Below are positions 1 to 37,193 of a stretch of 37,193 nucleotides of DNA, one piece after another. Origin of the DNA: Clostridia bacterium. GTDB taxonomy: Bacteria > Bacillota > Clostridia > Oscillospirales > CAG-272. The stretch covers positions 1 to 37,193 of the forward strand of contig JAFTQL010000024.1 in assembly GCA_017462795.1 (NCBI GenBank), in the 5' to 3' direction. Made by a program: the position numbers and the translations under genes. The notes below the pieces were generated by a model. The model had not been told where the DNA came from and searched no databases. It was given only the letters and a program-made list of their open reading frames with translations. Position 1 is the stretch's first letter; every line of letters begins with the position of its first letter.

Positions 1-2013
1 AGCGCCGTCGAGAGGACCGATGGTCATAGCACCGTTGATCATAAGCTTCAGACCGCCCGTACCGCTTGCTTCCTTACCCGCACGAGATATCTGCTCGGAG
101 AGCTCTGCCGCGGGAACAAGCGACTCTGCCATGCTTACGTTGTAGTTCTCAAGGAATACAACAGCCAGCTTTTCTCTTACAACGGGATCGTTTTCGATCT
201 CCTTGCCAAGACAGCAGATAAGCTTGATGATATTCTTCGCCATATAATAGCCGGGAGCAGCCTTTGCCGCAAACAGGAAGGTCTGAGGCTGGAACTCCTT
301 GTTGGGATTGTCCTTGATATCCAGGTACAGACCGATGATATTGAGAACATTGAGAAGCTGTCTCTTGTACTCATGCAGTCTCTTGATATGCACATCGTAG
401 AAGGAGTGCGTATCTATTGCTCTGCCTGTCTGCTTGTAAACGCGCTCGGCGAACGCGATCTTGTTGTTGTGCTTGATAGCTCTCATCTGTGCGAGAACAT
501 CGGAGTCGTTTACAAACTTAGCGAAGTTCGCAAGCTCCTCGGGATTGTGTCTGTAGCCCGTACCGATAGTATTATCCAGCAGATCCGCAAGCTTGGGGTT
601 GGAGTAGCACAGCCAACGGCGGTGCGCTATACCGTTCGTCACATTGCAGAAGCGGTCGGGATACATTGCGTAGAAGTCCTTGAATATGGACTTTGTGAGA
701 ATATCGGAATGGAGCTTGGACACACCGTTTACGGAGTGACATCCCACCGCGCAAAGGTTTGCCATGCGGACCTGACCATAGCTTACAATACTCATCTTGG
801 AAATTCTGTTCCAGTTTCCTGGGAAGGACTTCCATGCGTCGCGGCAGAATCTCTCATTGATCTCGGCGATAATGTTATAGATCCTGGGGAGCTTGAGGCG
901 GAAGAGATCCTCATTCCAGGTTTCAAGAGCCTCAGGCATAACGGTGTGGTTTGTATAAGAGCAGATCTTTACGACCATATCCCATGCCTTATCCCATGAG
1001 TAGAAGTACTCGTCAATGAGTATTCTCATAAGCTCGGGGATACAGAGAGCGGGATGAGTGTCATTGATGTGGATAGCTACCTTGTCGGGCAGGTTCTCAA
1101 GTGTTCCGTAAACAGCCATGTGGTCACGGATGATGCTCTGGCAGGACGCGGATACCATGAAGTACTGCTGAGAGAGTCTGAGCAGCTTACCCTCGATATG
1201 GTTATCGGAGGGATAAAGTACCTTGGAGATGATCTCCGCGTTGGTGCTTTCCTCAACTGCCTTTGTATACTGACCCTGTGTAAACAGCTTCATGTTAAAG
1301 TTATTGATATCTCTTGCCTTCCACAAACGGAGCTGGCTGACAGCCTTACTGTCAGATCCCGAGATCATCATGTCATAAGGAACAGCCTCGATCTCCTCGC
1401 AGTTTTCATAAATGATCTCGCAGTGTCCGTCCTTCCATTCTTCTCTGACATGACCGCCCATCTTTACCTTAAATATTCTGTCGGTTCTGGGAACAAGCCA
1501 TACCTCGCCTCCGGGAAGCCAGATATCGGGAAGCTCTACCTGCATTCCGTCAACGATCATCTGCTTGAAAAATCCGTAGTCATAGCAGATGGAAAATCCT
1601 GTTGCGGGATAGTCGAGAGATGACAGAGAGTCCATAAAGCAAGCGGCAAGTCTTCCCAAGCCTCCGTTGCCAAGACCCGCGTCGGGCTCGCACTCATAGA
1701 TATCGTCAAGTGTGAAGCCGAACTGTGCAAGTGCATCCTCGTATTCCTTGGACATTCCAAGGTTGCAAATACCCGTTTTCAGAGGGCGTCCGAGCAAAAA
1801 CTCGATGCACATGTAATAAACGCGCTTTGAGCCCTTTTCGTTGACCTCGTGCTTAAAGTCTCCTCTCTTCTCCGTGAGGATGTCCTTAACTGTCATTGCG
1901 ACAGCCTTGTACATCTGATCGCGTGTAGCCTCCTTGGGGTTACATCCGAAGTATCTGGAGAGCTTCGCCTCAATATTTTCTTTTACCTGTTTCTTTTGTG
2001 TCTGGTTCGCCAT
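1..2013 (-). CDS. glgP: Glycogen phosphorylase, C-terminus cut by window edge
   Basis: This enzyme phosphorolyses alpha-1,4-glucan to glucose-1-phosphate in the cytoplasm. The reading frame is open from an ATG at 2013 to base 1 (671 codons) and continues outside the window. Family landmarks are the glycine-rich GLGNGGLGRLAACF segment near residue 110, HINDTHPAL in the middle, KRLHEYKRQLLN in the C-terminal half, and the PLP-lysine region EASGTGGLK just before the edge. Usual family length is about 750-850 residues, so the missing part is short. The PLP region reads GGLK where most members have GNMK; the lysine itself is kept. A weak AGGAAA lies about 8 bases before the ATG. It is the last gene of the glg cluster, 54 bases after glgA, and would supply glucose-1-phosphate when reserves are used. 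Confidence 0.95.
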   Translation of the reverse strand, partial: MANQTQKKQVKENIEAKLSRYFGCNPKEATRDQMYKAVAMTVKDILTEKRGDFKHEVNEKGSKRVYYMCIEFLLGRPLKTGICNLGMSKEYEDALAQFGFTLDDIYECEPDAGLGNGGLGRLAACFMDSLSSLDYPATGFSICYDYGFFKQMIVDGMQVELPDIWLPGGEVWLVPRTDRIFKVKMGGHVREEWKDGHCEIIYENCEEIEAVPYDMMISGSDSKAVSQLRLWKARDINNFNMKLFTQGQYTKAVEESTNAEIISKVLYPSDNHIEGKLLRLSQQYFMVSASCQSIIRDHMAVYGTLENLPDKVAIHINDTHPALCIPELMRILIDEYFYSWDKAWDMVVKICSYTNHTVMPEALETWNEDLFRLKLPRIYNIIAEINERFCRDAWKSFPGNWNRISKMSIVSYGQVRMANLCAVGCHSVNGVSKLHSDILTKSIFKDFYAMYPDRFCNVTNGIAHRRWLCYSNPKLADLLDNTIGTGYRHNPEELANFAKFVNDSDVLAQMRAIKHNNKIAFAERVYKQTGRAIDTHSFYDVHIKRLHEYKRQLLNVLNIIGLYLDIKDNPNKEFQPQTFLFAAKAAPGYYMAKNIIKLICCLGKEIENDPVVREKLAVVFLENYNVSMAESLVPAAELSEQISRAGKEASGTGGLKLMINGAMTIGPLDGA

Positions 2014-2067
2014 TGGTGTGTAGTTTCCTTTCCGAAATTGCCGATTAATTTAAATGTTATAATATTT

Positions 2068-3507
2068 TTATAATGTTTCGTACATTTCTATATATTTTAT
2101 TGCCGAATTTTTCAAAGAGAAGTCCGTTCTCATGATCTTACCCACAAGCTTGCCTCTCTTCTCGGTATCGTTCCACAGAGCGATAGCCGCCTGTGTTCTT
2201 TCCTTAAGCTCGTAGGAGCTGTAGTTAGCAAAGGTAAATCCATTGCCGTGGATCTTTCCGTTGCCGTCCTCCCAGTAGCCCTTGATGGAGTCATAAAGAC
2301 CGCCTGTCTCTCTTGTTACGGGTATAACTCCGTATCTGGAGGCGATCATCTGCGACAGTCCGCAAGGCTCGCTCTTGGAGGGCATGAGGAATATGTCGGA
2401 CGCTGCATAGATACGCTTTGCAAGATCTCTGTCGTATGTCATAAGAGCCTTGACTCTGCCCTCGTAATTTCTCTCAAGCTCTGTGAAGAATCTCTCATAA
2501 GCGGGTTCGCCCTTGCCGAGTATCACAAGCTGACAGTCGCTTTCGTCAAGCAGGCTGTATATCATCTCGGAGATGATATCCATTCCCTTATGAGCCGCAA
2601 GTCTCGAAACTATGGATATAAGGGGGATGTCATTTGTTACGGGCAAGCCCACCTCTTCCTGAAGCGCCGCTTTATTCTTGTATTTTCCGTCAAGAGTACG
2701 CCATGTAAACTTATTCGCAATAGTCTCGTCCTTGGCGGGGTTATAGTAAACGTAATCGATACCGTTGAGTATTCCGCAAAGCTTGTAGGAGCTTTCCCAA
2801 AGTATTCTTCCGAGACCGTGAGAATGCTCATAGCCCTGTATCTCCTCCGCGTATCTGGGGCTTACCGTGGTGACCTTATCGGCGCAAACTATAGCACCCT
2901 TCATAAGGTTGATGCATCCGTCCCAATCAACCACCTCTCGCCACCAATCAAGCTCGAATACGTCGCAAAGGATGTCGTGATCGTATTTGCCCTGATATTC
3001 GATATTATGAATGGTAAACGCCGTTTTTATTCCCGAATAACCGGGGCGCGAGGAATATTTACACTTGAGATAGATTATGCTGAGCGCCGCCTGCCAGTCA
3101 TGAGCATGCACGATATCGGGGAAATAATCCAGCTTATCAAGCATTTCAAGCGCCGCCTTGGAGAAGAAAGCGTATCTCTCTCCGTCGTCAAAATTACCGT
3201 AAAGCGTATTGCGGTTGAAATAATACTCATTATCTATGAAGTAGTAGGTGACTCCGTCCTTGACAAGGCTCTTGATACCGCAATACTGAGTTCTCCAGCC
3301 AAGTCCGATCTGGAACTCGACCTCTGTCTTCATCATGTCTCTGTACTGCTGAGTTACCGCTCTGTAAAGGGGCATTACCACACGGACGTCCACCTCGCCC
3401 TTACCTGCCTCCGCTATTGCCGCGGGCAGAGAGCCGAGCACATCGCCAAGTCCGCCTGTAGCGGCAAACGGCATTGCCTCAGCGCCTATAAATAATATCT
3501 TCTTCAT
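2068..3507 (-). CDS. glgA: Glycogen synthase (ADP-glucose type, GT5)
   Basis: It transfers glucose from ADP-glucose to the non-reducing end of alpha-1,4-glucan. The N-terminal MKKILFIGAEAMPF and the glycine loop TGGLGDVLGSLP are the GT5 signature. The C-terminal GT-B half shows ISIVSRLAAHKGMD and the donor-site segment PSKSEPCGLSQMIASRYG followed by RETGGL. The length of 479 residues is normal for the family. I chose the ATG at 3507 because GGAG lies about six bases upstream and the protein then begins at the conserved MKK; an in-frame extension to 3570 adds 21 residues unlike the family. The position that is lysine in the E. coli KTGGL motif is alanine here. It follows glgD by about 100 bases and precedes glgP. 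Confidence 0.96.
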   Translation of the reverse strand: MKKILFIGAEAMPFAATGGLGDVLGSLPAAIAEAGKGEVDVRVVMPLYRAVTQQYRDMMKTEVEFQIGLGWRTQYCGIKSLVKDGVTYYFIDNEYYFNRNTLYGNFDDGERYAFFSKAALEMLDKLDYFPDIVHAHDWQAALSIIYLKCKYSSRPGYSGIKTAFTIHNIEYQGKYDHDILCDVFELDWWREVVDWDGCINLMKGAIVCADKVTTVSPRYAEEIQGYEHSHGLGRILWESSYKLCGILNGIDYVYYNPAKDETIANKFTWRTLDGKYKNKAALQEEVGLPVTNDIPLISIVSRLAAHKGMDIISEMIYSLLDESDCQLVILGKGEPAYERFFTELERNYEGRVKALMTYDRDLAKRIYAASDIFLMPSKSEPCGLSQMIASRYGVIPVTRETGGLYDSIKGYWEDGNGKIHGNGFTFANYSSYELKERTQAAIALWNDTEKRGKLVGKIMRTDFSLKNSAIKYIEMYETL

Positions 3508-3607
3508 TTTACTCTCCTTTCTCTGAAAACCGATCTGTGGGACTGCTGCACCGACATACACCGAACGCAACAGTCCCGCATACTTATCTAAGCTGTTTTA
3601 TACTGCC

Positions 3608-4738
3608 TTATACCATAGCACCCTTGGGGATAAAGAAGGGCATGGAGCTGTGACCGGAAAGCATTCTTCCGTCGCAAATAACGGCGTTCTTATCCGTGAT
3701 CACGCAGTTGAGAGATACGTTGTTACCCGTGAAGGTGTCCTGAAGAAGCACACAGTTCCTGACCACTGTTCCCTTTCCTATACGAACACCTCTGAAGAGA
3801 ACGCAGTTCTCAACAGTTCCCTCGATAACGCAACCGTCGGCAACATAGGAGTTGATCACCTTTGAGCCTGCGGAGTAGCGGGTGGGAGCAGAGTTGCGGA
3901 GCTTTGTGTAGATGGGCATGTTGTCCACATTGAACAGCTCTGCGCGAACGGTGGGATCAAGAAGCTTCATGGAGCTTGAGAAATAACTCTCAAGAGAGCT
4001 TATGTGAATAAATGTTTTCTCATAGAGGTAGCTGAATATTCTCGCTCTTCCTATACGGCGGGAGACAAGATCCTTGAAGAAATGTCTGTAGCCGTGAGCG
4101 GCGGCATCGCGAAGCGCGCCGAGCAGGAACATTCTGTTTACTACCATAATATTCGTACTTACCTCACTGCCGGTAATGCCCTTGGCATAAGCGGAAGCAT
4201 CGGTAACCACTCCGCTCTCATCGGAGGCGATTGCGGTAATGTCCTTTATATCGGCCTCGGAGGGAGACAGACGTCTTGTAACGATGGTAAGATCGGCATT
4301 TCTTTCGATATGCGAGTCGATGACCTCGGACAGGTCTATGTTACAGATACCGTCGCAGTCGGAAATAACGAGGTATTCCTCATTACATCTGGAAATGAAG
4401 TGGGTGACACCCATCAGCGCCTCAAGTCTTGTTGTGTAGAGCTTTGCGCCGCCTGTGCTTTCATATGCGGTAATAAAGGGAGGAAGGATCTTGATACCGC
4501 CGGAGCGTCTTGCCAGATCCCAGTCCTTACCCGTACCTATGTGATCCATAAGGGACTGATAATTATTGTGAGCGACGATTCCGATCTTTGTGATACCGGA
4601 GTTTACCATGTTGGAAAGTGGGAAGTCGATAAGGCGGTAACGGCAACCGAAGGGTACGGACGCCATTGTTCTCACCGTTGTCATCTCGGGAATGGATGAA
4701 TCGTGAATGTTAGAAAAGATAAGTCCTGCTACTGCCAT
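3608..4738 (-). CDS. glgD: Glucose-1-phosphate adenylyltransferase subunit GlgD
   Basis: This is the second, non-canonical subunit of Firmicutes ADP-glucose pyrophosphorylase. It is 376 residues long and aligns with GlgC along its length: PFGCRYRLIDFPLSNMVNSGI near residue 30 and WDLARRSGGIKILPP near 75. The nucleotide-binding AGGxGxRL loop of GlgC is replaced by IFSNIHDSSIPEMT, as is typical for GlgD, and the GDH motif is altered (ISDCDG). The C-terminal third is a left-handed beta-helix with hexapeptide-like repeats. In the family GlgD has little catalysis alone and modulates GlgC; that role is inferred here. The start at 4738 is one base after the glgC stop, and AGGAGG lies within the last glgC codons, so the two are probably translationally coupled. 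Confidence 0.96.
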   Translation of the reverse strand: MAVAGLIFSNIHDSSIPEMTTVRTMASVPFGCRYRLIDFPLSNMVNSGITKIGIVAHNNYQSLMDHIGTGKDWDLARRSGGIKILPPFITAYESTGGAKLYTTRLEALMGVTHFISRCNEEYLVISDCDGICNIDLSEVIDSHIERNADLTIVTRRLSPSEADIKDITAIASDESGVVTDASAYAKGITGSEVSTNIMVVNRMFLLGALRDAAAHGYRHFFKDLVSRRIGRARIFSYLYEKTFIHISSLESYFSSSMKLLDPTVRAELFNVDNMPIYTKLRNSAPTRYSAGSKVINSYVADGCVIEGTVENCVLFRGVRIGKGTVVRNCVLLQDTFTGNNVSLNCVITDKNAVICDGRMLSGHSSMPFFIPKGAMV

Positions 4739-4739
4739 A

Positions 4740-5948
4740 TTACTTGCCCTCCTTGTTCAAATCAGACGCCTTGGAGATCATAGCTCCCGCGCCCACAACA
4801 GTACCGTCGGGTACTTTTATGTTTGCGCCTATAACGCAAATATCCTTTGCCGTCTCGCGGCACTCGCCGATCTTACAATCCTTGCCGACAGATGAGCCGC
4901 CGTCAATAATAGAATAGTTGATCTCCGCTCCGCTCTCGATAACAACGTCCTCGAGAATTACCGAATCGATAACGGAAGCGCCCTGCATGATCTTGACGCC
5001 CGCGCCGATAACAGAGTTACGGACAGTTCCGAATATCTCACAGCCCTCGGTGATGGAGCAGTTTTCTATGACCGCGCTCTCGCCTACAAACTGAGGAGCG
5101 TGAGCCTCATGTCTTGAATATATTCTCCATTCCTCATCGTCAAGATTGAGAACGGGATTTTCTCCGAGAAGATCCATATTTGCCTCCCACAGAGAGGAAA
5201 TAGTTCCTACGTCCTTCCAATAGCCCGAGAAGGGATACGCAAACATCTTCTCTCCTGCCGCAAGCATATTGGGAATAATATTTTTACCGAAGTCGTTGGA
5301 GCTGCTCGGATCCTCGGCATCGGCACAGAGATACTCCGCAAGCTTCTTCTTGGTGAAGATGTAGATACCCATGGATGCCTTGGTGCTGTCGGGATTCTTG
5401 GGCTTCTCGGTAAACTTGAAGATCTTGCCCTCATCATCAACACTGAGTATACCGAAGCGGCTTGCCTCTTCTATCGGAACGTCAATAACGGCGATAGTGC
5501 AGTCCGCACCTGTTTTCTTATGATGATCCAGCATCTTGTCGTAGTCCATCTTGTAGATGTGGTCGCCCGAAAGTATCAGAACATACTCGGGATCATATCT
5601 GTCAATGAACTGTAGATTCTGATAAATAGCGTTTGCCGTGCCCTTGTACCAGTCCGCGCCGTTCTTACCCTGATAGGGAGGCAGGATCTTTACTCCGCCC
5701 CAGGCTCTGTCAAGGTCCCAAGGAAGTCCGTTTCCGATATATTCATTGAGCATCAGGGGCTGATACTGTGTCAGAACACCGACCGTATCGATTCCCGAAT
5801 TTACGCAGTTTGACAGCGTAAAGTCAATGATCCTGTACTTTCCTCCAAAAGGTACCGCGGGTTTGGCATTTGTCTCCGTAAGGGCATACAGACGGCTTCC
5901 CTGTCCGCCTGCAAGCAACATGGCAACGCATTCTTTGTTCCTGAACAT
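4740..5948 (-). CDS. glgC: Glucose-1-phosphate adenylyltransferase, catalytic subunit
   Basis: It makes ADP-glucose and pyrophosphate from glucose-1-phosphate and ATP, the committed step of bacterial glycogen synthesis. The 402-residue protein begins with the intact nucleotide loop [10 protein letters not shown] at residues 10-19, then [15 protein letters not shown], the substrate region [12 protein letters not shown], and [12 protein letters not shown] with the catalytic aspartate. A C-terminal left-handed beta-helix follows. GGAGG lies five bases before the ATG. The stop at 4740 nearly abuts glgD. Sitting between glgB and glgD, it is probably transcribed with both. Confidence 0.97.
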
Positions 5949-5983
5949 GATATCCTCCGTTTTGTTTATTTTTTAATGGTTTC

Positions 5984-7789
5984 TTACTTTGTCTTGGACG
6001 CTATAGAAGTCTTACGCTTGGATTGTGTCCTCCTGACACACTTGAGGATGCTTACAGCCAATGGCGGTACTCTCATTACTATTGAATTTTCCTGACAATC
6101 CGATGACCTTGTCTCACTTGGGAGAGCCGATGCGTTCACAACACCGCTTCCTCCGTAGCGACCGTCATCCGAATTGAACATTTCGCGGTATTCCCCACCG
6201 CAAGGCACTCCCAATCTGTAATTTTCATACGCCACGGGTGTGAAATTTATAACAATTATTACTTCCTCGCCGTTGCTGTCGCTACGGCAATAGGAAACAA
6301 TACCTTGTTCTTTGTGATTTTTGTCGGGCTCAAGCCATGAAAAGCCGTCCCGTAAACTGTCTGCCTGCCAGAGCGCGGGGGTTCTCAGATAAAGCTGACC
6401 GAGATCCGACACATATCTTTGCAGTTCCGCGTGAGAGTCATAGTCGAGCAAAAACCATTCGACGGGACTCTCTCCGTCCCATTCCTTGAACTGACCTATC
6501 TCACTACCCATAAAGGTCAGCTTCTTCCCCGGGAACGTCATCATATACCCTAAAAAGGCGCGGGTGCTCGCAAACTTCTGCCAATAGTCTCCCGACATTT
6601 TGTCAAGAAACGTCTTATTCCCGCATGTCAATCGATCATGGGAAAGCGGCAGAACATATTTTCCGCTCGGCGCGGTATTAAAGGACGCTCTCTGTTTATC
6701 AATATGATAGCTTCTGAACTCGGGAGCGGTCTCGGCGCGCTCAAAGGCATCCGCCGCCCAATCTCCGTCAAAGCACATATCAAACAGCTCACAGCCGTCT
6801 GTCGCGCTCCTTGAGATCAGCAACACATCGGAATACTCGCGCCGCAGACACTCCGCAAGCTCCCGTTTAAATCCTGCAGACTCAGCTCCCACATCTCCGA
6901 TACACAGTCCGTCGATGTGATATCTGTCAAGCCAGAAGCAGGCGTTTGACAGCAGAAACGATCTTACCTCTCTGCGATCAAGATCGAACTCCCCATCGGA
7001 GCTACCGTCCGTTTTTTCATACAGGGGTTGTCCGTCAAAGTCGCAAAGGGCACTTTCGCTCCTGCCAACTCCCGTGGGAGTCCAATCCAGCAGAACGCCT
7101 ATTCCCGCCTCGTGCATGGAGTCCACAAACGCCATGAAGTCGTTAGGCGATCCAAGACGTGCTGAGGGAGCGAAATACGAGCTTGCCTCATAACCGCGCC
7201 CGTCCTTATCACAGCTCTCCCAAATCGGCAGAAGCTGTACATGCGTATATCCCATCTGCTTGACGTAAGGAGCAAGCTCCCGCGCGATATCCCTGTAATT
7301 CATAGCGCTTCCGTCATCACGTCTGCGCCATGTGGGAAGATGGATCTCATACGCATTAAACGGCTCGCCGCAGCTTTTTCCCGCCTTGCCGCTTCTGTAG
7401 GCAAGCCAACCTTCATCCCTCCACTTATACTCGCCAAGGTCGCAAACGACCGAGGCAGTATCGGGAGGGCATTGCGAGGCGAAGGCGAAGGGATCCGCCT
7501 TATACACCGTTCTGTCGCTGTTAACTATTCTGAATTTGTAAATACCGCCGTTTTGTATCCTGTCTCCGACCGCGGAGCATTCCCAGATACCGCCATCGGT
7601 AACCTGATACATGGGGATCCCCTCCTGCCAGTCGCAGAAGTCTCCCACCGCGAAAACGCGTGTGGCATTGGGTGCCCATACTCTGAAGACATATCCGTCG
7701 GGGAGGCGGTGACAGCCAAGGTACTCATAGCCCCGGCAATCAGTCCCCCCGTGGAGAAGATACTCGGCTGATGCTGACTGTAACCTCAT
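5984..7789 (-). CDS. glgB: Divergent GlgB-like branching-enzyme homologue lacking catalytic residues (probable pseudoenzyme)
   Basis: The fold is that of a 1,4-alpha-glucan branching enzyme. A CBM48-type N-terminal domain (FRVWAPNATRVFAVGDFCDW, near residues 37-56) precedes a GH13 barrel and an all-beta C-terminal domain. Several stretches are clearly GlgB: YEIHLPTWRR, LPLSHD, MSGDYWQKFA, FPGKKLTFMGSEIGQF. The active site is degenerate. The nucleophile segment expected as DGLRVDAV reads DGLCIGDV, putting glycine (about residue 300) at the nucleophile position. The acid/base segment AEES reads ISRS (about 328). The region I histidine is missing (DWTPTGVG). Only the third acidic residue, in LPLSHD (about 387), is kept. 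About 25 residues are lost between the first two sites. At 601-603 residues it is shorter than E. coli GlgB. A GTG at 7795 is an alternative start; the ATG at 7789 fits the AAAGGA spacing as well or better. It lies 36 bases before glgC. Confidence 0.88.
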   Translation of the reverse strand: MRLQSASAEYLLHGGTDCRGYEYLGCHRLPDGYVFRVWAPNATRVFAVGDFCDWQEGIPMYQVTDGGIWECSAVGDRIQNGGIYKFRIVNSDRTVYKADPFAFASQCPPDTASVVCDLGEYKWRDEGWLAYRSGKAGKSCGEPFNAYEIHLPTWRRRDDGSAMNYRDIARELAPYVKQMGYTHVQLLPIWESCDKDGRGYEASSYFAPSARLGSPNDFMAFVDSMHEAGIGVLLDWTPTGVGRSESALCDFDGQPLYEKTDGSSDGEFDLDRREVRSFLLSNACFWLDRYHIDGLCIGDVGAESAGFKRELAECLRREYSDVLLISRSATDGCELFDMCFDGDWAADAFERAETAPEFRSYHIDKQRASFNTAPSGKYVLPLSHDRLTCGNKTFLDKMSGDYWQKFASTRAFLGYMMTFPGKKLTFMGSEIGQFKEWDGESPVEWFLLDYDSHAELQRYVSDLGQLYLRTPALWQADSLRDGFSWLEPDKNHKEQGIVSYCRSDSNGEEVIIVINFTPVAYENYRLGVPCGGEYREMFNSDDGRYGGSGVVNASALPSETRSSDCQENSIVMRVPPLAVSILKCVRRTQSKRKTSIASKTK

Positions 7790-7838
7790 TGCCACGGCTT
7801 CCTTTCTTTATACTTCTGATCTGAAAAGATCGCAGGAC

Positions 7839-8141
7839 TCAATCAAGCTCCGTGTGATAAATGATCTCGTCCGGGAAGCACATACCCAGCTTTTCTCTCG
7901 CGATACGTATTTTATAGGCATCGTCCAGAGGCGCTTCAACAAGATATTCAAGCTTGTCGATATCATCCTCCAGCTGAAGTATGTAATCCTCCTTCTCCTC
8001 CTTGTCCTCCATGATCTCGTTATACCGCATAACGCTCCAGAGGAAGAAGGCGACAGCAAAAAGCAGGAGAAGCAACAAAAACGCGCGTATCGCTATAGAC
8101 ACTGCCGATTTTTTATCGGCGAAATATTTGCTCGACGCCAT
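7839..8141 (-). CDS. divIC: Septum formation initiator family protein (DivIC/FtsB-like)
   Basis: This is a bitopic membrane protein of the divisome, 100 residues long. A basic cytoplasmic N-terminus is followed by one transmembrane helix (about residues 18-38, rich in Leu/Phe/Ala). An extracytoplasmic coiled coil (EDKEEKEDYILQLEDDIDKLE) and the family's C-terminal IAREKLGMCFPDEIIYH block complete it. FtsB/DivIC proteins bridge FtsL and other divisome components; the role here is inferred from family and position. AGGAGG lies about nine bases before the ATG. It follows yabQ by 24 bases, matching the yabP-yabQ-divIC order of Bacillus subtilis. A short hairpin (7818-7831) lies between its stop and glgB. 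Confidence 0.9.
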   Translation of the reverse strand: MASSKYFADKKSAVSIAIRAFLLLLLLFAVAFFLWSVMRYNEIMEDKEEKEDYILQLEDDIDKLEYLVEAPLDDAYKIRIAREKLGMCFPDEIIYHTELD

Positions 8142-8165
8142 TTTGATCCCCTCCTGTATTTTTAT

Positions 8166-8702
8166 TCATTTTTCATGAATCGTACCGTTGCCGCGAAGCT
8201 TTTGCGCAAACCCCTTGCGGGCTCTTGCAATTGCTTTTCTTTGTACATAAATATTATACACCATTTTGCAAATTTTTTCAAGTGTTTTTTGCATATAATA
8301 TTTGGTTTTTATCAAAAAAAATACCATTTTGATACATATTTTTGATATCGGAGCTAAAATTACCCTCAAAACAGCAAAAATCAAGCCTGCGATTCGTGAA
8401 AGAATGGGGCATACAACGTAAGAAAGCGTATGCCTGTACAAAAAGAATCCGACTCCCAGCCCCAACAGACAGAAGGATCTGAACACGCCTTTGTTGAAAT
8501 AATAATTAAGAAGAATAAGTCCGACAGTGGCGGCGACACAAACAAAAAGATCGCAAAAGAAGCGCAGAATACCGATCCTTTTTATTTTTTTGCCCACCGC
8601 TGACGTAAACAGCCTGAATACATCGCATATCACCCCAATGATACATCCAAGCAAAAACGCATAGACCGTAAGTCGGGCATACAAAACAGGTGAGATCTCC
8701 AT
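8166..8702 (-). CDS. yabQ: Spore cortex biosynthesis protein YabQ
   Basis: A 178-residue membrane protein with about four predicted hydrophobic segments in its first 125 residues and a basic tail. The family landmark is the N-terminal LLGCIIGVICDVFRLF, a helix ending in a conserved D-x-x-R-x-x region. YabQ is needed for cortex formation in B. subtilis, where it sits in the forespore outer membrane. The assignment rests on this motif and on the conserved yabO-yabP-yabQ-divIC gene order. The ATG at 8702 lies nine bases after the yabP stop, with a weak AGGGCGG ribosome-binding site. Confidence 0.9.
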   Translation of the reverse strand: MEISPVLYARLTVYAFLLGCIIGVICDVFRLFTSAVGKKIKRIGILRFFCDLFVCVAATVGLILLNYYFNKGVFRSFCLLGLGVGFFLYRHTLSYVVCPILSRIAGLIFAVLRVILAPISKICIKMVFFLIKTKYYMQKTLEKICKMVYNIYVQRKAIARARKGFAQKLRGNGTIHEK

Positions 8703-8711
8703 GCCGCCCTG

Positions 8712-8978
8712 TCAACCAAACAGCTTGCCGAGAAATCCTCGTCTCTTCTCCGCTGTGTCCTCTGAAAAAACAAGCGCGTCTATCCGCCCTGTTATGCTGA
8801 CCTCTCCGCTACCCGTATCAAGCCCCAATATATGTATGTTTGCTCCGTCAACATTAAGCTCACCGTCCTCCGTAAGAAGCACGGCAGAACTCTCATCAAA
8901 GCTCACTACCTCTCTGACTCCCGTTATCCTCAGCTCGCTTCTGTCAACAAGATATATCTCCCGTCCCTTTTCAGCCAT
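8712..8978 (-). CDS. yabP: Sporulation protein YabP
   Basis: A soluble 88-residue beta-rich protein of the YabP/YqfC family. It shows the pattern RSELRITGVREVVSFDESSAVLLTEDGELNVDG, then IHILGLDTGSGEVSITGRID, which is the typical YabP core. GGAGG six bases before the ATG at 8978 decides the start; an upstream in-frame codon would add only MRRFF. In B. subtilis YabP acts with YabQ in spore coat/cortex assembly under mother-cell sigma-E control. No sigma-E promoter was confidently seen here. It is followed directly by yabQ. Confidence 0.92.
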   Translation of the reverse strand: MAEKGREIYLVDRSELRITGVREVVSFDESSAVLLTEDGELNVDGANIHILGLDTGSGEVSITGRIDALVFSEDTAEKRRGFLGKLFG

Positions 8979-9028
8979 AAAAAACCTCCGCACACGATTT
9001 GTTAAATCATATGCGGAGCATATCGGAT

Positions 9029-9271
9029 TTATTCGATTATCTCGTACATGGCGGAAGCGTCCGCCTTTGCCACGGTGTCCTTTACCTCAAGCACGCGGAG
9101 CTTAAGCGTCCTCTGACCGAAGGTGATCTCAAGAACATCTCCCGTCTTTACGTCATAGGATGCCTTGGCGCGTCTGCCGTTTACCGTAACGTGATCTGCG
9201 TCACACGCCTCGTTGGCAACTGTTCTGCGCTTGATTATTCTGGACACCTTTAAATATTTGTCAAGTCTCAT
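9029..9271 (-). CDS. rqcP: S4-domain RNA-binding protein RqcP (YabO)
   Basis: An 80-residue protein made almost entirely of an S4 fold: [23 protein letters not shown], then [18 protein letters not shown]. RqcP binds stalled 50S subunits with RqcH and helps add alanine tails during ribosome quality control; the older name YabO/Hsp15-like refers to the same fold. The position between hup and yabP is the conserved Firmicutes context. GGGAGG lies about six bases before the ATG. A hairpin with a T-run separates it from hup, so its expression may depend on read-through or on a promoter not recognised here. Confidence 0.93.
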
Positions 9272-9307
9272 GTTTACCTCCCTTCATGTACAGCGCAAGC
9301 CATACAC

Positions 9308-9336
9308 GAAAAAGGGCGACGGAATACCATCGCCCA
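9308..9336 (-). terminator. Intrinsic terminator or attenuator downstream of hup
   Basis: On the minus strand GGGCGA pairs with TCGCCC across a loop of about ten bases, followed by TTTTTC. It lies 16-44 bases after the hup stop and before the rqcP ribosome-binding site, so it would end hup messages while letting some read through. Confidence 0.75.
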
Positions 9337-9351
9337 TAATTTCAAAAGCTA

Positions 9352-9624
9352 TTAGTTTATAGCGTTCTTGAGTGCGCTGCCTGCGGAGAATACGGGGCGC
9401 TTGGAAGCTGCGATCTTGATGGTCTCGCCTGTTCTGGGGTTGCGGCCTTCTCTTGCTGCGCTTTCCTTAACGTCGAAAGTACCGAAGCCGATGAGCTGAA
9501 CCTTGTCGCCTGCCTTGAGAGCCTCAGCGATAGCCTCTGTCATAGCGTTTACTGCTGCCTCTGCCTCCTTCTTCTTAATGCCTGCCTTTGCGGCAACTAC
9601 GTCAACGAGCTGTGTCTTGTTCAT
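9352..9624 (-). CDS. hup: HU family DNA-binding protein
   Basis: A 90-residue nucleoid protein that bends and compacts DNA as a dimer. The N-terminal helices (MNKTQLVDVVAAKAG, then KEAEAAVNAMTEAI) lead to the family signature GFGTFDVKESAAREGRNPRTGETI and the beta-arm ending in KRPVFSAGSALKNAIN. Length is exactly typical. It has its own strong promoter at 9701-9729, an AAAGGTG ribosome-binding site and a terminator after the stop, consistent with an abundant protein. It lies between mazG and rqcP, as in many Clostridia. Confidence 0.97.
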   Translation of the reverse strand: MNKTQLVDVVAAKAGIKKKEAEAAVNAMTEAIAEALKAGDKVQLIGFGTFDVKESAAREGRNPRTGETIKIAASKRPVFSAGSALKNAIN

Positions 9625-9700
9625 GATGATTCACCTTTCTTTTTCTTTTATTTTGTTGTATTTTTCCCGGAGATCTGCCATCTCCCTGAATTACATAAAG

Positions 9701-9729
9701 ATTATATCACACTTTTTTATCAATTACAA
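9701..9729 (-). promoter_or_regulatory. Sigma-A promoter of hup
   Basis: On the minus strand a TTGTAA -35 (9724-9729) and a TATAAT -10 (9701-9706) are separated by 17 bases. The spacer ends in TGA, giving an extended -10, and contains an A-tract. The leader is about 75 bases. Confidence 0.75.
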
Positions 9730-9766
9730 GTGGTTTTTTGTTTTTTTCCCCAATTTTTTTATAAAA

Positions 9767-10579
9767 TTATATTTTTTTATGTTTAATTTCGTCCCAAACC
9801 GCGTCAAGCTCGGTCATTGACATGGAATTTATGTCTCCGCCGCGCGAAATAACAGCATTCTCGAGGGTAGAAAACCTGTTTATAAACTTATCCGTAGCCT
9901 TGTTCAGCGCCACCTCGGGCTCAACGCCGAGCTTTCTGCAAAGAGACGTGATGGTGAGCAGAAGGTCACCAAGCTCCTCTTCGATCTGCGAGCGCTCTCC
10001 GCTCTGCACCGCCTCGCTTACCTCACAAAGCTCCTCACATACCTTATCCATAACCTGCTGATCGTTCTCAAAGTCAAAGCATGCGGCCTTCTTGCCCACC
10101 TTCTCCGCTCTCATAAGGGCAGGAAGCATAGGTGGAATGGCGCGCAGCTTATCGCTGACGGTGCGTCTTTCCTTCTCATCGCTCTTTATCTTCTCCCAAT
10201 TTGAAAGCACCTTGTCGCTGGTCTCGGCAACAACGTCGCCAAACACATGGGGATGGCGATGGATAAGCTTTACGCATATATCGTTTGCCACATCGTCTAT
10301 ATCAAATCTGCCCTCCTCGGTCTCGATACGGGCGTGAAAGACCACCTGCAGCATTACGTCGCCAAGCTCCTCCCTGAGAAGCTCGGGATCATCCGTATCT
10401 ATTGCCTCGATGACCTCATATGTCTCCTCGATAAAGTCCTTGCGTATGCTCTTATGATCCTGCTCTCTGTCCCAAGGACAGCCGATATCCGAGCGAAGCA
10501 CCTCCACGACTGTAACAAGGTCATCAAAGGTATATTTATCCTTTTCAAGTAATGATCTGATCTTATCTTCCGCTGTCAT
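9767..10579 (-). CDS. mazG: Nucleoside triphosphate pyrophosphohydrolase MazG
   Basis: It hydrolyses nucleoside triphosphates to monophosphates and pyrophosphate, clearing non-canonical or excess nucleotides. The 270-residue protein has the two tandem MazG domains. The first carries LRSDIGCPWDREQDHKSIRKDFIEE and the metal-binding EELGDVMLQVVFHA. The second carries CEELCEVSEAV and EEELGDLLLTITSLCRKLG. The HRHPHVFGD motif lies between them. AAGGAG lies about six bases before the ATG. It sits between the spoVB-like gene and hup, equivalent to yabN in B. subtilis (where a methyltransferase domain is fused at the N-terminus; none is present here). Confidence 0.95.
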   Translation of the reverse strand: MTAEDKIRSLLEKDKYTFDDLVTVVEVLRSDIGCPWDREQDHKSIRKDFIEETYEVIEAIDTDDPELLREELGDVMLQVVFHARIETEEGRFDIDDVANDICVKLIHRHPHVFGDVVAETSDKVLSNWEKIKSDEKERRTVSDKLRAIPPMLPALMRAEKVGKKAACFDFENDQQVMDKVCEELCEVSEAVQSGERSQIEEELGDLLLTITSLCRKLGVEPEVALNKATDKFINRFSTLENAVISRGGDINSMSMTELDAVWDEIKHKKI

Positions 10580-10620
10580 GTTTTTCTCCTTTGTTTTCTA
10601 TATTATTAATATATTAAACA

Positions 10621-12252
10621 CTATTCAGTGTTTTTTCCGCGTCCGAAAACGGCGATATCATCTTTATTGACCACGCCGAGAAGTACGGCAAGCAAAAAGT
10701 ACACCGTCACCGCCGTGGCAAGCGCGGCGCCAAACGACAGCAGATTGCTCTCTGTCATATTAGACAGCGGCAGATACACCGCATATGACGCAAGCATTGC
10801 CACAAGTGCCGCAAAAAACGGCTTGGGAAGCTGTCTGAGCACTGCCGAGCTTCTCGGTACTATCTTATAAATAGCTCCGAGATTGAACACAAGCACTGTA
10901 ATATTGAAAAGCAGTGTACTTATGGGCGCGCCCATCGTTCCTATATCGGGATCACCTATAAGGAAATACGCGCTTACCGCCTTTACCGCCGCTCCCGCCG
11001 CAAGCGACAGGATCGGTATTATTACTCTGCGGTACGATTGCAGTATCGCTGTTGTGGTGGTTATCATGCAAGAGAACAGCACTGAGGCGCCAAGCACCGA
11101 CAAAAGTGGTGCCGCAATGGCGATAGCCTCGCTCTGGTCTCCGAAAAGTATACGGAGTATTTGCTCTGAATACAGCGCTATCCCCATAGAAGCGGGAACA
11201 GCAAGAAACACCGTAAGCCTCATTGAATTACTGACAGCTCTGCCCTGCTCATCCGCCTCTCCCGACTGCACTGCCGCGGAAAGTCTGGGAATAAGGCTTT
11301 CGGTGATGGGCGGTATAAACGCGGGGATAAGACTGTATATGGGCATTGCCAGAGTGGTGTACGAGCCGTATACGACATTGGCGCGCGCGGAGCTAACTCC
11401 GATATCGCCGAGTCTGCGCATAATAAGCGCCATGTCTATTATTCTTGTGCTTCCCATAAGAGCCGACCCGAGTGTTATAGGTAATGATATTTTCAAAAGC
11501 TCCAGAACACAATGTCCGCCTGCCCTTCGCCGAGACTCTGTCTTCATCGACCCGCCTGTTTCAACTCTTTTGCGTATAACAAGGAATACTGCCGCCGCCA
11601 TGCTTCCCACAGACACGCCAAGCACCGCCAGCGCCGCCGCTGTTGGTATGCTCATCCCCATGGAAACAGCAAGGGCGGCAAATGCCACTCCGAAGGCAAG
11701 CTTTCCGACAGCCTCAAGTAGCTGACACACAGCCGTGGGCGTCATATTACGACATCCCTGAAAATAGCCTCTTACAGCACCCGAGACACAGGAAAACAGC
11801 AACGCGGGAGAGATAGCGAGAATGGCAAGATACGCGTCGGTATTTCCAACCGCCTTCGCCACAGGCGCGGCAAACACTGCAAGACCGCCCGACACAAGAA
11901 CGCCCTTGGTCACAAGAAGCGCCGAGGATGTTCTGAACACCCTCCCCACTCTCGCGCTGTCGCCCATCTCCCTTGCTGAGGATATGAGCATAGAAACGGC
12001 AATGGGAAGTCCGGAGGTGGATATACCGCAAAGCAACGCGTATATCTCATAAGCCGAATTGAAATATCCCATGCCCTCCGCCCCAAGGACGGACAAGAGC
12101 GGTATTTTATATACAAGCCCTATTATTTTTACTATTATCGTTGACAAAGACAGCGTAAGCACACCGGACATGAATGTGCGCTCACTTCTCCTGTCTGCGC
12201 CGCCGTGACCGTTATCGCAAACTATCCTTTTCAATCCGAAACACCGCCTCAT
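10621..12252 (-). CDS. spoVB: SpoVB/MurJ-like polysaccharide flippase (MOP superfamily)
   Basis: An integral membrane protein of 543 residues with about 12-14 hydrophobic segments. It begins at the family motif MSGVLTLSLSTIIVKIIGLVYKIPLL and continues with GAEGMGYFNSAYEIYALL. SpoVB-type proteins of the MOP exporter superfamily are thought to flip lipid-linked precursors, and B. subtilis SpoVB is needed for spore cortex synthesis. The substrate is not shown by the sequence. The start is uncertain: the ATG at 12252 lacks a clear ribosome-binding site, and an ATG at 12171 (27 residues shorter, starting at MSGVLT) fits the family N-terminus, with AGGAG rather far upstream. The neighbour order spoVB-mazG-rqcP-yabP-yabQ-divIC is conserved in Firmicutes. 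Confidence 0.88.
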   Translation of the reverse strand: MRRCFGLKRIVCDNGHGGADRRSERTFMSGVLTLSLSTIIVKIIGLVYKIPLLSVLGAEGMGYFNSAYEIYALLCGISTSGLPIAVSMLISSAREMGDSARVGRVFRTSSALLVTKGVLVSGGLAVFAAPVAKAVGNTDAYLAILAISPALLFSCVSGAVRGYFQGCRNMTPTAVCQLLEAVGKLAFGVAFAALAVSMGMSIPTAAALAVLGVSVGSMAAAVFLVIRKRVETGGSMKTESRRRAGGHCVLELLKISLPITLGSALMGSTRIIDMALIMRRLGDIGVSSARANVVYGSYTTLAMPIYSLIPAFIPPITESLIPRLSAAVQSGEADEQGRAVSNSMRLTVFLAVPASMGIALYSEQILRILFGDQSEAIAIAAPLLSVLGASVLFSCMITTTTAILQSYRRVIIPILSLAAGAAVKAVSAYFLIGDPDIGTMGAPISTLLFNITVLVFNLGAIYKIVPRSSAVLRQLPKPFFAALVAMLASYAVYLPLSNMTESNLLSFGAALATAVTVYFLLAVLLGVVNKDDIAVFGRGKNTE

Positions 12253-12384
12253 TACAATTCGCGCCGCAAAGACCGCATTAAAATCTTATTCGGCAATGTG
12301 TCGGCATATTCCACACAGCATGCCGTATGCGCTCAAGCGGGCAAGTATGTAAGGGGCGGTATCGTTTTTATATTTGTCGCAGGA

Positions 12385-13260
12385 TCACACAAACTCCCTG
12401 TAAAGCGACTCACCGCCGATAAGCGACGCGTCGATGGGAGAAGTGCGGGAGATATTTCCGAGGATAGTCACAGCCTTTATGTACTGCGGGCTGTCATCCT
12501 TTATCTCACTCAGTATTTTTTCAAGGAACGGCTTTAGTATACCCAATTCATACTCGTGGGTGGAGTCGATCTTATAAATACAGTCCCCCGCGAAGGGAAA
12601 TATATTCTTCTCCTCATTTGCGCGCACGCTGTCCCACATATGGAGTGTAAATTCCGCTCCCGTATTTCTGAAATTGCTGTCTCTGACAAGCCTGCGCAAA
12701 AGTCTTATATCGTTTGGCGCAAAGACGTTGTCCCCATCTCTGAGAGAGGTCATGGGAGCGATATAAACGCTCACAAAGCCATAGGGTATAAAAAGTGACG
12801 TTATCTCGGGGTATATCGCCTGTATCCCCTCAAAGATAAATATGTCGTCGGCTCCCGCCTCAAGGCTTCTGTAGCCCGCTCTCATACCCGACTTGAAATC
12901 GAATATTGGACAATGCACTGTCTCCCCTGAGATCGCCTCGGACACAAAATCACTCAGTGCCTCAAGGTCAATGGTGTCGGCGGAGTCGTAGTCTATGGTG
13001 TCACTTCCCTTTTTCTCCGACAGCTCATGGAGATAGTCGCGGTCATAATAAAAGTCGTCAATGGACACGATATGCACACGCCGTCCATCCTCTGAAAGTC
13101 TTTTTGCGAGCATTGCGGCGGCAGTGGTCTTCCCCGAACAGGTCGGTCCCGAAAGGCTGACTATCTTCACCCGCTTCTCCGCCGCGATAGAGTCGGCAAC
13201 GCCATAGAGTCTTGCTCTGAAATCGGCGTCACACTGCTTTATATATTGCTGATCCTTCAA
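12385..13260 (-). CDS. Uridine kinase-like P-loop kinase
   Basis: A 291-residue kinase of the phosphoribulokinase/uridine kinase family. The Walker A loop SLSGPTCSGKTTAAAML (about residues 35-51) is followed by VSIDDFYYDRDYL, with the conserved acidic residues after a beta-strand. CPIFDFKSGMR and IFEGIQAIYPE correspond to the substrate-lid and Walker B regions. The likely reaction is phosphorylation of uridine/cytidine or a related nucleoside, but the substrate is inferred. The start appears to be a TTG at 13260, with GAGGAG about ten bases upstream; no ATG near the N-terminus keeps the P-loop domain intact. It follows hemZ by 70 bases and precedes spoVB by 132 bases. Confidence 0.85.
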   Translation of the reverse strand: MKDQQYIKQCDADFRARLYGVADSIAAEKRVKIVSLSGPTCSGKTTAAAMLAKRLSEDGRRVHIVSIDDFYYDRDYLHELSEKKGSDTIDYDSADTIDLEALSDFVSEAISGETVHCPIFDFKSGMRAGYRSLEAGADDIFIFEGIQAIYPEITSLFIPYGFVSVYIAPMTSLRDGDNVFAPNDIRLLRRLVRDSNFRNTGAEFTLHMWDSVRANEEKNIFPFAGDCIYKIDSTHEYELGILKPFLEKILSEIKDDSPQYIKAVTILGNISRTSPIDASLIGGESLYREFV

Positions 13261-13330
13261 TTTTATTTAGCTCCTCTCTGTAAGTTTTCTTGCGAAAACC
13301 TCCACTGAAGGCTATAGATCTGATTGACAG

Positions 13331-14827
13331 TTACTGTATGAGTCCGTGTTCACGATAGAACTTCAGTGTGGCTTCTTCAAACATACTATTCTTATCCTCT
13401 CTCAGATATTCATAAGGATATTTATGGCGAAACAATCGCTCAATGTTACCCGAAGTACCGTATTTACCCTTATTATCCACAAGCTTTGTAACAGCTCCCG
13501 CTCCCGCGGCGAAGATGGAATGTATCTCCTCCATCATGTAGATGTTGTAAAGTCCCTCATGCCCGGGCTTTGAGAACCCGACGTTTTCATAGTTTCCCAC
13601 GGTGTTCTTCTGTCTATACATATAGTATGGTATATAGCCCGCCTGCTGTACCTTGATCTGGGAATAGTCAACACACTTTCCCGCGTCTCCGCCTCTCACG
13701 GAATACACCTGCGAATTTGCGCGAAGTATCTCCGCCGACTTTTTTACGCAGAAGGTATGAACGGTTATATTTTCGGGGTCAAGAGCTATTATCCTGTCGA
13801 TGGTAGCGGAAAACTGCTTGAAGCTGTCTCCCGGCAGTCCCGCGATAAGATCTACGTTGACGGTCTTTATTCCCGACTGCTTTGCGAGGTCATATGCCCT
13901 GAAGAAATCATCCGCGGTGTGGCTTCTGCCGATTCCGCAAAGCACCTCGTCACACAGGCTCTGGGGATTGACGCTTACACGTGTAACGCCGTATTTATTT
14001 GCGATAGCGAACTTCTCCGCCGTAATGGTATCGGGTCTGCCCGCCTCAAGAGTGTATTCGTCGATAACGCTTACATCCGTTTGCTCGGCGATATACGAAA
14101 GCAGGCTCTCCAGTTGTATCTCATCAAGTATTGTGGGCGTGCCTCCGCCAATATAGACGGTGCGCACGCGAAGCCCCATTTTCTTTATAAGGTCGAAATT
14201 CGCCTTGATATCCGTCTTGAGCTTTTCAAGATATTCGGGGATAAGGGACAGCAATCTCTTTGAGGTATAGGATACAAAGGAGCAATATGTGCATCTTGTG
14301 GGGCAGAACGGAATTGATATGTAAACACTGCAATCCCTTTGCGAGGGATCTCCCACTATCCTCTTCTCCGTAACCGCGATGTCCGTGGCAAGCGACGCTT
14401 TTTTGGGGATAACAAGGTAATCTGTATTAAGATGCTTTTTCACACGTGTCTTGCTCATACCGGCGTTGAGCATCTCGCTTGCCACCTTTGAGGGACGAAC
14501 GCCTATGAGCATACCCCATGCGGGACGGTAGCCGATAAGCTCTCCCGCCGCGTTTATGACCGCGCCGCCCACAGCTAATTTGAGCGTTCTTTCGTCACTG
14601 CGGAAGTCCGCGAATTCCACGCTGTATTCCGAGCTGCGCGTCTTTCCCTCCGCGCTGATCTCGGCATAGGCGTGAATGCCCGTCTCCGTCCTCTCCGTTT
14701 TCACGTACAGCGACGGCGCATCTGCGTTATTCTCTTCACTCTCTCCGAAATGCTCTCCGGGAAAAAAGATCATGGCAAGTGTCTGTACGTAATATCTGTT
14801 TACGTCAGAATCTATCTTAATGTTCAT
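13331..14827 (-). CDS. hemZ: Coproporphyrinogen III oxidase-like radical SAM protein HemZ
   Basis: A 498-residue radical SAM enzyme. The SAM-binding cluster motif is IPFCPTRCTYCSF, with Cys at about 175, 179 and 182 (CxxxCxxC), followed by the glycine motif VYIGGGTPTILD and later VSVNPQSLCDEVL and VNVDLIAGLPGD. The long N-terminal region containing YRPAWGMLIGVRPSKVA is characteristic of the HemZ subgroup rather than HemN or HemW. HemZ is annotated as oxygen-independent coproporphyrinogen dehydrogenase; direct activity is poorly shown for the subgroup, so substrate is an inference. AGAGGAAG lies about five bases before the ATG. It is 21 bases after dtd. Confidence 0.9.
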   Translation of the reverse strand: MNIKIDSDVNRYYVQTLAMIFFPGEHFGESEENNADAPSLYVKTERTETGIHAYAEISAEGKTRSSEYSVEFADFRSDERTLKLAVGGAVINAAGELIGYRPAWGMLIGVRPSKVASEMLNAGMSKTRVKKHLNTDYLVIPKKASLATDIAVTEKRIVGDPSQRDCSVYISIPFCPTRCTYCSFVSYTSKRLLSLIPEYLEKLKTDIKANFDLIKKMGLRVRTVYIGGGTPTILDEIQLESLLSYIAEQTDVSVIDEYTLEAGRPDTITAEKFAIANKYGVTRVSVNPQSLCDEVLCGIGRSHTADDFFRAYDLAKQSGIKTVNVDLIAGLPGDSFKQFSATIDRIIALDPENITVHTFCVKKSAEILRANSQVYSVRGGDAGKCVDYSQIKVQQAGYIPYYMYRQKNTVGNYENVGFSKPGHEGLYNIYMMEEIHSIFAAGAGAVTKLVDNKGKYGTSGNIERLFRHKYPYEYLREDKNSMFEEATLKFYREHGLIQ

Positions 14828-14848
14828 TTATACTTCCTCTGAATTAAT

Positions 14849-15301
14849 TTATTTTCCCAGCAACACCTTGCTGTCCATAACTATGGTCACAGGTCCGTCA
14901 TTGGCTATATCCACCTTCATATCCGCGCCGAACACTCCGCATTCAACGGGGATAAAGAGTCGGCAGGAGTCCGCGAAATACTCGTAAAGCGCCTTCGCCT
15001 CGTCGGGAGCCGCCGCTCCCATGTAATCGGGACGGTTGCCCTTTTTATAGGCGGCAAGCAGTGTGAAATTGGACACCACCAGCATTCCACCGCCTATATC
15101 AAGCACTGAGCGGTTCATCTTTCCAGCGTCGTCGGTAAAGATGCGCAGGTTGAGTATTTTATGGGAAAGAGCGTCCGCGTCCTCCCTGGTGTCTCCCTTG
15201 GCAACGCCCAGAAGAACGCAAAGTCCCTCTCCGCATCTGCCCACGGTCTCGCCGTCTACGGTGACAGACGCTTCCGATACTCTCTGAATAACCGCTATCA
15301 T
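14849..15301 (-). CDS. dtd: D-aminoacyl-tRNA deacylase
   Basis: It removes D-amino acids (and glycine from mischarged tRNA-Ala) and so guards translation. The 150-residue protein starts MIAVIQRVSEASVTVDGETVG and contains the family motifs LLGVAKGDT, MLVVSNFTL (the SQFTL-type active-site strand, with N in place of Q) and NDGPVTIVMDS (the cross-subunit Gly-cisPro motif appears as NDGPVT). GGAGG lies about seven bases before the ATG. It sits 24 bases after rel, a very common pairing in Firmicutes. Confidence 0.96.
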   Translation of the reverse strand: MIAVIQRVSEASVTVDGETVGRCGEGLCVLLGVAKGDTREDADALSHKILNLRIFTDDAGKMNRSVLDIGGGMLVVSNFTLLAAYKKGNRPDYMGAAAPDEAKALYEYFADSCRLFIPVECGVFGADMKVDIANDGPVTIVMDSKVLLGK

Positions 15302-15325
15302 TTAAAAGTCCTCCGAAATTTTATA

Positions 15326-17548
15326 TTATGAAAATCCTCTTGTAACATCTGCCACTCCGTCAATTGCCTTGAGCCTTGACACAATGGAGTGGTAATGGTC
15401 AACATTCTTACAGCTTATCTTAAGGTTGACCACGATCTTGTCCGAGCCGCTCTTGGTGGTATTTATCTGAAGCAGGAATACCTTCATATCCGAAAGCGCC
15501 ACGGAAATATCGGCTATGATACCCAGACGGTCAAAGACGTATACCGCCACCTGAGCCTCATACATATCATTGGAATTTGAGCCTGTTCCACCCTCCCAAT
15601 GAGCCTCCACCGCTCTTGACGCGTTTTCGGGGATGGCGATCATCGTGGTAAAGTTTGGACAGTCATGCTTGTGTATGGAGATACCGTATCCCTTAGTGAT
15701 AAATCCGACCACCTTGTCTCCGGGCAAAGGGTTACAGCACTTGGCAAACTTGACCTGACAGCCGTATTCGCCATCCACCACAATACCGCCGTTGGACTTG
15801 ATATTCTTGGGAGCGCTGGTCTTTACCTGCTCCGCCGTGATCTCTTCCCTGACCTCGGGCTCGGGAACGGCTATAGTCTTTTCAAACTCATCGTGAAGCT
15901 TGCCCGACACCTTGGACATGGAGATACCGCCATAGCCCAGAGTATTATAGAGGTCGTCCGCGCTCATAAAGCCTATTCTCTGTCCAACCGTCGCAACGAT
16001 CTCATTGCGCTGTGTCTCGGTAAAGGGACGCTTCCAGCGCTTGAACTCATTATCCACCATTGCCTTACCCGCAACGATGTTATCCGCTCTCTTTTCCTTT
16101 TTGAACCATGCGCGTATCTTTGTCCTTGCCTCGCTGGTCTTGACTATGGACAGCCAGTCGCGGCTGGGACCCTTGGAGGAGGAGGACGTAAGTATCTCAA
16201 CGATATCACCCGTCTCGGGGGACGAGTCTATTGGAACTATCATTCCGTTGACCTTAGCGCCTATCATGGAGTTGCCCACACCCGAATGGATGGAGTAGGC
16301 AAAGTCGATAAGCGTCGCCCCTTGAGGAAGCGCAAGCACATCTCCCTTGGGAGTGAATACAAAGGTCTCATCCTGAAACAGATCAGTCTTCAAGGCGTTC
16401 AGAAATTCGTCAGGGTCCTTCGCTCCGCTCTCGGTCTCAACAAGCCTTGATATCCATTCCAGCTTCTTGTCCATGTCCTCCTTGGACTTTTCTCCCGATT
16501 TGTACTTCCAGTGCGCCGCGATACCGTACTCGGCAACGTGGTGCATCTCCCATGTTCTTATCTGAACCTCAAACGGGATACCGTCCTTACCTATGACCGT
16601 GGTATGGAGCGAACGGTACATATTGGGCTTTGGCGTGGATATATAGTCCTTGAATCTGCCCGGAATGGACTTGAACATCTCATGGATAAGTCCCAGCGCG
16701 GTATAACACTCAAGCTCAGTATCCACGATGATCCTCATGGCATAAAAGTCGTATATCTGATCAAAGCTCGTGTTCTGATTATACATCTTACGGTAAATAC
16801 TGTATACCGACTTTATTCTTCCCTTCAAGGCGAAATGTATATTGTTATCCTTGAGCGTCTTGTCCACAAGCGCCGTCACGCCCTCAATGAAATTGACGCT
16901 CTCGCCGTATTTCTCCTGGATGTAATTCTCCACCTCGGCATAGCCGATGGGGTCAAGATAGGATATACACAGATTTTCAAGCTCCTGCTTTATCTTCTGC
17001 ATACCGAGACGGTGAGCAAGGGGCGCGTATACGTGCATGGTCTCAAGAGCCGTTGAACGCCTCTTGGGATCGGGCTTGACAGAAAGCGTGCGCATATTGT
17101 GAAGTCTGTCGCAGAGCTTGATAAAGATAACGCGCACGTCCTTTGACATGGCAAGCAGCATCTTGCGCAGATTCTCTATATGTGCCTCCTCCTTGTCCTC
17201 GATGTAGAGCGTGACAAGCTTTGTAAGACCGTCAACCAGCATTGCCACCTCAGCACCAAACCGCTTTTCTATCTCCTTGAGATTGGTCTTTTCGGAGCAA
17301 TCCTCAACGGTATCGTGGAGAAGGGCGGCGCAAATGGAATTTGTGTCAAGCTCCAGACTCGCCACTATCTCAGCCACCGCTATGGGGTGGGAGATATATG
17401 GCTCTCCGCTGACGCGGAACTGTCCCTCATGGAGCTCACCCGCATACTCCGCCGCGCTCTTTATTTTTTCTATATCGTATTTTTTGCCTGTTGCCGCAAG
17501 CATTTCCAAAAGCTTGGAGATGCTTCCGACCGAACTCTCATTTGACAT
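15326..17548 (-). CDS. rel: Bifunctional (p)ppGpp synthetase/hydrolase (RelA/SpoT family)
   Basis: A 740-residue long RSH enzyme that makes and degrades the alarmone (p)ppGpp. The N-terminal HD hydrolase domain includes SHPIAVAEIVASL and the metal-binding LLHDTVEDC. The synthetase domain includes YDFYAMRIIVDTELECYTALG and STPKPNMYRSLHTTV. A TGS domain (FVFTPKGDVLALPQGATLIDFAYSIH), a zinc-finger-like region (VKFAKCCNPLPGD) and a C-terminal ACT domain follow. Both catalytic halves look intact. The ATG at 17548 is preferred because AGAGG lies seven bases upstream; an in-frame extension to 17599 would overlap recJ. It starts 26 bases after the recJ stop and is followed by dtd. Confidence 0.96.
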   Translation of the reverse strand: MSNESSVGSISKLLEMLAATGKKYDIEKIKSAAEYAGELHEGQFRVSGEPYISHPIAVAEIVASLELDTNSICAALLHDTVEDCSEKTNLKEIEKRFGAEVAMLVDGLTKLVTLYIEDKEEAHIENLRKMLLAMSKDVRVIFIKLCDRLHNMRTLSVKPDPKRRSTALETMHVYAPLAHRLGMQKIKQELENLCISYLDPIGYAEVENYIQEKYGESVNFIEGVTALVDKTLKDNNIHFALKGRIKSVYSIYRKMYNQNTSFDQIYDFYAMRIIVDTELECYTALGLIHEMFKSIPGRFKDYISTPKPNMYRSLHTTVIGKDGIPFEVQIRTWEMHHVAEYGIAAHWKYKSGEKSKEDMDKKLEWISRLVETESGAKDPDEFLNALKTDLFQDETFVFTPKGDVLALPQGATLIDFAYSIHSGVGNSMIGAKVNGMIVPIDSSPETGDIVEILTSSSSKGPSRDWLSIVKTSEARTKIRAWFKKEKRADNIVAGKAMVDNEFKRWKRPFTETQRNEIVATVGQRIGFMSADDLYNTLGYGGISMSKVSGKLHDEFEKTIAVPEPEVREEITAEQVKTSAPKNIKSNGGIVVDGEYGCQVKFAKCCNPLPGDKVVGFITKGYGISIHKHDCPNFTTMIAIPENASRAVEAHWEGGTGSNSNDMYEAQVAVYVFDRLGIIADISVALSDMKVFLLQINTTKSGSDKIVVNLKISCKNVDHYHSIVSRLKAIDGVADVTRGFS

Positions 17549-17574
17549 ATAAAACCTCTGAAAGATATTGTATC

Positions 17575-19770
17575 TCAGTTGGCGTTTCTGTCCGCGCACT
17601 GCCCCCTGAGTTTTTTCAAAATAGACGATTTTTCAATACTCGTCTTACTTGCGTTAAAGAAAATGTTGAACCTGTAGATATCCTCCTCGATCTCATTTAT
17701 CTCACAGATCTGGAGCTCGTTGAGGATTCGGAGAATAAATTTCAGCTTAATGTAATTGATGTGCTGCCCATCGGGAGAATTTACAAGCTTGAGTATGGAT
17801 CTGCAGTCAAGAACGCTGGTCCCTCCGCGGAACTCCTTACGGAGAGCCGTATAGACATGGGCGAAATCATCCCGACTCGGAAGCACCTGCTCGGCGAGCT
17901 CATATTTACCGCCCGCGCGTATCTCCTCATATCTCGCCTTGCAATCGGTAAGGCGGCTCTTGTACTCCTCGCATATCCTGATATCATGCAATATCATCTG
18001 CACGCTTCTTACATTTTTATAATCGTTGATATCGATATTGAAAAGCACGTCAACGGTATCGCCCTCTTCACAGCAAAGCTCGCCCTCACCCATACCGAAA
18101 TACATGGCGGAAACGCAGATACCGTTTTTCTGGAGCGTAAGCTTTGTGTGCTTACCTCCGCCTATATACGTAACTCGTCTTACCGTAACATTTCTCATTA
18201 CAAACTGAGGCGAGGCGTTTCCGATACCGAAGGGCTCAAGGCGGAGTATCTCCGTGGCAAAGCTCATATTCAGCTCCCGCATATCGATCTCACAGTCCGC
18301 CTCGGCCTTTATGCTGAGCATATCGTCCGTTATACGCTCCTCAGCGTATTCGTTTATTCTCTTTCGGAACTCGTCAAGCATTCCCCGCTTTACGGTGAGT
18401 CCCGCCGCCAGCTCATGACCGCCGTATTTGACAAGCAGATCCTCGCAGTGATTGAGCGCCTCAACAAGATTAAGTCCCTTTATACTGCGTCCCGAGCCCT
18501 TTCCGTCATCATACGGGCTTTCCTCGCCATTGTCCGAGCCGCAGAAGGACACGAGTATCGACGGAAGTCCGTATTTCTCGGTTATCCTTGAGGAAACTAT
18601 ACCTATAATTCCCTGCTGCCACGAATCGTGAGCAAGAACTATGACCTTGTCATTATCGTAATCGGAGGTGTTCTCCAGCATATCATATGCCTCTGTGGCT
18701 ATGCGGTTCTCCTCCACCTGTCTTTGTCTGTTTATCTCACAAAGCTCCTCAGTATATCTCGCGACAGTGTCGCCGTCCTCTGCCAGCAACAGCTTTACGG
18801 CAATAAGAGCGTCGCTTATCCTGCCCGCGGCGTTGATCCTCGGCGCGATACCGAAGCCTATCATACCCGAGGTGACCTTTTTTCTCTTTGTGTCGTCACC
18901 CGATTTTTTTGTGGAAGCGTCAAGCAACGCCTCAAGTCCGGGGCGTCCGCTTCCCTTTTCAAGCTTTGAAAGTCCAAGGCTTACAATAAGCCTGTTCTCA
19001 TCGGTCAGCGGCATCACGTCGGCAATAGTACCCACAGCCACAAGATCGGCGTACTCCGAGCAAACACGGCGTATCCCATCAATAACGGGCTGTCCCGATC
19101 TCTCGCACCGTCTCATCTCGCATGCGCACACGGTCTTGAACACCACTCCCACTCCCGCAAGCTCCTTGAAGGGATACGGACAATCGGGTCTGTGGGGATT
19201 GACAATAGCGTATGCGGCGGGAAGATCGCCATGGCACTCATGATGGTCTGTGACGACAAAGTCCACGCCAAGCTCCCGTGCCAGTTCCACCTCGGCATTC
19301 GCGGTTATTCCCGTATCCACCGTTACGATAAGCGTTGCCCCCTCCTCGGCAATGGCTCGCACCGCCGTGTCTGACACACCGTAGCCCTCACCCTCGCGCT
19401 TGGGGATCTTTATACCGACCTCCGCGCCAAGCGAGGTCAGATACAGATACAGCATGCTGACGGATGTTACTCCATCCACGTCATAGTCGCCGTATATGTA
19501 AATTTTTTCTTTATTTTCAACGGCACCGAGTATTCTCGTGACCGCCTTATCCATATCAGCGAGAAGATAAGGATCGTGAAAATCCGCCTCTTCAAAGCGA
19601 AGAAATCTCCTCGCCGACGCGGCATCGGTATATCCCCTGTTGTAAAGAAGCACCGCGAACAACAACGAAACGCCAAGGCTCTCGGATATTTCCTTCACAG
19701 CCGCGTCTCTTTCGCCATCGCCAAAGACATACCTTTGCTCCCATATCTTCTCTCGTTTTGTTTCCCTCAT
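17575..19770 (-). CDS. recJ: Single-stranded-DNA-specific exonuclease RecJ
   Basis: A 5'-3' single-strand exonuclease of the DHH family used in recombination and mismatch/base-excision repair. The 731-residue protein carries DHH motifs IYGDYDVDGVTSVSMLY and VTVDTGI, then VVTDHHECHG, and the DHHA1 motif GGHELAAGLTV with GSGRSIKG before it. The C-terminal part corresponds to the OB-fold and extra Firmicutes domain. CGAGGT lies about six bases before the ATG. It lies between the COG2509 flavoprotein and rel on the same strand, the recJ-rel-dtd order found in many Clostridia. Confidence 0.95.
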   Translation of the reverse strand: MRETKREKIWEQRYVFGDGERDAAVKEISESLGVSLLFAVLLYNRGYTDAASARRFLRFEEADFHDPYLLADMDKAVTRILGAVENKEKIYIYGDYDVDGVTSVSMLYLYLTSLGAEVGIKIPKREGEGYGVSDTAVRAIAEEGATLIVTVDTGITANAEVELARELGVDFVVTDHHECHGDLPAAYAIVNPHRPDCPYPFKELAGVGVVFKTVCACEMRRCERSGQPVIDGIRRVCSEYADLVAVGTIADVMPLTDENRLIVSLGLSKLEKGSGRPGLEALLDASTKKSGDDTKRKKVTSGMIGFGIAPRINAAGRISDALIAVKLLLAEDGDTVARYTEELCEINRQRQVEENRIATEAYDMLENTSDYDNDKVIVLAHDSWQQGIIGIVSSRITEKYGLPSILVSFCGSDNGEESPYDDGKGSGRSIKGLNLVEALNHCEDLLVKYGGHELAAGLTVKRGMLDEFRKRINEYAEERITDDMLSIKAEADCEIDMRELNMSFATEILRLEPFGIGNASPQFVMRNVTVRRVTYIGGGKHTKLTLQKNGICVSAMYFGMGEGELCCEEGDTVDVLFNIDINDYKNVRSVQMILHDIRICEEYKSRLTDCKARYEEIRAGGKYELAEQVLPSRDDFAHVYTALRKEFRGGTSVLDCRSILKLVNSPDGQHINYIKLKFILRILNELQICEINEIEEDIYRFNIFFNASKTSIEKSSILKKLRGQCADRNAN

Positions 19771-19867
19771 GGGTCTACCTCGTTACATTCTTTAAATATT
19801 GCTCTTTCGCCGCCACCGCGGCTGTGTTCTGTCAAAACCACCTTTTTATATCATTTCATTTTGTCTG

Positions 19868-21517
19868 TCACACGATTGCCGCAAACCGCTCCATGAGCGC
19901 AAGAGCCACACGGACTCCGTCAATGGCGGCGCTTGTGATACCGCCCGCATATCCGGCGCCCTCACCACAGGGGTATATCCTGTCATAACCGAGCGCGCAA
20001 AGGCGGCTGTCTCTCATTATCCTCACAGGCGCGGAGCTTCTGGTCTCCACTCCCGTAAGAATGGCGTCTGACGCCGCAAAGCCATTGAGCTTTCTGTCAA
20101 AGCTTCGCAATCCGAGCCTCAGCTCGTCTGTTATAAAATCGGGAAGTATCCTGTCAAGCCTTGCTCCCCTTACCTTACCGTCTCTGTAGGTAGGCATTAT
20201 TCTTGCAGGCTCGGACACGCTTTTACCCTCAAGAAAGTCGCCGACGGTCTGGAAGGGCGCGTAATAATCTCCCCCGCCCTGCTCGAACGCAAGCCGCTCA
20301 AGCCTTCTCTGAAGCTCAATAGCGGCAGAGCAATCAGCCCCATAGTCCTCAGGACGAACCGAGGCAAGCAAAGCCGAATTTGCGTTTTCTCCGTCTCTGG
20401 CGTGACGGCTCATGCCGTTTACCACCACTCCGCCCGTCTCACTCGCGGCGGCAACCACCTGTCCCCCGGGACACATGCAGAATGTGTAAACCCCTCTGCC
20501 CGAGGTGGTGTCCGAAAGATGATATTCTCCCCTGCCAAGCCGCGGATGACCCGCGAAATCACCGAGGAGCGCCTTGTCTATATCCTTTTGAAGATGCTCG
20601 ATCCTCACGCCCAGCGAAAAGGGCTTGGGCTCGATACTGAACGACTTACCCATGAGCATCTCATAGGTATCTCTCGCGCTGTGCCCGGGAGCGAGCACAA
20701 GAGAGGAACAGAATATATCTCCCTCCGAGGTGACCGCTCTGACATTACCGTCCGCCATCTCCTCTATACCGTCAAGACGGCATCTGTAGATCACCTTACC
20801 GCCAAGCTCGGCAATACGGGCAAGCATTTTGTCAACTATCCCCACCAGCAGATCCGTGCCTATGTGGGGCTTTGCGTTTGTAAGTATCTCCTCGGGCGCA
20901 CCGAAGTCACAGAAACGGCGGAGTATATAATTGACCCTCACGTCATTCACCCTCGTAAGCAGCTTGCCATCGGAAAACGTGCCCGCGCCTCCCGCGCCGA
21001 ACTGGATATTGCTCTCGGTATCAAGCACGCCGTCCTCAAAAAACGCTTGTGTCCTACGACAACGCTCGGCAATGCCGTCACCTCTGTCCACGATGATAGG
21101 GCGGTAGCCGTTTTCAGCCAGCAGGAGCGCGCAGAAAAGACCGCACGGTCCCATTCCCACCACCAGGGGCGGATAGTCGCTCCGCTCGTTTCCTCTCACA
21201 GCCTCAAGCGTCTCGTCGGACAGCACAGTAACCGCTATTCCCGCCTTGCGAAGCCTTGCGGCAGACACCTTATATTCCCCATCGGCAGAGCTTACTGCCA
21301 CGGAATACACAAGCCTTACGTCCTTTTTCTTCCTCGCGTCCACCGATCTTTTGTAAATATCAAAACGAAGTCGTGCAGGGTTTATCCCTGCACGCTGAAG
21401 TTTCCTCGCAACAATGGCGCAAGCCTCGCTCTCATGGCAATCGGGAGAAAGAGATACACCCCCAACGGCAAATCTTGAAAGCTCGGCAGGCTCCTGTTTT
21501 TTTACGCTCTCGCTCAT
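19868..21517 (-). CDS. COG2509 family FAD-dependent oxidoreductase
   Basis: A 549-residue flavoprotein of the uncharacterised COG2509 group. After an N-terminal domain of about 100 residues, the dinucleotide-binding loop VVGMGPCGLFCALLLAENG is followed by an acidic strand end (IIVDRGDG). Other family features are ESNIQFGAGGAGTFSDGKL, LAPGHSARDTYEML, KPFSLGVRIEHLQ, and the C-terminal second FAD motif YPCGEGAGYAGGITSAA. The substrate is unknown. The ATG at 21517 overlaps the stop of the upstream small gene as ATGA, with GGAAG four bases before it, so translation is probably coupled. A TTG at 21553 is possible but less likely. Confidence 0.9.
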   Translation of the reverse strand: MSESVKKQEPAELSRFAVGGVSLSPDCHESEACAIVARKLQRAGINPARLRFDIYKRSVDARKKKDVRLVYSVAVSSADGEYKVSAARLRKAGIAVTVLSDETLEAVRGNERSDYPPLVVGMGPCGLFCALLLAENGYRPIIVDRGDGIAERCRRTQAFFEDGVLDTESNIQFGAGGAGTFSDGKLLTRVNDVRVNYILRRFCDFGAPEEILTNAKPHIGTDLLVGIVDKMLARIAELGGKVIYRCRLDGIEEMADGNVRAVTSEGDIFCSSLVLAPGHSARDTYEMLMGKSFSIEPKPFSLGVRIEHLQKDIDKALLGDFAGHPRLGRGEYHLSDTTSGRGVYTFCMCPGGQVVAAASETGGVVVNGMSRHARDGENANSALLASVRPEDYGADCSAAIELQRRLERLAFEQGGGDYYAPFQTVGDFLEGKSVSEPARIMPTYRDGKVRGARLDRILPDFITDELRLGLRSFDRKLNGFAASDAILTGVETRSSAPVRIMRDSRLCALGYDRIYPCGEGAGYAGGITSAAIDGVRVALALMERFAAIV

Positions 21518-21759
21518 AAGACTTCCGCGGCAAACATATCTGTCTGCCCGCAAAGAGCCGCGGAGCTTTCCTGTCCGTCACCGGTCTCCGTACTCTCGCC
21601 GTCGCCGACACCCGCGTTCTGAGTATATGCCCAGATAAAGAACGCCAGCAGTACGCAAAGAATAAAGGCGAAAATATTGGACCTTCTGCTTTTTTTAACA
21701 ACGTAAGAGCCGTCGGAACGCTCTTCCGATTCAATCGTATCAATATTTTTTTTACTCAT
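21514..21759 (-). CDS. Small single-pass membrane protein, possible reduced CdaR/YbbR-like partner of CdaA
   Basis: An 81-residue protein with a charged cytoplasmic N-terminus (MSKKNIDTIESEERSDGSYVVKKSRR), one transmembrane helix (NIFAFILCVLLAFFIWAYTQ, about residues 27-46) and a short acidic, Gly/Ser/Glu-rich tail. The helix and its place directly after cdaA resemble the N-terminus of CdaR (YbbR), the membrane regulator of CdaA, but no YbbR domain follows. GAGGA lies about five bases before the ATG at 21759. It begins 18 bases after the cdaA stop and overlaps the next gene by ATGA. The CdaR relationship is inferred from position and topology only; it could be an unrelated small membrane protein. 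Confidence 0.7.
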   Translation of the reverse strand: MSKKNIDTIESEERSDGSYVVKKSRRSNIFAFILCVLLAFFIWAYTQNAGVGDGESTETGDGQESSAALCGQTDMFAAEVL

Positions 21760-21777
21760 TTTTATCCTCATTATGTG

Positions 21778-22662
21778 TTAAGTGGTTCGATCCGATGTTT
21801 TCTTGGCGTGCTTGTGCTTACCTGTTTCGGCAGTCTGGGGAGCCAGATGATTGTTGAGCGCCTGCTTGAGAGAATGGTAATTGAAATTGCGCTCAAGATT
21901 GCCGTCGTGAGACAGAGACACCGTTCCTGTTTCCTCCGACACAACGATGACAAGCGCGTCACTGATCTCACTGACACCGATAGCCGCTCTGTGACGTGTT
22001 CCAAGATCCTTGTCGATATCCTCCTTTGTGGACAGCGGCAAGAAACAGCCTGCCGCGCATATGCGGCTGTTGCGGATTATCACCGCCCCGTCGTGAAGAG
22101 GCGCTTTATTGAAGAAAATGTTTCTGAGAATATAAGGGGAGATAGCCGCGTCGATGTAAACTCCCGATTTGATAAATTCGCCAAGCTTTGTGGAGCGCTC
22201 AATAACGATAAGCGCGCCCACCTTGTCACGGGAAAGATCGCTGACCGCGGTGCAGATAGCGTCTATCTGCGCATTTCTCGTGGCAAGCGCCTCAGAGCTT
22301 GCGGCAATGCTCTTGATACCGCTGATAGGCGTTCCGCCCACCTTTTCAAGGGCTGTGCGAAGCTCGGGCTGAAACAATATCAGCACGGCAAGAAGACCAA
22401 GCTGCTGGAAGTTACCGAAAATAAAGCTGAGCGCCGCCATATCAAAGGCGTTGGCAAGAATAGCCACACAGAAAAGCACAACTATTCCTATAAGTAATTT
22501 CCATGCTCGGCTGTCTCTTATAAGCTTGTAGATAAAATACAGAACAAAGGACAACAGAAGTATATCCACAATATCCTTGAGTTCTATCTGCTTGACCGTT
22601 TCCACAAAAAAACCGTACAAAAACGAACCGAATGCCGCCATGACATCTTTGAATTTTTCCAC
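21778..22662 (-). CDS. cdaA: Diadenylate cyclase CdaA
   Basis: It condenses two ATP into cyclic di-AMP, a signal that controls potassium and osmolyte transport and cell-wall state. The 294-residue protein has three N-terminal transmembrane segments (about residues 20-95) and then the DAC domain with the active-site motifs KAPLHDGAVII and TRHRAAIGVSE. It ends in a basic tail. The start is a GTG at 22662 with AAGGAG seven bases upstream; the first ATG (22641) would remove seven residues. Its promoter is at 22716-22744. It heads the run of same-strand genes to the FAD protein and beyond. Confidence 0.95.
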   Translation of the reverse strand: MEKFKDVMAAFGSFLYGFFVETVKQIELKDIVDILLLSFVLYFIYKLIRDSRAWKLLIGIVVLFCVAILANAFDMAALSFIFGNFQQLGLLAVLILFQPELRTALEKVGGTPISGIKSIAASSEALATRNAQIDAICTAVSDLSRDKVGALIVIERSTKLGEFIKSGVYIDAAISPYILRNIFFNKAPLHDGAVIIRNSRICAAGCFLPLSTKEDIDKDLGTRHRAAIGVSEISDALVIVVSEETGTVSLSHDGNLERNFNYHSLKQALNNHLAPQTAETGKHKHAKKTSDRTT

Positions 22663-22715
22663 CTTAACGCTCCTTTTCGGTATATACCATATCTGTTTAA
22701 AAAGCTTTACATACT

Positions 22716-22744
22716 ATTATATCATACTTTTTTATACAATTCAA
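22716..22744 (-). promoter_or_regulatory. Sigma-A promoter of cdaA
   Basis: On the minus strand TTGAAT (22739-22744) and TATAAT (22716-22721) are 17 bases apart, with TGA immediately before the -10 (extended -10) and an A-tract in the spacer. Confidence 0.75.
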
Positions 22745-22792
22745 TAATTATTTTTAAAATATAAAATATTTTTTCATCAAAATCCTTCCATT

Positions 22793-22871
22793 AAAAAAAC
22801 AATGAAAAAACACATAAAAAACGCAAAAATCAAAAAAGCTCTTTACAAAGGGGTGATAAATGTGGTATAAT
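22793..22871 (+). promoter_or_regulatory. Promoter of putP with upstream A-tracts
   Basis: TTTACA (22842-22847) and TATAAT (22866-22871) are 18 bases apart, with TGG before the -10. Five A-tracts of 5-7 bases lie just upstream (22793-22837); the first three are about 11 bases apart, which could bend the DNA or act as an UP element. Confidence 0.75.
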
Positions 22872-22921
22872 ATTCGTTAATAGGTTTTTTTGACCAAATC
22901 GACTCTCAAGGAGGTATTTTA

Positions 22922-24484
22922 ATGGATAGTAATCAGATCCAGATACTTATCGCGATGATACTCTATATGACAGCCGTCATCGTGATCGGTGTTGTTTATG
23001 CAAAAAGGGCAAACAAAAGCTCAGACAACTATTTTCTCGGAGGACGCTCGCTCGGCCCATGGGTAACGGCAATGAGCGCGGAGGCATACGACATGAGCGG
23101 ATGGCTTCTTATGGGACTGCCCGGAGTAGCATATTGGTGCGGGCTTGCGGATGCCGCATGGACCGCTATCGGTCTTGCCATCGGTACATATTTCAACTGG
23201 CTCATCGTTTCAAAGAGACTGCGCAGATACAGCGTAAGAGCCAACAACTCCATCACCCTGCCCGACTTCTTCTCCAACCGTTTCCGTGAAAAGAACAAGA
23301 TCATTATGACGCTTGCGGCTCTGTTTATACTCATTTTCTTCACCGTATACGCGGCAAGCTGCTTTGTTACCTGCGGTAAGCTGTTCGCTCAGCTCTTTGG
23401 CGCGCCTTATATCGCAATGATGATCGTAGGCGCAATATTCGTTCTTCTTTACACAATTCTCGGCGGCTTTCTGGCGGAAAGCGCGTCCGACTTTATGCAG
23501 GGTATCGTTATGATCGTTGCTCTTGTGGTCATCGTTACCATAGGTACAGCAAAGGCGGGCGGTCTCGGCGCTGTCATTGAAAACTCCAAGGAGATCCCCG
23601 GATTCCTTGAATTCTTCGGAATGGCAAGTCCCACTCTCGACGAGACGGGTAAGCAGCTGGTAGACGCGGCGGGCAACCCTATGTTCGGCGCAAAAACGGA
23701 CTACGGTCTGCTCAGCATCTGCTCCATGCTTGCGTGGGGTCTTGGCTACTTCGGTATGCCTCAGGTGCTTCTCCGCTTTATGGCGATCCGCGACGAGAAG
23801 GAGCTTAAGCCCTCCAGACGTATCGCAATGGTATGGGTCGTTATCTCCCTTGCGGTTGCTGTGTTCATCGGTATTATGGGAAGAAGCCTGTTCCCCGTTG
23901 AGCATCTTACAAAATCCGGTGCTGAAAGCATCTTCATCACTCTTTCCACATCCTCTCTCCCCGCAATACTCGCTGGTTTTGTAATGGCGGGAATCCTTGC
24001 GGCTACCATCAGCTCCTCGGACTCCTACCTGCTCATTGCCGCATCCGCCGCCGCAAAGAATATTTTCCACGGCGTCATCCGAAAGAAGGCTACCGACAAG
24101 CAGGTGATGCTTGTCACAAGGATCACGCTTCTTGTTATCGCCCTGATCGCTATTGTTATCGCGCTTGACGAAAACAGCGTTATCTTTGACATCGTGTCCT
24201 TTGCATGGTCGGGCTTCGGTGCGACCTTCGGACCTCTCATGCTGTTCTCGCTGTTCTGGAAGAGAACCAACCGCGCGGGCGCTATCGCGGGCATGGTTGG
24301 AGGTGCCGGCATGGTATTCCTCTGGAAGCTTGTTATCAGCAAGCTGGGCGGTGTATTCGCCATCTACGAGCTTCTCCCCGCCTTCATCTTCTCTTGCATC
24401 TGCATCGTGGTGTTCTCGCTTATCACCAAGCGTCCCTCCGCGGAGATCGAAGAAGACTTTGAGGCTGTCAAAGCAGGAAACTAA
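22922..24484 (+). CDS. putP: Sodium/proline symporter PutP (SSS family)
   Basis: A 520-residue secondary transporter with about 12-13 transmembrane helices of the sodium:solute symporter family. PutP landmarks are SSDNYFLGGRSLGPWVTAMSAEAYDMSGWLLMGLPG near residue 35-70 (sodium and proline site in helix 2), RYSVRANNSITLPDFFSNRF, and AGILAATISSSDSYLL, the helix-8 sodium site. AAGGAGG lies eight bases before the ATG. It is monocistronic, with its own promoter and a strong terminator. Proline is the most likely substrate and is inferred from family. Proline import beside cdaA fits osmotic adaptation, but the two genes are divergent with separate promoters. Confidence 0.94.
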   Translation: MDSNQIQILIAMILYMTAVIVIGVVYAKRANKSSDNYFLGGRSLGPWVTAMSAEAYDMSGWLLMGLPGVAYWCGLADAAWTAIGLAIGTYFNWLIVSKRLRRYSVRANNSITLPDFFSNRFREKNKIIMTLAALFILIFFTVYAASCFVTCGKLFAQLFGAPYIAMMIVGAIFVLLYTILGGFLAESASDFMQGIVMIVALVVIVTIGTAKAGGLGAVIENSKEIPGFLEFFGMASPTLDETGKQLVDAAGNPMFGAKTDYGLLSICSMLAWGLGYFGMPQVLLRFMAIRDEKELKPSRRIAMVWVVISLAVAVFIGIMGRSLFPVEHLTKSGAESIFITLSTSSLPAILAGFVMAGILAATISSSDSYLLIAASAAAKNIFHGVIRKKATDKQVMLVTRITLLVIALIAIVIALDENSVIFDIVSFAWSGFGATFGPLMLFSLFWKRTNRAGAIAGMVGGAGMVFLWKLVISKLGGVFAIYELLPAFIFSCICIVVFSLITKRPSAEIEEDFEAVKAGN

Positions 24485-24490
24485 GGAATT

Positions 24491-24540
24491 ATACCGGCTT
24501 CGCCTTATGATGTTTGCCTTTCGGCAAAATGATGATTGAT
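24491..24540. repeat. Short hairpin unit flanked by ATGATG repeats, REP-like
   Basis: TTTGCC-TTTC-GGCAAA (24513-24528) is flanked by ATGATG at 24507-24512 and 24529-24534, and preceded by a mini-hairpin GGC-TTC-GCC (24496-24504). It lies between the putP stop and its terminator. Only one copy is in the window, so repeat status is an inference. Confidence 0.4.
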
Positions 24541-24553
24541 AGAAAATAACGGG

Positions 24554-24598
24554 AATACCCCGACAGACGAAAAACTCTGTCGGGGTATTTATTTCTTT
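24554..24598 (+). terminator. Intrinsic terminator of putP
   Basis: A perfect 14-base-pair stem (24554-24567 with 24576-24589, AATACCCCGACAGA on the left arm) with an eight-base loop, followed by a T-rich tract. It ends putP transcripts. Confidence 0.93.
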
Positions 24599-24659
24599 AT
24601 TCAATTCGCTTTATCACGAGCTTCGCTTTTTTACATATGCTACTGTCATTTTTGTATCG

Positions 24660-24848
24660 TCATTCTTCTGTTTTTGGAGGAATTTCGATCTCTCCCTCGT
24701 TTTTCTCAAAAACCTTGATCGCCTGTCTTATCAAATAAAGTATTTGTCCGTTGGCAGAGCGACCGTAATATTTTGATATATAATGCAGCTTATAATGAAG
24801 CTCCGGATCAATTTCTATTCCGAGATGCTTATTTTTCTTATTTCTCAT
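24660..24848 (-). CDS. Small ribbon-helix-helix (Arc/MetJ-like) DNA-binding protein
   Basis: A 62-residue protein with the RHH pattern: a beta strand HLGIEIDPELH, a helix YKLHYISKYYG, a turn RSANGQI and a second helix LYLIRQAIKVFEKNEGE. Such proteins dimerise and bind palindromic operators, often their own. GGAG seven bases before the ATG at 24848 decides the start. Palindromic AGTATACT sites and a 10-base inverted repeat lie in the divergent region just upstream (24871-24934), suggesting autoregulation. Its A+T-rich codon use and surroundings differ from neighbouring genes, consistent with acquisition. Its target genes, if any, are not in the window apart from the truncated divergent frame. 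Confidence 0.75.
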   Translation of the reverse strand: MRNKKNKHLGIEIDPELHYKLHYISKYYGRSANGQILYLIRQAIKVFEKNEGEIEIPPKTEE

Positions 24849-24870
24849 AAAGATCTCCAAAAAAACTTAA

Positions 24871-24934
24871 TTTGAGTATATTTTAAGTTTATTTTATGAT
24901 ATAATGTTGTAAGTATACTCAAAATAAGTATACT
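24871..24934. promoter_or_regulatory. Divergent operator/promoter region with palindromic AGTATACT sites
   Basis: The inverted repeat TTTGAGTATA (24871-24880) / TATACTCAAA (24914-24923) encloses a TATAAT (24900-24905, plus strand). AAGTATACT is repeated directly at 24911-24919 and 24926-24934 (15-base period), and AGTATACT is self-complementary. The layout fits autoregulation by the adjacent RHH protein; binding is inferred. Confidence 0.6.
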
Positions 24935-24955
24935 AAATTATATTTGGAGGTTTTT

Positions 24956-25072
24956 ATGCGGATTGCAATTGTTGGTTCAAGAAATAAACATTCAGCGTCA
25001 ATTACCTCCGAATATCTTAGCCGCTCTTTTTTCGATCACAAAATAAACCGCAAGACCAAGGATATAGACTGA
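24956..25072 (+). pseudogene. 5' stub of a divergent gene, possibly DUF2493/SLOG-like, overlapping queT
   Basis: After a good ribosome-binding site (TTTGGAGG, five bases before ATG) the frame reads MRIAIVGSRN, the kind of beta-strand/glycine-loop start seen in DUF2493/SLOG and other Rossmann proteins. It then runs antisense into the 3' end of queT and stops after 38 codons. Expression signals with only about ten sensible residues suggest a gene truncated by deletion near 24985-24997. With so few residues the family is a guess; a leader peptide is the alternative. Confidence 0.4.
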
Positions 25073-25492
25073 TATCACCTCTCCAATTCCCACGGTCAGC
25101 ATCATAAACGGTATCGTCTGCTCCATTTCATAGCCATATGAAAGGACAAACGGCATTATGAGCGCATTTGACAACACCGGCGGTATAGGTGCAAGCCATT
25201 TGTACCTGCGCAGCGCGTATGTTCCCAAAGCGCCTATCAGTGTTGCTACAGGTCCTACCAATACGTCCAGCCATACCGCGCCTGTCAATAAATTAGCCAA
25301 GAGGCATCCGAGATAAAGTCCCGGTATCGCCGCCGACGTGAACATTGGAAGGATACAGAGCATTTCAGAAAATCTCACCTGTATCACTCCCGAATCAAGT
25401 CCGAAAATTCGCGCGACATACGTCAGCGCAACGTAAGCGGCGGCAATAACAGCCCCTTGGCAAATAAAAATAGTCCTTTTGTGTGCTTTCAT
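24998..25492 (-). CDS. queT: QueT family transporter (queuosine precursor ECF S component)
   Basis: A 164-residue membrane protein with about five or six transmembrane helices, matching the QueT family: GAVIAAAYVALTYVARIFGLDSGVIQVRFSEMLCILPMF near the N-terminus, then GLYLGCLLANLL and DVLVGPVATLIGALGTYALRR. QueT is the substrate-binding S component that works with a shared ECF energising module (not in this window) to import queuosine precursors such as preQ1. A sigma-A promoter and a preQ1-I riboswitch candidate precede it, which supports the assignment. The ribosome-binding site AAAGGAG is about ten bases before the ATG and lies at the end of the riboswitch tail. No terminator follows its stop. 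Confidence 0.93.
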   Translation of the reverse strand: MKAHKRTIFICQGAVIAAAYVALTYVARIFGLDSGVIQVRFSEMLCILPMFTSAAIPGLYLGCLLANLLTGAVWLDVLVGPVATLIGALGTYALRRYKWLAPIPPVLSNALIMPFVLSYGYEMEQTIPFMMLTVGIGEVISVYILGLAVYFVIEKRAAKIFGGN

Positions 25493-25505
25493 TATTCTTT
25501 TTTCT

Positions 25506-25547
25506 CCTTTAGTTTTGTTTTACGTGAGGAAGGTCCCGAACTCACGT
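25506..25547 (-). promoter_or_regulatory. preQ1-I riboswitch candidate upstream of queT
   Basis: On the minus strand the leader has ACGTGAG-TTCGGGACCTTC-CTCACGT, a 7-base-pair stem with a C/U-rich loop, followed by TAAAACAAAACTAAAGGAG. The short hairpin with an A-rich tail ending in AACTAA-type sequence and then the ribosome-binding site is the preQ1-I architecture. Ligand binding would form a pseudoknot that hides AAAGGAG, so control is probably translational. The downstream gene fits the ligand. Confidence 0.8.
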
Positions 25548-25571
25548 TTTGCCGCTTTGGGCGACGGGGAT

Positions 25572-25600
25572 ATTATACTACAAATTTTATTTCTTGTCAA
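25572..25600 (-). promoter_or_regulatory. Sigma-A promoter of queT, overlapping the folC 3' end
   Basis: Consensus TTGACA (25595-25600) and TATAAT (25572-25577) with 17-base spacing on the minus strand. The -35 lies inside the last codons of folC, so queT can be transcribed separately from folT-folC. Confidence 0.9.
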
Positions 25601-26870
25601 TAGCTTTTTCAACTATATCCATAAGCTCCGAATAAATGTACAGAGAACCAAGGCAGATAAGCGGAGCTCCGTCCTCTGCTGCCTTCTCCGTTGCCGCTCT
25701 GTACGCCTGCTCAAGTGTATCGTATCCATTTGAGTCAACGCCCTTGGATCGGAGGACATCGGCATATTCTCTCGCGGGCAATGCGCGGGGGCTGTCGGGT
25801 GTCAGCACAAACGCGCGTGACGCGATCTCGGCAAGCCTTGAGGCGATATAGTCATAATCCTTATCGGCAAGCACGCCCGTGAGAATATACACCCGTCTGC
25901 CGCCGAAATAATGCTTTATACTGTCCACGGCGCTGTCAATTCCCTGCGGATTGTGAGCGCCGTCAAATATAGTAAGCGGAGAACGGTTTATTATCTCAAA
26001 TCTTCCCTGCCATCTTGCGTCCCTGAGTCCATCAAGCACCGCGCTCTCGGAGATCTCAAGACCGTATTCGCGGAGAATATCAACAGCGCTCAGTACAACG
26101 CAGGCATTGCGTGGCTGATAAAGTCCCAGCAGATCTATGACGACATTTTCTCTTCCGTTAAAGTCAAATACAGTACCGTCAAGCGTTGCGCTCTTTACAT
26201 TCAGTTTGCCGTGATCCACCGTGAAATATTCCGATTCCCTCTTTTTTGCGGTCTCTGATATCACACTCTCTGCGGCGCTGTCATCTCCGCCAAAGAGAAC
26301 GGGACGGTGATCCTTGATGATACCCGCCTTTTCCGCGGCTATCTTATCCACCGTGTCGCCGAGGAAGGCGGTGTGGTCAAGCGCAATGCCGGTTATTACG
26401 GACAACAGCGGATATCTTATGATATTTGTGGAATCCAATCTTCCGCCCATGCCCGCCTCAAGGACGACCACATCACAGCCGTTCCGCTTGAAATATTCAA
26501 AGGCAACGGCTGTGATAAGCTCAAATTCGGTGGGGCTGTCGGTCATGGACTCGGCAATGGGGCGCACATAAGTGGTGATATCGGCAAGCTCCTCATCGGA
26601 GATGGGGCTGCCGTCAATACACATGCGCTCATTGAAAAAACGGATATAGGGCGATGTAAAGAGTCCCGTTTTATATCCCGCGGCTCTCAGCACCGAGGAT
26701 ATCATGGAGCAGAAGGAGCCCTTGCCGTTTGTCCCCGCGACGTGGATGAACTTTAAATCCTTTTGGGGATCACCCAGCCGACGGCACAGCTCCTCTATCC
26801 TTTCAAGCCCGGGCTTACAAAAGCACCAGCTTATGCTGTGAATATATTCCAGTGACTCTTTATAATTCAT
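25587..26870 (-). CDS. folC: Bifunctional folylpolyglutamate synthase/dihydrofolate synthase
   Basis: It adds glutamate to dihydropteroate or folates, which activates them and retains them in the cell. The 427-residue protein shows the P-loop HVAGTNGKGSFCSMI near residue 45, TSPYIRFFNERMCIDG, EAGMGGRLDSTNII and ALDHTAFLGDT, and the C-terminal Mur-ligase-type ITIFDGAHNP-like segment (LTIFDGAHNPQGID). The ATG at 26870 is preceded by AAGGAG that overlaps the folT stop, so folT and folC are probably one operon under the THF riboswitch. Import by FolT followed by glutamylation by FolC is a direct functional pair. Confidence 0.97.
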   Translation of the reverse strand: MNYKESLEYIHSISWCFCKPGLERIEELCRRLGDPQKDLKFIHVAGTNGKGSFCSMISSVLRAAGYKTGLFTSPYIRFFNERMCIDGSPISDEELADITTYVRPIAESMTDSPTEFELITAVAFEYFKRNGCDVVVLEAGMGGRLDSTNIIRYPLLSVITGIALDHTAFLGDTVDKIAAEKAGIIKDHRPVLFGGDDSAAESVISETAKKRESEYFTVDHGKLNVKSATLDGTVFDFNGRENVVIDLLGLYQPRNACVVLSAVDILREYGLEISESAVLDGLRDARWQGRFEIINRSPLTIFDGAHNPQGIDSAVDSIKHYFGGRRVYILTGVLADKDYDYIASRLAEIASRAFVLTPDSPRALPAREYADVLRSKGVDSNGYDTLEQAYRAATEKAAEDGAPLICLGSLYIYSELMDIVEKAIDKK

Positions 26871-26880
26871 AACTAACTCC

Positions 26881-27414
26881 TTAAAGCTTTTCGATCAGCC
26901 GTCTGAAATTATTGCGGCTGAAAAGGAAACAGATCACAAGTATCTCCAAAGACGCGATAACGATATATAGCGGTATACGCCAAAGCACGAGAATGCCGTA
27001 AAACTGATACAGTCCGATGGTCTTTATTATCATCGAGCCCATGATGTGAGCCGCCGCGCCGGAGACGATTATCTGCGCTGTTCCTCTCTTTTTTACCGCA
27101 TACTTTGCCATAACACCCGACACAATGCCAACTACAGCCGCGCCCAGCGTTACGATGAGATTTGGCGGATAGGTCTGAGGGGAGAGCAGATAGCTCACAA
27201 GATCGGATGCCGCTCCCACAAAGCCGCCCACCACAGGACCGAACAGCAGACCCGACATGATGATGGGCAGATTTTCAAAGGTTATCCTGAACAGTCCGTT
27301 TACATAATTGAGATAGGTCTTACAGAAAAAACCGATGACCACGCTCATGGTGACAAGCATCGCGGCGACCGTCATTGCCCTTACGCTTTTGAATACCGTT
27401 GTTTTTTGTTTCAT
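26881..27414 (-). CDS. folT: Folate ECF transporter S component FolT
   Basis: A 177-residue membrane protein with about five or six helices and the ECF S-component N-terminal pattern (basic residues, then TVAAMLVTMSVVIGFF). The stretch LFRITFENLPIIMSGLLFGPVVGGFVGAASDLVSYL is characteristic of the FolT family. It binds folate and works with the shared EcfA/A'/T module, which is not in the window. AAAGGAGG lies seven bases before the ATG. A THF riboswitch candidate in its 210-base leader and the downstream folC strongly support the substrate call. Confidence 0.94.
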   Translation of the reverse strand: MKQKTTVFKSVRAMTVAAMLVTMSVVIGFFCKTYLNYVNGLFRITFENLPIIMSGLLFGPVVGGFVGAASDLVSYLLSPQTYPPNLIVTLGAAVVGIVSGVMAKYAVKKRGTAQIIVSGAAAHIMGSMIIKTIGLYQFYGILVLWRIPLYIVIASLEILVICFLFSRNNFRRLIEKL

Positions 27415-27492
27415 AAAAAATACCTCCTTTACCTCAACTGCATATGGCTCCGAGGATAAAGAAGGGACAAATATCTATCCTTATTGCCGTAT

Positions 27493-27593
27493 GAAGCGGG
27501 ATGCAGAATACAAGCCGCAAGGGCGCGAACCCTTTTCGTCCCATCGACAACTCCCCGTCCGACAGGCACTTTACGCTTATATTCTTACTCTTC
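27493..27593 (-). promoter_or_regulatory. Tetrahydrofolate (THF) riboswitch candidate upstream of folT
   Basis: On the minus strand the aptamer starts GAAGAGTAAG and ends TGCATCCCGCTTC. P1 pairs GAAG with CTTC; P2 pairs AGAATATAAGC with GCTTGTATTCT with one G-U. The conserved THF segments GCGTaAAGTG and CTGCATCC are present at the expected places, and GGGTTCGCGCCC-type sequence forms an internal hairpin. Downstream, AGGATA/TATCCT and CCTC/GAGG pairings near the AAAGGAGG ribosome-binding site suggest translational control. Confidence 0.85.
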
Positions 27594-27623
27594 TACAACG
27601 TTCGCAGATCTCTCTGCTCCTTT

Positions 27624-27651
27624 ATTATAGCACTTTTTTGACATTTGTCAA
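27624..27651 (-). promoter_or_regulatory. Sigma-A promoter of folT-folC
   Basis: TTGACA (27646-27651) and TATAAT (27624-27629) on the minus strand, 16 bases apart, with TGC before the -10. The -35 is part of a small palindrome TTGACA-TT-TGTCAA. Confidence 0.85.
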
Positions 27652-27730
27652 TATTTTTTTGAGATTTTTTTGAAAGACAATGTGACAAAATACGGTCGAT
27701 CTATCCGTGTGCAAAAATGTATTTGCTCTA

Positions 27731-27759
27731 TTGACTAAAGTACGTTTATGTGCTATAAT
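27731..27759 (+). promoter_or_regulatory. Sigma-A promoter of the esterase gene
   Basis: TTGACT (27731-27736) and TATAAT (27754-27759) with 17-base spacing and TGC before the -10. It shows that an in-frame upstream ATG at 27707 is not the start. Confidence 0.88.
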
Positions 27760-27790
27760 TTGGTATATACAACACAAAGGAGACACAGAT

Positions 27791-28612
27791 ATGTTTTATC
27801 ATACCTTTAAATTGAGTGACAAATATCCCGAGGCGGAGCTTACGGCATATGTTTGCGATCCCGAGCCGACGGTCGATCCGAGACCCGCGGTGGTTATATG
27901 CCCCGGTGGTGGATACGGCGGACTTGCCGCGAGGGAGTCAGAGCCTATAGTCAGGCGCTTTCTCGGCGAGGGAATGAATGTTTATCTGCTTACATATTCA
28001 TTGGGCGAGAGAGCGGCAAATTACGCTCCGCTTATTGAGGCATCGCTTGCGATCAAGCTTGTGCGCGAGCGCGCCGAGGAGGACAACAGCGATCCCCATA
28101 AGATATATATTTTAGGCTTCTCCGCGGGCGGACATCTCGCGGCTTCGGCAGGCATTCTTTGGAATATCCCCGAGGTACGCGACGCTGTTGGAGTAACCTC
28201 AGGCATAAGTCCCGAGGGCATCAACCGCCCTGACGGAATGGTGCTTTGCTATCCCGTGATCACAGCGGGAGAGTTCACCCATCTGAAATCCGCGCAAAGA
28301 GTCAGCGGACATGAGGTGCTCACCGAAGAGGACATTGATCGCTTCTCGCTTGAAAGACATGTTGACTCCACAACTCCCCCCGCCTTTATCTGGCACACCT
28401 TCTCCGACGCAAGCGTTCCCGTGTGGAACTCGCTCCTGCTTATGAACGCTATGGCGGCTGCAAAAGTACCCTTTGAGTCACATATATTCCCCGAAGGCCC
28501 TCACGGTCTGGCGCTGTGTAACAAGCAAACATGGGAAAAGCAGGACAGACTCCTCATCCCTCACGCCGAGGTCTGGTCGGAGCTTGCGGTCAAGTGGATA
28601 AGAGATTTTTGA
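27791..28612 (+). CDS. Alpha/beta hydrolase, acetyl-xylan-esterase-like
   Basis: A 273-residue cytoplasmic serine hydrolase with no signal peptide. The oxyanion-hole region VVICPGGGYGGLA is near residue 35-47, the nucleophile elbow GFSAGGH near 113-119, and the likely Asp and His are in HTFSDASVPVW and EGPHGLAL. This arrangement is typical of the BD-FAE/acetyl esterase group that removes acetyl groups from imported xylo-oligosaccharides or other acetylated sugars. The exact substrate is not shown. The start at 27791 has AAGGAG nine bases upstream and a promoter in the longer alternative frame. It is monocistronic with a terminator. Confidence 0.88.
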   Translation: MFYHTFKLSDKYPEAELTAYVCDPEPTVDPRPAVVICPGGGYGGLAARESEPIVRRFLGEGMNVYLLTYSLGERAANYAPLIEASLAIKLVRERAEEDNSDPHKIYILGFSAGGHLAASAGILWNIPEVRDAVGVTSGISPEGINRPDGMVLCYPVITAGEFTHLKSAQRVSGHEVLTEEDIDRFSLERHVDSTTPPAFIWHTFSDASVPVWNSLLLMNAMAAAKVPFESHIFPEGPHGLALCNKQTWEKQDRLLIPHAEVWSELAVKWIRDF

Positions 28613-28632
28613 CATTATCAACATAAAATTTT

Positions 28633-28672
28633 ATGGACTGCCTGACAAAAAGCAAGGCAGTCCATTTTATTA
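28633..28672. terminator. Bidirectional-looking terminator between the esterase and U32 genes
   Basis: An 11-base-pair stem ATGGACTGCCT (28633-28643) with AGGCAGTCCAT (28655-28665), followed by TTTTATTAAT on the plus strand; the upstream AAAATTTT gives T bases in the other direction. It separates convergent genes. Confidence 0.85.
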
Positions 28673-28705
28673 ATGCGAGTCATGGCTTGAAATCGTATAT
28701 AGCCA

Positions 28706-30775
28706 TCATTTAATCCTCTTCACCCTCGCGCTGTCCGCGGGCGGGGTACGCTTTTTATACGCGGTGATGACCCTCGCCGCTTCATCCGCCGTCTCTACGG
28801 TAAAAATAAAATACTGCATGGTGATGCCGTTTTTATCAAGAACATCCTGTTTATCCACCATATACAAGGGGACGGAATTGACGATAAGACTGCGGTGAGA
28901 GAAGACCTTCAGCACAGGAAATCTTATTCCCTTTCTGTCGGTCAGCACGACCTTGCCGCTCTCGCAGGTCTTGCAGTCAGCTATCTCTCTTGACACACAT
29001 TTCTCCGTCACCATGAGCGGCGCTCTGCCGTATACGACGGCAAGGCTTTTTCCGCCGACATCACGCAATTGAGCCAGAGTAAGCTCCGGTGAAAGTATGA
29101 CATCCTCCAATCCCATATTCTCCGCAGACGCGGCGGTGGCGTTGTTGCACACATTCAGTCTGAGATCGCCATGAAGCACAAGTCCGCTATCCCGCGCAAG
29201 CGCGATATGACCGAGGTTGCCCACAAGAACATGCTCCGCGCCCTTTTGCTTTGCCTCGGCAAGCAACCGCTCCACAGTCGGTCTCTCGCTGTCAAAGATA
29301 ATGGGAGGCAGAGCGACACCATTGGTGCTGCCCGTATATTTTTCAAGAGGGGTATAAATTATATCAAAAAAGCCGTAAGCGCTCTTGGGAATCGCTGTGG
29401 GATCGTAAAATATCGCCGCGCGTGCCCGGGTTCTGCGCTTTGCGGGCTTTATGCTTATGGTAGCGGATACCGAGACCGTTTTTTCTCCCTTTCCTTCCTC
29501 GGAAATAAGCGCCTCTGTTCCCTTTCGTCTTATGGCATTGAGAACGGAGACGGGAAGCATAAGACCGCTGTCAAGCTCTATTGTTATCTTCTCAGCCTCA
29601 AAGGGCGTGCCTCCAAGCTTCATAAGACTTCTGCGGACGGTCTCCTCGTCAATTGGAGCGGTGCGCGCCGCAAAGGGACACTCGCCCGTGACGGTAACAG
29701 CCTTGCCGCTGTCAAGACGCCTTACGGTAAGAGACACGGGAATGTCGATCTTAACGGAAATGCTCATCTCCACGGGTATCTTCCTCTTTATTCCCTCAAA
29801 GGGCTCAAGCTCTCTTGTGACTCTCTTCTGCTCCTCGGAGCGGACGCCCAGCATTCCCTTGCCGATCCTTGAGGTGTAATACCCATCGGTAAATCCGCCG
29901 CGTGAGAAGACCGCCTCAAGCTCCTTCATGTCCTCAGGTGACGCTCCTCTTCGCCCGTCAAGCAAACGCCGCCATATCCTTGTGACATCACGGACATATT
30001 CGGGGGACTTCATTCTTCCCTCGATCTTAAGCGAGCTTATACCGAGATCGCAAAGCTCGGGGATATGGGCGGCAAGGCTCAGATCCTTGAGAGACAGCGG
30101 ATATTCCGTCTTGCCCGCCCTTCCTCTGTAAGGAAGTCTGCAAGGCTGAGCGCACTCCCCCCTGTTGCCGCTTCTGCCGCCGACACGAGAGGAAAACAGG
30201 CACTGTCCCGAATGGCACACACAAAGCGCGCCATGGACGAACACCTCCGCCTCAAGGGGAGAGGTATCTATAAAATGCTTTATATCCTCCCTGCTCATTT
30301 CACGTGCGCATACCATCCGGGAAAATCCCGCGTCGCGGAGCAACAGCGAGGCGTCCGCGTTGTGTCCCGACACCTGCGTGCTTGCGTGAAGCTCTATTGG
30401 TATGCGCTCGTGTACCGCTCTCGCCGCTCCGATATCGGCAACTATCAGCGCATCCGCTCCGCTCATATATGCCGACTCCGCCGCGCGAAGGAAGTCGTCA
30501 AGCTCTCTGTCGTATATCAGCGTGTTTGCGGCAATATATACCTTTGCCCCATAGGCATGGGCGAGGTCTATACCTCTCTTCATTTCCTCTGCGGTAAAGT
30601 TTTTCGCGTTTATGCGCGCGTTAAAGGCGACGCCGCCCATGTAAATGGCATCCGCGCCGCCGTCTATCGCCGCCTCAAGAGCTTTATACGATCCCGCGGG
30701 ACACAAAAGCTCGGGGAGCCTTATGCCCTTTCGGATATCAATAGCGTTTTTGTTCTGTTCTGTAAAATGTTCCAT
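28706..30775 (-). CDS. U32 family protein with DUF3656-type region, RlhA-like
   Basis: A 689-residue member of the U32 (PrtC-like) family. The N-terminal barrel shows LPELLCPAGSYKALEAAIDGGADAIYMGG, the middle VFVHGALCVCHSGQCLFSS and RSGNRGECAQPCRLPY. These cysteines match the iron-sulfur-type cluster of RNA-hydroxylating U32 proteins. The C-terminal half, with the long beta-rich segment, resembles the arrangement of RlhA (23S rRNA C2501 hydroxylation). The older name 'peptidase' is probably misleading. The ATG at 30775 lies eight bases after the zapA stop. A TTG at 30787 would overlap zapA by four bases and is an alternative. The zapA-U32 pairing is common in Clostridia. Confidence 0.85.
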   Translation of the reverse strand: MEHFTEQNKNAIDIRKGIRLPELLCPAGSYKALEAAIDGGADAIYMGGVAFNARINAKNFTAEEMKRGIDLAHAYGAKVYIAANTLIYDRELDDFLRAAESAYMSGADALIVADIGAARAVHERIPIELHASTQVSGHNADASLLLRDAGFSRMVCAREMSREDIKHFIDTSPLEAEVFVHGALCVCHSGQCLFSSRVGGRSGNRGECAQPCRLPYRGRAGKTEYPLSLKDLSLAAHIPELCDLGISSLKIEGRMKSPEYVRDVTRIWRRLLDGRRGASPEDMKELEAVFSRGGFTDGYYTSRIGKGMLGVRSEEQKRVTRELEPFEGIKRKIPVEMSISVKIDIPVSLTVRRLDSGKAVTVTGECPFAARTAPIDEETVRRSLMKLGGTPFEAEKITIELDSGLMLPVSVLNAIRRKGTEALISEEGKGEKTVSVSATISIKPAKRRTRARAAIFYDPTAIPKSAYGFFDIIYTPLEKYTGSTNGVALPPIIFDSERPTVERLLAEAKQKGAEHVLVGNLGHIALARDSGLVLHGDLRLNVCNNATAASAENMGLEDVILSPELTLAQLRDVGGKSLAVVYGRAPLMVTEKCVSREIADCKTCESGKVVLTDRKGIRFPVLKVFSHRSLIVNSVPLYMVDKQDVLDKNGITMQYFIFTVETADEAARVITAYKKRTPPADSARVKRIK

Positions 30776-30783
30776 ACAGTGGA

Positions 30784-31101
30784 TCAAAGAATACCGCCAA
30801 GACCGGGGATCTGCTTTCTCAGCTCCTCGTTCTCCATCTCAAGCTCCTCGGCTGTAGCCTCGGCAAGCGCGAGCTTTGACTCAAGTGTCTTGATCCTTCT
30901 CTGTACCCTTATCTTTTCGGAGCAGTAATCAAGAGCGCACAGCAAAGCCGCCTCTGTTTTGGAGCAACGCTTGCTTGACTCGCATATCTCTCTCATCTTT
31001 CTGTCAACAATGCTCACCAGCGCCTCTACCGCCTCGGGAGATTCCTCGCTGATGACGTTCATTTCGATATCAGCAACCCTGATAGTGTATTTCTGTCTCA
31101 T
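30784..31101 (-). CDS. zapA: Cell division protein ZapA
   Basis: A 105-residue FtsZ-ring stabiliser. The N-terminal globular part QKYTIRVADIEMNVISEESPEAVEALVSIVDRKM is the ZapA signature, and the second half is a long coiled coil (RVQRRIKTLESKLALAEATAEELEMENEEL). GGAGG eight bases before the ATG at 31101 decides the start; an extension to 31191 runs through the promoter. It is co-oriented with the U32 gene and divergent from plsY. Confidence 0.92.
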   Translation of the reverse strand: MRQKYTIRVADIEMNVISEESPEAVEALVSIVDRKMREICESSKRCSKTEAALLCALDYCSEKIRVQRRIKTLESKLALAEATAEELEMENEELRKQIPGLGGIL

Positions 31102-31132
31102 ATGTCCGCCTCCGTACATTCTGTATACGTAT

Positions 31133-31161
31133 ATTATAATACATAATTCCCGTTTTTTAAA
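31133..31161 (-). promoter_or_regulatory. Probable promoter of zapA
   Basis: On the minus strand TTTAAA (31156-31161) and TATAAT (31133-31138), 17 bases apart. The -10 is consensus, the -35 weak. Confidence 0.55.
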
Positions 31162-31201
31162 GAGGTTTAAAAAAAATTTTACATATAACAAGATTTTTCT
31201 C

Positions 31202-31230
31202 TTGACTTAATCGAAAATTTTTAGTATAAT
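31202..31230 (+). promoter_or_regulatory. Sigma-A promoter of plsY
   Basis: TTGACT (31202-31207) and TATAAT (31225-31230) with 17-base spacing, about 37 bases before the plsY ATG. Confidence 0.88.
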
Positions 31231-31266
31231 TTACTGTGTTACATAAATTATCTACAGGAGTTACCC

Positions 31267-31899
31267 ATGTATTATCTCGCTTGCGCGGGGCTCGGCTATC
31301 TTCTCGGAAGCATCAGCCCCTCTTATATTTTAAGTAAAGTAAAAAACATTGATATCCGCAAGGACGGAACAAAAAATCTCGGCGCCAGCAACACCTTTAT
31401 GCACTTTGGGACATTCTGGGGTGTATTCGTTATGCTGTTTGATATCTTCAAGGCATTTGCGGCTATAAAGCTTTGCGCTTTTCTCTTCCATGAGATACCC
31501 TATGCGGGCCTTGTGGCGGGCTCTGCCTCGGTTCTCGGGCATAACTACCCCTTTTATCTTAAATTCAAGGGCGGAAAGGGGCTTGCCAGCTTTGGTGGCT
31601 TTGTCCTCGGTGTAAGTCCGCTTCTCTTCCTCATTCTTCTTATCCTCTGTCTCATAATAGCCTTTATCCTGAATTACGGCTGTACGATGGCACTCTCGGC
31701 AACTGTTCTTTTCCCTATTATGGTGGGAATAAAGTACAGAAGCGTTGCGGCATTTATCATAGCGGCGGTCTGCTCCGCAAGCGTTTTCTACAAGCATACG
31801 GAAAACATCAAGCGTATCAAGGCAGGCGAGGAGACAAAATTCAGCGTATTTATCAAAAAATACGTGCTGAAGCTTTCGGGTAAGAAAAAGGGCGAATAG
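31267..31899 (+). CDS. plsY: Acyl-phosphate:glycerol-3-phosphate acyltransferase PlsY
   Basis: It acylates glycerol-3-phosphate from acyl-phosphate, the first step of membrane phospholipid synthesis in most bacteria. The 210-residue membrane protein has about five to seven helices and the three PlsY motifs: LGSISPSYILSK near residue 13, GTKNLGASNTF near 36, and GHNYPFYLKFKGGKGLA near 93. AGGAG lies seven bases before the ATG. It has its own promoter, is divergent from zapA, and ends at a hairpin before the convergent TVP38 gene. Confidence 0.97.
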   Translation: MYYLACAGLGYLLGSISPSYILSKVKNIDIRKDGTKNLGASNTFMHFGTFWGVFVMLFDIFKAFAAIKLCAFLFHEIPYAGLVAGSASVLGHNYPFYLKFKGGKGLASFGGFVLGVSPLLFLILLILCLIIAFILNYGCTMALSATVLFPIMVGIKYRSVAAFIIAAVCSASVFYKHTENIKRIKAGEETKFSVFIKKYVLKLSGKKKGE

Positions 31900-31920
31900 A
31901 TCAATATTTGCGACAAACGA

Positions 31921-31946
31921 AGCCGGATCAGGTCGATGATCCGGCT
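31921..31946. terminator. Hairpin between convergent plsY and TVP38 genes
   Basis: A 10-base-pair stem AGCCGGATCA / TGATCCGGCT with a six-base loop. The following sequence is only moderately T-rich (CCATTTGTAATTT), so termination is likely but not certain. Confidence 0.7.
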
Positions 31947-31958
31947 CCATTTGTAATT

Positions 31959-32705
31959 TCAGTTATTATCAGCCTTTTTCTTATGACGCTTCTGAATCCA
32001 AAGGTATAACAGATACCCCACAGCGCTGACCGCGGCGGCTACGATGAATATGATCACCGCGTGCATAAATCTGTTGTCGCTGAGTGCTCCCCCGCCTATA
32101 GTGGATATCACCACCGAGGGCAAACGCGCGAATGAGGTAAGAACAATATACAGAGGTATGCTCATTTCCGTCATTCCGATAACGTAAGTAAACAGATCCT
32201 TGGGTGTACCGGGGATAAGAAAAAGCAGAAACGTCATGGCGTTTCGTTTTTTAGGATTGTTGATGATGGGCAACGCGTCTATCTTTTCTCTTGGGTACAG
32301 AGACTCAACAAGCCGTCTGCCGAATCTTCTCGCAAGCAGAATGGCCGTGATGCTTCCTATAAGAGTTCCCACCGAGCATATCACAGCCCCCATAAGTCCA
32401 CCGAACGCATAGCCCGCCGCTATCTCAAGAAGCTCGCCCGGGATAAGGGCGATCACGACCTGTACCGCGCACAGAAGAGTCATGACGACAATACCGAGAA
32501 AATAATTCTCATCCACCCACGCCTTGATAGCATCCGTATCGGAAAACCTTGTTTTTATAAATATAAATCCGAGAACAGACAACACGCAGAGAAGCACCGA
32601 GCATACCGACAGTATAGCCGCCGCGGATCTTTTGGAATAATGCTTTGTCTCCTTCAGCTGCTTGTCCGCAAACAAATGCCTGACCTTTTCACGTCTTTTG
32701 CCCAT
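31959..32705 (-). CDS. TVP38/TMEM64 (SNARE-associated/DedA-related) membrane protein
   Basis: A 248-residue protein with a basic cytoplasmic N-terminus and about five or six hydrophobic segments. Family marks are LIPGELLEIAAGYAFGGLMGAVICSVGTLIGS (re-entrant glycine-rich loop), ARRFGRRLVESL, and FLFLIPGTPKDLFTYVIGMTEMS with the conserved F-x-x-R/P-G-x-P-type motif. Related DedA/TVP38 proteins have been linked to lipid scrambling or undecaprenyl/phospholipid transport; the role here is not known. AAGGAG eight bases before the ATG at 32705 decides the start over an ATG at 32723. It has its own promoter. Confidence 0.9.
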   Translation of the reverse strand: MGKRREKVRHLFADKQLKETKHYSKRSAAAILSVCSVLLCVLSVLGFIFIKTRFSDTDAIKAWVDENYFLGIVVMTLLCAVQVVIALIPGELLEIAAGYAFGGLMGAVICSVGTLIGSITAILLARRFGRRLVESLYPREKIDALPIINNPKKRNAMTFLLFLIPGTPKDLFTYVIGMTEMSIPLYIVLTSFARLPSVVISTIGGGALSDNRFMHAVIIFIVAAAVSAVGYLLYLWIQKRHKKKADNN

Positions 32706-32736
32706 GCTCTCACTCCTTCCCATGTCTTATATCCAT

Positions 32737-32765
32737 ATTATAACACATTTTTTGTCGGATTAAAA
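32737..32765 (-). promoter_or_regulatory. Probable promoter of the TVP38 gene
   Basis: On the minus strand TATAAT (32737-32742) with TGT directly before it (extended -10); the -35 (TTTTAA, 17 bases upstream) is weak. Confidence 0.6.
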
Positions 32766-32803
32766 TAACCTTCACAAAAAAATCAGAATTTTTTCTGCAA
32801 ATT

Positions 32804-32842
32804 CAAAAGAGTAAAGACCGCCTATCGTTCTTTACTCTTTTG
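32804..32842 (-). terminator. Terminator-like hairpin downstream of the EIIC-like gene
   Basis: A perfect 14-base-pair stem (32804-32817 with 32829-32842, CAAAAGAGTAAAGA on one arm) and an 11-base loop. The distal arm on the minus strand ends in TTTTG and continues AATTTG. It lies 14 bases after the EIIC-like stop. Confidence 0.75.
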
Positions 32843-32855
32843 CAGTTTTATTGTT

Positions 32856-33851
32856 TTACGCGTCTATCTTCATATCCCCCGTCTTTATCCAACCGAGCTT
32901 ACGCATGATCTCGTTGAAGATAAAGGACAGGACAGCGGGAAGCACTATACACAGCAGGACTATTCCCACCCATTTCATCGCGCTGTTTGGAGTAGCGGAA
33001 ATGATACCTATAGGCCCTACAAGTCCGCATGTTCCCATGCCCGCCGAAACACCTGTGCATTCAAGCCTGAACACAAGTGTGGATAGCGGTCCGCATATCG
33101 CCGAGGCAAGGGTTGGGGCTATCCAGATCTGCGGCTTACGGCAGATATTACCCATCTGCAGCATGGATGTTCCCAGTCCCTGAGCCACAACACCGCCCCA
33201 GCGGTTTTCTCTGAAGCTGATAACGGCAAAGCCCACCATCTGACAGCAGCAGCCCACGGCGGCGGCGCCCCCCGCAAGTCCCGCTATACCGATGCTGGCG
33301 CATATTGCCGCGCTGGAGATGGGGAGAGTGAGGATGATACCGACCACAACGGAGATGATAATACCCATGAGAAGAGGCTTGAGCTCGGTGGCTACATTGA
33401 TAAAGTTACCGAGCGCCTTCATAACAAACGCGATACCGGGGCAAAGCAGCTTAGCAACGGCAAAGCCCGAAAGCAACACTACCGTGGGTGTTACGAGAAT
33501 GTCCACCTTGGTCTTTTTGGATACAAGCATTCCAAGCTCCGAGGCAACGACCACCGCAAAGAAAGCCCCCGCGGGACCCGCGCCGCTCATGCCGTATCCG
33601 ATGCTGCCGACCACCGCGCAAGCGCAAACCACCAAGGGATGCGCCTTGAGAGCCGCCGAGATGGCACAGCCTATCGCCATACCCGACGCGGCGGACGCGT
33701 ATGTATTTATCTCATTGAAAAATTCAAGCCCCGTATATTTGCCCACCGTACCGAATATGGTTCCGATGAGCAGGGACGCGAAAAGACCCAAAGCCATTGC
33801 GCTCATGGCGTCTATAAAATAACGGTGAAGATACTTTTTTACTGTTTCCAT
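32856..33851 (-). CDS. PTS_EIIC_2 / PfoR-type membrane protein
   Basis: A 331-residue membrane protein with about nine or ten hydrophobic segments, matching the PTS_EIIC_2 family (COG3641, once called putative toxin regulator PfoR). Landmarks are FASLLIGTIFGTVGKYTG near residue 23, GSIGYGMSGAGPAGAF, and the C-terminal VGPIGIISATPNSAMKW. No EIIA or EIIB domain is fused or adjacent, so real PTS sugar transport is uncertain. The substrate is unknown. It starts 37 bases after the DUF554 gene on the same strand and probably shares its promoter; a hairpin follows the stop. Confidence 0.87.
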   Translation of the reverse strand: METVKKYLHRYFIDAMSAMALGLFASLLIGTIFGTVGKYTGLEFFNEINTYASAASGMAIGCAISAALKAHPLVVCACAVVGSIGYGMSGAGPAGAFFAVVVASELGMLVSKKTKVDILVTPTVVLLSGFAVAKLLCPGIAFVMKALGNFINVATELKPLLMGIIISVVVGIILTLPISSAAICASIGIAGLAGGAAAVGCCCQMVGFAVISFRENRWGGVVAQGLGTSMLQMGNICRKPQIWIAPTLASAICGPLSTLVFRLECTGVSAGMGTCGLVGPIGIISATPNSAMKWVGIVLLCIVLPAVLSFIFNEIMRKLGWIKTGDMKIDA

Positions 33852-33888
33852 GTTTTTACCTCTTAAAGCTCAAGTGTTCTGTGACGTA

Positions 33889-34623
33889 TTACCAAGGCAA
33901 CGGAATGTATTGGATCGCCTCCCATATAACGGGTACGAGAAGCGCGGGGAGAAGATTTCCCACCCGTATCTTCTTGGGCCACAAAAGGTTTACGCCCACG
34001 GCAAAGATAAGCACCGAGCCGACACCCGAAAGGCTGACGATAAGCGAGTCGGTCATAAAATCGGCTATGAACACGCCAAACACCGTAAATATTCCCTGAT
34101 AAACGCCGACTGCCAGCGCAGAGAACAGCGCGCCAATACCGTAGACGGACGCAAGCACCATGACCATTATCATGTCGAGAATGGATTTTATGTAAAGCGT
34201 GGTGGAGTCACCCGTCAGCGCCTCGTCAATAGGACCGCAGATAGCCATAGCACCCACGCAGAACACAAGAGAAGCGGTGACAAATCCGTCAACAAATTTA
34301 TTGTCTCCGCCCGCCTTGACCAGCTTTTTGAGCTTCTCGCCTATACTGTCAAGCCCCTTTTCAATATTTATCAGCTCCCCGACAAGACCGCCGAGGACAA
34401 GGGAAATGACGATAAGCATGGTAGAGCCCGATGTAAGCTTGTTGCCCTCCACGGTAAATATCATTTCAAAAGCGCCCGCCGCACCGATAAAGATAACGGC
34501 AAGTCCGCATGCCTGCACAAGGATATCCCTGAATCGCTCCTTCAGTCCACCCTTGAACAAAAGTCCGATACACCCGCCAACGATTATGGCGATAACATTT
34601 ACAATAGTTCCGAGTCCGCTCAT
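33889..34623 (-). CDS. DUF554 family membrane protein (YdfK/YqgA-like)
   Basis: A 244-residue integral membrane protein with about six or seven helices. The N-terminus GLGTIVNVIAIIVGGCIGLLFKGGLKERF and the later GAMAICGPIDEALTGDSTTLYIKSILDMIMVM are characteristic of DUF554. Function is unknown; family members have been suggested to be transporters. AAGAAGG lies six bases before the ATG, and a strong promoter lies at 34663-34691. It is divergent from the aconitase-family gene and followed by the EIIC-like gene. Confidence 0.9.
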   Translation of the reverse strand: MSGLGTIVNVIAIIVGGCIGLLFKGGLKERFRDILVQACGLAVIFIGAAGAFEMIFTVEGNKLTSGSTMLIVISLVLGGLVGELINIEKGLDSIGEKLKKLVKAGGDNKFVDGFVTASLVFCVGAMAICGPIDEALTGDSTTLYIKSILDMIMVMVLASVYGIGALFSALAVGVYQGIFTVFGVFIADFMTDSLIVSLSGVGSVLIFAVGVNLLWPKKIRVGNLLPALLVPVIWEAIQYIPLPW

Positions 34624-34662
34624 TTTTTACCTTCTTTATTGACAAAAATCGGGAATAGGAAT

Positions 34663-34691
34663 ATTATATCACTTTTTTCTCAAAATTTCAA
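34663..34691 (-). promoter_or_regulatory. Sigma-A promoter of the DUF554-EIIC pair
   Basis: On the minus strand TTGAAA (34686-34691) and TATAAT (34663-34668), 17 bases apart, with TGA before the -10. Confidence 0.82.
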
Positions 34692-34757
34692 GTACCACGC
34701 GGTATTTTTTATATTTTTGAATTTATTGTAAAATTATGAGTTTTGGGTACATTTTTC

Positions 34758-34786
34758 TTGACTTTTTCGCGGTATTAAGTTATAAT
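34758..34786 (+). promoter_or_regulatory. Sigma-A promoter of the aconitase-family gene
   Basis: TTGACT (34758-34763) and TATAAT (34781-34786), 17 bases apart, 36 bases before the ATG. It would drive the hydratase and probably icd. Confidence 0.85.
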
Positions 34787-34821
34787 TAAATGATGTTTAT
34801 TTTATAGTTAGGAGAATTGTT

Positions 34822-37068
34822 ATGATAAAGCTGACATCAAACGGTGTATATCTGGTTGACGGCAAGCCTGCGGCTTGCGCCGATCTTTCCCCCGAGGAAG
34901 CAAGAAAGAATACTATTGCTTATTCAATAATGAACGCACACAACGTGTCGGACAAGGAAGGCGCTATGAGGATCAGGTTCGATGCTCTCGCCTCTCACGA
35001 CATTACATACGTCGGAATCATTCAGACAGCACGCGCCAGCGGTCTGAAGGAATTCCCCATTCCCTACGCCATGACAAACTGCCACAACTCACTGTGCGCG
35101 GTCGGCGGCACGATCAACGAGGATGACCACGTATTCGGTCTTTCCGCCGCAAAGAAGTACGGCGGTATCTACGTTCCCGCAAACCAGAGCGTTATCCATT
35201 CCTTTGCCCGCGAGGAGCTTGCGGGATGCGGCAAGATGATACTCGGCTCAGACTCACACACACGCTACGGCGCTCTCGGTACTATGGGTATCGGAGAGGG
35301 TGGACCTGAGCTTGTAAAGCAGCTTCTCAGAAATACATATGATATAAAGACACCCGAGGTGGTTCTTGTATATCTGACGGGTACTCCCAAGAGAGGTATC
35401 GGTCCTCATGACGTTGCCATCGCCCTCGTTGGCGCGACATTTGCTAATGGCTTTGCCAAGAACAAGGTGCTTGAGTTCGTTGGCCCCGGTGTAAAGAACC
35501 TTCCCATCGACTTCCGTAACGGAATCGACGTTATGACCACCGAGACCACCTGTCTGTCATCCATCTGGGAGACGGATGACGTAGTCCGTAAGCACTATGC
35601 GGTTCACGGACGTCCCGAGGATTACCGCGAGCTTCGTCCCGGAAAGGTAGCTTACTACGACTCTATGATAGAGATAGATCTTGACAAGATGGAATCCATG
35701 ATAGCTCTTCCCTTCCACCCCTCCAACGCTTACACGATCCACGAATTTGTGGCAAACGCCGACGAGATACTTGCGGGTGTTGAGGCTGAGGCGTCAAAGA
35801 AGTTCGGCAAATGCAAGCTGGATCTGCGCTCCAAGGTAAAGAACGGTCGCGTGCTTGCGGATCAGGGTATCATCGCGGGCTGCGCCGGCGGTATGTTTGA
35901 CAGCATCGATGAGGCGGCGGCTATTCTGCGCGGCAAGAGCACAGGCGCCGACTACTTCTCGCTGTCCGTTTACCCCACAAGCGTTCCCGTATCCCTTGAG
36001 CTTACAAAGATAGGCGCTACCTCCGACCTGCTCCGCGCGGGAGCTGTTATCAAGCCCTCCTTCTGCGGACCTTGCTTCGGTGCCGGCGACGTTCCCGCCA
36101 ACAACGGTCTTTCTCTCCGCCACACCACGCGTAACTTCCCCAACCGCGAGGGCTCAAAGCCCGGTGAGGGACAGCTCTCGGGCGTTGCGTTGATGGACGC
36201 GAGAAGCATTGCCGCAACAGCCGCAAACGGCGGTTACATCACTGCGGCTACCGATATCGATTACGATTACACTCCCCATGAATACAGCTACGACCGCTCT
36301 GTTTACGAGAAGAGGGTTTACTACGGCTACGGCAAGGCAAACGCCGATTCGGAGCTGGTATTCGGTCCCAATATCACCGACTGGCCCACACAGTATGAGC
36401 TTGCCGACAATCTGCTTGTAAAGCTTGCGGCTGTCATTCACGACCCCGTTACCACCACAGACGAGCTTATCCCTTCGGGTGAGACCTCATCTTACCGCTC
36501 CAATCCTCTGCGTCTTGCGGAGTTCGCGCTCTCCCGCCGTGTGCCTGAGTACGTTGGTAATTCCAAAGCTGTGGCGGCTGTTGAGGCGGCGAGAAGAAAC
36601 GGAGGATCTCCAGAGGAGCTGGAAAAGGTATTTGCGGCTCTCGGCGGAAAAGACCTTATGGCGAACACCCAGTTCGGCTCTTGCGTATTCGCTAACAAGC
36701 CCGGTGACGGCTCTGCCCGTGAGCAGGCTGCCTCCTGTCAGAAGGTGCTTGGCGGCTTTGCCAACATCTGCTATGAGTTCGCTACCAAGCGTTATCGCTC
36801 CAACTGCATAAACTGGGGTATTCTTCCCTTCACTCTCGCGGAGGGCGCTGAGTTCCCCTACGAGGTAGGCGATTACGTATTTGTAGGCGGTATCAGACAG
36901 GCTATCATCGACGGCAAGGAAGAGTTTGCCGCAAAGGTTGTCAAGGCTGACGGAACTGTTGAGGACATCACGCTTTACGTCAAGGGACTTACCGAGGACA
37001 AAAAGGAGATAATCCTTGAAGGCTGTCTCATGAACTATTACAAGGCTCACAGCGAGGATAACGTATAA
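34822..37068 (+). CDS. Aconitase-family hydratase (YbhJ-like)
   Basis: A 748-residue member of the aconitase superfamily. The iron-sulfur ligands are visible: Cys in TTETTCLSS (about 244) and the pair in PSFCGPCFGAGD (about 415 and 418). LGSDSHTRYGALGTMGIGEGG (141-161) is the substrate/cluster loop of the family. The C-terminal swivel domain contains YRSNCINWGILPF. The overall sequence is closer to the hydratase/YbhJ group than to AcnA or AcnB. The neighbouring isocitrate dehydrogenase start suggests it acts as the citrate-isocitrate aconitase of a partial TCA route towards glutamate; that is inferred. AGGAG is about seven bases before the ATG. Confidence 0.9.
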   Translation: MIKLTSNGVYLVDGKPAACADLSPEEARKNTIAYSIMNAHNVSDKEGAMRIRFDALASHDITYVGIIQTARASGLKEFPIPYAMTNCHNSLCAVGGTINEDDHVFGLSAAKKYGGIYVPANQSVIHSFAREELAGCGKMILGSDSHTRYGALGTMGIGEGGPELVKQLLRNTYDIKTPEVVLVYLTGTPKRGIGPHDVAIALVGATFANGFAKNKVLEFVGPGVKNLPIDFRNGIDVMTTETTCLSSIWETDDVVRKHYAVHGRPEDYRELRPGKVAYYDSMIEIDLDKMESMIALPFHPSNAYTIHEFVANADEILAGVEAEASKKFGKCKLDLRSKVKNGRVLADQGIIAGCAGGMFDSIDEAAAILRGKSTGADYFSLSVYPTSVPVSLELTKIGATSDLLRAGAVIKPSFCGPCFGAGDVPANNGLSLRHTTRNFPNREGSKPGEGQLSGVALMDARSIAATAANGGYITAATDIDYDYTPHEYSYDRSVYEKRVYYGYGKANADSELVFGPNITDWPTQYELADNLLVKLAAVIHDPVTTTDELIPSGETSSYRSNPLRLAEFALSRRVPEYVGNSKAVAAVEAARRNGGSPEELEKVFAALGGKDLMANTQFGSCVFANKPGDGSAREQAASCQKVLGGFANICYEFATKRYRSNCINWGILPFTLAEGAEFPYEVGDYVFVGGIRQAIIDGKEEFAAKVVKADGTVEDITLYVKGLTEDKKEIILEGCLMNYYKAHSEDNV

Positions 37069-37152
37069 TTTCCAGATCAAGTCGATTATTATCATCCTTT
37101 CGGATGTTAATAAAATAAAAAATTTTTTCAAACTGTTCGGAGGTATTGAACT

Positions 37153-37193
37153 ATGAAAAAGATCCAAATGAAAACGCCGCTGGTCGAAATGGA
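37153..37193 (+). CDS. icd: Isocitrate dehydrogenase (NADP type), 5' end only
   Basis: Only 13 complete codons are present: MKKIQMKTPLVEM, cut at the window edge. The stretch KIQMKTPLVEM is the start of homodimeric eukaryote-like NADP isocitrate dehydrogenases, which continue with DGDEMTR. GGAGG lies about nine bases before the ATG. It follows the aconitase-family gene by 84 bases, which contain a small hairpin (CATCC-TTTC-GGATG, 37095-37108) but no clear terminator, so the two are probably co-transcribed. They would convert citrate to 2-oxoglutarate. Confidence 0.8.
   Translation, partial: MKKIQMKTPLVEM

Follow-up and report, generated by a model that had tools for sequence, protein, structure and literature searches.

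The first gene of the glg operon described here encodes an ortholog of the bacterial branching enzyme GlgB which, to judge from its residues, is a pseudo-branching enzyme, i.e. a homolog without the residues needed for catalysis. The reading that we favour, and consider probable, is that a eukaryote-type branching enzyme (GH13_8) took over its reaction, while GlgB itself persisted without catalysis, probably as a protein that binds glucan.

Gene organization and domain structure

The window, i.e. the whole stretch of DNA that was analysed, is an entire contig (C58) of 37,193 bases from a draft genome (G000; 1.55 Mb, 62 contigs, 55% complete). Its minus strand carries glgB, glgC, glgD, glgA and most of glgP (Table 1), the last four being named after the families that they presumably represent. 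In the loci of the genus, glgB is the first glg gene and precedes glgC. The sequence AAAGGAAG is found upstream of the glgB ATG at 7789. Just upstream of glgB lies an ORF of 100 aa (positions 7842-8141, minus strand) with a long hydrophobic stretch and a presumed likeness to small cell-division proteins. The glgP gene is split between positions 1-2013 of the window and 10089-10580 of locus L085, on contig C10 of the same genome; the end of C10 holds the rest of glgP followed by a GH13 gene of another kind, an order that agrees with that in relatives. This split makes it very likely that the two contigs are neighbours, and that the glg operon runs on into the other GH13 gene on C10.

Table 1. 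Position of the glg genes and of the GlgB features in the window
Feature	Position	Strand	Remarks
glgB ortholog, broken GH13 active site	5984..7795	-	603 aa from GTG; alternative ATG start 7789
glgC, ADP-glucose pyrophosphorylase	4740..5948	-	35 bp downstream of glgB; own GGAGG ribosome-binding site
glgD, GlgC paralog	3608..4738	-	about 30% identical to GlgC
glgA, glycogen synthase	2068..3570	-	
glgP, glycogen phosphorylase	1..2013	-	cut by contig end; remainder on C10 of G000
GlgB, CBM48 domain, residues 26-104	7484..7720	-	N-terminal part keeps almost every site invariant in intact proteins
GlgB, region I DWTPTGVG, residues 237-244	7064..7087	-	DWVPAHF to DWTPTGV; His to Gly242
GlgB, region II HIDGLCIGDV, residues 293-302	6890..6919	-	DGLRVDAV to DGLCIGDV; Arg to Cys298, nucleophile Asp to Gly300
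GlgB, 24-aa deletion site, residues 304/305	6881..6886	-	loop behind region II
GlgB, region III LLISRSATD, residues 325-333	6797..6823	-	IAEES to ISRSA; acid/base Glu to Arg329
GlgB, region IV LPLSHDR, residues 382-388	6632..6652	-	SHDE to SHDR; His386 and Asp387 retained
GlgB, C-terminal all-beta domain (Alpha-amylase_C)	6038..6319	-	

The window protein is a GlgB (GH13_9) ortholog composed of a CBM48 domain, a GH13 barrel and a C-terminal all-beta domain, all of which score above the Pfam cut-offs. Curated equivalog profiles give a mixed picture, with a score above the cut-off for TIGR01515 (491.7 vs 463.95) and scores below it for PRK12313 (538.6 vs 577) and PRK05402 (530.3 vs 741). Branching enzymes in the PDB align to it as well, in pieces. 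An AlphaFold model displays the full GlgB fold (pLDDT 85.6, pTM 0.89); since the input alignment of 25 rows included intact relatives, the model demonstrates compatibility with this fold and is no proof of folding. The top match of the model in a Foldseek search is the Rhodothermus branching enzyme (TM 0.89), and E. coli GlgB follows with 0.86, within a range of 0.84-0.90 for bacterial branching enzymes.

The active site

Active-site positions were read from an alignment with the 15 intact orthologs of the genus, and this alignment bears out the original prediction that a GlgB homologue in the glycogen operon has lost its catalytic residues. The triad is represented by Gly300, Arg329 and Asp387, with Gly242 and Cys298 at two further sites, and the His-Asp pair of region IV alone survives. 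We take the equivalent residues of E. coli GlgB to be H340, R403, D405, E458, H525 and D526. The nucleophile had already been placed at Gly300, within the change of DGLRVDAV to DGLCIGDV, and the genus alignment gives the same placement; equally, region I proves to be without its His (now Gly242), and only the last triad residue, the D526 equivalent, is kept, as Asp387 and together with His386. The predicted loss of the acid/base Glu holds, but its position shifts by one residue from Ser328 to Arg329, Ser328 being the replacement of the Ala that precedes the acid/base position. Asp301, which had been considered for a catalytic position, falls one residue past that of the nucleophile.

Compared with the intact orthologs, the window protein has three deletions, of 7, 24 and 9 aa, all of which remove catalytic-face loops (as defined on the AlphaFold model), and the sole insertion in the aligned core is of 2 aa. 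An intact triad is present in 79 of the 119 aligned GlgB rows, and every one of these 79 also retains the region I His, the region II Arg and the region IV His; the change in the window protein therefore lies outside normal variation. Judged by these residues, the protein has almost certainly lost branching activity.

Broken GlgB proteins in the genus and family

All 30 genomes of the genus examined were searched, and GlgC was found in 24 of them. The glgB slot of these 24 holds an intact gene in 15 genomes and a broken one in seven (G000, i.e. the window, G001, G004, G005, G008, G019 and G027), so that the expectation of further orthologs with broken sites before glgC is confirmed for the genus. 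The remaining two are G002 and G028, where the region upstream of glgC revealed no glgB, in G028 up to the end of its contig. In G002 (locus L083), glgC and glgD are the sole glg remnants, as glgB, glgA and glgP are missing; in G028 (L084, positions 1-698) a repeated block occupies the place where glgB should end before glgC, and no glgB is recognisable to the contig end.

In a family sample of 395 genomes, 306 match GlgB at 1e-60, at least three of them through GH13_8 only. Three samples were drawn from outside the genus. The first consisted of the 37 weakest of the 306 matches, of which 25 were included, three (G091, G224, G232) are GH13_8 matches only, and nine, mostly contig-end pieces, were left out (G125, G144, G212, G220, G274, G291, G323, G341, G398). 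The second comprised 35 strong scorers selected ahead of the family-wide mapping of GH13_8 (34 intact, one broken, G402), and the third 24 rows picked for the presence of GH13_8 in the genome (13 intact, 11 broken). Three further family members found alongside the genus (G031, G032, G035) are intact, as are all eight rows from outside the family. Altogether 40 of the 119 aligned rows are broken, corresponding to 39 copies in 38 genomes, as RGIG6384 and G359 are the same copy and G132 contributes two. All three triad residues are missing in 18 of the broken rows, two in 17 and one in five. As rows were chosen by score and by GH13_8, the figure of 38 broken among 109 genomes is not a prevalence.

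The broken copies differ in the domains that they have lost: G001 is without most of CBM48, G008 is without the C-terminal domain, and G272 and one of the G132 copies (G132b) are N-terminal halves, and therefore no single retained domain explains all copies. The two copies of G132 are different broken genes on two contigs (L179, L180), one full-length with 621 aa and the other an N-terminal half of 351 aa. In G303, G347 and G414 (L105, L110, L112) acids are found near all three sites, namely Glu in place of the nucleophile, Asp in place of the acid/base residue and a further Asp one residue past the stabiliser position, and it is conceivable that the active site has been rewired in this group.

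Independent losses

A tree of GlgC, GlgD and GlgA (28 rows) places the eight broken rows at eight separate tips, and eight changes are forced by well-supported branches. In a larger family tree of 90 rows, obtained by a quick search with SH-aLRT support from two genes (GlgC and GlgD) that may recombine, and in which the placement of G126 and G424 is uncertain owing to few columns, the 36 broken rows require 21 changes, 18 of which are forced. Several broken copies are shared by clades of two to four species, i.e. G171/G250/G281/G302, G303/G347/G390, G359/G371/G402, G294/G327/G367 and G132b/G175. One ancient loss is ruled out by both trees. What had been seen as a single case thus belongs to a series of at least 18 independent losses on the GlgC and GlgD tree, and it has acquired a likely cause, namely a second branching enzyme. 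Between G359 and G371 (L036, L176), the synonymous difference is 0.12-0.14 for glgC and glgD, compared to 0.40 for glgA and 1.06 for glgB of the same operon, which hints at recombination of glgCD between these species.

A second branching enzyme

Eukaryote-type branching enzymes of the GH13_8 type were found in 12 of the 30 genus genomes and in 83 of the 395 family genomes, which are presumed from their matching identifiers to be those searched for GlgB. The one copy tested, from G008, matches human GBE1 at 5e-210. Catalytic residues (DGFRFDGV, AED, ESHDQ) are present in all 12 genus copies, in which they were read; some family copies are cut or, in G359, split. In G359 (C1:839-2817, L088) the GH13_8 matches form two adjacent pieces in separate frames, and the gene may be interrupted or mis-assembled; the GlgB of this genome is also broken.

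The distribution of GH13_8 follows that of broken GlgB. It is present in 36 of 37 genomes with broken GlgB vs 20 of 71 with intact GlgB (Fisher 7e-13; reached in none of 100,000 within-genus shuffles), a count that omits the incomplete G000 and in which some rows had been picked because of GH13_8. Phylogenetic pairs comparing GH13_8 with broken GlgB gave 17 pairs, with 9.5 in the same direction, 0.1 opposite and 7.3 equal (median p 0.002), and with the rows picked via GH13_8 removed, 65 rows and 11 pairs gave 7.7 vs 0.0 (median p 0.008). Restricted to the genus, the pair test does not reach significance (5 pairs, 3.2 vs 0, median p 0.25). The exception among the broken genomes is G324, in which no GH13_8 match was found. 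Over the genus and family sets together, the 88 GH13_8 genomes comprise 20 with intact GlgB, 36 with broken GlgB and 32 in which GlgB was not found, and these 32 indicate that the pseudoenzyme is dispensable.

The possibility of a second glgB elsewhere in the window genome found no confirmation, as neither a second GlgB nor a GH13_8 or GH57 enzyme was found in the 55% of it that is available, which for GH13_8 makes a weak absence. A GH57 enzyme as branching substitute was thereby set aside for the available part of this genome. GH13_8 was likewise not found in its nearest relatives G009, G029 and G023.

Selection on broken copies

Each of the 39 broken copies has its GlgB match within one open frame, and none is split by a stop codon or frameshift, although two (G347, G414) reach a contig edge and several carry large in-frame deletions. 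At six loci there are further weak matches (about 17-21 bits), which cover an unspecific part of GH13 and fall in GH13-like frames separate from glgB. With glgC and glgD supplying the branch length, the window copy has an omega of 0.40 vs 0.036 in intact relatives, and omega equal to 1 and equal to background are both rejected. Neutrality of the excess replacement would predict 18.9 stops in this copy and between 10 and 26 per copy over the six lineages tested; the values of 0.40 and 18.9 rest on dS borrowed from glgC and glgD, and for G001, G004, G005 and G008 the borrowed dS is itself saturated and rough. The dS was taken from these genes because the window branch saturates when its length is left free (dS about 4.3); that fit is better than the fixed one, with an omega of 0.071 that does not differ from the background of 0.050, and again rejects 1.

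Constraint on the window copy is uneven. Among sites invariant in 17 intact proteins, replacements affect 1 of 45 in the N- and C-terminal domains vs 44 of 117 in the barrel (Fisher 6e-7); those of the barrel divide into 28 of 56 sites in the catalytic-face loops and 16 of 61 elsewhere. The omega values follow the same order, with 0.705 for the catalytic-face loops, 0.383 for the rest of the barrel, 0.294 for the N-terminal and 0.197 for the C-terminal domain. The contrast between these domains and the barrel is also below 0.05 in G005, G004 and G008, and it is not significant in G027, RGIG6384, G001 and G019; in G019 erosion is almost even along the protein. Deletion sites were dropped as evidence for selection, since 24 of 44 events fall in catalytic-face loops (p 0.0008 against placement anywhere) but p is 0.47 against placement in any loop.

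Changes after the loss can be followed in pairs of species with a common broken copy. Sixteen pairs were compared, five intact and 11 broken or eroded, and five of the 11, from three clades, were used. Their maximum likelihood omega is 0.100 (G359-G371), 0.123 (G303-G347), 0.222 (G303-G414), 0.151 (G347-G414) and 0.184 (G171-G250), in agreement with 0.10, 0.15, 0.22, 0.16 and 0.17 by a counting method. Four broken pairs at the dS bound were set aside (G303-G390, G347-G390, G059-G126, G281-G302; omega 0.048-0.067), and G132-G175 and G294-G327 gave no usable omega. The five intact pairs range over 0.042-0.098, so that by medians the broken copies are about twofold less constrained. These values imply that selection continues after loss of the triad in the three clades; in the window copy such selection is seen indirectly, through the uneven constraint. 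The original prediction of a frame that is intact and selected is upheld on three counts, namely the approximately 19 stops expected under neutrality, the uneven retention of invariant sites and the omega of 0.10-0.22 after the loss. The most constrained part in the after-loss pairs is the barrel core, with CBM48 less so, for which reason CBM48 alone is not claimed as the retained function.

Possible role of the broken GlgB proteins

We propose that GH13_8 would make the alpha-1,6 branches in glycogen and so take over from GlgB, which would lift selection on GlgB catalysis. A second property of GlgB would still be selected, most likely that of holding alpha-glucan chains or Glg enzymes together, and this could run through CBM48, the outer barrel and the C-terminal domain. 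GlgB would then persist as a non-catalytic subunit of glycogen assembly until it is eroded or deleted. By analogy with ISA2, a plant protein discussed below, we infer that broken GlgB may bind glucan or Glg enzymes. The wider generalisation, in which a eukaryote-type enzyme repeatedly frees the operon GlgB to become a selected non-catalytic assembly protein, a bacterial counterpart of ISA2 with eighteen or more origins, is put forward tentatively and falls a little short of what we would call probable.

The strongest competitor, which we nevertheless regard as unlikely, is plain decay, where a redundant GlgB is eroding, its open frames being a step on the way to loss and the apparent constraint a legacy of the time when it was functional. 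Many broken copies are indeed single tips of the tree, the 88 GH13_8 genomes form a graded series from intact (20) over broken (36) to no GlgB found (32), G019 is eroded almost evenly, and the lost domains differ among copies. Decay is hard to reconcile with one open frame in 39 of 39 copies where 10 to 26 stops per copy would be expected in the six tested (rough where dS is saturated), with the after-loss omega of 0.10-0.22 in five pairs from three clades, or with the 44 of 45 invariant sites that the window copy retains in its N- and C-terminal domains. A further explanation, improbable in our view, holds that the protein is idle and that translation through the leading gene of the operon is needed to protect glgC-glgD-glgA from premature termination of transcription, in which case only stops and frameshifts would be selected against. 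That glgB leads the glg genes, ahead of glgC, in the genus loci and that the indels preserve the frame would suit this explanation. It does not account for the non-uniform replacements along the window protein or the after-loss omega far below 1, and glgC, 35 bp downstream, is provided with a ribosome-binding site of its own, while G002 and, as far as its contig goes, G028 manage with no glgB seen before glgC. The evidence against these two explanations is not decisive, because of the 32 GH13_8 genomes in which GlgB was not found and the differing domain losses.

It is very improbable that the window protein has remained an active branching enzyme in which Asp301 and Asp387 or other acids carry out catalysis: the region IV His-Asp pair is retained, Asp301 adjoins the nucleophile position and the group of G303, G347 and G414 has acids near all three sites, but Arg329 occupies the acid/base position, the region I His, the region II Arg and three loops are gone, and other lineages carry many different replacements. 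An assembly or binning error is scarcely credible, even for a metagenome-assembled draft of 62 contigs and 55% completeness, given the long clean frame in a syntenic operon and the same kind of loss in many genomes, in some cases common to several species. A sequencing or frame error is ruled out, as many genomes are affected and none of the 39 broken copies is split.

Comparison with known systems

The pseudo-branching enzyme of the window shares domain order and place in the operon with the bacterial GlgB proteins of GH13_9 (E. coli 1m7x/4lq1, Rhodothermus 8zqa, Cyanothece 5gqu), with 34-36% identity over the model, and differs from them in lacking the nucleophile, the acid/base residue, the region I His, the region II Arg and three catalytic-face loops. 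Glycogen operons offer a parallel in GlgD, a paralog of GlgC that serves as a partner and not as the main catalyst; it belongs to another enzyme family than GlgB and co-occurs with intact and broken GlgB alike.

Other branching enzymes that have lost their activity are known. For MKIP1, a plant class III branching enzyme (AtBE1), a loss of branching activity is reported, with retention of the CBM48 and amylase domains, the latter under constraint (PMC13172542). According to the same source, MKIP1 is part of a splicing complex in which an insertion of 150 aa binds the splicing factor MatK, and its class is of unclear origin (PMC13172542). The window GlgB, in contrast, is bacterial, stands in a glg operon, belongs to a series of many separate losses, and has no such 150-aa insertion, the only one in its aligned core being of 2 aa. 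The plant isoamylase ISA2 is presented as a conserved GH13 protein without a functional catalytic site, whose proposed mode of action is to form a complex with a partner and to engage glucan by its binding sites (PMC12510319). As described there, ISA2 belongs to the debranching family and has ISA1 as partner, whereas the window GlgB belongs to the branching family and its partner is putative only. In Waddlia, a GlgA-GlgB fusion is reported to have no detectable branching activity, with a second enzyme, GlgB2, being present (PMC7935935, PMC11046441); the inactivity is explained there by the GlgA domain to which GlgB is fused, and the pathway is a rearranged one (PMC7935935, PMC11046441). On that account, both cases involve a bacterial GlgB domain without branching beside a second branching enzyme, but here the catalytic residues are lost and the operon is otherwise normal.

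In the accessible portions of the openly licensed full-text literature, we found no report of a GlgC operon whose GlgB has lost its catalytic residues. Dead branching enzymes are already known, but the same portions of the literature contained no case of bacteria in which the GlgB of an operon has been converted repeatedly and in place.

Implications

As the window protein passes TIGR01515 as a branching enzyme, statements on glycogen branching in gut bacteria of this kind can be mistaken when they rest on genome sequences. Plants are known to possess non-catalytic relatives of starch enzymes; in the related bacteria described here, copies that are intact, freshly broken, eroded or missing are found side by side. 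Together with a likely trigger, this series makes it testable whether and why cells keep a dead enzyme. If our reading of GlgB as a retained non-catalytic protein is true, these lineages would represent replicate experiments in the conversion of an enzyme into a scaffold.
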